NCBI GenBank assembly: GCA_958496175.1
Contig: OY292277.1
Span: 6,076,001 to 6,140,000, forward strand
Direction of reading: 5' to 3'
DNA length: 64,000 nucleotides
Source: Sisyra terminalis
Taxonomy: Eukaryota > Arthropoda > Insecta > Neuroptera > Sisyridae
The number at the start of each line of letters is the position of its first letter. The first letter of the stretch is position 1. The translations under genes were made by a program, and so were the position numbers. Shown here one piece after another: positions 1 through 64,000 of the stretch. Below the pieces are notes generated by a model. The model was not told the origin of the DNA. It was given only the letters and a program-made list of their open reading frames with translations, and did no database searches.

Positions 1-1630
1 ATTTGTGTATTGAATTGTAACGAAACGTGGTAGGTACACACTCGCACAAAAGCGCACACCAAAAGCCAAACTGAAAAGTTTAACCGTAAGGTACGAGGAT
101 TCCTCCCTCATCCAAGTCCGCATAGGGGTTGCCCGATCTCGTGGCCCTTATCGTACAGGGGTTGGGGGTGGGTAGGTGTATTAATGAAAAGCACTTTCTG
201 TAATAGCATAACGATAATGACATTATAAGGATTCTGGAACGTTTGATCTTATGATTTTCGCGTCTTTGTTTCGGAAAATTGCTCCACCAACCTTAACTCC
301 ATACGCACACGCACATAACGTACGTAAGGTGCTCAATTAAACCGCCGAAAATCTCCACTTTGTTCCGCGCAATTTCAGGTCTTCTATCTATTGAAAAATC
401 TCATTTGTAAAATGATTGTATTTTATCGCAAAGTTTTTCCACATAAAACATGATACGAAGCAGATATATGTTATTATATTGGAATCGTTATTGATTAAAG
501 AGTAACTTTATAGTTTGCGCCTGTATTGTTTTATAATATAAGACAGAGAAAAAAACACATGTTTCGTTATCAGTCGTTTGATTTACTTGGGATATTAAAT
601 TAAATTGTAATCGAAACAAACCACTTTGCTTTGTTGTCGTTTTTTGCGTTGCGTAATTGAAACAGAGATGCCAATAGTCGGTGACCTCTTCTAGATAATG
701 CAAGAAATTAATTGAAGTTTTTATCATTGATATTCGTAATAAACGTGCCCCATAAATTTATATACACAGGTGTTTTTATTTCTTAAAAAATTTTCTTTTT
801 AAAACTTACAATTTACATTTGTGTGTGCCAAGCTGGCACGGAAGTCTGTAATATTTTGATTATTGCAATAAATAGGTCGAAGTACTCATCCACTATATAC
901 CACCACCGATTAACTTCTTTTCCCTACCCCTTTGGCCCGTTCTTCGGCGATGATATCACATCGTTTTGATGATGAGTGGCAGTGATCGGGGAAGCCTTGT
1001 TATTTTGTTTTCCTACTCAGTTATTAAGGGTAGTTACTTACACTATGCCGTTATCAACCCCGGAAATTGCATGTCGATGATGATTCCCTCGAAAATATTC
1101 AACTTTCTGTTAATAATCACTGCTGAGGGGCGGTTATTATGAGATAATGGGGCACCAATTCAATTATAGTGTACGATGGATGTAGGTAGACAAAATTATC
1201 GAATATGGTGGATTGGAAAAAATTGCTTTGTTGTAAGGGGTTTAGTAGCTGAGGGGGTTGATAGAGTGGAAAATTTTTTGAGAAAAGTCACGGTTTACAG
1301 ACAAATATAAATCTTTCTAATCATATTTTTATTTTTGAATATTTTTCCTCAAAATTGTGAGAATTTTATGGTTAATTCGTTTTTTAGGTCGTTATTGATC
1401 AAGGGCTGGATGCTTACTAGGGAATGTTTCTGTTTATTTCAGTGTTTTTTTTTGTAAACTTAATATTTGTTTGGATTTTTATCATTGACCACTTCAGCAC
1501 ATGATTAAGGGGGTTCACCTTTCTTTATTAATACAACGTAGCTGTTTAAATGCATTTTAATGAATTCTTGATCTTATTATTATTTTTTATACATTCAAAT
1601 TTGATAAATTGGTCATTTTGTCTCATATTT
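1..1630. other. AT-rich unique sequence, no gene seen
   Basis: I see no repeat, RNA gene or convincing reading frame here. Two parts have higher GC and look non-repetitive (about 1-180 and 900-1180). The rest is AT-rich with poly-T runs. The open frames are short and lack splice-site or homology support. Confidence 0.5.
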
Positions 1631-1654
1631 TTTTGTTCATATTTGTGACATATT

Positions 1655-1697
1655 GCCCAGATACGTATTTCGATTGCCAAACAATTTTCTTCAGTGG
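1655..1697 (-). ncRNA. Hammerhead-ribozyme-like motif, family A, left copy
   Basis: Read on the minus strand: CCA, then CTGAAGA, one extra A, a degraded stem II (ATTG...CAAT), GAA, the self-complementary ATACGTAT, then C, then TGG which pairs with the initial CCA. The layout is that of a minimal type I hammerhead. Activity is unproven and stem II has mismatches here. Confidence 0.4.
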
Positions 1698-2778
1698 TCA
1701 TCAAGTACCAAGATATATTCTATATATTGTATACTAGACTGATTCAACAAAAATGATGATTTTTTTTTCTTAATTATATCGAAAATATTGTTGGAAATGG
1801 CAAAAAAAAATCCTGTGAAAATTTAAACTCTTAATATTAATATTTAGAGGTACCGCATCGCAGATTTCGATTTTCCATTTAAATAATATGGGAACAATAT
1901 TCTCTTGAACTTTGGAATTTTATAGCTTGCGTTTATAACAATATTTCGGAATGACTAAGTTATATTTTTGTAGAAAATTGAACGATTTACAAAAAAGGTC
2001 TCGGGAAAATTTTTAATATATTTATTCCTTCAAAAGTTATTCGAGGTCAAAATTGAACTAAAGAGAAATTTTAAAATTTTTTCAATTTATTGACGCAAAC
2101 ATCAATTTTATGAGAAAATTTTATAGTACATTCTTTGTAGAGTACTTTTTTTTCTTTAAATTATCTTTATAAAAGTTTTTGATATTTTTCACAGGTCCTA
2201 AGTTATTTGCATTAAACTGAAAATTCCCTGAATTATTATATTTTTAACAAATATTTTTTTTATTTTAATTAAATAACTTAGAACTTGTGAAAAATATCAA
2301 CAATTTTTATAGAGATAAGTTATAGAAAAAAAGTGCTCTACAAAAAATGTCCTATCAAATTTTCTCATAAAATTGATGGTTGTCTCAAAAAATTGAAAAA
2401 ATATTAAAATTTCTCTTTAGTTCAACTTTGACCTCGAATAACTTTTGAAGAAATAAATATATCAAAAACTTGTACGAGACCTTTTTTATAGATCGTTCAA
2501 TTTTCTACAAGAATATACCTTGGTCATTCCGAAATATTGTCACCAACGTGAGCTATAAAATTCCAAAGTGCAAGAGAATATTGTTCCCATGTTATTTAAA
2601 TGGAAAATCGAAATTTGCGATGCGGCACCTCTTAATATCAATATTAAGTGCTTAAACTATCACAGGATTTTTTTTGGTCATTTTCAACAAAATTTTCGAT
2701 ATAATTAAGAAAAAAAATCACCATTTTTTTTGAATCAGTCTAGTATTTAATATAAAGATTATCTAGGCACTTGATAAC

Positions 2779-2820
2779 TACCGAAGAAGATTGCTTGGAA
2801 ATCGAAATACGTATCTGGGC
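2779..2820 (+). ncRNA. Hammerhead-ribozyme-like motif, family A, right copy (degraded)
   Basis: Inverted partner of the motif at 1655-1697. The core reads CCGAAGA instead of CTGAAGA, and stem II has one change (GATTGC against GAAATC). GAAATACGTATCTGGG is intact. The altered core suggests this copy would not cleave. Confidence 0.35.
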
Positions 2821-2934
2821 ATTACGTCACAAATATTTTTGTTTGAACTTCTATTCAAATTTATGTTTATGGTATGATTTTTATATATTATTATATTAAA
2901 TTATATTATATTAAATATATTCTTTATATCCCTA

Positions 2935-3829
2935 TAACTTCATTGAATTGGATTAACAAGGATTCCAGAACAAAAATCATTTGTCCTTAATGTCCTCGGA
3001 CAAAAATCTCAATAAGAAATGGTAAATTTTCCCTTAACATGTGACCAGTAAGAAAATGTCCATTGCAAACAATACATTTTCCGATTAAAACTCTCCACAA
3101 AGTCATAATGCAACAATGGAAATGTTAAGTTGATATTGAAACTATTGAATCTGTTCGATTTTCCCAAAGATTTCCGTATAGTTCCCAACTATTATGAACT
3201 TTAAATCGGCACAAAGAATGTTGGAAAGTTTGTTGGTAGTTTAGTATGCGAAGCTTAGTGCGGAAAACAAAGCTGCGGTGAATCCGTAAAAATGCACCGG
3301 TACGACGTTTTGTGTTGAAAATAATTACAATCTTGATAACATCATATGTGAGAAACAAATACAAATCTGCCGCTTGATGGTGTGAAGCACAGTAGTGGGT
3401 ACAAAGGGATGGGAGTTGGGGAATGGCTATGGGGAACGAGGGGAGTAGGATTCGATAGCGAATTGAGGAAAATTGAAACGAAGAAGTTATATGAAAAGGT
3501 AAACAGCTATTTAAATATTGTTGGCATCAAATGTTAATTGTGTAAGAGGGAAATGTCGTCAATAGAAACGTGCTTTATAGTGGGGCTTCCTGTTTGAAGC
3601 GTGACTCTTTCGAAACATTGTCGGTTGTTACTTGAAATCAACATTTCAACTTACTTCGCATATCCACCATATATTTTAACACTCGTATCTCGTGTATACA
3701 GGATGAATTTCAGAATTTTAGATCATTGCTTTCTGCCAAGTTACTCCAATTACCACAGGGAAACTATTATCTTATCAATAACTATTACCTGGAAAATAAA
3801 AGCTCGATTCTGAATTTTTGCCAAGATTT
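2935..3829. other. Unique AT-rich sequence, no gene seen
   Basis: No repeat or gene recognised. 3375-3450 is a GC-richer, G-rich patch. Open frames on both strands are short and overlapping. Confidence 0.45.
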
Positions 3830-3940
3830 AGTTAAAAAAAATAGATGATAAAATTCAGATCTCAGTTTTTATTAAATAAGAAGACAATTCAAGTTGTTTA
3901 AGATTGTTTTTTTTTATTAATTTTTTTTAATATTCAAATT

Positions 3941-3980
3941 AGCTACGTTTCGTTACGTATCGCAACTTCCTCTGACTTCT
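3941..3980 (-). ncRNA. Hammerhead-like motif, family B copy 1, left (degraded)
   Basis: On the minus strand the arm reads AGCTACG and so on inverted. GAAACGTAGCT and the GTTGC...GTAAC stem region remain. The CTGATGA core is changed to CAGAGGA, so cleavage is unlikely. Confidence 0.3.
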
Positions 3981-4284
3981 ATAAAAAATTAAAATAAATG
4001 ATTGACATATTTTGTAATTATTTTAATATTTAAAGAAAGATTTAAAGACAGATCAATGTTCAACGATCGATTATAAGAAAATGGTTGGTTCTGCAAAAAT
4101 TTATCATTTTAGCTTTTTTGTTGAGCATTAAATTTTCTTCTAGAATATTTATTTTTAAATACTTTAAAATTTCTTTTGCCCAGCCTAGAGTACCGTCTTT
4201 ATGGGTATACGAGAAAACATAACAAATTACAAAAAAAAATTTATTGAATTTAAATTGAAAATATTAAATTTTGTGTGATTCAAG

Positions 4285-4322
4285 AAGCCTGATGAAGTTA
4301 TGATACGTAACGAAACGTAACT
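4285..4322 (+). ncRNA. Hammerhead-like motif, family B copy 1, right
   Basis: AAGC, CTGATGA, extra A, stem II GTTA/TAAC, then GAAACGTAACT. The core is intact. The 3' side of stem I has changed (ACT instead of GCT), so stem I is weakened here. Confidence 0.35.
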
Positions 4323-4401
4323 AATTTGAATAATAAAAATTATTAAATAAAAAAACCGATCTTAAACAACCTGAATTGTCTTCTTATTAGTTAAAAAAAA
4401 T

Positions 4402-5385
4402 GATCTAAAGACATAAGAAAAATGGATGAATTCCAGGATATCTTAACTAATTTTTTGATATCATCTTGCCAGTAATAAACTACGTTTGTCTGGTTAAAAA
4501 AAAGTTTTTCCAAGATATACCTAAAGGCTAAGGCAATACTTTAAAATTCACCATAAGAATTGTAGGGCAAAGCTTCTCAAACTGTCAATATATGTACCTC
4601 TTCTTCCTTGTCATATAAATTGAATGATTCATTGAGGTAATCGAGATATTTTGTTGGTAGCCACTGCTTTACAAACAAATTATTTTGATCTCAGATAAAT
4701 ATAAAAAATGATTTCAAAGTTCAATTTTCAAAAATTAAGAGATCTCTGGAGAAAAATGTGGCCAAATTTAAGAATCACTACTGAATGGTATAAGGAATCA
4801 TTCTTAAAAAAAACTATCCTAAGTTACCACCTCTTTTTGTTATTCGATACTGTAACACTTTGAAGCTCTTCTTCTCTTGATGGAGGTCCCTAGTTCTTGA
4901 AAATTTGTCCCCAAAAAAAATATCAATTTTCTTCATAAATCGTTTACGAATAAAATTGTACAACCTAGATATTCATTTTCCGAAGTTTTCCCCCCCTGAT
5001 GTCTCACTATATTACTTTTTCGGAACCGTTTTCATTCCTTTTACTCTTAAAAAGGATCCTTAGTGTCATTTCGAATTGTAGTTGAGCTTTTTTTTCAATA
5101 GGGGTCACTACTGGCTTTTACATACCAGCTATCCAAAATTCATCTATACATGGGACCAGAAAATATTTAAATGAAATACTAACATTTGGTTTCCCTAATA
5201 AGAGAGGAAACCTACGTATGCAACCTTAAATTAGGTGATAAAATAAGGGCATCAAGATAAATGAAAAGAGAGTTCTTCTTAAGTTCTTCTCCAGAAAGTC
5301 TATGATATGATTTATTAATCTTAAGTCACAAGTCGACGGCTTAGGAAATCAAAACATCATAAAATTAGAAATTAATAACAAAAAT
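4402..5385. other. Unique AT-rich sequence, no gene seen
   Basis: No repeat relationship or coding signal noticed. Confidence 0.4.
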
Positions 5386-5389
5386 TTTA

Positions 5390-7080
5390 TGATAAAAAAT
5401 CACTTGGGGGTGGACAAGGATAAGGGTGAGAAAAAAAACAGGAGAAAGCATAGATAGTACTAGAAAGCACTAGATAGATGTGAGGCCAGATTTTCAACAG
5501 ATCTAGTAAACTAGAAAGACACCTGTTTCCCTTTTGTAATACCCAAAAATCGGTGTAAGCTTTTTCCAAAGCTTTTTAGTTGTATATCAATCAATATGGG
5601 TAAATTTGTTGAAGCTTTTTCTGAAAATGTTTATTTAAAGTTAAGAGTGATTCCTTTATAATTGGTCAATAAGGCTCAATGATTTTATTAACTCCTCATT
5701 TGTTAGAGAATATAATAATAAAAGAATTTATAACAGCCAAAGTTCATTAGGGATGTAAAATGAGGGCAAGGTGGACAAAACATCGGGGAAGGATTTAAAG
5801 AAAATATTTTTTTATCAAAATTCTAAAATTCAGTTATTAAACCGGTGTTAAGGTAGATTAGAAGTAAATCTATTAAACAAGGGAAACACCTGTTCTTCTG
5901 TAGCAAATCAAGTAAGCTGGAAAAACATCTATTTTTCCTTACTGGAATACCAAAAATCTATTTAAAGCTTTTTTAGCTGCGCATTAATGAATATTAATAA
6001 GTTGTTGAAATTTTTACCGAAAATTGTTATATTTAAAGTTTAAAGGTATTTTCTAATTAGCTAAGGTGGATTAACAATTTTGTTTACTTCTTATTCGTAG
6101 AAGAAATCAATAGAAAATGAGGGGGAGGCAAAGAGAAGAGCGAACAAAAATACAGGATAAAGCATTTGTCAATCAAATTCTAGAAATTTGGTTAAAACTA
6201 AACAAGTGTCTGGCCAGATTAGCGACTGATCTAGTAAATTGGGAAGACACCTATTTCTCTACTGAAATATCCATAAACCTATATAAGGATTTCCCAAAGC
6301 TTTTTTAGTTCCACAACAATAAATATCGGTGTAATTGTTAAAGTTTTTTTTTTCGAAAAATTCTTATTTAACGTTAAAAATAGTTCTTTAGTTAGTCAAT
6401 GGGATATAGGGGAAATCAATAATGAATGAAATTGTAACAGTCATTGCTTGTTAGAGAAGCAACCTGAAGGAAAATAGAACCAAAACTTAGGGAAAGTATC
6501 CTACGAAAATCATTTTTAAATCCAACTTTTGCAATTTAAACTAGATTGGCTATAGATCTAGTAAATTAGGAAGACACCTGTTCCACTGTAATAAATCTAG
6601 TAAGCTGGAAAAACACCTGTTTTCCTTATTGGAATACCGAAAGCTTAAGCCATTTAAAGTTTTTCTCAAAGCTTTTTGAGTTGTGCATTTATTTAATTAT
6701 TTAAAGATAGGAGAGATTCCCCAATTAAACAATGAGGATCATTAATACTATTTATTTATGATTTATAGGGAAAATCAATTGATAATGAATTTTTAACTGT
6801 CAGTGTTCTTTAGGAAAGAAACAAGGGGAAGGGGGAAAAATTTTGGGGAAAATATGCTAAGAAAATCATTTTTCAATCTGACTTCCGAAATTTATTTCCT
6901 AAAGAGATGGCAGGGTCGATTGAGAATTGATCTAGTTAACTAGACAGACACCTGTTACTACGGTACCCAGAAGCTAAATAAAGCTTTTTCAAAGCATTTT
7001 TACTTGCTCTACAATAAATATTGATAAGTTTTTCAAAGCTTTTTTTTTATGAAAAATTTGTGATTTCATTTGAAAAAAAT
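5390..7080. repeat. Diverged tandem repeat, unit about 350 bp, about five units
   Basis: Each unit carries 'atctagtaaa(c/t)t(a/g)g(g)aagacacctgtt', then 'ggaatacc', then 'aaagctttttt' followed by 'aataaatatt'. The first block recurs near 5501, 5908, 6229, 6556 (with an internal repeat at 6585) and 6929, a spacing of about 320-410 bp. Units are strongly diverged, so the array is old. No coding signal seen. Confidence 0.75.
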
Positions 7081-7125
7081 TCCAAAAAAATGCCAATTAT
7101 TTCATACCACAGAAAGGATATATAC

Positions 7126-7249
7126 TTTTTTTTTTATTTTCAAATAAATTGCACAATCTGCATAGGGTTGCAATAAGTACATTCAATCCATAGGCAACCA
7201 CATGTAAGCACTAGTCCCAGTAGATTAGTGCTGTATAAGTACAAAGATT
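7126..7249 (-). mobile_element. Short SINE-like element, copy 1
   Basis: About 124 bp that is highly similar to 63403-63525. The left edge is a poly-T followed by attttcaaataaattgcac, that is, an A-rich tail on the minus strand. The minus strand contains GGATTGAATGTAC where copy 3 has GGTTTGAATGC, a weak resemblance to a pol III B box. No clear target duplication at this copy. Confidence 0.6.
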
Positions 7250-7255
7250 TTTAAC

Positions 7256-7920
7256 AATCAATAGCAACAATAACAATAATAGTAATTCTTATAGCAATAA
7301 CAACAACCATAAAAACAATCAACAGTTGTAATAAGAATAATAATTATAGTCTGTAATAACAATATCAATGCTAATAATAATGTGAAACATTAATATAGAA
7401 GTAATATATAAAAATGAAGCTATATAATAAGAAATAATAATTTGGCAATAAATTGTTAATAGGAATATTTGTTTAGTTACAAAATCTATCAGGCAAATCA
7501 ATTACATTCCATTTTTGTAACCTGTTGTCCAATAAGTTTGGATATATATTTACACTGAATAAATAAGGGGTCATTCATTAATTACACAAGAATATTGAGA
7601 GGTAGCGATTAAGAAAATCTCTACATATCTTAATGTTGGGGGGAGAGGATGAAACTCATTCTAACTTAAATTTAAAATATCAAATTCAATATTAAAAATC
7701 TAATTTCATTTTGAATCCCAAATGGTTTTCTACATTTAATAGTGTACAGAATAATTATAATTATTAAAAATTTATTTTTGATTATACGTAAGAAAAGGCA
7801 GTGAGAGTCTCCATGTATCCTTACATGGAGATAGAAGAGGTCAAAAGTCATCAAAATTGTCCTTTCGTAACTAATAAATGGCCTTTAACAATATCCCTCT
7901 TTGATTTTATAATATTAAAC
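7256..7920. other. AT-rich sequence with (CAATAA)-like simple tracts
   Basis: 7258-7450 is rich in caataa/aataat low-complexity sequence. Beyond that nothing is recognised. Confidence 0.4.
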
Positions 7921-7997
7921 CAAATTTTTTTAAATAAGAAGACAATTCAGGTTGTTTAAGATCGGTTTTTTTATTTAATACTTTTTACTATTCAATT

Positions 7998-8035
7998 AGC
8001 TACGTTTCGTTACGTATCGTAACTTTATCAGGCTT
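7998..8035 (-). ncRNA. Hammerhead-like motif, family B copy 2, left
   Basis: On the minus strand: AAGC, CTGATAA (canonical CTGATGA with one change), A, GTTACG/CGTAAC stem II, GAAACGTAGCT. The G-to-A change in the core suggests reduced or no activity. Confidence 0.35.
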
Positions 8036-8094
8036 CTTGATTCACAAAAAATATTTTCAATTTAAATTCAATAAATAAATTTTTGTGAATCAAG

Positions 8095-8132
8095 AAGCCT
8101 GATGAAGTTACAATACGTAACGAAACGTAGCT
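8095..8132 (+). ncRNA. Hammerhead-like motif, family B, best copy
   Basis: The parts are AGC (8096-8098, stem I), CTGATGA (8099-8105), an extra A (8106), GTTAC (8107-8111) paired with GTAAC (8117-8121), GAA (8122-8124), self-complementary ACGT (8125-8128), A (8129, the H of NUH), and GCT (8130-8132, closing stem I with AGC). All minimal hammerhead parts are present except for the extra A and the loop-less stem III. Palindromic or very short stem III is known from hammerheads thought to act as dimers. Activity is not shown by sequence. Confidence 0.5.
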
Positions 8133-8239
8133 AATTGAATAGTAAAAAAATATTAAATAAAAAAACCGATCTTAAACAACCTGAATTGTTTTTTTATTTA
8201 AAAAAATAAAAGCTGAGATCTGAATTTTATCATCTATTT

Positions 8240-9805
8240 AACGAAATATTTTTCGGTGATTTTTTATTGGAACTAAATTTGAAGTGGGGTTTTTTTGTCT
8301 GAAATTTTAATGACATTTTGCGAGCTTTTGTGACTGAGCCGCATGCGGCTCCATAGACTTTTTCGTGATCCACTTCTTCATGGAAATTGGGGAAAAAGTG
8401 GCTCTTACTTGGAAACTAAATCGATCGACTTTCACGTCAGAAAATAGGAAATATTTGAACTTTAAATTCATCCTGTACATTTGCATGGCCTCTTCCTATT
8501 CCAAAGCTTTTCTTCTTCGGCCCAATTAAGCTTGTTTTCAAACATTTCACCCACAGCGAGTGATAGATGATGTTTGTGTTACGCATTTCCATCGATTTAT
8601 TACTCTTCTTCGACTTATTTCATTCTTTTTTCTTTTTTTTTCACGCGTATTATTTCCCAGATAAAGTCAAGTGGTGCGATAAAACGATAAACTCTATGGC
8701 ATGAGGCCTCCTCATAGTGCCGGTGTAAGAAGTCGAGACATTGTTTTGATTAAGGAGAGCCAAATCGGAAATGAGCTTGTCGACTAAAGCGGAAACAGTG
8801 ACGAGCTATTGTGAGTACCGGAGCTATCTCCTCACGGTCCCAAATAACCACTCCACCAACCAAAACCATCCCCAAACGCAGGGTAATTACCAAAGAAAAA
8901 AGCTCATTTTTTTGCCAACAAAATTTGAAAAATTTCAAGAAAAGTTTGAGGTTTTTTTCGACTAATTAGTTTAGGGGTTGTTAATCGATTTGTTCATTTA
9001 AAAAACAACCCATTTTTATAATTTCTTTCAAGAAAGTTTTTTTCGCTTTCTATCATAAAAAAATGGTCTTAGTCTTTAGTTTTTGATTCTAAGGGTTCAA
9101 ATTACCAATATAACACTTTTAATTATTGAAAAGACGCTTTAAAATTATAACGAGCGACTTGACGTTTCAATTTAATGTGACACAATAAAAGATATTTTAT
9201 TGTCTGCACAGTGGAACAGAGTTGGAGGGAATATTATATTTAAGAGTGTTCGTAAAAATTTGAATTTATTACCGTTACGGGTCATAGTTCGTTTATTTTT
9301 CGGCGTTGATTTCCAAAAATAAAATTTAACTAACTAAAGACTTGAAAAAAATATGTTTTTTTTTCTCAATTTTATGAATTCGGGGAATTCATAAAATGGG
9401 ATAGAATGGATGGATTATGTTGGATGTGGGTTTGTGGACGATGGAACAACAAACGAAGTTATATCATTTGAGGGGTCGTAATGGCCTCGACACGTGACCT
9501 CTACGTGTTCATCACAGAAAAACATCGCTTCCGAGTACGATAATATGCCTACGTATTTAGCCCTCGCCGAACAAAGCACCACCAACGAATTTATGAATTT
9601 CACTTCGACTTCCACTCGACTAAATATATCCTGTGCGATATGTCGATGGAAAGTGGGCGAAGCTCAACGATTTCGCCAACGTACCGACCAATTATTCCCC
9701 AATTTCACTTAATTTTAAGCAGCAGATTTCCTTTGATTTGATGGTGCTATGTAGGGGTTGATTTTTGCGGGGGTTGCATAGTCGAAAAAGATCGGGCATC
9801 GATGG
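8240..9805. other. Unique region with GC-richer islands
   Basis: 8480-8960 and 9410-9712 have higher GC than their surroundings and no repeat match in the window. At 9415-9712 both strands are open for about 65-80 codons with mixed codon usage, so strand and coding status cannot be decided. A small perfect hairpin lies at 9370-9396. These islands could hold an exon or regulatory DNA, but no splice-site pair settles it. Confidence 0.35.
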
Positions 9806-10350
9806 AATCAAATCTTCTAACAAAGAAAGTTCGAAATTTAAACAATTTTCTTAGAAAAAATAGAATTGGGTTGTGGTCTATGTAATTGATTACAGAATTA
9901 AAGAAAGTTGAGTTAAACTTTCTGTATTTGGAATAGTAGAACTCACAAAAGTTATTTTTTCCCCAAATTTTATTCAAATCTGTCTTTTATTATCAAAAAT
10001 TGTTCCAAAATAAAGATCTGAATTTTAATTACTGTCCCCAATTCCGTAATCAAATCTTTTCACAAAGAAAGTTCGAAATTTTAACAATTTTCTTTTAAAA
10101 AAACGGATGGGGTTGTGGCCTATGTAATTGATTACAGAATTAAGGAAAGTTAGGTTCAACTAGCTGTATTTGAAATAGTAGAACTTTCAACAGCTATTTT
10201 TTCCCCAAATTTTAATCAAATCTGTCTTTTATTATCAAAAATTGTTCCAAAATGAAGATCTGAATTTTAATTACTATCCCCAAATCCATAAACAAATATT
10301 TGAGTACTTATTTGTATCTCGAACATAGGCTTGTAGTCTATGTAACTGAG
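9806..10350. repeat. Tandem repeat, unit about 242 bp
   Basis: Two clear units (9806-10047 and 10048-10290) and part of a third. They share 'aaagaaagttcgaaat', 'tgtaattgattacagaat', and 'tcttttattatcaaaaattg'. Each unit has one copy of the GGTTGTGGTCTATGTAATTG motif (9868, 10111, 10329). Confidence 0.85.
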
Positions 10351-10528
10351 AAAAAAATAGAAAAATGTTATTTAAAAATTTTACATGAAATAAAGGCTTA
10401 AATATTAGTTAATTTTAATGAGATTATTCTTCTTTATTCACTATGAGAAGTAAAATAGAAATTTATTACGAAAATCAATTATATTTAATATGACATAAAG
10501 ATTCAATTGTCAATTTTTGTTATTTGAA

Positions 10529-10774
10529 CTGTTTATTTTGAAAGTGAGTTAAGTCCATTTCAAGAACAATCCCTATAGTGTTATCATTTTTAACCATAGG
10601 AACATAAGATACTAAGAAGGAGGGAATAATTGGCGTTTTTGTTAAAATCAGTAATTTCTGAAAACTTAGCTGTTAAATAATTAACATACTTTGTTCTAAT
10701 TACAAGAAAAAGAATCACCATAAATACCGTCTTTGAAATGGATTTACCACTTTCAAAATAAACGAGTCGTTTGT
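10529..10774 (+). repeat. Dispersed repeat H, copy 1 (uninterrupted)
   Basis: Matches 53822-54045 closely and 52905-52961 up to the point where family B copy 3 inserted. It contains 'gagttaagtccatttcaag' and 'acaatccctatagtg'. It acts as the empty-site reference for that insertion. Confidence 0.8.
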
Positions 10775-12212
10775 TAGTTGTATAAGTGTTGACTCTGATT
10801 ATTTCATGGGTAGCTACTAGTTTTTTTATAAATATAATGATAAGAATATTCCGTCAAGAACTTCAGTTATAAATCAATAACGATTAAAGTTATTTCCTGA
10901 AAGAAATTTGAAATAATGAATGATTATTTTTGTTGTTGAACTCAATTTCTTTATTAAATTGAATTACATTAAGTAAACTAGACTTTTACAAATAATTAAC
11001 AATTAATATAGCACATAGCACTTTAACACATTAACATATTAACACCTTAACACATAATACTTTATGTGCGCCTTATCAGCACTCGAATACATTTTTTTTT
11101 CTAGAAAGAATAAGTCCAAGACTTAGATTAAATTTTTGAGAAAAAAATGCTTTAATTTTATTTAAAAATGCCAACAAAGTTTGTAACAATGAAAATTTTG
11201 ATTTATAAAATTTCTACAATAATTTTATTAAGTTTTGATTGGTTTTTAGTGTAGGGTTGTGGTCTTTGTAATTGGTGTCCATGCAAAGGAAAATTGATTG
11301 TTGCAACTTTTTGTGACTGAGATTGGAGAACCAAAAATGTTTTTTTTTTTGATAATAATCATATATTTCAATAAAAAGTCCTTGGAAAACTACTTTAAAT
11401 TTTCAACTCAATCCACCGAATATACAAATGAAACCTTGTGTCTAGTTAAGGGTTGTGGTCTTTGTAATTGGATTCAATATATCTTGGAAATTGGAATATT
11501 GAATGAATGTCCATTGAAAATTTGTCTTTTTTATAAGAAGGGTTGGAATATCAAATGAGCCAACATTCAAGAGTAAACTTTTGATAAACAATTGTCCAAA
11601 TTTTAAACCAATCTGCAAAAAAATTCCGTAACAATTACAGTTCTTAAAAGTTATAATTTACTATTGTAATAAAATGTCTTAGGGTTCACATGAACTAAGT
11701 TAAGCCTTGAAATTCAAATAATTGGAAATAATGCTGAGAAAAGTTGGTCAAATATATATATATCACTTTAGAAGAGGTACTGAAATTCGAATACCAAACT
11801 TTTGTTTGGCTAACAATGTACGAAAGGATATTGACATTTTAATGAATTCCAAATACAGATTTGGGTCCCAATTTTACGATACAACGATTTTTCTTTTGTT
11901 TTTCTAAAAAACAGGTGGTTTTCAACATCTATTTCCTCCCCCTTCCTCCTCAAAGAAGCCTTTCCATATAGCGATAGAAAAAGTTTTCTGAAAACTAGAA
12001 AAAGTTTCTAGTTTTTGAAAAAATACCAAATATTCAATATTCATTTTTTTATCAAATGGCAAGCTAAGTTATCAGCATGGTGCAGGTTTGATTTCCAAAT
12101 AATTGCCTGTTCCCAGTGCGATTCTTTAGTTTTGTAAAATTCTTACCATTTTATCACTAGAACTCCCTAGTAGTTTCTTGAGATCTTCCATTTTTATATC
12201 AATATTTTTTTT
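10775..12212. other. AT-rich sequence with two isolated 20-bp motifs
   Basis: Two further copies of the GGTTGTGGTCTNTGTAATTG motif at 11254 and 11450 sit in sequence that otherwise looks unique. The minus-strand and plus-strand open frames here are short. No gene recognised. Confidence 0.4.
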
Positions 12213-12860
12213 TGTAATGTAATTAGATCTATTGAGCTTTTTATTGTTTTGTTTTTGGTACTTAATCAACTTTGAAAAGCAATTTTTTCCGGGTTGGGAA
12301 AAGAACGGAGAAACATTTGCACCTTTTTGGCTTAAATTTTATGGCTTTTACATGAAAATTTGATTTTCTGCAGCAACTTCTAGTTGTCTGTCTTTCATTT
12401 GTTTTTTTTTTCATACTGCTCGTTATTTGTTTGAAAATAAAGCTTTTATCGTTAAAACGTCTGTTAGATTTAAAATTTTTCTGTGATCCCGAAATATATG
12501 GTTTTTCGTGTTTATTATAGAGTAAAAGGAGTTGAAGAGTACATATTTGTAATTGAGATTTGTAATGTGAGTAGATCTATTGAGCTTTTTATTTATTTTT
12601 TTTTTTTGAAAAACAATGTAACCGGTTTAACAAAAGAATGGACGATTTTGCACTAAAACTGTAAGGTTCCTACATGAAAATTTGATTTTCAGCAGCACCA
12701 TCTAGTTACCCGTCTGTCATTTGTTTCATACTGCTCGTCATTTGTTTGAAAATAAAGCTTTTATCGTTTGTTAACTTAAACGTTTGTTAAATTTAAAATT
12801 CTTATGTTATCCAGAAATATTTAGTTTTTCGTGTTAATTGTGTAGTTAATGGAGTTGGAA
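12213..12860. repeat. Tandem duplication, unit about 348 bp
   Basis: Shared blocks are 'agatctattgagcttttta' (about 12224 and 12572), 'catgaaaatttgattttc', 'catactgctcgt', 'aaataaagcttttatcg' and 'tttttcgtgtt'. Two diverged units in direct orientation. Confidence 0.8.
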
Positions 12861-13040
12861 GGTATTTTTAATATATTTAGATAATTTATTCGAAAACATG
12901 TGAAAACCACGAAAACAAAAAATAATCAATGCGTATAAACATAGAGCCTACTCGATTCTGTTAGATTGATATTTTGATAATTTACCGATCAATTTTCAGT
13001 CACGATTTTCTGGTAAACTATACGCTTTACAAACAAAGTT

Positions 13041-13410
13041 CAAATGATAAAAATTTTAGATCTTTTCATGGCCAACTAGATTATAAGCTTTAACTTTAGA
13101 AATTTTCTTTTAAAAGACGTTTTTTGTTATCTGGAAAAGTAGGGAACTGTTATGTATTTGGGACACTTAATAAGGAATAAATTTTTTGGGATATTTTCGA
13201 GGAAGATATTTGTTCTTTGGAGAATATGGTGAAAATGAAAATTTTAGATCTTTTCATGGCCAACTTGAATATATAAGCTTTAATTTTAGAATTTTTCGTT
13301 TTTTTTTTTATCCGGGAAAGTAAGGAATTGTTATGTATTTGGAACATTTAATAAGGAATAAATTTTTTGGGATATTTTCGAGGACGATATTTGTTCTTTT
13401 CTCTGGATAT
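13041..13410. repeat. Tandem duplication, unit about 188 bp
   Basis: 'attttagatcttttcatggc' starts at 13053 and 13241, and 'ttttttgggatattttcgag' recurs at the same spacing. Two units in direct orientation. Confidence 0.85.
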
Positions 13411-15679
13411 TAATATGGGGAAGGAAATCAGCTAAATAAATTTTTTCTTAACGATTTTTTTGGGATGAAAAAATTAATGAATTGATTAAGGGTAACTTAA
13501 TTGATTCTTTTGTATCCTCGAAAGTCTAATAAAATATTCATATCTTCTCCAAAGCTTTGATGTTTCATCAAATATAATTTCCATGGGTTTTATGTTTATT
13601 TTAGAGTCTAAAGTTTTAATGGAAGGAAATATTGAAGAATTGATCTAGAGAAGTTATGAATATGAAATTAATTGATTTGCATCTAGATCGAAAAAAATTG
13701 GCTTCCACTATTAGTTCCCATATGCATCGGAGGACAATCATCCCCCTTTGCCTTTTTAAATGACAATTATTACGGTTCTTCCTCAAATAAATTACCCGAT
13801 TACCACGCGGGATTTGTAACGATCTTTTCCAGCACATTGCAAACGTTTAGGGTCGGGATATATGTAGTACTTGAAAAATTGGTCTCTTCTCGAAGGTGGT
13901 TTCGAGAAGGAATAAATCTTTTAACGAATAAAAATTAATTCATATAATCAGCGTTTCATTCGGAAGACATCTGTGACAAGTCGATGGTGGTAGAGCGTCA
14001 CACGATCCGGCTTTCTCCCGTCAGCTGCCTGTGGGAGGTCCCGTAAAAGAAGTCCCGACGAAGATCAAACATTTTTTACTAATTCCATACGAAATTCAAT
14101 TCGTTTCAATTCGAAATTACTCGATCCCTGCCGGCTGAAGAGGGTGAATGGGGCAGGAGTCCAATTTGACTTCCTGTTGGCTTTTTTTTTTCTTTTGAAA
14201 AAAAAAAGTTTTCCACGAAAATTGGATGCCAGGAAAATTGGTTCGATATATAGACAATAGGGGATCGAAGTTTTACTTGTACAATGTATATGTGGATGTT
14301 TTATTGTCGTTGTCACCCCGATGCCGACATATTGACAGGGGTTGGGATCGGGGCGCGTTGCGAGATCTTGTGTTTAAGAGCACCAAAGTGTAAACCCCAC
14401 GTTAGTGTTTAGTTGGCAACATTAGTGTGACAAGGGGTGAGATTATAAAAATAATATATAAATGTAAGTGTACACAGGAGGGTGTCCTCTGTATATCTAC
14501 CCTCAATAGAGCTACTGATTGAAAAACAAGTTTAATATGTTTTTGTGATGAATCTATTAATGAAATTGAATGTTTTATGTCACGTTTTTTTTTTTGTCGT
14601 TTTGAGAAAAAGAGGGTCTACATCCCTCTCTTCATTCATTCAAAATTAATAACTCTATTATCATCTCATAAAAACGTGACATTAACCGTTTTTTCTTCCT
14701 CTCCATAACCATGAATATTTCAATCGTTCGAATTTCTCCCATCAATTCGACCAAAAAAAAAATTAAAATAAAAATAATTATCAGGACATTCACTGCACTT
14801 GAGGATGAAACAGATTCTTGTCAGGAAAAAAAAATCATTATTTCTCAAGTAAATTGAATCAATGATAATAAAGATGGTTTTTTGACGACTTAAAATGCAC
14901 CAATTTGGATACTAACCAGAAGTTTGGATGACATTTATTGAAACATTGATAAAACTATTATAAATGATGGGAATTTTTATAAAATTCAGGGATGTTAAAA
15001 CTGTTATTATTGAAGTCAGAACAATCAGCCAAAATTTACGTGACTACCCGTGAAAAATAACCACCTGTTCAAAACCGATTGATGACAAAAAATTTGTTCA
15101 TAGAAGTTAAATATATAAATCCCTGAACTAAAGATTTGTAGCGGTTGATTACTGACGAAAATTATTAGATAAATATGTGATTGATATCACGAAATAAAGA
15201 CAACTGTTATGATAACCACTTGTGAATCATGACTACTTGTTAAAGCCGACCATTTTTCATTTATACTGTAAAAATAAACATTTAAATTTCGCAGTACTTG
15301 CAACACCGTAGATTTACACTAGACAGTTAAAACCTGAATGCATTTCGCCGACATATTGATAACTTTATCAGGTAGACTATCAATTGTTTTAACTGTAAAT
15401 TTAGCTGTACATTTTCTTAAATTTTCCCCAAACTTTGTCTATATCTCAGTTATTATTACTATGCTAGTAAGCAAAATCATTTTTTCAATTTATTTTCCGT
15501 TTGAAACGTCATTTATTTTTATTGAGGCTTTGATATTTCATTTTAATTTAAGGATCAATACAAAACTTATCATTTTAAATTTTCCTACCAAAAATTTTTT
15601 TACAAAATTGGAATCAGAAAAAGCGTCAAAATTATTTTCTTTTGGACTATATAAATTTGATAAGACACTTTAAAAGAAG
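13411..15679. other. Unique region with a GC-richer island
   Basis: 13960-14430 is GC-richer and non-repetitive, a candidate exon or regulatory island without decisive signals. A 12-bp inverted repeat (ATGTCACGTTTT at 14577-14588 against AAAACGTGACAT at 14671-14682) encloses an 82-bp spacer. 15338-15673 is a 111-codon ATG frame, T-rich and hydrophobic, of unknown status. Confidence 0.35.
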
Positions 15680-18540
15680 AAAGGGGTGGAGGGAATTTTC
15701 TTATTTTTTTTTCAAAAAAGGGTCGGAAGGGTTGCTAAACCTCGTAAGCTCAAAAATTTATTATGATTTTTTTATAGGTTGCTTTTGGGAGGAAATTTTC
15801 CAAGCCTTTTGATGGCAAAACTTGTTGCCAAAAAAGATATGCAATATAAAATTTGTGCAATTGAAAATATTCAATAAAAATGCCAACATGGTGAGGGATT
15901 TTAGTACTCTCCAAAAAAAAATAAAAGTAGGGATAATGATGATCCTCAAATTTTGTAAGCTCAAAAGTTTATCATGGTTTTTTTGTTTTATATAATTTTG
16001 CATATCTCTTCTAAGATACTTAAAGAGGGAGGAAAAAAGGGAGTAAAATGATAGACGAAAAAATATGACTTACAAATTTTGGTCATAGAGTAGGAAGGGT
16101 GGCTTTCAGGAGGAAGTTTTCCAAACCTTTCAATGGCAAAACTTGTTGCAAAAAAAACAATTTTTATGCCAAATAAAGTCTTCAAAATGCCGATATGGTG
16201 AAGGATTTTAGTCTTTTCTGAGGAAAGAGAAGTAAGGAAAACTCTATTTACCTGGCATATTTCCAGAGTATTTTTTTTTCAAAAAATGACTGAAAAATTT
16301 GTCAAATCTTGTAAACTCAAAAGTTTATCTTGGTTTTTTTTATTTTATATACTTTTGCATATCCCACCTAAGATCCTTCAAGGGGGACGAAAAGGGATAG
16401 TGAAATCATAGACAGAAAAACCTACTCACAAATTTTGGTCTTGGGGAAGGGGAGGGTGGCTTTTGAGAGGAAGTTTTCCTCATTTTTTGACGGCAAAACT
16501 GGTTACAAAAAAATCAATTTTTATGTCAAATAAAATCTTCCCAATGCCAACATGGTGAGGGATTTTAATCTTCTTGGAGAAAAAGAGGAGTAAGGAAAAC
16601 TCTATTTTCCTGGCATATTTCCAGAGTACTTTTTTTTTCAAAAGAGTGAAAAATTCGTGAAATCTTGGAATTTCAATGGTAATTCTTTACTTTAATATTG
16701 TTTTGCATATCCCACCTAAGATCCTTCAAGGGGGAGGAAAGGGGAGAGTGAAATCATAGGCTGAAAACCACGACTTACAAATTTTGGTCTTGGGGTAGGA
16801 AAGGGTGGCTTTCCGGAAGAAGTTATCCAAACCTTTTGATGGCAAAAGTTGTTGCAAAAATAATCAATTTTTATGCCAAATAAAATCTTCCCTATGCGAA
16901 CATGGTGAAGGAATTAAGTCTTATCCGAGGAAAAGAGGAGTAAGGGAAACACTATTTTCCTGGCATATTCCTGGCAAAATATGTTTTTTTTAAAAAGATT
17001 GAGAAATTTTTCGAATCTTGTGAACTCAAAAGTTGATCATAGTTTTTCTTTCCTTTAATATTGATTTGCATATCCCACCTAAGATTCTTCAAGGGGGAGA
17101 AAAAGGGATACTTAAATCATAGGCTGAAAACCACGACTTACAAATTTTGGTCTTGGGGTAGGAAAGGGTGGCTTTCCGGAAGAAGTTATCCAAACCTTTT
17201 GATGGCAAAACTTGTTGCAAAAAAATTAACTTTTATGCCAAATAAAGTTTTCAAAATGCCGATATGGTGAAGGATTTTAATCTTCTTCGAGGAAAGGAAG
17301 GATAAGGAAAGCTCTATTTACCTGGCATATATTCAGAATATTTCTTTTTTCAAAAAAAAAAAAAAAAACAAGAAATTCGTCAAATCTTGTAAATTCAAAA
17401 GTTTATCATGGTAATTCTTTACTTTAATATTGTATTGCATATCCGTCCTAAGATATTTCAAGGGGAGAAAGGGGTAGTGAAATCATAGACAGAATAACAT
17501 GACATACAAATTTTGGTCTTGGGGTCGGGAAGGGTGGCTTTTGGGAGGATGTTATCCTAATTTTTTGACGGCAAAACTAGTTACAAAAAAATCAATTTTT
17601 AAGCAATTGAAAGCTTTCGCAATGCCAATATGGTGAGGGATTTTAGTTTTCTGCGAAGAAAAGAGGGACAAGGATAACTATATTTTCCTGGCATATTTGC
17701 AAAAAATCAATTTTTATGCCAAATAAAATCTTCCCAATGTCAACATGGTGAGGAATTTTAATCTTCTTCGAGGAATGGTGGGATAAAGAAAACTCTATTT
17801 ATCTGACATAATTCCAGAAAATTTTTTTTTTCAAAAAAACAATGAGAAATTCGTCAAATCTTGTAAACTCAAAAGTTTATCAGGTTTTTTTTTTGCTTTA
17901 ATAAAATTCTATTCCCATATAAGATCCTTCCAGAGAGAGGAAGGGGATTGTAAAATCTCAAAGGTAAAAACATGACTTCTTAGTTTTGGCCATGGAGAGG
18001 GGTGAGTGACGAATGGGAGGAAGATGATTAAACTTTTTGAAGTCAAAAGCTTCTTAAAAGAAATAAATCAATTTTTATTCAATGTAAGCATCGCACTACA
18101 AACATGGTGAGGGATGTTTAACCTTCTCCAAGGAAAAGGAAGAAAGAGGATTCTAATATCCTTGTTTATTTCCAGATTATTTTTTTTTTTCAAAAAAGAA
18201 ATGGGAAATTCAGCAATCCTTATAGACTCAAATTTATTTAGTTTATTATGGTTTTATTTCTTTAATATAGTATTGCATATCTCACCTAAGATCCTTCAAA
18301 GGGGAGGAAAAGGGGAGTAAAATCTAAAAAAAAAAAATATGACTTCTTAATTTTGGCCAAAAGGCGAGGAGAGCGGTGGTGAAGAGGAATTAAGTGAAAC
18401 TTTTTGATGGCAAAAACTTGATTCAAAAAATAAGTCAATTTTTTTTTAATGTAAGATCTGCTTAATGCCAACATGGTGAAGGATATTTCTTCAAGGAAAA
18501 AAAGAGTAAAGAAGACTCTATTTACTTTCTATATTCCTGT
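15680..18540. repeat. Satellite array, unit about 360 bp, about eight units
   Basis: The anchor 'ttttggtc' or 'ttttggcc' lies near 16081, 16437, 16786, 17149, 17515, 17988 and 18355, a spacing of 349-367 bp except for one of 473 bp. Each unit contains 'gatggcaaaacttgttgc', 'tcaatttttatgccaaat', 'aacatggtgagggatttta' and 'ggcatatttcc'. The 473-bp interval is explained by a partial duplication around 17700-17810. First and last units are the most diverged, as is usual at array edges. It could be centromeric or pericentromeric, but so short an array may simply be a local tandem block. Confidence 0.92.
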
Positions 18541-20030
18541 ATGGTTCCTCAATCTTTTTTTACCACCGGCCTAATATAACCAGTTTTGGTAACCAGTTAC
18601 GATTTGCCATGAGTAAATTAATCAAGATTTTGATTTTAAAGTTATTTAATTTAAAGGTAAACAAGTGATTAGCAAACCCCTTAAGTCGTTGCCAGTAATT
18701 GATCAATTGATTGATTTATTCAATTTTATTGTTTTGTTTAATATGAACTGACTAAATAATATGAACTGAAAGCTACACCCCTTCCCCTCTTGCTAGCAGA
18801 ATTAAGTCAGAATTTTCCAAGTATGAACAAATATTTCTTTTGAAATCCACAATGAGGAACTCTTCAATGGCTAATATTTTTAAAGCTTATTTTAGACAAC
18901 AAATTGTTTTTTTTTTTGCTGGTTTTCCCATGAATAAAATTCAGGTAACGCCAATGCTCCCCCTTACACTTTCATCTACCAATTATTCTGTATTTTAATT
19001 CTTATATTTTTGGTCAAATTTTGAGCAAAAATAAAACCAATTTTTAAAGGAAAAACTAATAAAAATTTGTATGAAATTTCTATTTGTGTAAAAGATGGAC
19101 AACCCTGAATACTACAAACATGATTTTTAGGCATACAATTAGCCACTTTAAAAATTAAACCGATTAAAAACCCGTTAATCTCTCATCCTTAGTATTATAT
19201 AATCATATGTACCCAAACCCACTTGAAAAGTCGAAAAAAAAATTATCTTTGATGTTTAAAAATCGTTGATGTTTCCAAATCTAAATCATTATCTCCGGAT
19301 GATTCCCCGAGTAAAATAGCTGCAGAAAATTGTGCAAAGTTCTTAGTGAATTTCGATGGTTTATCTAAAGATTTATCTTCGCCTGAAGAATAAAGGTATA
19401 TACATACATTGCGTAACTCTTCAAATTGTTAAATATATGAATGATGCTGTCCAAGCGTGAGAAATTCCCTATCATTTAATTGAAAACCGAAAATGTTATC
19501 TTTCGTTACAAATAATAACAAAAAAAACTTCCGCTTTGTGGTATTTTTTTAAAAATTTTTTATCTCTCATTTATTTCGTCTTAAAAAATAAAAAATAATA
19601 CAAAAATTGGCAAAAACTCCAAATTTATGTTCAACTTTCATTTCAGGGATTCCAGGACTTATACTTTTGAAAATAAAATAATGATAATTATCGAAAATCA
19701 ATTTAAAAAAACCTTTTCCCATTTTTCTAATTTAATATCAATCAATCATCTGATTGATATCTGACGCTGTTTTCACATCAAAGAAATTATAAGTCTGTTG
19801 GACCAATTTTTCAAAATTGGCGATTATTTGATTGATTTAGTACAAAATATGCGTATGGTAATTGAATGGATCAGTGGGGAGAGCTGCGTGCACTTGTCTC
19901 GCGTCATCTTCATAGTGGTCCCAATTAAAAGTGCAGTTATTTTAATTTTTTCAATCAAAACTTTACGTAAAAGTGCATAAAGTGTTAGTGCAAATAGTGA
20001 TCTATCGATTGTGCAATTTTTTTTTCATTG
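18541..20030. other. AT-rich sequence, possible promoter side of the next feature
   Basis: No repeat recognised. 19850-20030 has mixed composition. TCAGTG at 20031-20036 resembles an insect initiator, and TATCGATT near 20003-20010 resembles a DRE site. Both motifs are short and could be chance. Confidence 0.25.
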
Positions 20031-20073
20031 GCTCAGTGAAAAACTGCACTAAATCGACATTCCCAATTCGACT

Positions 20074-20160
20074 ATGCCGACCTCGTGGGCCATCGCCATG
20101 GAAAACTTATTTCCTCAAATTTCATACAGAAACTTTGGTACAACTGAAAAAAAATTATTT
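20074..20160 (+). CDS. Possible short first coding exon, product unknown
   Basis: An ATG at 20074 opens 29 codons (MPTSWAIAMENLFPQ through KKLF). They run without stop directly into GTAAGT, an ideal splice donor at 20161, in phase 0. An initiator-like TCAGTG lies about 40 bp upstream of the ATG. Local GC is higher than in the flanks. I do not recognise the peptide, and no matching acceptor was identified. A second overlapping frame (19973-20164) uses another reading phase. With so short an open stretch the coding call is weak; it could equally be 5' UTR or chance. Confidence 0.2.
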
Positions 20161-20990
20161 GTAAGTACTATTCAATCGATTTTCATTAATTTCCCATAAT
20201 TTTTAAGCCTGAAAACCTCCAAAATTGCATTGTGAATTTCTTATCACACCAAATCAATGCAAAACAAAAAAAGATCTTGTCAACAACATCGCCATTTTCT
20301 TGAAACCCAATTTCCGCAATAGATGGCCTCATGTAATGCCTTATGATAAGATAGATAAAGATAGCATGTGTTATTATTGTATTAAATCCTTTACATTTTA
20401 ATAATTTCCATCCTTCATTGATGAATATTTAGCGAACATACTCTTAATACACAATACAGAATAACATAAAAGATATTTAAAACAAATAAATGGATTAGAA
20501 TTGAAAAATTATTGAATTGAAAAATATTACATATGAAACGTTTTAATACAAATGCATATTTCATTGTTCCAATATTTGTTTTTTTTTTTTTTTTTTTTTT
20601 TTGTGGAGTGATCATTAAAGATCTCTCTTTTCATATTAAACGCATATATAATAAAATGCATTTTGCAAACCGTGAGATCCAACAAAACTCTATTGAGAGA
20701 TTATATTATAAAAATGCCCTTGAGTATTTGGAGTGCATTTTATTTTTGTACTAATTACAAGAGTAATAAAATGTATGCAATGTGATTCAATGAAAAATAT
20801 TTATCTGTTATTTACTATTTTTAGAATAATAATTGGTGATTTTTTTTGCGGATTGCATTTATTTATGAATGAGTATATTTATTTGTTGTACTAAATATTT
20901 AACAGTTCAAAACTTGAATATTTTTTTGAGTAAATTATACATAGTATTGGAATAATATTCCAATAATTTCCAATTTGAAAACTTTGGTAA
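20161..20990. other. AT-rich sequence with long poly-T tract
   Basis: Uninterrupted T run of about 24 nt at 20579-20602. No gene or repeat recognised. Confidence 0.5.
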
Positions 20991-22351
20991 TTCGAGGATT
21001 TTATAAGTCGTCGTTATATTTATAAAGTTCTTATACAGAAATTTTTGCATCCCAAACAGCAAAAATACATTTTAATGCAGTTTTTGTGCCAAGAATGTTT
21101 TTATGAGGATTACGATTTATAAATAAAAATAGATAATAGAATTATGGATGAATTTGTTACATTGAAAATCCATTTTAATGCAGTTTTTGTACTGAAAAAG
21201 TTCGTCAAAAGTTTTGCATTAAAATTATTTTTTTACGGTTTTTAAGCGTTCAAAGTAACATTTTTAAAGATTCATTGAAAATATGCATAGATAATAAACA
21301 ATAAAAATGCATTTTAATGTAATTTGTGTACTATGAAAGTTGGGCTATAAGCTCAAAGAAATAAGCGACAGAATATTATTTAGTTCAACTTTTCTAAGTT
21401 TGCTCTATATTATGTAACTATATGATTTTCGAATAAGGAAATTTGATCAAGTATGAGAGTTTATTACACCAGTGCTTCCCAACATTCCATTGAACTTGTT
21501 CAAATTTTGAGTAAATCGATTTATAAGGTTTATATTTTCTGTCTTATAATTGCAGTTCTTATACAGAAATTTTTGCATCCCAAACAACAAAACTACATTT
21601 TAATGCAATTTTTGTGTCAAGAATGTTTTTATGAGGATTACGAATTAAATCAATTTGTTTTATGTATTTTAAGTGCAAATTCTAACAAACTTTCTTACAA
21701 ATAAAAATGGATGAATTTGTTACAATGAAAATGCATTCTAATGCAGTTTTTGTACTGAAAAATTTGTTCAAAAGGTAAGCATTAGAATGCAAATCATTTT
21801 TTTTATGTTTTTTAAATTTAAAAAAAAAGTGTAATGAAAATTTCGGTTTGTTGAAAATGGACTTAAAATTTTTTTGATAAAATTTATAAGTTGCAAACAT
21901 TTAAAATGCATTTGAATGCAATTTGTGTTATATAAAAGTTTGAAATAGTCTTAAGGATGAACAACTGATTATTATTTAACTCAACTTCTATAAGTTTCCT
22001 CTATACTTATTATGGTATAATATTCCCTTAGCAACATTTGGTTTCGTATGGAAATTTTCTAGACCAGTGCTTCCCAACATATGAATAACGTCCCATTGGA
22101 ATTCTTTAAATTTTAAATAAATCGTTTGATTAAATGTAGTAGCTGTATAAAATTTCTAATACTCTAGAAAAAGCACAAAAATTTCGGAATGATGTAGATA
22201 AAGCACAGCTTAAACATTTTTGGAAGCACCGAACTATCTCCTTTCTATCCTTTTTCAAATGAATAACAAATGGTTAAGAGTAAAATCCAAAAGTTGATAA
22301 TTCTATAGAACTTATACGTTTTTTGCCTTTTAGTTGCATTTTTTTTTACAA

Positions 22352-22358
22352 ACATTTG
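22352..22358 (+). repeat. Target-site duplication, left copy (acatttg)
   Basis: ACATTTG here and at 22777-22783 flank the foldback element. The homologous point in the last array unit (near 23410-23416, 'acaaatttg') has no insertion. Confidence 0.65.
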
Positions 22359-22527
22359 ATCAAAATAAATTTTTTTCGCGGACTTTGAACAGTTATACTG
22401 TGTATACAATATATAGAATATATTGTGGTCCAATTTATGTAGTATAATTTAATATAATAATATATAAAAATCATATCATAAACATAAATTTGAACAGAAG
22501 TTCAAACAAAAATATTCATGACGTATT

Positions 22528-22570
22528 GCCCAGATACGTATTTCGATTGCCAAGCAATCTTCCTCAGTGG
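22528..22570 (-). ncRNA. Hammerhead-like motif, family A, best copy
   Basis: On the minus strand: CCA, CTGAGGA, extra A, perfect 6-bp stem II GATTGC with TTG loop and GCAATC, GAA, self-complementary ATACGTAT, C, TGG closing on CCA. This meets the minimal hammerhead core except for the inserted A before stem II. Cleavage would fall after the C that follows ATACGTAT. Activity is not shown. Confidence 0.5.
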
Positions 22571-22597
22571 ATACGGAGTGATCCAAATTACTTGATA

Positions 22598-22640
22598 ACC
22601 ACTAAGGAAGATTGCTTGGCAATCGAAATACGTATCTGGA
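22598..22640 (+). ncRNA. Hammerhead-like motif, family A compact copy, right (core mutated)
   Basis: Inverted partner. Stem II GATTGC/GCAATC and GAAATACGTATCTGG are intact, but the core reads CTAAGGA. Probably inactive. Confidence 0.35.
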
Positions 22641-24080
22641 CAATACGTCACGAATATTTTTGTTTGAACTTCTGTTCAAATTTATGTTGGCGGTATGATT
22701 TTTATATATTATTATATTAAATTATACTACATAAATTGGACCGCAATATATCCTATATATTGTATACACAGTACAGACATTTGGTTTTTCAATGAAAATT
22801 TTGTGTTTCAAACGATAAAAATGCATTTTAATGCAGTTATTGGACCAAAGGAGTTCTTAAAATGATTTGGATTTAAATAATTTTATTTTAAGTATTAATT
22901 CGAACAAACAATTCAATTTGTTAAAAACGGAGTTCAAACATTGGATTAAATTATGCGTTTCAAACGTTTAAATTGCATTTTAATGCAGTTTGTGTTATAA
23001 AACTTTGGCTATAATCTAAAGGACAAACAATATTTAATCATTTAATTCAACTTCTATAAGTATTCTTCTGTTTTATGATATACGTAACTATATAATATTC
23101 CGTTGAGTATTCTTATGAAAAGTTATCTAGACCAGTGTTTCTCAATGTGTGGGTTACCTTTAATCGATCTTCTTTAGATTTTCGAGAAATTAGAAACCAA
23201 ATTTATATAACTATGAAAAATTTCGTATGCACTGGAAAAGCCTTCAAGTTTCAGAAAGGTATAGGAAAAGCACAGCTCTAAACATTTTAGGATTCACTGG
23301 ACTATCAAATTTCCCTTCATTTTCAATAATATAAAATATTAAATGGATAAAATTCAGGAACTGATTTTTACTGTGAAACGTTTACTTTCTCTGCCTTATA
23401 CTTTCATTTAAAAAACAAATTTGGGTTTCCCAATAAAATTTTTGCATCCCAAACAACAAAATTGCATTTTGATGCAGTTTTTGGTATAAAATAAAGTCTT
23501 ATAAGGATTGAGTTTAAAGTAATTTAATTTAAGTATAAATTCTAACAAACAATTCTAATAATTGAAAATAGAGTCAATACTTTTGATAAAATTTATACGT
23601 TTCATGCTTTGAAAATGCATTTTAATGCAGTTCATGTACTACGAAAGTTGGGCGTTAATTTTAAGGATAAACAATAGGGCTTAAATTAATTTTTAATTTT
23701 CAAAGAATTTAAGAAAAAAAATCTTAAAAATAATTATTCCCTCTTTTCTATGCACTTTTATTAATTCATTGGGACTTCTTTTTCTCTCTTTTTAAATCCT
23801 TATGCAATTTTTTTAGTTCATTACCCAAAGTCTCCCCAATAAAATGATATTGATAACTATTTAAATTTTCTTTTGAAGTTTTTGCCACTCTAGAAGTTTA
23901 GATGTATCCTTTACCTCCTTTTTGAGGAAGGATAAATTGTATTATTACTATCGGAAGTATAAGTTTACTTGATGAACCTACAAAAATAGCTTATTTTTTT
24001 TCATTTACTTTTGGGCTTCCTTTTCTTATGTAAAACTAATAATGCATTTAATTATCTGATTGCAAAATTTTCCCTTTTAA

Positions 24081-24787
24081 GGGTGGATCACCGTCAGAAA
24101 AAAAAAATCGATTTTTTTTTCCATAAATGCCTTCTTATAACATTCAAGAATAACGTGTTAAAAGAATTGGAATAGCTGACTAAAGTATTTTCACTGATAA
24201 AAATTGAATAAATTGATAATAACATAAGAAAATATCTTAAAAAAACTTTAAATGCGTTTTTCTCGAAATCAACTTTTTAAAACTGGGAGACAAGATTTCT
24301 CAGAAACTATCCGACGGATTAACTTGAAACTGGAAAGTGTTATAGTTCAACACGTCTTCTTGATACTGAACCTCTGAAATTGGCCAAACCTCCCCCCCTC
24401 AAAGTGGGAGAGGGGGAAAGGTCCAAAAAAAGGTCGTTTTTTTTAAATTTTTTTTCAAACTCGCGCCATTTTGTGAATTTTTAACTTTTTTGGATTTTCG
24501 AGATTCAATACCAAGAAGATGCATTACCAAAACCTATATTCTTTGGAAAATCATCATCCGACTTCCGGCTTCCGAGAAAACTTGTCTCCTCATTTTTAAG
24601 GACCCTATTTTAAAGCGCTGTAAAAGGAGGAGGGGAGGGGGGGGGTCATATCGGGGAAAATAAAAAAAAATAGTTCAAAACTTCAACTTTTACATGCCGA
24701 AAACTGTTTTTTAATATCTTTAAAGAAAATAAAATGGCAGCAGTTTTAAAAGTCATATTTTTTTTACGTTCTGACGGTGATCCACCC
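24081..24787. mobile_element. MITE with 19-bp terminal inverted repeats, TTAA-flanked
   Basis: Perfect TIRs GGGTGGATCACCGTCAGAA and its complement bound a 707-bp element, with TTAA on both sides (24077-24080 and 24788-24791). TTAA duplication is the hallmark of piggyBac-type integration, but the TIR is not one I recognise from that superfamily. The inside has poly-T and poly-C tracts and no intact long frame. Related copies: 42870-43558 and 24905-25026. Confidence 0.88.
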
Positions 24788-24904
24788 TTAAAGTAGGTGG
24801 AGAATAATGCTACTGTAATGTTCCCGAAGAACTAGGAATTGGCCATGAAAATTTTAAATAATTTACATCAAAGGGACTTCAATAAAATCTCTGAAAATTT
24901 TGCA

Positions 24905-25026
24905 AAAAAATAGTTCAAAACTTCAACTTTTACATGCCGAAGACCGTTTTTCCATATCTCTAAAAAAAAAATGGCAGCAGTTTTAAAAAAGTCATTTTAT
25001 TTTACGTTCTGACGGTGATCCACCCT
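24905..25026 (+). mobile_element. Truncated copy of the TTAA MITE (3' end only)
   Basis: Matches the last about 120 bp of 24081-24787, including 'gttctgacggtgatccaccc'. It is only about 115 bp downstream of the full copy. The 5' part and any TTAA are missing. Confidence 0.85.
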
Positions 25027-25029
25027 GAA

Positions 25030-25551
25030 ATCCTCAGATCTACTGTTTAAATTTCCGCTAGTACTAATCCCATTTTAGATCGATTTTTTGACAAGGATAA
25101 ATTATTTTTCTAGAGTACCTTTTGGATCATATACTTGCATTTTTTCATAGAAAATTAGTAGAATATTTTCAAAGTTCAAACAATGTTAGTAGAAAGTCTA
25201 GCATTCATCCGGAAAATCCAATTACAAATTGAAACAAATCGAAAGCTTGTTAATAATATCTAAGTAAACATTTACAGTAGCGCTTTTTGTCGTATGAGAA
25301 GAGGAGATTTAAAAAAAAAAACGTTGTACTTAACACACAAAAAAGGCAAATTCTCATTGGAACAAATTAAATGTGTGCGTTTTTTTCTCTTTTCGCAAAA
25401 TTCATTTTAACGATCATCGTGAGTGAAACGATGTGTACGATACCAAGTGGCCTATATTTAAAACTAGAAAGCTCTCGTTCCATCCGCATACAATATATAT
25501 AATTGTGTATGCAGAATCGGCGATGCCGTTTTCGTATCGTACCTATGTGTA

Positions 25552-25582
<31 letters not shown>

Positions 25583-26190
25583 CATACCAACATTTAAATG
25601 AGGGGTGAATATGTGTGGGGTGTACACCATCAGAAGCTTTCCATTCATTTCGTCAGCCACCCTCCACCATCATACTTGCACCCATAGGTACACGACAAGG
25701 CTCTCTTACATTGCTGAGAGGGTTGTTTGCTAAGTGTATTTTACTTCAATTAAAACTAAACTGCATCAATTATTGACAATTTGATGATGAGGTTGGAGTA
25801 CAGGGTTGAGGGATGACGATAATGATGATGATGGTTTTTGATTCATTCTACATTTGCAATGTCTTGAAGCTTTCGAGCTTTGGGCGAGGGGTCGTGCGAG
25901 ATTGCTCGTTATACAATCAAAATTGCCGCACCACAGCCCACAAATAATAATTTTCTAACAGCTTTCCACTTGGCCACGAATAAGCCGTTTAGCATGTGAT
26001 CGATTGTGCTTTTCGGTTGCGTTAAAATGCGCGTGGTTTTCAAGTGGGCGAATAGATCTGCACGTGGCCCTACACCACTTGAGCCGGATTGTTTCATGTA
26101 ATTTATCCAGTACTTCTTCTTTGATCACTGATTTTTTTAATAGAATTAATAAATTGAACCACTAATTGTTTAGTGGGATTTTTATTCATG
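25030..26190. other. Unique GC-richer island with AT microsatellite
   Basis: 25400-26090 has higher GC and no repeat match. A (TA)n tract of about 26 nt lies at 25556-25582 and explains the Tyr-Ile-rich minus frame there. A 62-codon minus-strand ATG frame at 25909-26097 is unrecognised. Confidence 0.4.
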
Positions 26191-26346
26191 TACTAGCTGA
26201 TCCCTGTGACTTCGTCCGCGTAACGTTGGTGTAGATTATATTTTCTTTTTAGATTTACTCTTTGTAGTGATTATGGAAATTTTTATTTTTCTTATTTCTT
26301 TTACGAAAAACATAATCATACTTAAAAACACTACTTTGTCGACATT

Positions 26347-27198
26347 AAAAAGTCATCAAATTATTCTGTTGTAAAATTTAACGCTCTACAAAAAAGGTCT
26401 CTTATGAATTTTCGATTAAATCACTCCATTAAAAGTTATTCTACGTTTAACTTGAATTAATTTGTATTTTGTAATTTATTTGACATTTAATTTGTTGACT
26501 ACAAGTTCTAAGAAATTTTTCATAGATGGCCTCAGGTGAAATGGTAAAAATTCGAATTTTAATTGAACTTTTGTCGATAGTCTCATTAATTAGTATAAAA
26601 TTCACTCGTAGGTACAAAATATTGATTAAAGCACGAAAATTTATCCTGGATAAATTGAATTTCACGACTATAACGAATTCGGATCTTATGTTACCGGTTT
26701 TAATTGTCAAAAAATGATTTTTTTTTGTTTAACTTTCAGTTCAAGCCATAAAATTAACACAAATAATCACTGACGCTCTAATGATAATAATTTTTATTTT
26801 CTCTTTCAATGATTTTATAGTTCAAAAAAGTAAAAATGGGCAAAAAGTTGAAAATATTGCAAGATATATATTAGGCACGAGTTAAATGTTGAATAACTTT
26901 CAATGGAGTGATTGAATCGAAAATTCATTAGAGACCTTTTTTGTAGAGCGTTAAATTTTACAACAGAATAATTTAACCTTAAATCTTTTCATTCATTTGT
27001 TTCTGAGAAAAAAAATTAAAAGTAAAAGTCAAATAATCCCATGTTATTTAAATGGTAAAAGTAACATGATTCCGGCACGGTTTAATCAAGAAATTAAGAG
27101 CTTAATTGTATTGGATATTTTTTTTTATATCTTAAACTAACAATTCAGGGGGCGATCGCTGTAAAAAAATCAATTTGGGAAATAACGGACACCCTAAT
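26347..27198. mobile_element. Foldback element nested in repeat E copy 1
   Basis: Copy 2 of the repeat (32911-34314) lacks this segment, so it is an insertion. Inverted arms: 'gtaaaatttaacgctctac' and the following ggtctct at 26370-26400, matched by their complement near 26932-26965. The core 'ctacaaaaaaggtctc' is shared with the palindromic families at 1635-2930 and 48650-50350. Confidence 0.75.
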
Positions 27199-28870
27199 GT
27201 TCAATTGCGTATACCTCCGGTAGGTATACCTACCGTGAACCAAATAATCCACAAATCAATTAGTATCTATACATAAAATAAATATAGTCAAGTTCAATAA
27301 AGTCGGTCTTAATTATAACTTAAAACAGAAAAAAGTTATCAAAACAATCTCGTCAAAATAACAGAAGTAAAAGGTCTAGATTTAGAATATTAGTAGAAAT
27401 CCCATTGCATTGTCTCGACTCCCGAATGAACCTTTTTCTCAAAACTATTACACTACTGAAATGTACAAAACTACCGCGAAGTTAAAATTTCTTTAATTGC
27501 ACGAAACCCAGTTCCTCCATAATCAAGTATTACCATTATGTATCTATGCACTTATTATTAAAATATCTGAATTTCAACTATATAATAAAACCATTTTCTT
27601 TTAGTTCGTTGAATTTCTCGCTACTCGATATTCGCTCTCTAATGTATTTATTTGTGAATACGTATTTCGAGTTTTCAGGTTTACAATTTGTGAAAACCAA
27701 AGAACTTAATGCTTACTTATAAACTTAAGTTAACCTTTTTCAGATATATTTATTAGAGCCTAAATTTTTTAGCAGACCCTAAGTTTGTGTTTCTCACAAC
27801 AAACAAGCTTTGTTTTATTGTAAGCGGTAAAATGTTTCGTCTATAACGGTATTTTGGTTATGAAATTTTAAATTTCGATTGTTTAATAGACGTTATGCCG
27901 TACAAACTTTGCCACCATTTTTCTCTCTTTTAGGGGAGGAATAATCAAAAAACCCTTTTTTATTATATATCTGCATCGTATATGAAAAACACTTTCCAAA
28001 TTTCATCGACACAAATATGCACTTATATTTGAAAATATAAAGTAAAACGAAAAAAAATTATGACCTTTATTTTGATTATCATGACTAAAAAACAATTCGA
28101 TATCGCACATTTTGACGTTGTACATACAAAGTTGTTGGAAATAGGTAGAAAACGTGGAAGTAAATTCGAATATTTTATTTATTTTCAATAACAATAATTG
28201 GTTTTCGAATTGTTCTAAATACAGAAGAAAAGTTAGTATCGAAGATTTTATACTTGAATTGACAATGAAATGTATGGCAAAAAATTGCTACCTTAATGCT
28301 TTTCAGCAAAATAAATAATTCCTCCAGGTCATAATCATAAAAATTAGATTTTAAAAAGTTTGATTGTTGGAAAACAAACAAAATTAAAAACCGCCTCTTT
28401 GGTATTTGGTTATTGTATCTACTGCATAAACTTTCATACTAGTTAAGTGAAATGACGTTATTTAAAATGCTGTAGCTAAAATGATATAACAAAAACAAAA
28501 ACTTATTATTAATTAATTATTTATTTATTAATTACACTTATTAAATTCAAAATTTCGATTGTTGATTAACTCTACATTTTCTCATACAAACTTAGTTACC
28601 CTTATACTCTTTTAGGGTAGGAATTTTCAAAAAAAAAATATTATCAGATGTCTACTTCTTATAAGGAGTATATCGAATATAATAATTTCATCAGTCAGAG
28701 GGGATATATAAATACACGATTTTATGTATGCACGGTTTTAAAAACGTATTTACTTTAAGTTTTATTACTATTATTATTATAACTACTACTACTATCACTT
28801 TTTTTGTTAATATATCAATATTGAGTTACTCTAAGGGTCTATTTACAACAATTAGGTAAAAAAAAAGTTT

Positions 28871-28946
28871 ACTGTTAGATTCGAACCCACGTCTTTATAA
28901 TTAGGAGCATCAGAATGTCAGATACGTAAGCCATTACGCTATTAAC
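28871..28946 (-). ncRNA. tRNA-like sequence (pseudogene or SINE head)
   Basis: On the minus strand, TAGCGTAATGG matches the pol III A-box pattern and GGGTTCGAATCT the B box. A 4-bp D stem (GCGT/ACGT) can form. No good acceptor stem pairs, and the anticodon arm cannot be folded convincingly, so this is not a working tRNA gene. It lies inside dispersed repeat E copy 1 and is absent from copy 2. Confidence 0.55.
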
Positions 28947-29401
28947 ATCAACTATGACTTTTATATATACAAAGGTTTATATTTCAAAGAGGCAATTTTT
29001 TAGACTTTAAATTGAATTTACTGTGCTTTTTATCAGTTCAGCAAAAAATATTTTTACAGATTTTTTCTAACTTTTAATTACCTTTCCAATGATATATAAC
29101 TCACCTGTCTAAAGTAAAAAAATTTCTTTCACCCCTGGGGAATACTCTCCCTTATAATTTTTAAGGAATGATAAGTAGCCAATAGTCTGTGAAAAATTGT
29201 GTTGTATCTTAATACCAAAGTTCATCAAATTCGGTCGTTTCGTTCTTTAGTTAAATCGGGACACACAGACAGACAGACAGACAAAAATTTTAAAAATGTT
29301 AAATTTGAAATAAGGGCCTCTTGAAACAAAAATTTACCCTAAAATTGGGTTCAAAATCGAAATGTACAGACAGACGTAAGAATTTTATGTATTAGTATAG
29401 A

Positions 29402-30824
29402 TTTCATCAATCAGTGGTTGATTTATCTGAAGGTTAAGCATTTTTTAGGAAATAACGTATTTTACAATGAAATTTCTCTAAAAATAAATTAGACAACTTT
29501 TCTTCTATGAATAAAACACTGAGAATAAATCCTTCAACAAATTGTAGTAATCACTTGGCGTTGTATTATTGAGCTCTACAATGATAAGAAAAACAGGTGT
29601 AATATTGATATGGATTTAAATTTTTATCAAACAAACACACGTAAGCTAGTGATTACGCTATCCCACAGCAATTTATGATAATTGATCACATTCGCAATAA
29701 TTTTTTTTTTCGTCAACGCAAAAATAATTTTTCATCTCAAAACTATGCTCGTTTACGTGCCACTTGCAATTAATTCCCAAATAAAGTTCACTAGTTTCAG
29801 TGCTTTAGTTTCCAATAGTTTGTTATATAAAACAGTGTAATAAAATTGCTAAATATCCAACAAAAAAATAACTCATTTTTGTTTGTATAAAATTGTGTTG
29901 AGAAAAATCAGCCAAAATGTGTTTTGTAAGGAATAAGAAGTTGCTGGAACGTAAAAAGGATAATTCGAAAAAGGATACCAAGGGTATGTGCAAAAAATTT
30001 TTTTATAAAACCCCCAAGAAAAAAATTTATTAGGAATACATTTTCAAAGGATTGCTTCACAAGTGAATAAGTCTGTTATTGCGTCTTATCTGAGAAAAAA
30101 AAATAAATAAAAAAAATTATCGTCAATATTGATAAGACATTTTTAAATATTTTTCTTACGGATTACATTTGAAACTGCTTGATTTTTAATGGATTTTTTT
30201 TTACACACTGTGATATTTATGGCCCAATTTTTACACATAAAGAAATTACGATCATTTATATTTATCTAAATGGCAAGGTTTCATCGATTATTGATCAAAT
30301 TTCATGTGAAAACTGTAAATTTTCTTTTTTCATCTAAAATTAACTTTAAAATTTTGTGTGAAATTCAGATCTTTTAAGCTTTTCTAGGAAAATTTAAGTA
30401 TCAAGTCAGCCCTGTAAAGTTAACTTGTTATTGACAAAACATTTGGGAAACGTATTATTTCTAATCTATGCTCTTAATTCTTGTAGGTCACTGATTTTAA
30501 CGATAAACTCCATTAAAGTTACTCAGATTATTGAATCAAAAAAAAAAACTTTTGAGGTTTTATAGAAGAAATCATGTGTTAAGTTGGCCTTGTAAAGTTA
30601 TCATACTATGGATGAAACGTTGCTTACAATAAATGACTTTAAAGCTTTGTTTTGATTATCTTTTCTTTCATGAGAGAAAAAATTAAATGTATTTTTTCTT
30701 TATCTTTGAAATAAGTGAAGATAATTCTAAGCTTGAGGTGTTTTTATGAAAAATTTATTATTTTAGTAAAAAACCACCTGTCAATCTCAAAAAGCTACTA
30801 TTTATATGACCAAATTAGATTTTT
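29402..30824. other. AT-rich sequence, no gene seen
   Basis: No repeat match or coding signal noticed. Confidence 0.4.
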
Positions 30825-30970
30825 TCGCTGACTTTGAGCAGTTATACTGTTTAAACAATATATAAAATATATAAAATATATTTTGGTCTTTTTTATGGAC
30901 TATAATTTACAAAAATAAACAATAAACAAAAATTTGAACAAAAGTTCAAACAAATATAATTTAACGTATT

Positions 30971-31013
30971 GCCCAGATACGTATTTCGTTTGCCAAGCAA
31001 CCTTTCTCAGTGG
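30971..31013 (-). ncRNA. Hammerhead-like motif, family A copy 3, left
   Basis: Minus strand: CCA, CTGAGAA (one change from CTGAnGA), A, GGTTGC/GCAAAC (five of six pairs by position, one mismatch), GAAATACGTATC, TGG. Probably degraded. Confidence 0.35.
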
Positions 31014-31071
31014 TTATCAAGTATTGAATCGCTTTGTAATTCATCACATAGTCGTTAATACTACTTGATGA

Positions 31072-31114
31072 CCACTGAAGAAGATGGCTTGGCAATCGAA
31101 ATATGTATCTGGGC
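31072..31114 (+). ncRNA. Hammerhead-like motif, family A copy 3, right
   Basis: CCA (31072-31074), CTGAAGA (31075-31081), A, GATGGC/GCAATC with one mismatch, GAA, ATATGTAT (31101-31108), C (31109), TGG (31110-31112). The core is intact and stem I pairs. Confidence 0.45.
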
Positions 31115-31199
31115 AATACGTTTGAACTTTTGTTCAAATTTATGTTTATTGTTTACTATTGTTTACTATTGTTTACTTTTATTTAATAATAAACAATAA

Positions 31200-32910
31200 T
31201 CAAAATTTTACCAATTTATCATCATCGAGGATCTGAAACTCTACAATAATATATATTTCTTTAGAATTTTTGCAATATTAGGAACTGTAAAAAGTCAGAA
31301 TAAAATCAGGGGAAAGTAGTACGAGTTGAGCTATGATTTCAACTGTAATTTTGATTTTAATCAATAGCTTATGAATATTTCTCAGGAATTTAGTAGAGAT
31401 AACGCTAAAAACTAAAAATATAAAAAACTTTCCTTAGATTCTTTAGATTTTAGACAATAATTCCTTTAAGTTTCATCAAAATCAGCTGAATGGTTTCGGA
31501 ATGTTTAAAGGACAAACATATAGACAGATAGACGCTAAATTTGTATGGATTTAGCCAATCAGATGAGCAAATTCTTGATCCATTGAACCAAAATGGTTTG
31601 TGTTTTTCTTGTTTGTGGTCTATGTAATCCTAAAAATTACACAAAACATCAGATTCTTTGAAATTTTAAGGCAAAGTACTAGCTTTTATTAATACTTTTG
31701 ACTTAGCATTTTATATAATTTTATCTCAGGGAAATAATAAAATTAATTTTGTCCATACCTTTTTGAAACAAAACCGATTAAACAATCGATTTATTTTCAA
31801 ATTTTACAGATCAATTAGCCAATTAGATGAAAAAGCATTCGAGTAAAAGTTTCAGATCATTTATGCCTCGTTTGTAGTCTATGTAATCCTGAATTTTTAT
31901 AAATTTGAAAAAAATCAAACTAATGTTCACTAAATTGATTTTTATTGGAAATTTTATGTAGCAAAAATAGAAGTTAAGCAATCATATTATTAAATATTTC
32001 TAGTAACACAAAAATTTAAATCTTCTGGCATCCGTACCCCTCTAGTTCCCTATTTGATTCTGAATAGTATAAGTATAATTTTTTCGATGCACATATTAGT
32101 GTTTGGGAGGAATTTAATATGTTAAATGGAGTCAAGAATGGATGATAAATTATTAATATGGAAAAAACAGAAAAACTTTTTCGCGAAATGAAAATTTGAT
32201 TATCTGATTCCCCTCGATATAATTTACGAGCAGCATTCGTTTAAGACAGTCGCACATTTGCCTAGTCGATACAATTACAAAAGAACTGAGGAAGAATTTG
32301 GCATCATTTCAATATATTAAGGAAAAATTGATTTATGTCTATGCGCCAAAGAAAAAATCTTCTATCTTTCAAATATTAAAGTTTTTTTTTTTTTTTAACG
32401 AACAGATGTTTTTCTCTGCAAATGATGTAGGTAGATGTAACATTCATACATCCCTTGTGGCTTTGCGTCGCAACTTTACGTTAGACATTCACCGAAACTC
32501 AACGAAAAGTTGGTTTATTAATTTTCGAAATGATTGTTTGAAAAAAAAAAAGTTTTTCGTTCGTAACAAAGTGTCATAACAATCCCTTGTTGGCTGCGCC
32601 ACGAATTCAAACTCGATTACAATTTCTGACAATAACATTTTCCACCCTCACCGAACTACAACTTTGATGAACTCGGCAATTTTATAGTCTCATATTTTGC
32701 TTATTTTCACGAGAGATTTGTTTGGCTTTTTATAATTAAATCGTTGGTTGGCAGTAGAAAATAATTCCACACTCCTATATTTCAAAACTGTCTGGATTTT
32801 TCAATATTCGATCAATGGAATCAATTGGTCTCAAATTGGTGATTAGCTGGTCGCTTTTTATTAGTTTTTAGCCTCAAATTTTGATAGGATGCAAAATTTT
32901 TATAATTTAG
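31200..32910. other. AT-rich sequence with a repeat tail and two 20-bp motifs
   Basis: 31470-31560 ('tttcatcaaaatcagctg' and then 'atagacagatagacg') resembles the tail of an insect non-LTR-like repeat. GTTTGTGGTCTATGTAATCC at 31611 and 31870 are variants of the motif found at 9.9-11.5 kb. 32300-32700 is a somewhat GC-richer unique stretch without recognised coding. Confidence 0.4.
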
Positions 32911-34314
32911 ACTAGCTGATCCCCGCGACTTCGTCTGCGTAACGTAGGTGTAGATTATATTTTCTTTTTAAATTTGCTATTTATAGTGGCATATGAAAAT
33001 TATTATTTTCCTTATTTCTTTTACGAAAAACATAATCATACCTGAAAACACTATTTTGTCAACTTTAAAAAGACACATTTAATAAACTGTTAATTAGAAT
33101 AAAATAGTTGTATATAATGATCAATTAATTTTCAAAAAATATTTATAAATATCTAAAAAGAGTATGGCCTATTCCGTATATCTACCGTGAACCAATTAAT
33201 CCGTAAATCAATCACCATCTATACATAAATAAAAACTATCGTTAAATTCAATAAAGTCAGTCATAATTATGACTTAAAACAGTCAAAAGTTATCAAAACA
33301 CTCGCCTAGATATTTAGAATATTAGTAGAAATCCCATTTCATTGTCTCAACTTTTACACTACTGAAATGTACAAAACTACGGCGAAATTAAAATTTGTTC
33401 AAATGCACGAAACCCAGTTCCTCCATAATCAAGTATAACCATTGTGTATCTATGCACTTATTAATAAAATATCTGAATTTCAACTATATAATTTAACCAT
33501 TTTCTTTAAGTTCGCCGAATTTCTCGTTATTCGATATTCGCTCATTAATGTATTTATTTGTGAATACGTATTTCGGATTTTCAGGTTTACAATTAATGAA
33601 AGCCAAAAAACGTAATGCTCACTTATAAAATTAACCTTTTTTAGATATATTTATATATATTAGAGTTTAAATTTTAAAGCAGATCCTACGTTTTTGTGTT
33701 TCTAATAATAAACCAACGAACATACCTTGATAATTAAATTTGAAATTTCGATTGTTTATTAGACATTATGCCGTACAAACTTTGCCACCATTTTTCACTC
33801 TTTTAGAGGAGGAATTATCAAAAAACCCTTTCTTATTATATATCTGCATCGTATAAGAAAAACACTTTTTTTTATATATATAAAGGTTTATATTTCAAAG
33901 AGGCAATTTTTTTAAATTTAAATTGAATTTACTGTGCTTTTTATCAGTTCAACTAAAAATTTTGTACAGATTATTTTCTAACTTTAAATTACCTTTCCAA
34001 TGATATATAACTCACCTGTCTAGTGTAAAAATTTATGTTTTCATTCCTAGGGAATACCTTCTTTTAATATTTTTTTGGAATGATAAGTAGCCTATAGTCT
34101 GTGGGAAATTGTGTTGTATCTTAATACCAAATTTAATTAAATTCGGTTGTTCCGTTCTTTAGTTAAATCGGGACACACAGACATACAGACAGACAAAAAT
34201 TTTAAAAATGTTAAAATTTGGAATAAGGGCCTCTTGAAACAAATATTTACCCGAAAATTGGGTTCAAAATCGAAATGTTCAGACAGACGTAAGAATTTTA
34301 TATATTAGTTTAGA
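32911..34314 (+). mobile_element. Dispersed repeat E, copy 2 (internally deleted)
   Basis: Starts ACTAGCTGATCCCCGCGACT and ends '...ttatatattagtttagata'. The tail has 'ttagttaaatcgggacac' and cagaca repeats. Collinear with copy 1, but without its nested foldback and without about 0.9 kb corresponding to 28000-28950. Confidence 0.78.
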
Positions 34315-34737
34315 TATAGATAGTCGGCCTTCTTGAGAATGCTACTTTTATTATTAATAATTAAACGTAAATAGATAATCTTTTCTTCTGAAGAAAAATT
34401 AGTTGAACTTGATTACAAAGTTTCTATCAAATCAGTAATGCTGTCTTTAAATTGGAACCATAAATGAAATCAGAATAAAATATTGGTACAACTATTTAAA
34501 TTGGACTTATTTGTGACCTTTGTACTTTTATTATGTGGCAAAATACTAACATATACCTGAAAAAAAAAAATTATCAAAATCGATTAACCGGTTCTTGAAT
34601 AAACGATAGAATTCAGGTAGACAAAAATGTACATTAAATTTATTCAACCTTGGGTCCATAATGATCATTATTGTGAGCAAAACCGGATAAATTCCAAGGT
34701 GGTGTTAAAATTACAAGAATTTCTACCTGGTCATATG

Positions 34738-34940
34738 GAATAACATAGTAAAAGCTTGAAGGCCAAAATGTGTGAAAAAGATTGGTTCTAAAGTGTCACT
34801 AATGGATTCAGAAACAGGTGTTAATGTGATTATAATTGACAACGAATAATAAATACCTTTAACTGGTTCCAAATTCCTGAACTTTGTATTTATACCTGTC
34901 ATTCTCTTATTTTGGCCTTCAAGCTTTTATTATGTTATTT
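34738..34940. repeat. Short inverted repeat, about 32-bp arms
   Basis: 34738-34769 and 34909-34940 are complementary with one or two mismatches (core 'aaagcttgaaggccaaaat'). The spacer is about 140 bp. Origin unknown. Confidence 0.75.
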
Positions 34941-36000
34941 CATACCAACAGTTGAAAGTATGATAATTGCATTAAATACTACCTAACGAGTAAACTGGTT
35001 TTGGACTTAACATATGGAATCCATACTAATAAAAGCCATAGTAAAAATGATACCTACTCGAATTTTAATGTTAAATCAATATTTTGCCTATAAATTCAAA
35101 TTTAAATCTTCATAAGTTGTTAAGATAAAATCAGTTCATTTCAATTCGATTATTTATATCTGTGAATGCAGTTTTAAGTTAATAATCATTAATTTATCGA
35201 AGTTAACATATCAACAAAATAAAGGATACAAGTTTAAAAGGCATATACTTATATATTTCGTACATATACAATTTAATAATATGTTTAATGTTATAAGAAA
35301 AACAACAAATTTCAAATTTCATTTCATAGTTTCATTAAATTCTGTTGTGTATGGTTATAATATTAAATATATTTAAAAAATAATGCATTTTATAAATTGC
35401 CTGCATTACAATTGATATGTACTTGATTATGAAATATGCAAATATTTTTTTTTTTTATATAATATCAGAGGACCAAGTGAACTTCGTACCACTTAAAATT
35501 GAGTTGCGAAAATTAATTGATATCGGTAATATTGCTACATTTTTAATTACTAAATTAGTAGCAATAGTTATTAACAATTAAATTAATATTAATTGTATTT
35601 TACTTATTTAGGTTTACACCTATAAAAACATTAAACATGTTGAAACACAGGTCCTTTTCAAATCAGAATTTTAGTAACTTTGACCATTTTGATTTTTGAT
35701 TTTTTTATTTCACAACATAGCCTAAGGTACACTTATGATACATCAGAAGTTCCATAATGGGATCTGCAATAGTTTAGGAGATAGAGGAATTAAAGTACTT
35801 AAAGCTCTATTTAAAGTAGTATTTAAAGCTCTAACAATGTTGTTGGGTAATTATTATTCAAATTAAAATAGTACTTATTGAAGAAAATATTAGTAGGAAA
35901 CAGTAGTTTAAAATAAATTTCGTGATAAGTAATAAAATCGTTTGCTAGCCAAAGAGGTTAAATGACTAGAGCGAATGTGATCCATAAACCCAATGTTAAA

Positions 36001-36172
36001 CTTAAACTTTCATTTTCCCTCAATTTTCCAAGTGATCGTACCCCTTCCACAGCATATTTGTACAAAATTGTTCTAACTGTTTTAACGAAGAGAGGAGAGA
36101 TTATATTTTGTACAAATATGCTGTGGATGGGGTACGATCACTTGGAAAATTGAGGGGAAATAAAAGTTTAAG
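36001..36172. repeat. Near-perfect 68-bp hairpin
   Basis: Arms 36001-36068 and 36105-36172 match at about 65 of 68 positions, with a 36-nt loop. The stem includes 'caagtgatcgtacccc' and 'acagcatatttgtacaaaat'. It is much less diverged than other inverted repeats here, so it is young or constrained. It could be a hairpin-RNA locus or a tiny MITE. No other copy was seen in the window. Confidence 0.9.
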
Positions 36173-36377
36173 TTCCACTTCACGTGAAATGCCCCTATAG
36201 ATAAATCTATGTATCCTGAAGTAAATTCAAGTAAAAGCTCGATTTTTTGGGGTTTATTTCCGTCTTCCAACTACCAATTCAATTGCTAGCTATTGAGTAA
36301 TCTTTTCTATAAGTACATCCAGTGTAAAATTTCCCCGACAAATTAGAAACCGTGGACTGGTAAACTTTTATTGGAAA

Positions 36378-38403
36378 CTAGCTGACCCAGCAAACTTCGT
36401 ACTGCCTCACATGCAATGAACGTAGTGTTTTATAAATTAATATGTTAGTTACACTTAGTTTAAATTATCAATAATAAAATGAACAAAATTAAGTTCAATA
36501 CTTCATTAGAATAATAAATATATAAAAAGAAATTAAAAATTATATAAAAAGAAATCAATTATTTCAATTGCAAGTCAACCAACACATTTCGTCGGCCTAA
36601 AGTGTTAAGCTGCTAAGTTCTTTTTAACAATTTCTTTAGGGAAAGAAAAAAAAGTGAATATAAGCCACATAAGTTACTACATAAAGCAGATTTCCGATTC
36701 ATTTTGCATATTAAGAAATTATTATATTTAAATAGATTTATCAGTTTGTCATTTGATAGAATTTTTTATTCCTTCCTATTGGAGCAAAAAAACCAAAAAA
36801 ATTTAAAAGTGAACTTAGCAGATTGAGAATTTAGGCTGACGATTTGCTTTATTCAAGCTATGTATTTGGGTTCATGCGTTGCCCTCGGATTGATTCTCTG
36901 CATTGAAGCATCTTGCCATTACATTGACATACAAAGTTTGTCAAATCAGATATCTTCAGCATAAAAAACAAAGTAGGGGTAGTAGACCAATTAGAGCTTG
37001 AAAAATTACGGGACCGATTATGATGATATATGATTTGTTAGATTCGTCTTCCTTCCGAATAGCAGAATAACTATTAACATATCTTAACAATTCACGGAAA
37101 AAAATGAATAAAATGAGTTTTTAAATAAATTAGGCTTGGCATTTTACGCAATTGGCAGTTCACGTCACCCACACTTATATGTCAATTTAATATTGTCGGT
37201 AATTTTTATTTAAGAAACGCATATAACCATTGAAACCATTGGAAGTTCGATGCAATGCCTGACTTTGTTTTGAAGGCGCAATGATTTTACTGATTGGCGA
37301 TTTCTCCCAAACATTGCCAATCATTCCAAGTTAAGATTCTGCCAATAAAATATACTCCTGCTTAAAATCATAAAATTTGTGACACAATGTAAAAAAATTT
37401 CAGCTGGCAATATGAGTTGCGTTGCAGAATGATCCATCTACTGAAGAATTTTCCAAACAATTTTTGAATCTCGGTAATGGTAGTGTTCTTGTCGACGACT
37501 TAAGCATATAGACTTAATTTCCTTCGAATTTTATCTCATTCAAAAAAATTTTACTTAATTCCTAGCTTTTTTATAAAACAGCAGGATAACGTTTAAATCA
37601 GTTTAATTGGAATAAAAATTCAAACCAATAACACAGCTATTACCGATATTCATTCATTTCTAGGATAAATCTTCTGTAGATCAATCGTTCAGCAATGCAA
37701 TTCTTATGTTTTTTTTTCCAGGTGAAGTTTCTTCATATGGTTCCATAAATTTGATAATTTAAGGAAAGGATTTATTTTTTAAACAGAAATCGATCCTTAA
37801 TGTCTGAAGTCGTCCACTTCTGCAATTCGAAATGCAGAACGACTAATCTAGAAAAGTGTTTTCCAAACAATTTATCGATATTGGTAATGGGTAAATTTCC
37901 GTTGACACATCATCGGGGTACATTATTTTCCCTACCAATTTTTGCCACTTTACTAAGTTAATGGTGTTCCCAAACTTTGCTCAAAATTACAAAATTTCAC
38001 GTACTGCGTTGTGATACATAATAAATGCAAAATGAAATGCCAAAATGACGTGGACCTACAATCTTTTTGCTTGCAACACTCTTCAAAAATATGAATTAAA
38101 TAATTATTTTAACACAAATTATATCAATAAAAACGTCAAATTCATACGTTGCTAAGCTTTTTCCAAATAAATCACAGGAATCGATGATTGCAAATAATAT
38201 TAGACGTAAAAAGCAAGTAGGCGTAAAATTTATAAATAAATAAATTCATTGTTAAAAAATTGTTAAAACAAATCGAATTGTGAATATAAACCATCCTCAA
38301 ACCCCCTCGATTACACACAAAAAATTTCATCAAAATCGGTCCAGGCGTTGTTGAGTTATGCGCTTACCAACACATTTTGCGATTCATTTTTATATTATAG
38401 ATA
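36378..38403 (+). mobile_element. Dispersed repeat E-related element, type 2 (about 2 kb)
   Basis: Head ACTAGCTGACCCAGCAAACT plus 'tcgtactgcc', tail 'tcatcaaaatcggtcca', 'gttatgcgctt', then 'tttttatattatagat'. The head and tail have the same layout as repeat E but a different sequence. No reading frame of note is inside. The assignment to non-LTR/SINE-like repeats rests on general familiarity with such heads and tails in insects. Confidence 0.6.
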
Positions 38404-38560
38404 ATACACAAAATATAAAAAAGAAAACACCAATAATTTCATTTGTAGTTAAGGGAAAATGTAAGCTTGCGGCTTTATGGGTGAACAAAGCTCACGCAAT
38501 TGAGTTACTTACCGGTGCAATTATTCGTAATATTCGAGAGTCTATTCATCTGGATTCTCA

Positions 38561-38880
38561 ATAAAAGCATTGGAGTTGTTACGTTACGTTAGCCCCAATA
38601 GGACACATGTGAGGACAGAGGCTGATAGCGTGGAGGATTCGGAGTAGGGTTCCCGAATGTTGTTAATTGCCCCGGGGCTGTTTGATCAAGAGACACTCCC
38701 GAACTGCCGAGTTCATGCATGCGCCGGCTAACAATATGCTAATTGTTTATCTTGCATGCATTTTTAATGGCTCGACTCAATTACCGCCCGAATCACAACA
38801 ATCATTGTGCATTGTTGAACTTCACCGTCGACAAACGCTGAAATGATCTTCCCTTCAGAAAGTAAATTCAATTTCACGTT
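38561..38880. promoter_or_regulatory. GC-richer unique island, candidate cis-regulatory DNA
   Basis: Non-repetitive and compositionally distinct. 38714-38760 packs CATGCATGC, ATGCTAAT (POU/octamer-like), TGTTTATC (forkhead-like) and TGCATGCA into under 50 bp. No open frame is convincing. Regulatory function is inference from motif density only. Confidence 0.25.
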
Positions 38881-40780
38881 AAACATTCAACGCCTAAGAA
38901 CGAATTATTTATCTCAAAATTGATTTTTTCCATGGTTTACTAGGCTCTAAAACAGGGGAGGAGGAATAAGGGACTGTGAATCAATGTTATGAAAAAAAAT
39001 TCCTGAAACTTTTCTCAAGTCATCAAAGTCATGTAAATTCGGTGGTTTTCTTGGTGGACTATTAAGTCTATTTTATAACTTAATTCTGGCCTCTGCTGTT
39101 CAATTGTTTCTTTCGATTGATCCAATATTAGATCGAAAGAGATGCAAGACTAATATTTGTTGGGCAACAGCTCATGATATATAATATCCTTCCAGTTCTA
39201 TTCTTCCAGTTCCCTATCACATGCATAGTAAAATCTTCCAAACCATTGATCTTTCTTTGGTTATTATTTAGACTACTTTTAAGCCTTCAATCGTTAAAAT
39301 TTTAGATCGTAATGTTTAGATGAAATCCATTTATCAGGACGCATCCTCGTTTTTCTTAGGAAAAAACGGTTTCGCTATATCTAAGCAAAGATTTTCAAAT
39401 TCATACGTATTATCGTATTCGAGATCAAATTCAAATCAATACGAATTATTTATACGTACGGCATATATGTACTTATGGTATAAGTTTATAATATAAAAAG
39501 CTAGATATGTAGAGTTTATAAAATACATTGTAAAAAAGTGGCCAAAAGTTGGAAAGACAGGGCCAAATAAAATAAAAAAAGCAAGGATTTACTTATAAAA
39601 ATATGATCGAAAAATATTTTTCGTCAACGTTTGTGACTTTTAAATATCGTTTTCTCTTCAATTTTTAATTTTTCTACTCCACAACCGCAGAGCATAACTC
39701 TTCTGTTACTTTAATAGTTTCCAAAATTTCTTCCCATTTTTCGTCAATAAGTATTCCAGACCTAAGCTCTCCTTTAGGCCTGGAATTCTCAGTATAGAAT
39801 TGATTAAACTAAAGTTGAGTTTAATTGACTTACTACAGTATTAATTTCAATTTTTTCTGATTACTTGTGATTTTCTTCTAAACAACCTTAAGTAGTACTG
39901 AATTTAATTCTAACGGGTACAATCTAATGGCTATCAAATGGTGGGGAAACTAATGGCTACTTAATTTAAAAGAAGGCTATAGTTTCATTTTTAAAACCTA
40001 GTTAGTCCAAAATTCTAACATTTTGCAGTATCAAAATGGTACAAATTAGTTATAATTTTAGGCACCAAACTTTCAATTTTATGTCTGTATAAGTTAAAAA
40101 ATGTAATACCTCACCCACTCTACCGCGTTCTCCAGTCCTACTTGGAAGATAGAAAATAAAAAAAAAGGTATGGATTCAAAGATAAATATTCGGATAACTA
40201 ACGTTTGAATTTTAAACTCATTTAGCGAATTTCCTTTCAAATTGATTGGTACAATTTATGAAAGCTTTAGAAAAGCTTCGCTTTTTAAACAACTGGATGG
40301 AAAGTATAGTAGCTTCTGTTAGTTTTTATCCCAAATTGGTTGTTTTAAGCAATTTTTTCTACAATTTATTTGTTTGCATTAAATTATTATCAAAATTTAT
40401 TAATTTGGTGCTTTATTGAAATTTTAAACACCTGTGACACCTGTTAAAAAACTATGAAATAAATTTTTAATTTGTAAAAACCACATCAAAACAATTTACA
40501 TATGTCATTTACAATGGCAATTTTAGAGTCCCTTTGTTCAATTGAAACATCGACATATTGTTGATTTGGTTTTTGTGAAAATCAAATTCTATTGACCAGT
40601 GGCAAATATGACCAATCAATTCCTCTGTAAAACTTTTCGGATAAAATAATTGAAAATGTGATAGTTGAAAATTGTATTTTATTGGCGCGAAAAAAATCAT
40701 CTTTGCCTAGCCGGACAAAAGGACAACAAAAACGAATCCATTTCACCTCCCCAACGTTTTTTTTTTTTTTGTTGCCCAGC
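38881..40780. other. AT-rich sequence with one arm of a dispersed inverted element
   Basis: 39066-39150 ('ggcctctgctgttcaattg', then 'gatcgaaagag') matches both arms of the inverted structure around 42800-43640. Nothing else recognised. Confidence 0.5.
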
Positions 40781-41420
40781 ATTGTGTGTATCGAGAAAAG
40801 AAAATAGAAAAACGAGTCGATTGAATACGAAAGTAGGTGGGATATCTAAATCGATCTATTTCTACCCACCCACCCCCCCCGGCCATAATATAAATGGCAG
40901 ATTTTAAATTTAACACGGCGATAAATCGACTTTTAAAGTTTCGATCGCCGTGGATTGACGAGATAAGCTGATGTTTTCACGAGGTTATCCCATCGAAACA
41001 TGGACCAGCGTGTCCATTTCGTGCCAAGCGAAAATATTTCACGGGTACGTACGCTATGGGGGGCGCGTGGATGTCTTAAAGCGCAAATATCGCAGTAAAG
41101 CACAAAAAGCTCACCGCTCCTGCTTGCACAGTTGCCGTCGATAGTGTTCATTGACGCCACACGTATTTAATTTAATGGAAATCGTAACGTTTGCGATGGT
41201 GTGAATTCTCGACGCATAGATACATTCGCCTTTCTATTTTTCCTCCTCCAACCTTCCTCTACCACCCACCCATCCACCCCCTGCTTTTCAATATGTGACA
41301 ATGATCGCGATATATCTGATCTGATTGTTCCCATTGTGAAATGGACAACAATAGAATTGCCAATGCTACGTGTTTGCTTCACGCCCGTGTTTTCGTACGA
41401 ATAAAAATTTACAGAATACG
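40781..41420. other. GC-richer unique island with strong hairpin
   Basis: Contains a 9-bp perfect stem (CACGGCGAT at 40914-40922, ATCGCCGTG at 40944-40952) with inner pairing, plus GATA-like sites (AGATAAG, TTATCCC). Several overlapping open frames exist on both strands, two adjacent ones on the minus strand (40933-41160 and 41167-41433). High GC alone can open frames, so I do not call a gene. Confidence 0.35.
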
Positions 41421-41654
41421 CTGCTTTTTGCAAAAATCATATCATTTCCCATTCATGGCGGTTCGAATAAAATTTCAAATCAAATCGATTCCCCAAAAAA
41501 ATGGCCCAACGATTAAAATTGATTTCTGTGAAAGATATAAGAATTTTAAGATCCAAAACATGTTTTTTTTAATGATTAAGGAAATAACTAGTAGTTACCC
41601 GTTGCATTCGGAACTAAAGGCTTTATCTCAATAAAATGTTTAATATGAGATAAT

Positions 41655-42600
41655 GTAGAATTAATCAACAATCGAAATTTTAAATTTAATAATCAAAGTG
41701 TTGTTAATATAAAAAAAAGTTTATCTAAAATAATATTAAGAAAAAAAATATAAGTATTTTTTTATATCATTTTAATAACATTTTAAATAACGTAATTTCA
41801 CTGAATTAGAATGAAAGTATAATACTTATGTAGTACTTATACCAAATGGGCGATTTTAAATTTTGGTTCGTTTTTCAACAATCAAACTTTTTAAAATCTG
41901 TTTTATGTTATGAACCAATGGTTGTGATCTGGAGTAATAATATATTCGGCTGAAAAGCATTAAGGTAGCAATTTTTTGCCATATAATTCACTGTCAATTC
42001 AAATAAAAAATCTTCGATACTAACTTTTTTTCGGTATTTAAAACAATTTGAAAACCAATTATTGTTATTGAAAATAAATAAAATATTCGAATTTCCTTCC
42101 ACGCTTTTCACCTATTTCCAACAATTTTGTATGTACAACGTCAAAATGTGCGAAATCGAATAGCTTTTTAGTCATGTTAACTAATATAAAGAAGGTCATT
42201 ATTTTTTTTCGTTTTACATTGTATTTTCAAATAAAAGTGCACATTTGTGTCGATGAAATTTGGAAAATGTTTTTCTTATACGATGCAGATATATAATAAG
42301 AAAGGGTTTTTGAAAATTTCTCCCCTAAAAGAGTGAAAAACGGTAGCCAAGTTTGTGAGGGATAACGTTTAATAAACAATCGAAATTTCAAATTTAATAA
42401 TCTTATATAATGCTTAGTATAAAACAAAGTTGATTTATTATTAGAAACAAAAAGTTTTTCTGCTTAAAAATTTAAACTCTGATAGATATATCTGAAAATG
42501 GTTAAGTTTAAATTTATAAGTGACAGTTATGTTTTTTCGCTTTCACACATTGTAAACCTGAAAATCCGAAATACGTATTCACAAATAAATACATTAGTAA
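41655..42600 (-). mobile_element. Dispersed repeat E, reversed partial copy
   Basis: Reverse complement of about 27620-28600. Matching blocks include 'aatacgtattcacaaata', 'aagcattaaggtagcaatt', and 'acaatcgaaatttyaaattt' (twice). Head and tail are missing. Confidence 0.8.
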
Positions 42601-42799
42601 TGACTACCCCTACCAACGTTTTGAATGCGTAAGTGGGAATAGTAGAGCGCATGCGTATAGCCTATTCTGCACGGACGTACGGCATGATAGTCAATTTATA
42701 TATATGATAATATGGAGATTGCTTTCTTGAAATTTTGGAACAAAAAACTTCACAAAAGATATGGCAGGATGAGTTAACTACTTCTTAAGATTATATATA

Positions 42800-43640
42800 A
42801 ATCTCTTTCGATCTAACGTATTGGATCAATCGTAAAGAAAAACAATTGAACAGTAGAGGCCAGAATTAAGGGTGGATCACCGTCAGAATAAAAATTTTTC
42901 GATTTTTTTTCCATAAATGTCTTCATATAACATTCAAGAATAACGTGTTAAAAGGATTGGAATAGCTGACTAATGTATTTTCACTGGTAAAAATTGAATT
43001 AATTGATAATAACATAAAAAAATATCTTAAAAAAACTTTAAATGCGTTTTTCTCGAAATCAACTTTTTAAAACTGGGAGACAAGATTTCTCAGAAACTAT
43101 CCAACGGATTGACTTGAAACTGGAGAGTGTTATAGTTCAACACGTCTTCTTGGTACTGAACCTCTTTAATTGGTCAAACCTCCCCCCCCCCCCTTCAAAG
43201 TGGGTGACGGGGGAAAGGTCCAAAAAAAGGTCGTTTTTTTTCAAAGTCGCGCCATTTTGTGAATTTTCAACTTTTTTCGGATTTTCGAGGTTCAGTACCA
43301 AGAAGACGCATTACCGAAACCTACAATCTTATGAAAATCATGATCCGACTTCCGGTTTCCGCGAAAATTTGTCTCCCGTTTGCCTCCTCATTTTTGAGGA
43401 CCCTTTTTCAAAACGCTGTAAAAGGGGGAGGGGGGACATATCGAGGCAAATAAAAAAAAATAGTTCAAGACTTCAACTTTTACATGCAGAAGACAATTTT
43501 TTAATATCTCTAGAAAAAAAAATGGCAGCAGTTTTAAAAAAGTCATTTTTTTTACGTTACGGCCTATTTTATGACTTAACTTTGACCTTTGCTGTTCAAT
43601 TGTTTTTTTTTTTCGATTGCTCCAATTATTGTTCGAAAAG
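42800..43640. repeat. Inverted structure with a TTAA MITE inside
   Basis: 42800-42866 and 43566-43635 are inverted copies of the sequence also found at 39070-39150. The MITE starts at the TTAA (42866-42869) of the left arm. The MITE replaced or expanded the centre of a palindrome. Confidence 0.75.
42870..43558. mobile_element. TTAA MITE, copy 2, right end truncated
   Basis: Collinear with 24081-24787 from 'gggtggatcaccgtcagaa' to 'tttttttacgtt', then breaks before the right TIR. The 201-codon plus-strand frame at 43042-43647 lies almost wholly in this copy. The copy at 24081-24787 does not preserve it, so it is not a gene. Confidence 0.85.
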
Positions 43641-43649
43641 AGTTTAAAA

Positions 43650-44820
43650 TAATTTTTTGATAATTCGTAAGTATGATAGTTTGGCACCGACTTAAAATTC
43701 AAGATTTAAAAGTGTATTTTAATTGAATTTGTCACTGCTAAAATTTTTATAATATTTTCCAGTCCTAATTAAAATGTTTCTATAGTTAGTAAATTGATGT
43801 TCTTACGTTTGCATTATGGTTTGATGTGCCATTGAAATTCACGACGTCGTCAATTCTCAAACCATTATTCCCTGTTATCAAAACGAAATTCAATACAATG
43901 TCGAAAACATTTTGGCAACGCAAAACATGCCCATTACAATGTGCTGACTTTTAATTTGCCATCACAACTTGATTGACTGTTGCCATTGAAAGAAAAAAAC
44001 ATCTCCAATTGCATTCTAAACTTTTGTACAAGGCAAATAATGCAAGGCAAAGAAAAATCAATTGACGTACGAGAGAGTCGTTGAGATCAGATAAAAATGC
44101 AATATGGAAAAAATTCAATAAGGAAATCGACCGGCGAAATAATAGAAAGTTCAACTTCCTCTTCCTCCTCCTCCTGAGATTCTGTGAGATATTTATGTGT
44201 ATGTGTTGTATATTTATATCAAACGATAAATGATCCCCGAACATGCATTTTGCGGTGTATAACATTTCCGTTTCTTTGTCAGTGGTTTAGTTGAGATCTC
44301 CAAGTCACCCCTGACATTGTAATTACTATACACGCTGTAAATGTTCCACTAAGGCTGTTCCATTCGTACCATACCACCATATACCACCGTTCATTATTTC
44401 GAGGGATGCAAATATTTTAGACAATACACGAGAGAATATCTTGAAATTGTATTGGTGTGGGTATATCGCATCGTTCGAACCCAACAAGTTGAAGACTGCC
44501 GTACTAACTCTAACTTTGATTCTTGGCGGATTCGACCCCATAAAGCTTCACCTTTGTCTACCATTGTTTCACTTTCAATTCGCTCCGGCTATACAATAGT
44601 CGGTCGGTTGCTATGTTTTCAATGTAAATATTTACTAGAGTTTGAAAAATTTTCGAAAAGACTTTTGTCGCCGTTGAGGAACAATAAACGCCAATGTTTC
44701 TCGAAACTCATATTTGGTAAATTCTCATGTAATTGTTTGAAGTTATAGGGCAAGTCTTCCGCAATGGTTCCTCAATAGTTCTAAAAATATTTTGAAAATT
44801 CTCCTGATTAATATGAAAGC
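43650..44820. other. Unique GC-richer island
   Basis: 43840-44640 has mixed composition and no repeat match. A 71-codon minus frame with a real ATG (44326-44541, MGSNPPRIKVRV...) and an overlapping minus frame starting MVDKGEALWG are both possible. Neither is recognised and no splice pair supports either. Confidence 0.3.
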
Positions 44821-45350
44821 ACTAGTTGATCCCCGCGACTTTGTCTGCGTAACGTATTTTATTTTTCTTATTCCTTTTACGAAAAATGTAATTATACTGA
44901 AAAACATTTCACACTCTTGAAAAAGAAACATTTAATAAACTGTTGCAAAGAATAAAATTGTTCTATATGATAATCAATGAATTTTCAAAAAATATTTATA
45001 AATATCTAAAAAGATTATGTTCAATTGCGTATACCTACCGTGAACCAAATAATCCATAAACCAATCAGCATCTATACATAAATAAAAAATATCGCCAAGT
45101 TCAATAAATTCGGTCTTAATTATGACTAAAAAAAGTCGAAAGTTATCAAAATAACCCCATCTCACTGTTTCGATTCCCAAATGAACCTTTTTCCAAAAAC
45201 TATTTCACTATTGCAATGTACAACACAACCGCGAAAATGAAATTTGTACAATTGCACGAAACCCAGTTCTTCCATAATCATGTATAACCATTATATATCC
45301 ACAAATTTATTATTAAAATATCTGAATTTCAACTATATAATTAAACCATA
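44821..45350 (+). mobile_element. Dispersed repeat E, copy 3, 5' part only
   Basis: Starts ACTAGTTGATCCCCGCGACT, collinear with copy 2 through 'aaacccagttcttccataat', and stops after 'ttaaaccata'. Tail missing. Confidence 0.78.
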
Positions 45351-45910
45351 TTGGATAGTCAAGAGTTCACCATACACGATTTGACGTATGCCTTTTGCCC
45401 TGGAAGAGGATTTTAAATTTCTTTTATCATTATGAGGATATGATTATTTATTATTTGTCATTATGATGATTTCTGGCTTTTTAGGCTATTTTTTAGCAAA
45501 CTGAATACTTTTTAAATCTTTAGAAAATTACTCACAGGATATTGATTCAAATTCCAACTATATTTTGATACTTAAGAGAAAAAGTTTTTCCTAATTTCTA
45601 TGAAAAAGCTCAGTATTGAAATGATTAATAAATAGCCCAATTTTTACATACAATAAACACTTTATTCTTAATTCCATAGAAAAAAATGGGAGTAATTTTT
45701 AAGGTAAAGATTTGTTTTTCGTGATGTTTTACGCAAACGTTAAAAGCTGTATAAATTATAATTCTTTTTATGACAACCATTCAATGGTCTATTTAGTCTA
45801 CGTTTTAATAAATGAACTCTGACGTCACAATCAAGGCCAATAATAGACTTGGATCATACTTATTTTTTCTATCACTAGAAGCGCAAATATTTATAACGTC
45901 TGTAAGATAT

Positions 45911-46897
45911 TAAGAAGATATTCCAATCTTGCAATTTATGATGGGAAATGTGTCAAGAAGTGGCGTCGTCGTTAGTGTATTTGCAGTACTAACTTTAACC
46001 AAAACTATGTAATTTATGTACGGTAACTAAAGTAATTTAATTTAGTACTTCAGACACTCATGTGGCGGCGCCACATTTTGACAAAAGATTGAAATTCACA
46101 ATTGTTAATGAATAGTTCTCTTTTCTGGCACTAGCAACGCAAAGAGTAATTTTATGTTAAAATGTTAAGCGCATTAAATTCCCTTCAAGAATCTATATTG
46201 TTAATTTCTATATATTTATTTGTTTGGTAGTTACAAAATTCCAAAATAGAAAAATAGAAGATAAATCGAAAAATTATATCAATGTCTGAAGCTTAATTTT
46301 TCAGAAATGGCGTGTCTGGCAAAAATTTTCAAAATGACCTTTTTTGTAGGGAATTTAATTTTCAATAAATATATGTGCAGATAATTTTTTTTACCAGATA
46401 CTAAGAAGATATTCCAATCTTGCAATGTATGATAGGAAATGCGTCAATAAGTAGCGTCGTCACTAATATGTTTGCAGTAATAACTTTAACCAAAATTATT
46501 AATTTTATGTAAGGTAACTAAGGTAATTTAAGTTAGTACTTTAGATACTCTTGTGGCGGCGCCACATCTTGACAAAAGATTGATGATCACAATTGTTAGC
46601 GAATAATTCTCTTTTCTGGCACTGCCAACGTAAAGAGTAGTTTTATGTAAAAATGTTAAGAGACCTTTTTTGTAGAACATTAAATTTCCTTCAAGAATCT
46701 ATATTGTTCATTTCTATATACTTATTTGTTCGTTAGTTACAAAATTCCAAAATAAAGAAGACAAATTTAAAAATTATATCAATGTCTGAAGTTTGATTAT
46801 TCGGAAACGGCGTGTCTAGCAAAAATTTTTAAAGAAACCTTTTTTGTAGGGAATTTAATTTTCTATAAATATATGTGCAGATGATTTTTTTTACTTT
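45911..46897 (+). repeat. Two direct tandem units of about 491 bp
   Basis: Units 45911-46401 and 46402-46897 both begin TAAGAAGATATTCCAATC, contain the GC palindrome GTGGCGGCGCCAC, and end in the arm sequence of the palindromic family at 49.1-50.3 kb ('aatggcgtgtctggcaaa', 'ccttttttgtagggaattt'). Confidence 0.88.
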
Positions 46898-46901
46898 GAT
46901 A

Positions 46902-46953
46902 GACAATTACATGTAAGCATTAGTCTCAGTAGATTAGTGATAAGTACAAAGAT
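46902..46953 (-). mobile_element. SINE-like element, copy 2, truncated
   Basis: Matches the right half of 63403-63525 and sits at exactly the same place in the host palindromic element ('gattacaactaaagttgaag'). Confidence 0.7.
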
Positions 46954-47292
46954 TACAACTAAAGTTGAAGGAAAAAATAATTATTTTTTTTTTGTTGTTG
47001 AACCAATTTTGAAAGAATGATTTTATGTAAAAATGTTAAGACCTTTTTTGTAGAACATTAAATTCCCTTCAAGAATCTATATTGTTCATTTCCATATATT
47101 TATTTGTTCGTTAGTTACAAAATTCCAAAATAAAGAAGAGAAATCTTAAAATCATATCAATGTCTGAAGCTTGATTGTTCGGAAACGGCGTGTCTGGCAA
47201 AAATTTTTAAAGACACCTTTTTTGTAGGGAATTTAATTTTCTATAAATATATGTGAAAATTATTTTTTTCCCTTTGATAGTTTGACAGCATT
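46954..47292 (+). repeat. Third, partial arm of the palindromic family
   Basis: From 'acaactaaagttgaagg' to 'gacagcattgacgcaaaa', collinear with 63526-63880 and with 49893-50200. Confidence 0.82.
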
Positions 47293-47366
47293 GACGCAAA
47301 ATTGAAAGCTATTTGGCTAGTTTAAGAGTTAAAGTTTTGTTTCCTCATTATATTTATACTGATAAG

Positions 47367-47376
47367 TATAAAAAGG
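47367..47376 (+). promoter_or_regulatory. TATA-box-like TATAAAAAGG
   Basis: A strong TATA-type match lying 134 bp before the ATG at 47501. It would place transcription start near 47395-47400. In AT-rich DNA such matches are common, so support comes mainly from the exon candidate downstream. Confidence 0.25.
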
Positions 47377-47500
47377 CCAAACCGTGGTACTTATAAATTA
47401 ATTTGATGGTTAGTGGCAAGAAAATTTTTGTACTTTATTGAAATTTTTTTGGGAAAATTACGTTTTAAATTGAATTTCATAATCCAACGTTAGCTGTTAT

Positions 47501-47676
47501 ATGTGGGAGCATATTGTAATGAATCGAAGACAATATAGGCGTTGGGATGGGAAGATGGATTTGAGACGAACCTTATTTATAGTACGTACCACCATCGTCT
47601 ACACTCTTCCGCACATATTCATCCTGTCAGTTGCAAATGTTGAAAAATATCAATATGTTTCCGATGAGCCATGTAG
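47501..47676 (+). CDS. Candidate first coding exon of a secreted or membrane protein, product unknown
   Basis: Open from ATG 47501 (or ATG 47519, MNRRQYRRWDGKMDLRR...) to AG|GTAAGA at 47676/47677, a good splice donor; the first stop comes right after the junction. The exon would end in phase 2. Basic residues are followed by a hydrophobic run (TLFIVRTTIVYTLPHIFILS, about residues 24-43 from the first ATG) and then VANVEKYQYVSDEPC, like a signal peptide with cleavage after SVA. GC is well above the flanks and codon use looks ordinary. A TATA-like box lies upstream. No family is recognised and the next exon was not found. It is the best host-exon candidate in the window, but still a prediction. 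Confidence 0.35.
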
Positions 47677-48649
47677 GTAAGAACGCCCGAATATATTAAG
47701 CAAAATTCTCAAACAATAAATTACGACAGTGTATCGAGATTAAACATTGGTGTGGCAAGAAAGCATCCCCCATCCCCATCCTCAGCCATTGAAAAGGAAA
47801 TAATTTATTTATCATTGAAAAATCCGCGATGAAAAGATGCACGGATAGTCGGAGGGTGTACGGAGTTCGGCTCGGTAATTACAAACTGTGAGAAAATTTC
47901 GCAACGGTTCGGTGGTGTGTTTTTTTTTTCACGTTGCCTAGATGGGAAATTGAACGAATGGATCGGGGGGTGGATGTTGGATGCTGGATGCTGGATGTTG
48001 ACTTGGTGATGTGAGAATGACCTCAGCGGGGATCAAACTCCCGAGAAAGGGCTTTAACACTTGCTTTCCAATTACCGACGTGTCTCTTGCAATGGCTTAT
48101 TACAAAAGAGGGTGCGGTCCCATCCGATTTTCCGAGCGATGCGATTATTAATGACACATCGTTGGGGGTGTCTTCGAAAAACGATTACAATTTTCACAGT
48201 TTTGGTGCATCGATTTTAAAGATATGTGTTTTTTGGGGGAAATTTTTGGTGCAACAATGTGTTGCATTTAATCTCTTTCCCATTTGGATTGATGGTATAT
48301 ATGGCATGGTGTGGGACAATGAATGGAGATGGATTTGAAAGGGATTGACGAGCGTCGTGATAATCCATTGTGAATGGAAGAGTGAATATTATTCTCTGTA
48401 TAAACATGAAAATTGGTTTGATCGTTTTCAATGTCCATCAATCGATTCATCACCCACACAATAATGTCAATGTCAAAGTAACACGCACATTGCACGCGTG
48501 GCTTTCCTCGATATTGCAAACTTTCCCTCGTTGATCACTAACCCTATGCTGCACATCCCTCTTCTTCAATTTACGAGAACTTGATTAAGCCTTTGATTTT
48601 CAAAAAAAAAATATTCTTTCAATTGGTTGACAAAGCAAATTATTTTCCT
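47677..48649. other. GC-richer unique sequence, possible first intron of the 47.5-kb candidate
   Basis: Contains a short (GGATGYT)n tract at about 47974-48001. Open frames overlap on both strands (48087-48338 plus; 48216-48519 minus). No exon is supported. Confidence 0.3.
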
Positions 48650-50350
48650 TAACTGGGAAAAACTGGGCCAAAAAAAGACAATATTTTTTTTGAAAAGTGT
48701 ATCAAAAATATTGTTGACGGTGTCAAAAAAAAATATCGGGAAGCTTTGAGCCCTCAATATTAATATTAAAAAGTCTATCATCTTTAATTTCAATTATTTA
48801 TTTGTGCTTTCATTTTTGCGTCAAGGCTCTTAAACTATCAAGGTAAAAAATTTGTTATTCCACTTAAGAATTACAGCATCATTCTAGTTGATAGTTTGGC
48901 CTAATTTTCCAGAAAATACAAAGAAAATTCGTTTAGACTAACGAATATTTAATTAAGTTCCAAGAAATTATGAATAAGCAAAAAATAAAGTGTTCTACTA
49001 AAACATTTCAGTAGCATGTACGACCATCTCTTACCAATCGGGTTGAATTTTCCAATATTAATCATACAATGATAGATCCTACTCCATTAGGCTGGGTCAA
49101 AAAATCGAATATTTTTTTTTTGAATAGTATATCGAAAATTTTAGCCGTTAATATTAATATTAAGAGGTCTATCAACTTTAATTTCGATTTTTTATTTGTG
49201 CTTTTATTTTTGCATCAAAGCTGTCAAACTATCAAGATAAAAAAATTCCTCTTCACATATATTTATTGAAAATTAAATTCCCTACAAAAAAGGTTTCTTT
49301 GAAAATTTTTGCCAGACACGCCGTTTCCGAATAATCAAGTTGTAACATTGATATGATTTTTTGATTTATCTTATTTATTTTGGAATTTTGTAACTAACGA
49401 ACAAATAAATATATAGAAATGAACAATATAGATTCTTAAAGAAAATTTAATCCTCTACAAAAAAGGTCTCTTAATGTTTTTACATAAAATCACTTTTTCA
49501 AAAGTTATTCACAATTAAAGTTGAAGGAAAAATTAAATTATTGTTTTTTTCGTTGTTGAACTAATTTTGAAAGAGTGATTTTATGTAAAAATGTTAAGTG
49601 ACCTTTTTTATAGAGCATTAAATTCCTTTCAAGAATCTATATTGATCATTTCTATATATTTATTTCCATTCGTTAGTTACAAAATTCCAAAATAAAGAAG
49701 ATAAATATAAAAATTATATCAATGCCTGAAGCTTGATTATTCAGAAACGGCGTGTCTGCCAAAATTTTTTAAAGACGTTTTTTGTAGGGAATTTAATTTT
49801 CTATAAATATATGTGCAGATGATTTTCTTTACCTCGATAGTTTGACAGCATTGACGCAAAAAATGAAAGCACAAATAAAATATCGAAATTAAATAACTTT
49901 TGAAAAAGTGATTTTATGTAAAAACGTTAAGAGACTTTTTTTGTAGAGCATTAAATTCCCGTCAAGAATCTATATTGTTCATTTCTATATATTTATTTGT
50001 TCGTTAGTTACAAAATTCCAAAATAAAGAAGATACATCTAAAAATTATATTAATGTTTGAAGCTTGATTATTCGAAAATGGCGGGCCTGGCGAAAATTTT
50101 TAAAGATACCTTTTTTGTAGAGAATTTAATTTTCTATAAATATATGTGCAGATGATTTTTTTTACTTTGATAGTTTGACAGCATTGACGCAAAAATGAAA
50201 GCCCAAATAAAATATCGAAATTAATGATGATAGACCTCTTACTATTAATATTAAGGGCTCAAATCTTCCCGATATTTTTTTTTTTGTCACCTTCAACGTT
50301 ATTTTCGATATACTTTTCAAAAAAAAAAAATTGTCGATTTTTTTGGCCCA
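48650..50350. mobile_element. Large palindromic element, family C
   Basis: The outer ends are inverted ('actgggccaaaaaa' at about 48660, '...tttttttggcccagt' at about 50352). A second start at about 49085 ('ggctgggtcaaaaaatcg') repeats the left end in the same orientation, so the left side carries a nested or duplicated end. The pivot is near 49530. The right arm holds a direct duplication of 333 bp (49560-49892 and 49893-50229). Conserved blocks are 'ctacaaaaaaggtctctta', 'ccagacacgccgtttcc' and 'ttaatattaatattaa'. No coding capacity. Confidence 0.82.
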
Positions 50351-52904
50351 GTCTTATATCTACCTTTAAAATGTGCCATAAACTTAAGGTTTTTCTTGAA
50401 TTTTTATAAGATGGTACTCCCATGTGATTGCCCGCATTTTATACATTTTTTGAAGGATTTTTTGAATGTAAAGATAGAACTTTGATGTCAAAAATTATTT
50501 GTTTATATTTACTTAATTTTTATGTATATAAATTTGTAGCTAAAAATCTTTAGTAAAACGTGAGTTATAGCACTCCAAAAACTTCCACGATTTCGGCTGA
50601 TTGGTTTATCTCAAGTAAAAAAGCTGCGTTTTAATCTGTACGCTTAAAAGCTTAGAAAATATAAAAAATTGGATTTTGAGGAAATTATTGAATTTTGTTT
50701 TTAAAAAATATAGAAATTTTGGAAATTTTTCGATGATTTTAGTTTATTTTGTGCGTTTACATGTGCAATGGCTACCTTATAAATCGGAAGTCAATAGACC
50801 AAACTTTTCTTCAGATATGATGGAAACAAGTTTGGAAAATCCAGTTTTAAAAAAAAGCGGATTTAAAGTTTTAAGTACGGTTAAAATTATAACGACTTCC
50901 AATTATAAAAAATCACTTTTCCACCATATTTTAGACGAGTGTAAGACGCGATTTATGTAAAAGAAAATCCAATTTTTGTCACCCTTTTTAATCTATCACT
51001 AAGAACAACCCCCTTAAGGAAACATAATTGAAAATCTTCCCACGAAAATTGCGATTTTAACTCACTTTATTTAAGAGTAAAATATACAATAATAGTAATA
51101 AGTAGGCTAAATTGTTCAAAAATTCAAATGGTCCAAATTCCAAATCGCATTATTATTTTCAAATCTTCACCCCTTCGGATTTAGATGCATTTATATGTGG
51201 AACGATATGAAGTATTTAGAGAATGGTTGAACGTTAAATGCGTGCACGTTATCAATTTCCTTATCGGAAGGGAAATGCAAGCGGAAATAATATAAACGAT
51301 GCACCGTTTAAACAAATCAACTTTTCGAAATTTATCGTCAATCGGCATCTGTTGATTCCGTTTAACGGCCTTTTAATTGAAATTAATTGTTGTTATCTAT
51401 TGTTGGAAATTTAAATGTTTTGCTTTAGTCGTTACAAAATTTTAGGTTCCTTTGGACCATAAAACATTTTTTTAAACTTTTATGATATACTCTCAACGAT
51501 TTACTAAACAAATGGTTAGGAGTTTTTTATTTTTATATTTTTAAAAGACGTGAAAATCTAATTTTAAATCTTAAATTGTTAATATTTGAAATCTAAACTT
51601 ACATATGAAAATTAAATGGCTGCAAGGAAAAACGAGGAAGACAGATGAAAATCAGGAACTTTTTGAAAAATTTTTGATCACTAGATGGAAGAATTCAATC
51701 TTGCAACAGCTTTGGTCGGTCATTACCTAGAAAACTTAATGATTCCAAATCAGTGATTGAGAAAAGTTAAGAAAAAAACGGATACGGAAATTTCTTGAAT
51801 TTTATCCGACTTTAATCGGAAAAAAAACGATTCAAATATTGAAGTGGAAAGACAATTTTCAGAAAAAATCGGTTGAAGTTTCTCTAACATTGATTTGAAA
51901 TCATTAACTTTTCTAGGTAAAAGAAGAATTAATTTTTCGCGAAATGAATTATTCCCTTTAACGTTATTGCCCGTCTCCTACATACGTATTGGTGAAACAA
52001 GGGAAATAACATAGGAGTTAAAAGAAAATACAATAATCTGTATTTCAAATATCAAAAAACTGAATTTTGTCATTTGTTTCAACAGTCATTTTGATTTCAT
52101 TTAATTGCCAATTTTTACTAGTTGTCAGATGAAGAAGTGTAGGCTGTGAATATTTCACGGGTAGTTACTAGTATAAAATGTTTTTGTTCAGAAAATCAAT
52201 TTAAAATCTTTAACTTTTTGGAGTAAAAAGTAAGGAAAATATATCTCCCCTCCTCATTTCCAGTTAAATATTTTCTGTATGAAAATAAGTTGAAATTCAA
52301 TAAACTTTCGTATTCGTTTTTTTTTAAATTTGCTCCGAAATTTTTTAGGAATCATAAATTTTTCAATTTTCTTGGTAATGGCTAATTTTTTTTTTGTGGC
52401 ATTGAATTCTACTCCTTGTTGATGTTTCGTCCTGATAAGAATCTTTCGATTGAGAAAGTTCTTCTCTTTTTAAAAAAAATCCTAATTTTATTCATTTTTC
52501 TTTGTTTTTTCTTGGAATCTTCCAGATTCCTTTCTTCAATATGAAAAGCATTCGTACTAAGCATTTTCTCCCCCCCCCTTATTTTTAGAATTATGTGATC
52601 AAACTTCTTAAACAGTTTAAGGGTGTTTAGTTGTGGGGATTTATGAGAAAAGTGGGGATTTTAGGGGTTAATAAGGTCCAAATTGAATTGAAATTTTTCA
52701 GAAACATGGCTCAAATAGTTGACTACCTACAGAATTGATTTCTTGATTTCAATTTTTTTCATTACTTGGGATTTTTTGCTAAACAACCTTAAGTTTTTGT
52801 CACTTAATCGATAATTATACCCCCCGTTTTTTTTATGTCAGTTTCTGTAAAATTTTTTTGGCTTTACTTCCGATAATTTTGACGATAAGTTGTCCAAGGT
52901 ATCA
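50351..52904. other. AT-rich sequence, no gene seen
   Basis: No repeat relation noticed. A 94-codon plus frame at 50676-50960 is AT-rich and unrecognised. Confidence 0.4.
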
Positions 52905-52961
52905 TTTGAACCGTTTACTTTGAAAGTGAGTTAAGTCCATTTCAAGAACAATCCCTATAGT
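52905..52961 (+). repeat. Dispersed repeat H, interrupted copy
   Basis: 'cgtttactttgaaagtgag' through 'acaatccctatagt', where family B copy 3 begins. Repeat H resumes for only a few bases after the insertion. Confidence 0.75.
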
Positions 52962-53342
52962 AGATGATAAAATTCAGATCTCAGCTTTTATTTTTTTAAA
53001 TAAGAAGACAATTCAGGTTGTTTAAGATCGGTTTTTTCAACTTTGACCTCGAATAACTTTTGAAGGAATAAATATATCAAAAACTTGTCCGAGACCTTTT
53101 TTGTAGATCGTTCAATTTTCTACAATAATATACCTTGGTTATTCCGAAATATTGTCACCAACGTGAGATATAAAATTCCAAATTGCAAGAGAATATTGTT
53201 CCCATATTATTTAAATGGAAAATCGAAATTTGCGACGCGGTACTGATAAAATCCAGATCTCAGCTTTTATTTTTTTTAAATAAGAAGACCATTTAGGTTG
53301 TTTAAGATCGGTTTTTTTATTTAATATTTTTACTATTCAATT

Positions 53343-53380
53343 AGCTACGTTTCGTTACGTATCGTAACTTCATCAGGCTT
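53343..53380 (-). ncRNA. Hammerhead-like motif, family B copy 3, left (intact core)
   Basis: Minus strand: AAGC, CTGATGA, A, GTTACG/CGTAAC stem II, GAA, ACGT, A, GCT. All parts match the best copy at 8095-8132. Confidence 0.5.
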
Positions 53381-53422
53381 TTTGATTCACAAAAAGAAAA
53401 TATTTTATTTTTGTGAATCAAA

Positions 53423-53460
53423 AACCCTGATGAAGTTACGATACGTAACGAAACGTAGCT
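53423..53460 (+). ncRNA. Hammerhead-like motif, family B copy 3, right
   Basis: CTGATGA, A, GTTACG/CGTAAC, GAAACGTAGCT are intact. The 5' side of stem I reads ACC instead of AGC, breaking one pair. Confidence 0.45.
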
Positions 53461-53821
53461 AATTGAATAGTAAAAATAATAAATAAAAAAAAAACGATCT
53501 TAAACAACCTGAATTGTCTTCTTATTTAAAAAAAAAATCCTATAGTGTTATAATTTTCGGGTGGCACATGAAATTGGGGCGGCATATGGATATTGAAAAT
53601 TCCATTTTTATATAAGTAAAGATTTTACCAATTTACTTGATTAATGATGAAAACAAGAGAGGCGGAAAATTGAAAATTTTCGATCGGTCCCGGGCGGCAA
53701 AAATCCACGCTATGCCCCTGATCTTTGAATTAATATACATCAGCGGGCGGAGAACCGGGGTAAATTACTCCAAATGAAGTAAAAATGATTTATTTTTTTT
53801 TGGGTAATAGGGAAATTATTT

Positions 53822-54045
53822 TTATATGCGCCGTTTACTTTGAAACTGAGTTAAGTCCATTTCAAGAACAATCTCTATAGTGTTATCATTTTTAACCATA
53901 TGAACATAAGATACTAAGGAGGAGGGAATAATTGGCGTTTTTGTTAAAATCAGTAATTTGTGAAAACTTAGCAGTTAAATAATTAACATACTTTGTTTTA
54001 GTTACAAGAAGAAGAATTACGCCACTTTCAAAATAAACGAGTCAT
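53822..54045 (+). repeat. Dispersed repeat H, copy 2
   Basis: Closely matches 10529-10774, apart from a small internal deletion near its end ('agaattacgccactttc'). Confidence 0.82.
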
Positions 54046-56439
54046 TTATTAAAATCTTAAGGATTTTTCCTCCGTTATTTACCTTCCCTTTCTTTTTCTA
54101 GATTTTATCTCACCCAATAAACGAAAGTTTTTTTTTTGAAACTTATCAAATTTAATGGCCTGATTTTTTAGTAGGACACTATGTTTTGTAGAGCAAAAAA
54201 TTAGGAAATTATCCTTTCTTTTCTCATCCGTAAAGAATTTTCTATAAAAAGCTTTATTTTTACTAATTTTTGCGAAGAAATTCGGGAAAAGTTTATGAAA
54301 GTTTGGTTTATTATTTTCTTTTTATACAAGAAGTTTTCATCTGAAAATATTCTTGTTCAATGCAAATGGGGTTGAAGTGTTTCATTTTTGGCACAAAAAA
54401 CCGGCGCAAATGAAAGGGAATTTACCGTTAAAATCAAAATGGGATAATGGAGTAGCTCGTGTGCAGACAGATGCATATCTCATCTCTTTCCTGTCACTAA
54501 CATCATAATCAAAAACGACAAAAAAAAAAAAAATAATCCGACCTCATCAACCTGAAATTATACGTCTCAGCCAAACTGAGTGATACCAAAATGTGTGCTT
54601 CTATTTCACTTCTTCTTCTTCTTCTTGTCGACGACATTGCGATGCCTTTAAAGTCTCTATGTGCAATGATAATGGAAAACATTGCCGGGAAAAGAAAGGA
54701 TAATGGAGTGGCATGTAATGTCTCATGCGGAGCCCATTTGTTGAATGGCACTGGGATTTTGGGTTGTTAGTGGCGCGCGCGATGTTTGAATTCATTTATA
54801 TATTGTGAGGTCATTTCCGTTCTTTTTCTTCGATGAGGCGCTCTATTGTTGCAGTGAAAAGACTTCCGCACACCTTTTGTGTCACCACTGTTCCTTGGCA
54901 TTCATACGAGTCTGTCCCATTGTTCCCCACTGACTAGGCGGTCCGTGATTTTAATTCTAAGGGATGCAATTGTGTTGTTGGAGAGTTTCAAACGCGAATT
55001 CGCTTCATTTCTCGCATTGGTCGCACTTATGGAATTCAATTTCAAGTCATAACTGGAGAAATTAGGGAATTATCTCGATGAAATCTTTTCGTGAAAAAAA
55101 ATGTTTTAATAATTTTTTCTTCCGAAGAAAATCGAAGGTATATCAAATTTTATTTAAATAAACTTCGCAGAGAAATTTATTCGTTAAAAAAGAAAGCAAA
55201 AAATCATCCCCATCCCCTAATTCTGAAATGATTGAATTCTTGACCATATTCGCAGTATGATTTCTCAAAAACCATCTCATTCGATTGTTGGTCGGTTGGA
55301 AAACCTTTGTCGAGTGTCAATTTGACAGAAACCATTTGACCATTTTTTTTTTCACATAAAAAAACCCCCCGAGTCAATCTCGAGGGTGCATTTGGTCGGA
55401 TGAGGGAAGAAGTGAGTCAATAACCAATTGTATAATATTTCGTTTGGTCAAGTGAGGCTATTTTAAAAATATTTTTATTTGGCCTCATAGACCAAACCAC
55501 CTTACCTCCCCAACCACCCTCATTGTGCATTTGACAGCAAAAATCACCCCATCCCCCTCAAACAACCGACAAATTTTTCATATATTTTCCCGCACTTTGA
55601 CTTGAACATTTCTCACCCCTTGTAAAGTCGCGACAAATTCTATCACTTTTTTCAATAGCAAAGACGAAAAAAAAAAATGTGTTACATATTATCCACACAA
55701 AACGACGAACAGATACCGTAATAAATTTGATAAAATGTCACATTATATGAATGTTTAAATGGTCTTTAACAGATAATAAACGACTTTATAATATGAATGT
55801 TAATGCACTAATATTATCCTTTAGGATAGAAAAACGTTTGAACATCTCATAGAAAATGTATGATAGGAAGGTCTCGGTACCTTTATGGTACAAAAAAAAA
55901 ATAATAATAATGTGGATGCAAAAGTCGGATTGTCACATCGCAAAGGGGGAACATTTGATTCGGAAATCAAATGGCGTGTGTAAGCAATAAATTATAATAT
56001 AAAGATATTCATAGGGATATTAAGTTTTACCTAGCAAAATTTCATGCCTTTTACTACTCCTAATCTTTGATCAATTTACTTGCTAAAAATTTCAACATTT
56101 TTTTCCGCTTCTACCTTTTATTTGATCCGATTAAATCAATATTTGTGTAGAAAAAATAAATTTTAAATTCATTCGGCTCAAATTACCATAAAATGTGGAC
56201 TATTTTAATGATAAATTCTTTTTTAAAGACCCAATTATTTTGTTTAAGTTCAATTTCAAAAAAAAAATAATAATTTCAATAGTCTAGGATATCTGGTAAC
56301 TGGAAGCATTCTTAAGTAGCTGACAAGAAAAGGCTTAATATATCTGACTAACTATACCATATATAACGTTATTCTAATACTTAAATATTAAAATATCCTC
56401 CACTTAGTGGAAAAAAAAATACTTATTCTAAAGGTTAAT
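54046..56439. other. Unique region with GC-richer island and a hairpin
   Basis: 54430-55060 is GC-richer and non-repetitive. A hairpin lies at 55442-55497 (GTTTGGTC/GACCAAAC and TGAGGC/GCCTCA). No exon is supported. Confidence 0.35.
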
Positions 56440-57010
56440 CGAGAAATGAAGTTTATTGCTAATATTGAGCAAAGTATTTAAGAAATGCCGTCTTGCGAGA
56501 AAAGTATTGGAACTTAATGGAAAAAGTCACCTACCGAATCATCAGTTTGGATTCAGAAAATTCCACTTTTCAATTGAGCAAGTTTACAGAGTAATAATAC
56601 GTAACAGATTGCCTGGAAAACAAAAAATTCTAGTCTGCGTCTTTGCTAGATATTTTTCTAGCTTTTTATAAGGTGTGGTGTCGAAAATTGCTTCATAAAC
56701 TGAGAAGAGGTGTATCAAAAGACTATTGTAAGGATTTTGAATTTTATCTAACAGAAAGAAGTTTCCAAATCAAGCAAGGAGAAGTAGCGAGTGGCTTAAA
56801 ATGGATTAAAGCCAGTTTGCCCTTTTGTATTTCATTTACATGGCTGACCTTCTAATTATTGAAGAAGTTTTCTCGGCTACTTACGCTGACGACATTGCAC
56901 TGATGGCAGTAAAAAATGATCTGGTGAGGGATCAGGTATCATCTGGATCATTAGGATCAGATATCATTCTTAACAGAATACTGTAGGTGGACTGACTAAA
57001 AATCATTGAA
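56440..57010 (+). pseudogene. Jockey-type non-LTR retrotransposon reverse transcriptase, broken fragment
   Basis: Frame-shifting translation gives successive RT blocks in the right order: LILSKVFKK, LPNHQFGFRKFHFSIEQV, LDIFLAFYKVW, YLTERSFQIKQGE, a KAS piece, LLYFIYMADL, and TYADDIALMA (YADD at 56882-56893). These match the palm of Jockey-clade RTs. At least two frameshifts are needed. A deletion between KAS and LLYF removes the usual VPQGS...GP block, and the aspartate region reads FYKV for FDKV. No endonuclease domain, tail or target duplication is seen. It abuts the mitochondrial segment at about 57015. Confidence 0.85.
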
Positions 57011-57086
57011 AACAACACTTACAAAGGTTTAATCCTTTTTATTTAAATCATAAAAATTTATCAATAATTATTTGTACTACTATATT

Positions 57087-57094
57087 GAATAGAG
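57087..57094 (+). repeat. Target-site duplication of hAT MITE, left copy
   Basis: GAATAGAG here and at 57295-57302, perfect 8 bp, the length typical of hAT elements. Confidence 0.92.
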
Positions 57095-57294
57095 CATTGT
57101 TTCCTAACCTGTGGTCCGCGGACCCCTGGGGGTCCGCGGTCCCATTTGAAAAAGTTTTTTTTTTTTTAATTTAATGAAGGAATACTAAAATATAATATTG
57201 TCCGAAAATTTCACCTTTTTTTTCATTCAGGGGTCCTTGGCATTATGCTTGATTTCCTTGGGGGTCCGCGGCTGATGAAGGTTAGGAACCACTG
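57095..57294 (+). mobile_element. hAT-type MITE, 200 bp, inserted in the NUMT
   Basis: The ends are CATTGTTTCCTAACC and GGTTAGGAACCACTG, imperfect TIRs of the CAGTGGTTC type. Inside is the GGTCCGCGGACCCC palindrome. The perfect 8-bp duplication GAATAGAG on both sides fixes the boundaries. Removing the element restores the nd2 reading across the site. Confidence 0.93.
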
Positions 57295-57959
57295 GAATAG
57301 AGGAACCTTAATTAGAATTTCTTCTACTATATATAATAAGAACTCTGAATAGGGTTGGAAATAAATTTGCTTGCTTTTATTCCTATTTTTAATAAGAGAA
57401 ATAATTCTATATTTACTAAACAGTCAATGAAATATTTTTTAGTTCAAGCTTTAGCCTAGTCAATTCTTTTATTAATAATTTTATAAGCTTATTTAAATAC
57501 TTCAAATTTAAAAACTTTAATAAATAATTCTATTTTCTTATTAGTAAACTCTTTATTGAGAATAAAAATAGGTTCTGCTCCTTTTCATTGTTGATTTTCT
57601 TCCATAATAGTATCTTGAACTATCTTGAAATAATTCATTGATTTTTCTTATTTGACAAATCATTTTTATAACCAGACAATAGTGCTGCCCCCTTAAAATG
57701 CTCAATAAAATCAAGGTACTCCAAATTGGCCACGATTAATGTTTCGAAATTTACCTGGATAGATGATAAACTTTAGAAAAACTTAGAAAAATAAAAGTAT
57801 CTTGGCAAAAAATACGGAAAGTTTTATTGGTTGACGGAATACAGGTTACTGTATTGACCATAGAAAACAAATTAGGCCTTTAAAAATCAATAAAAAACCA
57901 ACTTGGACCTACGGAGTAGAACTTTGTACGAGTAGAAATATTTCAAAGTTTTTAGTCGA

Positions 57960-58760
57960 AGTTTCTGCGAACAATATTTGATAAACTATAATCTATTAAT
58001 TATATGAGAATCATCGATGATCTACAAGTAGAATATGCTAAGGACATACCACTTCAACTTGAATCTGTTGGATAATGGTGCAGATGTAAAACGTCTTCAA
58101 AAAAGAGCCCATTCTTGACCTGATATGCTGAATTAAGTGTCATATAACCGAGTGGATATGGTTCTTATTGGTTATTGTTAGTTGTGTCATTAGACACAAC
58201 TAACCTCCGAATGTTGAGTAATAGATTATTCCAAACTAGTACCACCAAATCCACAGCGATAACTTGTATTCTTGAATATTAGGTTTTGTCGTTGAAGTTG
58301 ATGCCTGGCTTATTCCACGATTTTTCATCTAAGGATTATTGAATTGGATCCACTTTTTATCCCTCGTCACGATTCTTTGCAAAAATCACTTCCGATTTTA
58401 CCTTTAGAGCAATTATTTGCTTTTAAAGAAACAGTTTTCAACGTTTTTTGACTTAAGTTCATGCAAAATCCAATTCCCCCGTTTTTGTACCATTTCATCT
58501 TCAAATGATTTGGAACCACTTGTTGATCCAAGTTATCTGCGAACTTCCTTTAAGTTTAAGATAAATCTTGATCCAATAACTCCTCCAAATCAGTGTCTTC
58601 CAACATGGCTGGTTAATCTTCGCGTTTTTTGTCGTTGGTACCAAAATTACCACTTTTCAAGAAGCCAAAACCAAAGTTTACCTATTTTCAATGTAATCAA
58701 TGTTCATTGGGTGTACTTTTCTTTAAATTAAATTGCGTTTTGTCTACACAAAAGTTGACA
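57960..58760 (-). pseudogene. Mariner-type (Tc1/mariner) transposase, degraded
   Basis: Read on the minus strand, mariner blocks appear in order: FNLKKS near 58730, LKSGNF, LEDTDLEELLDQD (58563-58607), GNWILHELK, FLQRIVTRDKKWI, ASTSTTKPNI, an IWW...GIIYY block, and a degraded EDVLHLHHYPTDSS where active elements have EVLPHPPYSPDLAPSD. The first catalytic aspartate (in TRDKKWI) is visible. Several stops and frameshifts make it inactive. I could not place terminal inverted repeats. The opposite-strand frame at 58417-58731 is its shadow. Confidence 0.82.
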
Positions 58761-61435
58761 TGGTTAGGGTATAAAGAAGGTATATGATTAAGTCCTCAGC
58801 GAAATGGCAGATAGTGATTTTCGAAGGAAGAGATAACATTTTGGCATTTATATAGTTAAATATCGTAACGATTTAATCCTGGGTATGCATATTTATTTAC
58901 AATCCTTGATTTACATTGAAATTTCTTTTATAAGTAAAATAATTTTAAAAGTTAACTTTAAATAAGCTTAAAGCTCATTTGAATTTAAGCTTTTTTGCCA
59001 AATTTTCACCTTTAAATTCAGAAAACATGTTTAAATATTGTTTGAATTGGTTAAGAGATGATTAAGATGTAATTCATGATTAAAAAAAAACCTCAACAAC
59101 TTTAAGTTTTATAGATTTTTTTATAGACCGAAATAATTGGACATAAATTCTCACGTACTTGCCAAAAGCCAGGCAATCCAATCAAAGCGATATTTATGTT
59201 ATTTCCTGAATCATCGATAAAATCATCAAAAACCCAATTTACTTCTTTTGTCCCAAAAAAAAAAAAAAAAAAAAAAAAAAATGACAACTCAGCCCAAAAC
59301 CATCATCAAACCCAATTGTAAAGAGATTACAGTTTGTCTTTACATGTTCATATCAAAATTCAAATGTTTTCACAAAAAAATTTCGCACGGTTTTTACCCT
59401 TTCGATTTCAATTGTAGAAATAATATAAAAAAAAAAATTAAATAAAAAATAAAAACCCTTTTTCGACCATTTACCAACATACTTAACTCTTTCTATTTTT
59501 CTTCGCGTCTAACCGCTGTGCAACCAACAAAAATTCGATGGATTTTAGGTAAAAAAAAAAAAGAAGAAAAAAATTTCACCCCTTATGCAAGTCGTTTGAT
59601 TCACACAAGTGGTGTAATTAGATGGGTCCGACCCGTACGAATTTGTCTTGATGTCTCCATAGAGAGACATTCATGTTTTCAACCCTTATTTCGTTTTGGT
59701 CGTTGGCATCTTTTTTTTTCTCTTTTTGCTCTCCTTCGTTGACTATTGGGAGCCAAGTGATCTCGTGCAGGGATCACAGCCCCGGCGGGATGCTGTTTCG
59801 GGGCACCGATTTTCGAAAAAAGCTTTCGCTTTTTTTAACTTTTCGAGACGTTGGCATCGAATGTGTTGACGCCATTCATTGCGTTAATGAAATGGACGTT
59901 TTTAGCAGTGCCGTGGATGAGTTTTTCGGCGCTGAATATATTTTCACACGAAATACCATCGTTTCCGAGAGACACCACCAAGGTCTTAACAAATCTTTCA
60001 ACGTCGATTGCTTTGTTCGTTTCCATAGAAATGCATGAAAATCACGCTGCGATTTGTGTCAAAGGAAAACTGCAGGAATGCGTTTCATGTCTGTTTATGA
60101 TTCGATTTACATATCTCTACGCACCAGCATCACGATAAAGGGGACGAAATCAGTTCAATAGAAATTTTGAAATTGAAAGTTCATTTCTTGAATTAACATT
60201 TACCAAGCGTATTTATAAAAGCTTAAAAAAAAAAATTTAAATTTAATGAATTTATAAATCGTTTTTCCAAGTTATATTAAATCTTTGGATTTCTACAGTT
60301 AGAAATCCAAACACTGATTTTTTTTTAATATTTTTCCTATTATAAGTTTAAATTTTAAACCTGAAAAGTGACATTCTTTTAATCAAGTTTAATATCTTAA
60401 AATATTAATGCATTTGGATGAGTAGTATCGGTCAAATGCATAAAGAAAAAAAAATGATCATTAAAGTTATTGTTGCAGTATCAACTTTATCATAGATGTT
60501 TCGAAAACATAGAAATTTATTCTGTTCTAACATACTGTTATTTACTAGGTGGGTTCATATGAAACCGATTTTTTTTTCTGAAAAAAAAAATCTTTAATTA
60601 TTTCTACAAGAAATTAATTTCTTTCATTAACTATAAATTTTGGCCATCATTCTGAAAGTTTATGGATACAATGCCCAAAAAAAATTGTTTATCTTATGAA
60701 CGAAATTCGTCTTCTAGTCCTTTTTGTAGATCTTCGTAAGATGGGAAGAGTACTCCTCAACAATTATTCCGAAAGTATTTCCAAATTGGATGCCTTAATC
60801 ATATCCTTCACTCGTTTTTCTGTGCGGCCAGGGGAATTACAACTCAGAAAATTTCCTTAGTATTGCTTGTTTTGATATTCTGGCCATTTTTCCCGTTAAA
60901 GTTTGGTTCAAACCTACGATCGAAAATTTTTATTGCATTTGATTACCATTCTTATCCATATTAAAAGTCTCAGCATTGAAATTCAATAAAGAAAAGCTCA
61001 GTTTATACTTACACTAATCACATTTAACTTCTATTTTATAGAAAAAAAAATTGAGTTTTTTTAGGGTAATTTATAGTGACTTTTCCCTAGTTAGAAATAA
61101 ATTTCAAGAATTACTAAATTCAGTTATTTTATAATCTATATACTTTAAAATTCTTAGCTATTTTTCAAAATGATTGATTTTTTAGAACTAAAAATAACAT
61201 CTTTTCATATATTTGAATTTTTTAAAGAATACCAATTAAAATTAAATTATTTGGATTCTGCATGATGGAATTTACAATTATGATACAATATTTATATTTG
61301 TGTTAGCAAATCTAAGAAAGCATATTGTACCGTTAAAAAAACAACAATCTACAACAATCTAATTTTCAATCTACTGGACTGCGCTGTAAATTATATACGA
61401 AGAATAAATTTAAATATTATTCGATCTTCATCAAA
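58761..61435. other. Mixed region with GC-richer island and poly-A tract
   Basis: A poly-A run of about 27 nt sits at 59255-59281. 59500-60140 is GC-richer and unique, with three overlapping frames: plus 59673-60038, plus 59851-60138 and minus 59835-60026 (METNKAIDVERF...). Their codon use is not decisive and none is recognised. 60141-61435 is plain AT-rich. Confidence 0.35.
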
Positions 61436-62390
61436 ATTTTCCTCAAAATGTCAATAAGTTTCTTGGCAGCATTTTATAGATTTGAATAGTGCAAATACTT
61501 GAATTGTTTTTAATTGTATTTTTTTAGTTATAATGCTTAAAAATACAGTTGAGATGATAAAAAAATTATAAAATTCCCTGGCTAAGATTGAAATTTCTTG
61601 ACTTTTCCCTGACAATTCCAGAAATATTTAATTTCCTATACTTTCTATACTTGGTGATGCAGAAATAGTTTTCAAAATATTGAATATTTCCATTTTTATT
61701 AAGTCACTAGTGGCTAGCATTAATTTTGAAAAAAAATATGTTTTATTTTCATCATAAAATCGTTGAGAAGCTAGTATTAATTTTGACGACTTCTATTCTT
61801 TCAAAATTCTTCGTAACATTGCAAATTTAACTAATTAGTTGAACTAATTCTATGTCTTATTTATTTTGAGACTTAAGCATTAAAGTAAATTATTTTTGGA
61901 ATCCAACTCTGTATAAAATAGATGAGGTGCACATGCAAATAATACTCCAATTTTCACCACATTTTCTCAAAAATTGGTGTAATTTGCAGTTGATTTTCTG
62001 GCAGCACCTTGCAGGTTTAAATAGAGCAAATACTTGAATTGTTTTTTATTGTATTTTTTAGCTTAAAAGCTTAAAAAAAATTCCTTGCTAAGATTGATAT
62101 TTCCTGACTATTCCAGAATTGTTTAATTCCCTGACATTTCCCCATTTTCCAGGTCAATTGTCACCCTCTTGTATCAACACTTCGTGATTAAGAAATAGTT
62201 TTCAAACTATTGAATATCTCCAATTTTTTAAGAGGCTACCATTAGTTTAGAAAAAAAAATCAACTATTTTCTCTTGTTTTCATCATAAAATCGTTAAGAA
62301 GTTTGTATTAATTTTGATGACCTCTATTATTTTAATATTTCTACAAACATTGTAAAAGTTAAATATTTAGTCGAACTTATTCAATACCTT
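61436..62390. repeat. Tandem duplication, unit about 535 bp
   Basis: 'gcaaatacttgaattgtttt' recurs at about 61491 and 62026. 'tagttttcaaa', 'tcatcataaaatcgtt' and 'gtattaattttga' follow in the same order in both units. Confidence 0.82.
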
Positions 62391-63349
62391 TAATATTAGG
62401 TGTACCGGAAAGGTATATCGTATTTAAACCAATAATCATTCAATTGCCATTTTTCTGATCATAAGTTATTTCAAAGTGGTACTAAAGACATTTTATGATT
62501 AGAGTAATTTATCAACTTAGTAAAAATTCCAAAATATTTTTTATTCCGAAATCTAAATTGAAATGGTAAGACCCAAAACCCGAAAGAATATAAATTCGGT
62601 AATGTATGCTTTTCGAGTTTCACATGATAGCAACGCAAAGTTGTTACTAAAAACATTTTCAATGTTTATCCAAGTGCATTAGATGTTCATTAATGCCAAA
62701 TAATTTTTTTTAAGTTCAAAGTCAATAATTTTCATTTCTTCAACTGATACCAACGAAACATGATAAAAAATTTAACCAATTAAAAATTAAGGGGGCAAAT
62801 GGTTCCAAATTTATGCCAGAAAGTTGAAAAGCAATCAAATAATCTTAATCAATTTAAATCGATTGGCCAAATACCCAAAAGTGTTCAAAAACTATTACCA
62901 GATAAAATGCTATGCTGCAACAAGGTAATACAAGATCCTTCTGCAGAAGAAAAGTCCTGGAAAACCCTAATTAATTCAGAGGGAGGTGATATTGGCGTAC
63001 CCACTATAATCGTCCAAAGTTATATTATGAGATTTCTACTTATTTCAATCGTTACCACATTTACTAAGTGGTAAAAAAATTAAAAACTTAAGTGATATTC
63101 AAAATGTAATTTTTTGATATTTTTCTTAGTAATAAATTGATTTTTACTGATTTGGCATTAAAAATTTGCACTTTTAGATGTCAAACCGTTGATACTATCG
63201 AGGCTGATGATATCATTGATTTATAGTCAATAGTTGTAACAAAATTTTGTGTTTTAATTGTAAAAAAAACGACATTCTTTTCCAGTACACCTATTGTGTT
63301 ATTTATGAGATGTCTATGTAAATAATATCAAATATTCACTAATTTTTCT
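62391..63349. other. AT-rich sequence with one unrecognised 91-codon frame
   Basis: 62799-63074 plus starts with a real ATG (MVPNLCQKVEKQ...) and is more balanced in composition than nearby frames. No domain, splice signal or promoter supports it. Confidence 0.3.
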
Positions 63350-64000
63350 TAAAATCATCATTACATAAAATTACTTTTTCAAAAGTAATTCACAACTAAA
63401 GTTTTTTTTTTATTTTCAAATAAATTGCACAATCTGCATGGGGTTGCAATAAGTGCATTCAAACCATGGACAATCACATGTAAACACTAGTCCCAGTTGA
63501 TTAGTGCTGTATAAGTACAAAGATTACAACTAAAGTTGAAGGAAAAATTAATTAATTTTTTTTTATTGTTGAACCAATTTTGAAAGAGTGATTTTTTAAA
63601 AACGTTAAGAGACTTTTTTTGTAGAACATTAAATTTCCTTCAAGAATCTATATTGTTTATTTCTATATATTTATTTGTTCGTTAGTTACAAAATTCCAAA
63701 ATAAAGAATATAAATCTAAAAATTATATCAATGTCTGAAGCTTGATTATGCGGAAACTGCGTGTCTGGCAAAAATTTTCAAAAAGACCTTTTTTGTAGAA
63801 AATTTAATTTTCTATAAATATATATGCAAATAATTTTTTTTCCCTTAATAGTTTGACAGCATTGATGCAAAAATGAAAGCACAAATAAAAAATCAAAATT
63901 AAAGATGATAGAACTCTTAATATTAATATTAAGGGCTCAAACCTTTCCGATATTTTTTTTTTGTCACCTTGAACAATGTTTTCGATATACTTTTTAAAAA
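63350..64000. mobile_element. Palindromic family C element, cut by the window edge
   Basis: Collinear with 49490-50320 ('ttactttttcaaaag' through 'aagggctcaaacctttcc'). It carries a SINE-like insertion (63403-63525). The right end lies outside the window. Confidence 0.82.
63403..63525 (-). mobile_element. SINE-like element, full copy with 11-bp target duplication
   Basis: ACAACTAAAGT at 63392-63402 and 63526-63536 flanks 123 bp ending in poly-A on the minus strand. The uninterrupted host site is at about 49505 ('tcacaattaaagttgaagg'). The minus strand holds GGTTTGAATGC, resembling a B box. The family also occurs at 7126-7249 and 46902-46953. Confidence 0.8.

Follow-up and report, generated by a model that had tools for sequence, protein, structure and literature searches.

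Three foldback elements within the 64,000-nucleotide stretch of DNA analyzed here (the window) carry a motif resembling a hammerhead ribozyme in inverted pairs, which raises two questions: whether the motif is a hammerhead, and what kind of element carries it. Judged by its sequence, the motif is real and hammerhead-class, with an additional A separating core base A9 from stem II. The segment at 22359-22776 (element 2) is very probably the insertion of a Penelope-like element (PLE) without its coding part, consisting of two head-to-head pLTRs that each have a minimal type I hammerhead-class motif. The label "foldback family" used in an earlier note on this DNA is not retained; the foldbacks are truncated Penelope-like retrotransposon insertions and do not form a separate family.

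Read on the minus strand from 22570 down to 22530, the sequence is CCA-CTGAGGA-A-GATTGC-TTG-GCAATC-GAA-ATACGTAT-C-TGG, which bears out the hammerhead-like layout described earlier for 22528-22570. The parts of this family-A motif are a CTGANGA core, the extra A, a stem II hairpin, GAA, the self-complementary ATACGTAT, C, and a stem I of 3 bp. Inverted pairing in three elements was likewise found, with six copies forming the pairs 1657/2778, 22530/22599, and 30973/31072 (Table 1). The extra A and the GAA occur in all six. Other parts of the description apply to some copies only: the perfect 6-bp stem II is found at 22530 and 22599, and the other four copies have one unpaired position each; the CTGANGA core is intact in three copies and reads CCGAAGA, CTAAGGA, or CTGAGAA in the rest; and the palindromic stem III said to persist is GAAATACGTATC in five copies, with GAAATATGTATC in its place in the copy at 31072.

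Table 1. Motifs, elements, and repeats in the window. E-values are from model R1, which was built from families B, C, D, F, and G, so that family-B scores include a training sequence.
Feature	Position	Strand	Remarks
Element 1, left-arm hammerhead-class motif	1657-1697	-	core CTGAAGA intact; first stem II pair broken
Element 1, right-arm hammerhead-class motif	2778-2818	+	core CCGAAGA
Element 2, hammerhead-class motif	22530-22570	-	core CTGAGGA intact; extra A at 22560; predicted cut between 22533 and 22532
Element 2, hammerhead-class motif	22599-22639	+	damaged core CTAAGGA; extra A at 22609
Element 3, left-arm hammerhead-class motif	30973-31013	-	core CTGAGAA
Element 3, right-arm hammerhead-class motif	31072-31112	+	core CTGAAGA intact; one stem II mismatch
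Element 2, 418-bp PLE stump, two head-to-head pLTR copies	22359-22776		ends by eye from target duplication
Element 2, left target duplication ACATTTG (7 bp)	22352-22358		read by eye
Element 2, right target duplication ACATTTG (7 bp)	22777-22783		read by eye
Long (tailed) outer end of left pLTR copy	22359-22400	-	long 3' end class; right copy without it
Family B inverted pair	3941-4322		motifs 3941-3977 (-) and 4286-4322 (+); E=1.3e-7, 1.5e-8
Family B inverted pair	7998-8132		motifs 7998-8034 (-) and 8096-8132 (+); E=4.2e-10, 5e-12; 8099 in strict scan
Family B inverted pair	53343-53460		motifs 53343-53379 (-) and 53424-53460 (+); E=1.1e-11, 1.2e-9; 53376 in strict scan
Family B inverted repeats	3839-4410, 7924-8239, 52954-53546		one copy with CCTATAGT on both sides (by eye)

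Descriptor scans and genome-wide counts bear on whether the resemblance arose by chance. A strict descriptor, which demanded an undamaged core with at most one inserted base, a stem II no shorter than 4 bp, A15.1-U16.1, and a 3-bp stem I, found three sites in the window, compared with 14 in total (mean 0.035) in 400 dinucleotide shuffles. A relaxed descriptor that tolerated a single core mismatch and up to two inserted bases found seven sites, compared with a mean of 0.18 and a maximum of three in 300 shuffles. All seven have one inserted A, and all lie within two unrelated inverted-repeat families (A and B). Throughout the genome, the pattern CTGANGAAG-(8 to 20)-CGAAACGT, which corresponds to CTGANGA-A-[stem II]-CGAAACGT (ACGT-type), has 8297 matches, and its reversed control has one. 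Searches with Rfam hammerhead models, a check proposed in the earlier note, gave no match in the window at the gathering threshold and none at E<=10 on four single stretches; this result and the damaged cores of half of the window copies would fit a chance resemblance. The shuffles and the reversed control speak against chance, and covariation of the stems across families contradicts it, leaving it with a negligible probability.

Covariation in stem II was assessed in the 100 listed of the 8297 matches, which all lie within the initial 6.5 Mb of contig C1 and contain 43 distinct stem-loop segments. At stem II pairs 2-4, which the pattern leaves unfixed, 120 of 129 cells are paired; permuting the partners gives a mean of 67.4, and none of 20000 permutations reaches the observed value. 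Reduction to 15 group representatives, a crude cut in which three groups look like one lineage, leaves 43 of 45 inner pairs intact against 24.1 expected. An alignment of five families (A4) has 97.9% of cells paired and a covariation of 0.983 compared with 0.213 when shuffled, and covariation is destroyed when the partners are slid; these figures rest on few sequences, because A4 has six hand-chosen rows, two of them from family C, and families A and E were left out of it as well as of R1. A first alignment of seven families, in which family A was misplaced, was discarded. Among distinct stem I triplets, a set that includes decayed family-A variants, 45 of 60 cells are paired (28.9 when permuted) and 8 of 20 triplets are fully paired. 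The covariation of stems I and II across families supports reading the motif as a type I hammerhead. Within family A, most stem II changes are decay that lacks compensation (in 69 unselected arms, 16 cells are broken, 8 are paired variants, and 385 are unchanged), so the expectation of compensatory change is borne out between families and not inside this one.

The same 69 family-A arms show which bases vary. The hammerhead core (CUGANGA...GAA...A15.1-U16.1, H17) is present in the family reference and in most arms, with 27 changes in 827 cells, and its divergence is slightly below that of the flanks (3.3% vs. 4.8%). The N of CTGANGA (N7) is off-reference in 22 arms (G 47, T 17, A 4, C 1), and the extra A is changed in none. 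Besides N7, the only sites with more than seven changes in the tabulated nt 34-119 are those of a CpG at nt 100-101 (52/67 and 16/68). A fixed extra A together with a variable N7 would be expected of an RNA core in which a single base is free.

The extra A is nearly universal beyond family A. The ACGT-type pattern without it has 18 genome matches (control, one), so that a canonical core with no base inserted before stem II is rare here; by eye, 12 of the 18 have G in place of the extra A and three truly lack the base. A relaxed scan of both strands of the fetched loci (549 kb) gave 145 sites, of which 143 have one inserted base, one has two, and one has none, and further motif families appear among them. 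In one fetched locus (L067, near 298), a hammerhead-class motif has T as its extra base, with ACGCGT as stem III and a stem I of 5 bp. We call the motif a hammerhead-class variant and not a canonical member because of the extra A, yet an active natural exception exists: the plus-strand hammerhead of chrysanthemum chlorotic mottle viroid is active with an extra A10 between A9 and G10.1 (PMC3705267). That case is a single viroid RNA with other stems, whereas the motif described here belongs to an animal genome and to a sizeable group of retrotransposons. Other insertions in hammerhead cores are described in PMC3088659.

Family B is unrelated to family A and has the same extra A, its motif being AGC-CTGATGA-A-GTTACGATACGTAAC-GAA-ACGT-A-GCT. 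In the ACGT-type families, neighbors within 1 kb among the 100 listed matches are head to head in 23 cases, tail to tail in two, and in the same direction in one. Model R1 finds six family-B sites in the window but no family-A site at E<=10. A further R1 match at 19380 (E=0.039) was rejected; its GAA is not in place and it looks like chance.

Folding and database searches include results that do not favor a ribozyme. In the isolated motif, the hammerhead helices have -6.1 kcal/mol compared with -11.6 kcal/mol for the best fold. An element-2 transcript is predicted to form a strong hairpin (-259.1 kcal/mol, vs. -41.3 and -47.3 kcal/mol for its arms), and the hairpin of an inverted pair can bury the motif. 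At E<=10, the whole foldback gave 12 Rfam matches, of which eleven are to microRNA models and one is to a Plasmodium RNA, as expected of a palindrome. An 18-mer had three matches in prokaryote genomes, in unrelated records, and a 22-mer had none in viral contigs.

The identity of the carrier is indicated by the sequences next to family-A units. A 22-base family-A word has 9711 matches (4849 + 4862) at up to two mismatches in the genome (376.6 Mb, 11 contigs), and its reversed control has none. Open frames in several fetched loci resemble the RT and GIY-YIG parts of Penelope-like elements. In Pfam searches with three ORF pieces, the first matched RVT_1 (E=0.012) and GIY-YIG (E=0.047) and the second matched GIY-YIG (E=3.6e-4), all below the gathering threshold, and the third had no match. 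The ORF has 321 relatives among proteins at E<=0.001, with identity up to 45% among the best 120 listed; these 120 mostly have PF00078 and PF26215, some have PF01541, and the named ones are nearly all from insects, which suggests that the host is an insect. Every fetched locus with the C-terminus of the PLE ORF, defined as reaching residue 137 or beyond of the L115 piece, has a same-strand family-A unit beside it (16 of 16). The unit lies 55-63 nt downstream in 14 of these and at 43 and -21 nt in the other two. Family A is the 3' pLTR of a PLE because it adjoins the ORF C-terminus in all of these loci. Joining of an RT and GIY-YIG ORF to the repeat applies to the family and not to the window's own stumps; the window has no match to the PLE ORF pieces at E<=1e-6.

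Two side observations concern the coding region. Loci L065/L066 have a second, divergent GIY-YIG ORF lineage at 502-1002, adjoining a family-A pair. In L107 (957-1298), the PLE frame seems by eye to continue into the unit and to end some 20 nt short of the hammerhead.

The arrangement and ends of family-A units were compared in 235 non-redundant units from 123 loci, which were drawn from 39 places (44 high-identity rows) and from 100 places listed on the first 10 Mb of contig C1. Neighboring units within 400 nt (n=105) are head to head in 91 cases, in the same direction in nine, and tail to tail in five. By their BLAST ends, complete 3' ends fall mostly into two classes, near nt 219-225 (short) and at nt 256-260 (long). 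Both outer ends could be classified in 68 of the 91 head-to-head pairs, with 23 unclassified. One short and one long end are present in 63 of the 68, two short ends in four, and two long ends in one, an excess of mixed pairs with binomial P=4e-14 against even odds (62 of 67 once one duplicate is removed). A tail of 30-40 nt on one pLTR, a PLE trait, is thus present in those mixed pairs. Of the 68 classified pairs, 47 are flanked by target duplications measuring 7 bp or longer, vs. 3% in a control in which flanks of different elements were compared. The longest shared flank word varies from 3 to 14, with a mode of 12. Single-arm insertions without a neighbor account for 29 units (13 short-ended, 10 long-ended, and six unclassified).

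DNA transposons require matching termini. A foldback or MITE-type DNA transposon, in which inverted repeats happen to hold a hammerhead look-alike, would account for the long inverted arms with short spacers and for small non-coding elements with target duplications. Its termini should match, and this reading is contradicted because the outer ends are unequal in nearly all classified pairs; the variable length of the shared flank word, the PLE ORF that precedes the unit in every locus with its C-terminus, and the occurrence of single-arm insertions also argue against it. We regard such a transposon as highly improbable.

Arm ends were also compared with the predicted cut. Only one of 106 unselected arms starts there, and arm ends do not pile up at this position. 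In the sample of 235 units, only 91 are able to show such a start because 144 hold the 22-base word, which spans the cut. A model with self-cleaved RNA as the usual template was dropped because of this count. The count agrees with the Anolis PLE, for which cleavage is reported to be unneeded for insertion in vitro (PMC11167929).

Metazoan retrozymes, which are non-autonomous and spread via circular RNA from paired direct hammerheads, are similar in being short type I hammerhead repeats with thousands of copies in animal genomes (PMC7229834), and PLEs are suspected as their helpers (PMC7229834; PMC7761336). Those repeats are direct and in tandem, whereas the pLTR pairs here are inverted, with few same-direction neighbors; the units follow a PLE ORF, and the near absence of arms starting at the cut also counts against a retrozyme, which is an improbable carrier.

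Alternatively, the motif could be conserved for some other reason, for example as a binding site of the PLE protein, and be a ribozyme no longer. The dispensability of the Anolis hammerhead for insertion in vitro, the lack of pile-up at the predicted cut, and the Rfam results would fit this reading, but a core that is kept while its stems covary and only N7 is free is a pattern unexpected for a protein site. We consider it unlikely.

A PLE with a hammerhead in its pLTR agrees with what is described of GIY-YIG PLEs of the Penelope/Poseidon type: an ORF with RT and GIY-YIG, inverted head-to-head pLTRs, a tail of 30-40 nt on one pLTR, short target duplications, and a pLTR hammerhead, identified here from sequence (PMC3846280; PMC11167929). 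In rotifer Penelope, the pLTRs are inverted and one of them bears a 31-bp tail, target duplications measure 8-10 bp, and captured spacers are described (PMC3846280). In the Anolis PLE, which also has a hammerhead, two adjacent internal RT start sites define the tail, and both target strands are cleaved and extended (PMC11167929). The elements described here differ in that many copies consist of two pLTRs only, the motif lies in the pLTR just past the ORF end, the core has the extra A, and target duplications are mostly longer (mode 12) than 8-10 bp. Minimal type I hammerheads of PLEs and Terminons share the core, the short stems, and a stem III that is either very weak or palindromic and so would suit dimers, and dimer action through stem III was proposed for other PLEs (PMC7761336; PMC6466107). 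The difference is the extra A after A9, present here in nearly every copy of the counted pattern.

The observations establish the identity of the family, its architecture, the two end classes, the target duplications, and the covariation; from them we infer the order of priming as well as RNA cleavage and dimerization. The PLE endonuclease would make a staggered cut, most often of about 12 bp, and each cut end would serve as a primer for reverse transcription of PLE RNA, the two ends using different start sites approximately 38 nt apart. The two cDNAs may reach different upstream points and then join head to head. The resulting inverted pair would have a tail on only one of its outer ends, a short junction of unrelated sequence, and a target duplication. 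Where both cDNAs are short, pLTRs alone would remain, as in the foldbacks of the window. The ribozyme would belong to the PLE RNA, with cleavage of that RNA as its presumed role, probably as a double hammerhead via the palindromic stem III (ATACGTAT in family A, ACGT in other families). A dimer within one transcript of an inverted pair is impossible because only one motif per strand is in the sense orientation. Since pairing between its sense motif and its antisense arm is possible, the stump itself is probably a dead end.

Hammerheads, inverted pLTRs, and tails are already known from PLEs, and the new part is the near-universal extra A10. Within the literature searched, which lay apart from the primary descriptions of PLE hammerheads and was available in part, the extra A in PLE hammerheads is not mentioned. 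More tentatively, and with less than even confidence, an A10 that is all but obligatory across about a dozen stem II lineages, together with cooperation of two RNAs through a palindromic stem III, might define a fixed PLE hammerhead class in this genome, and each inverted insertion might reflect a fixed division of labor between the target strands, the inner start site serving one and the outer site serving the other, perhaps with two RT subunits holding their templates differently. A genome with this many family-A and ACGT-type pattern matches and clear covariation amounts to a natural mutagenesis of the core, and it suggests that a large retrotransposon group has kept an insertion which the literature searched describes for a single viroid. 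The combination of a short with a long end in paired arms can be counted and constrains PLE priming of both target strands, which biochemistry is only starting to describe. The in vivo activity and role of PLE hammerheads are called a mystery in a review (PMC7761336).

Element 2 has these features in the window itself. Its arms (22396-22582 and 22587-22773) have 93% complementarity, and the left arm exceeds the right by about 38 nt. At the left end, 22354-22400 matches element 3 at 30804-30849 (85%), so element 3 shares the longer left end. Target duplications of elements 2 and 3 and of family B were read by eye; element 3 has only a 6-bp candidate and element 1 has no clear duplication. The empty insertion site of element 2 is visible by eye in a neighboring array copy near 23400. 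The array itself, at 21026-23676, is an old, diverged tandem array (units 67-75% alike) interrupted by element 2.

Other repeats were observed in the window. The spacer of element 1 (1736-2744) holds a separate inverted repeat with ends ACTAGACTGATTCA, and a similar piece lies inside a family-B left arm near 53034-53243 (both by eye). Open frames at 56450-56852 resemble, by eye, what we take to be reverse transcriptase fragments of a jockey-type LINE. A tandem array of about 4.9 copies with a period of about 357-366 bp occupies 15946-17704.
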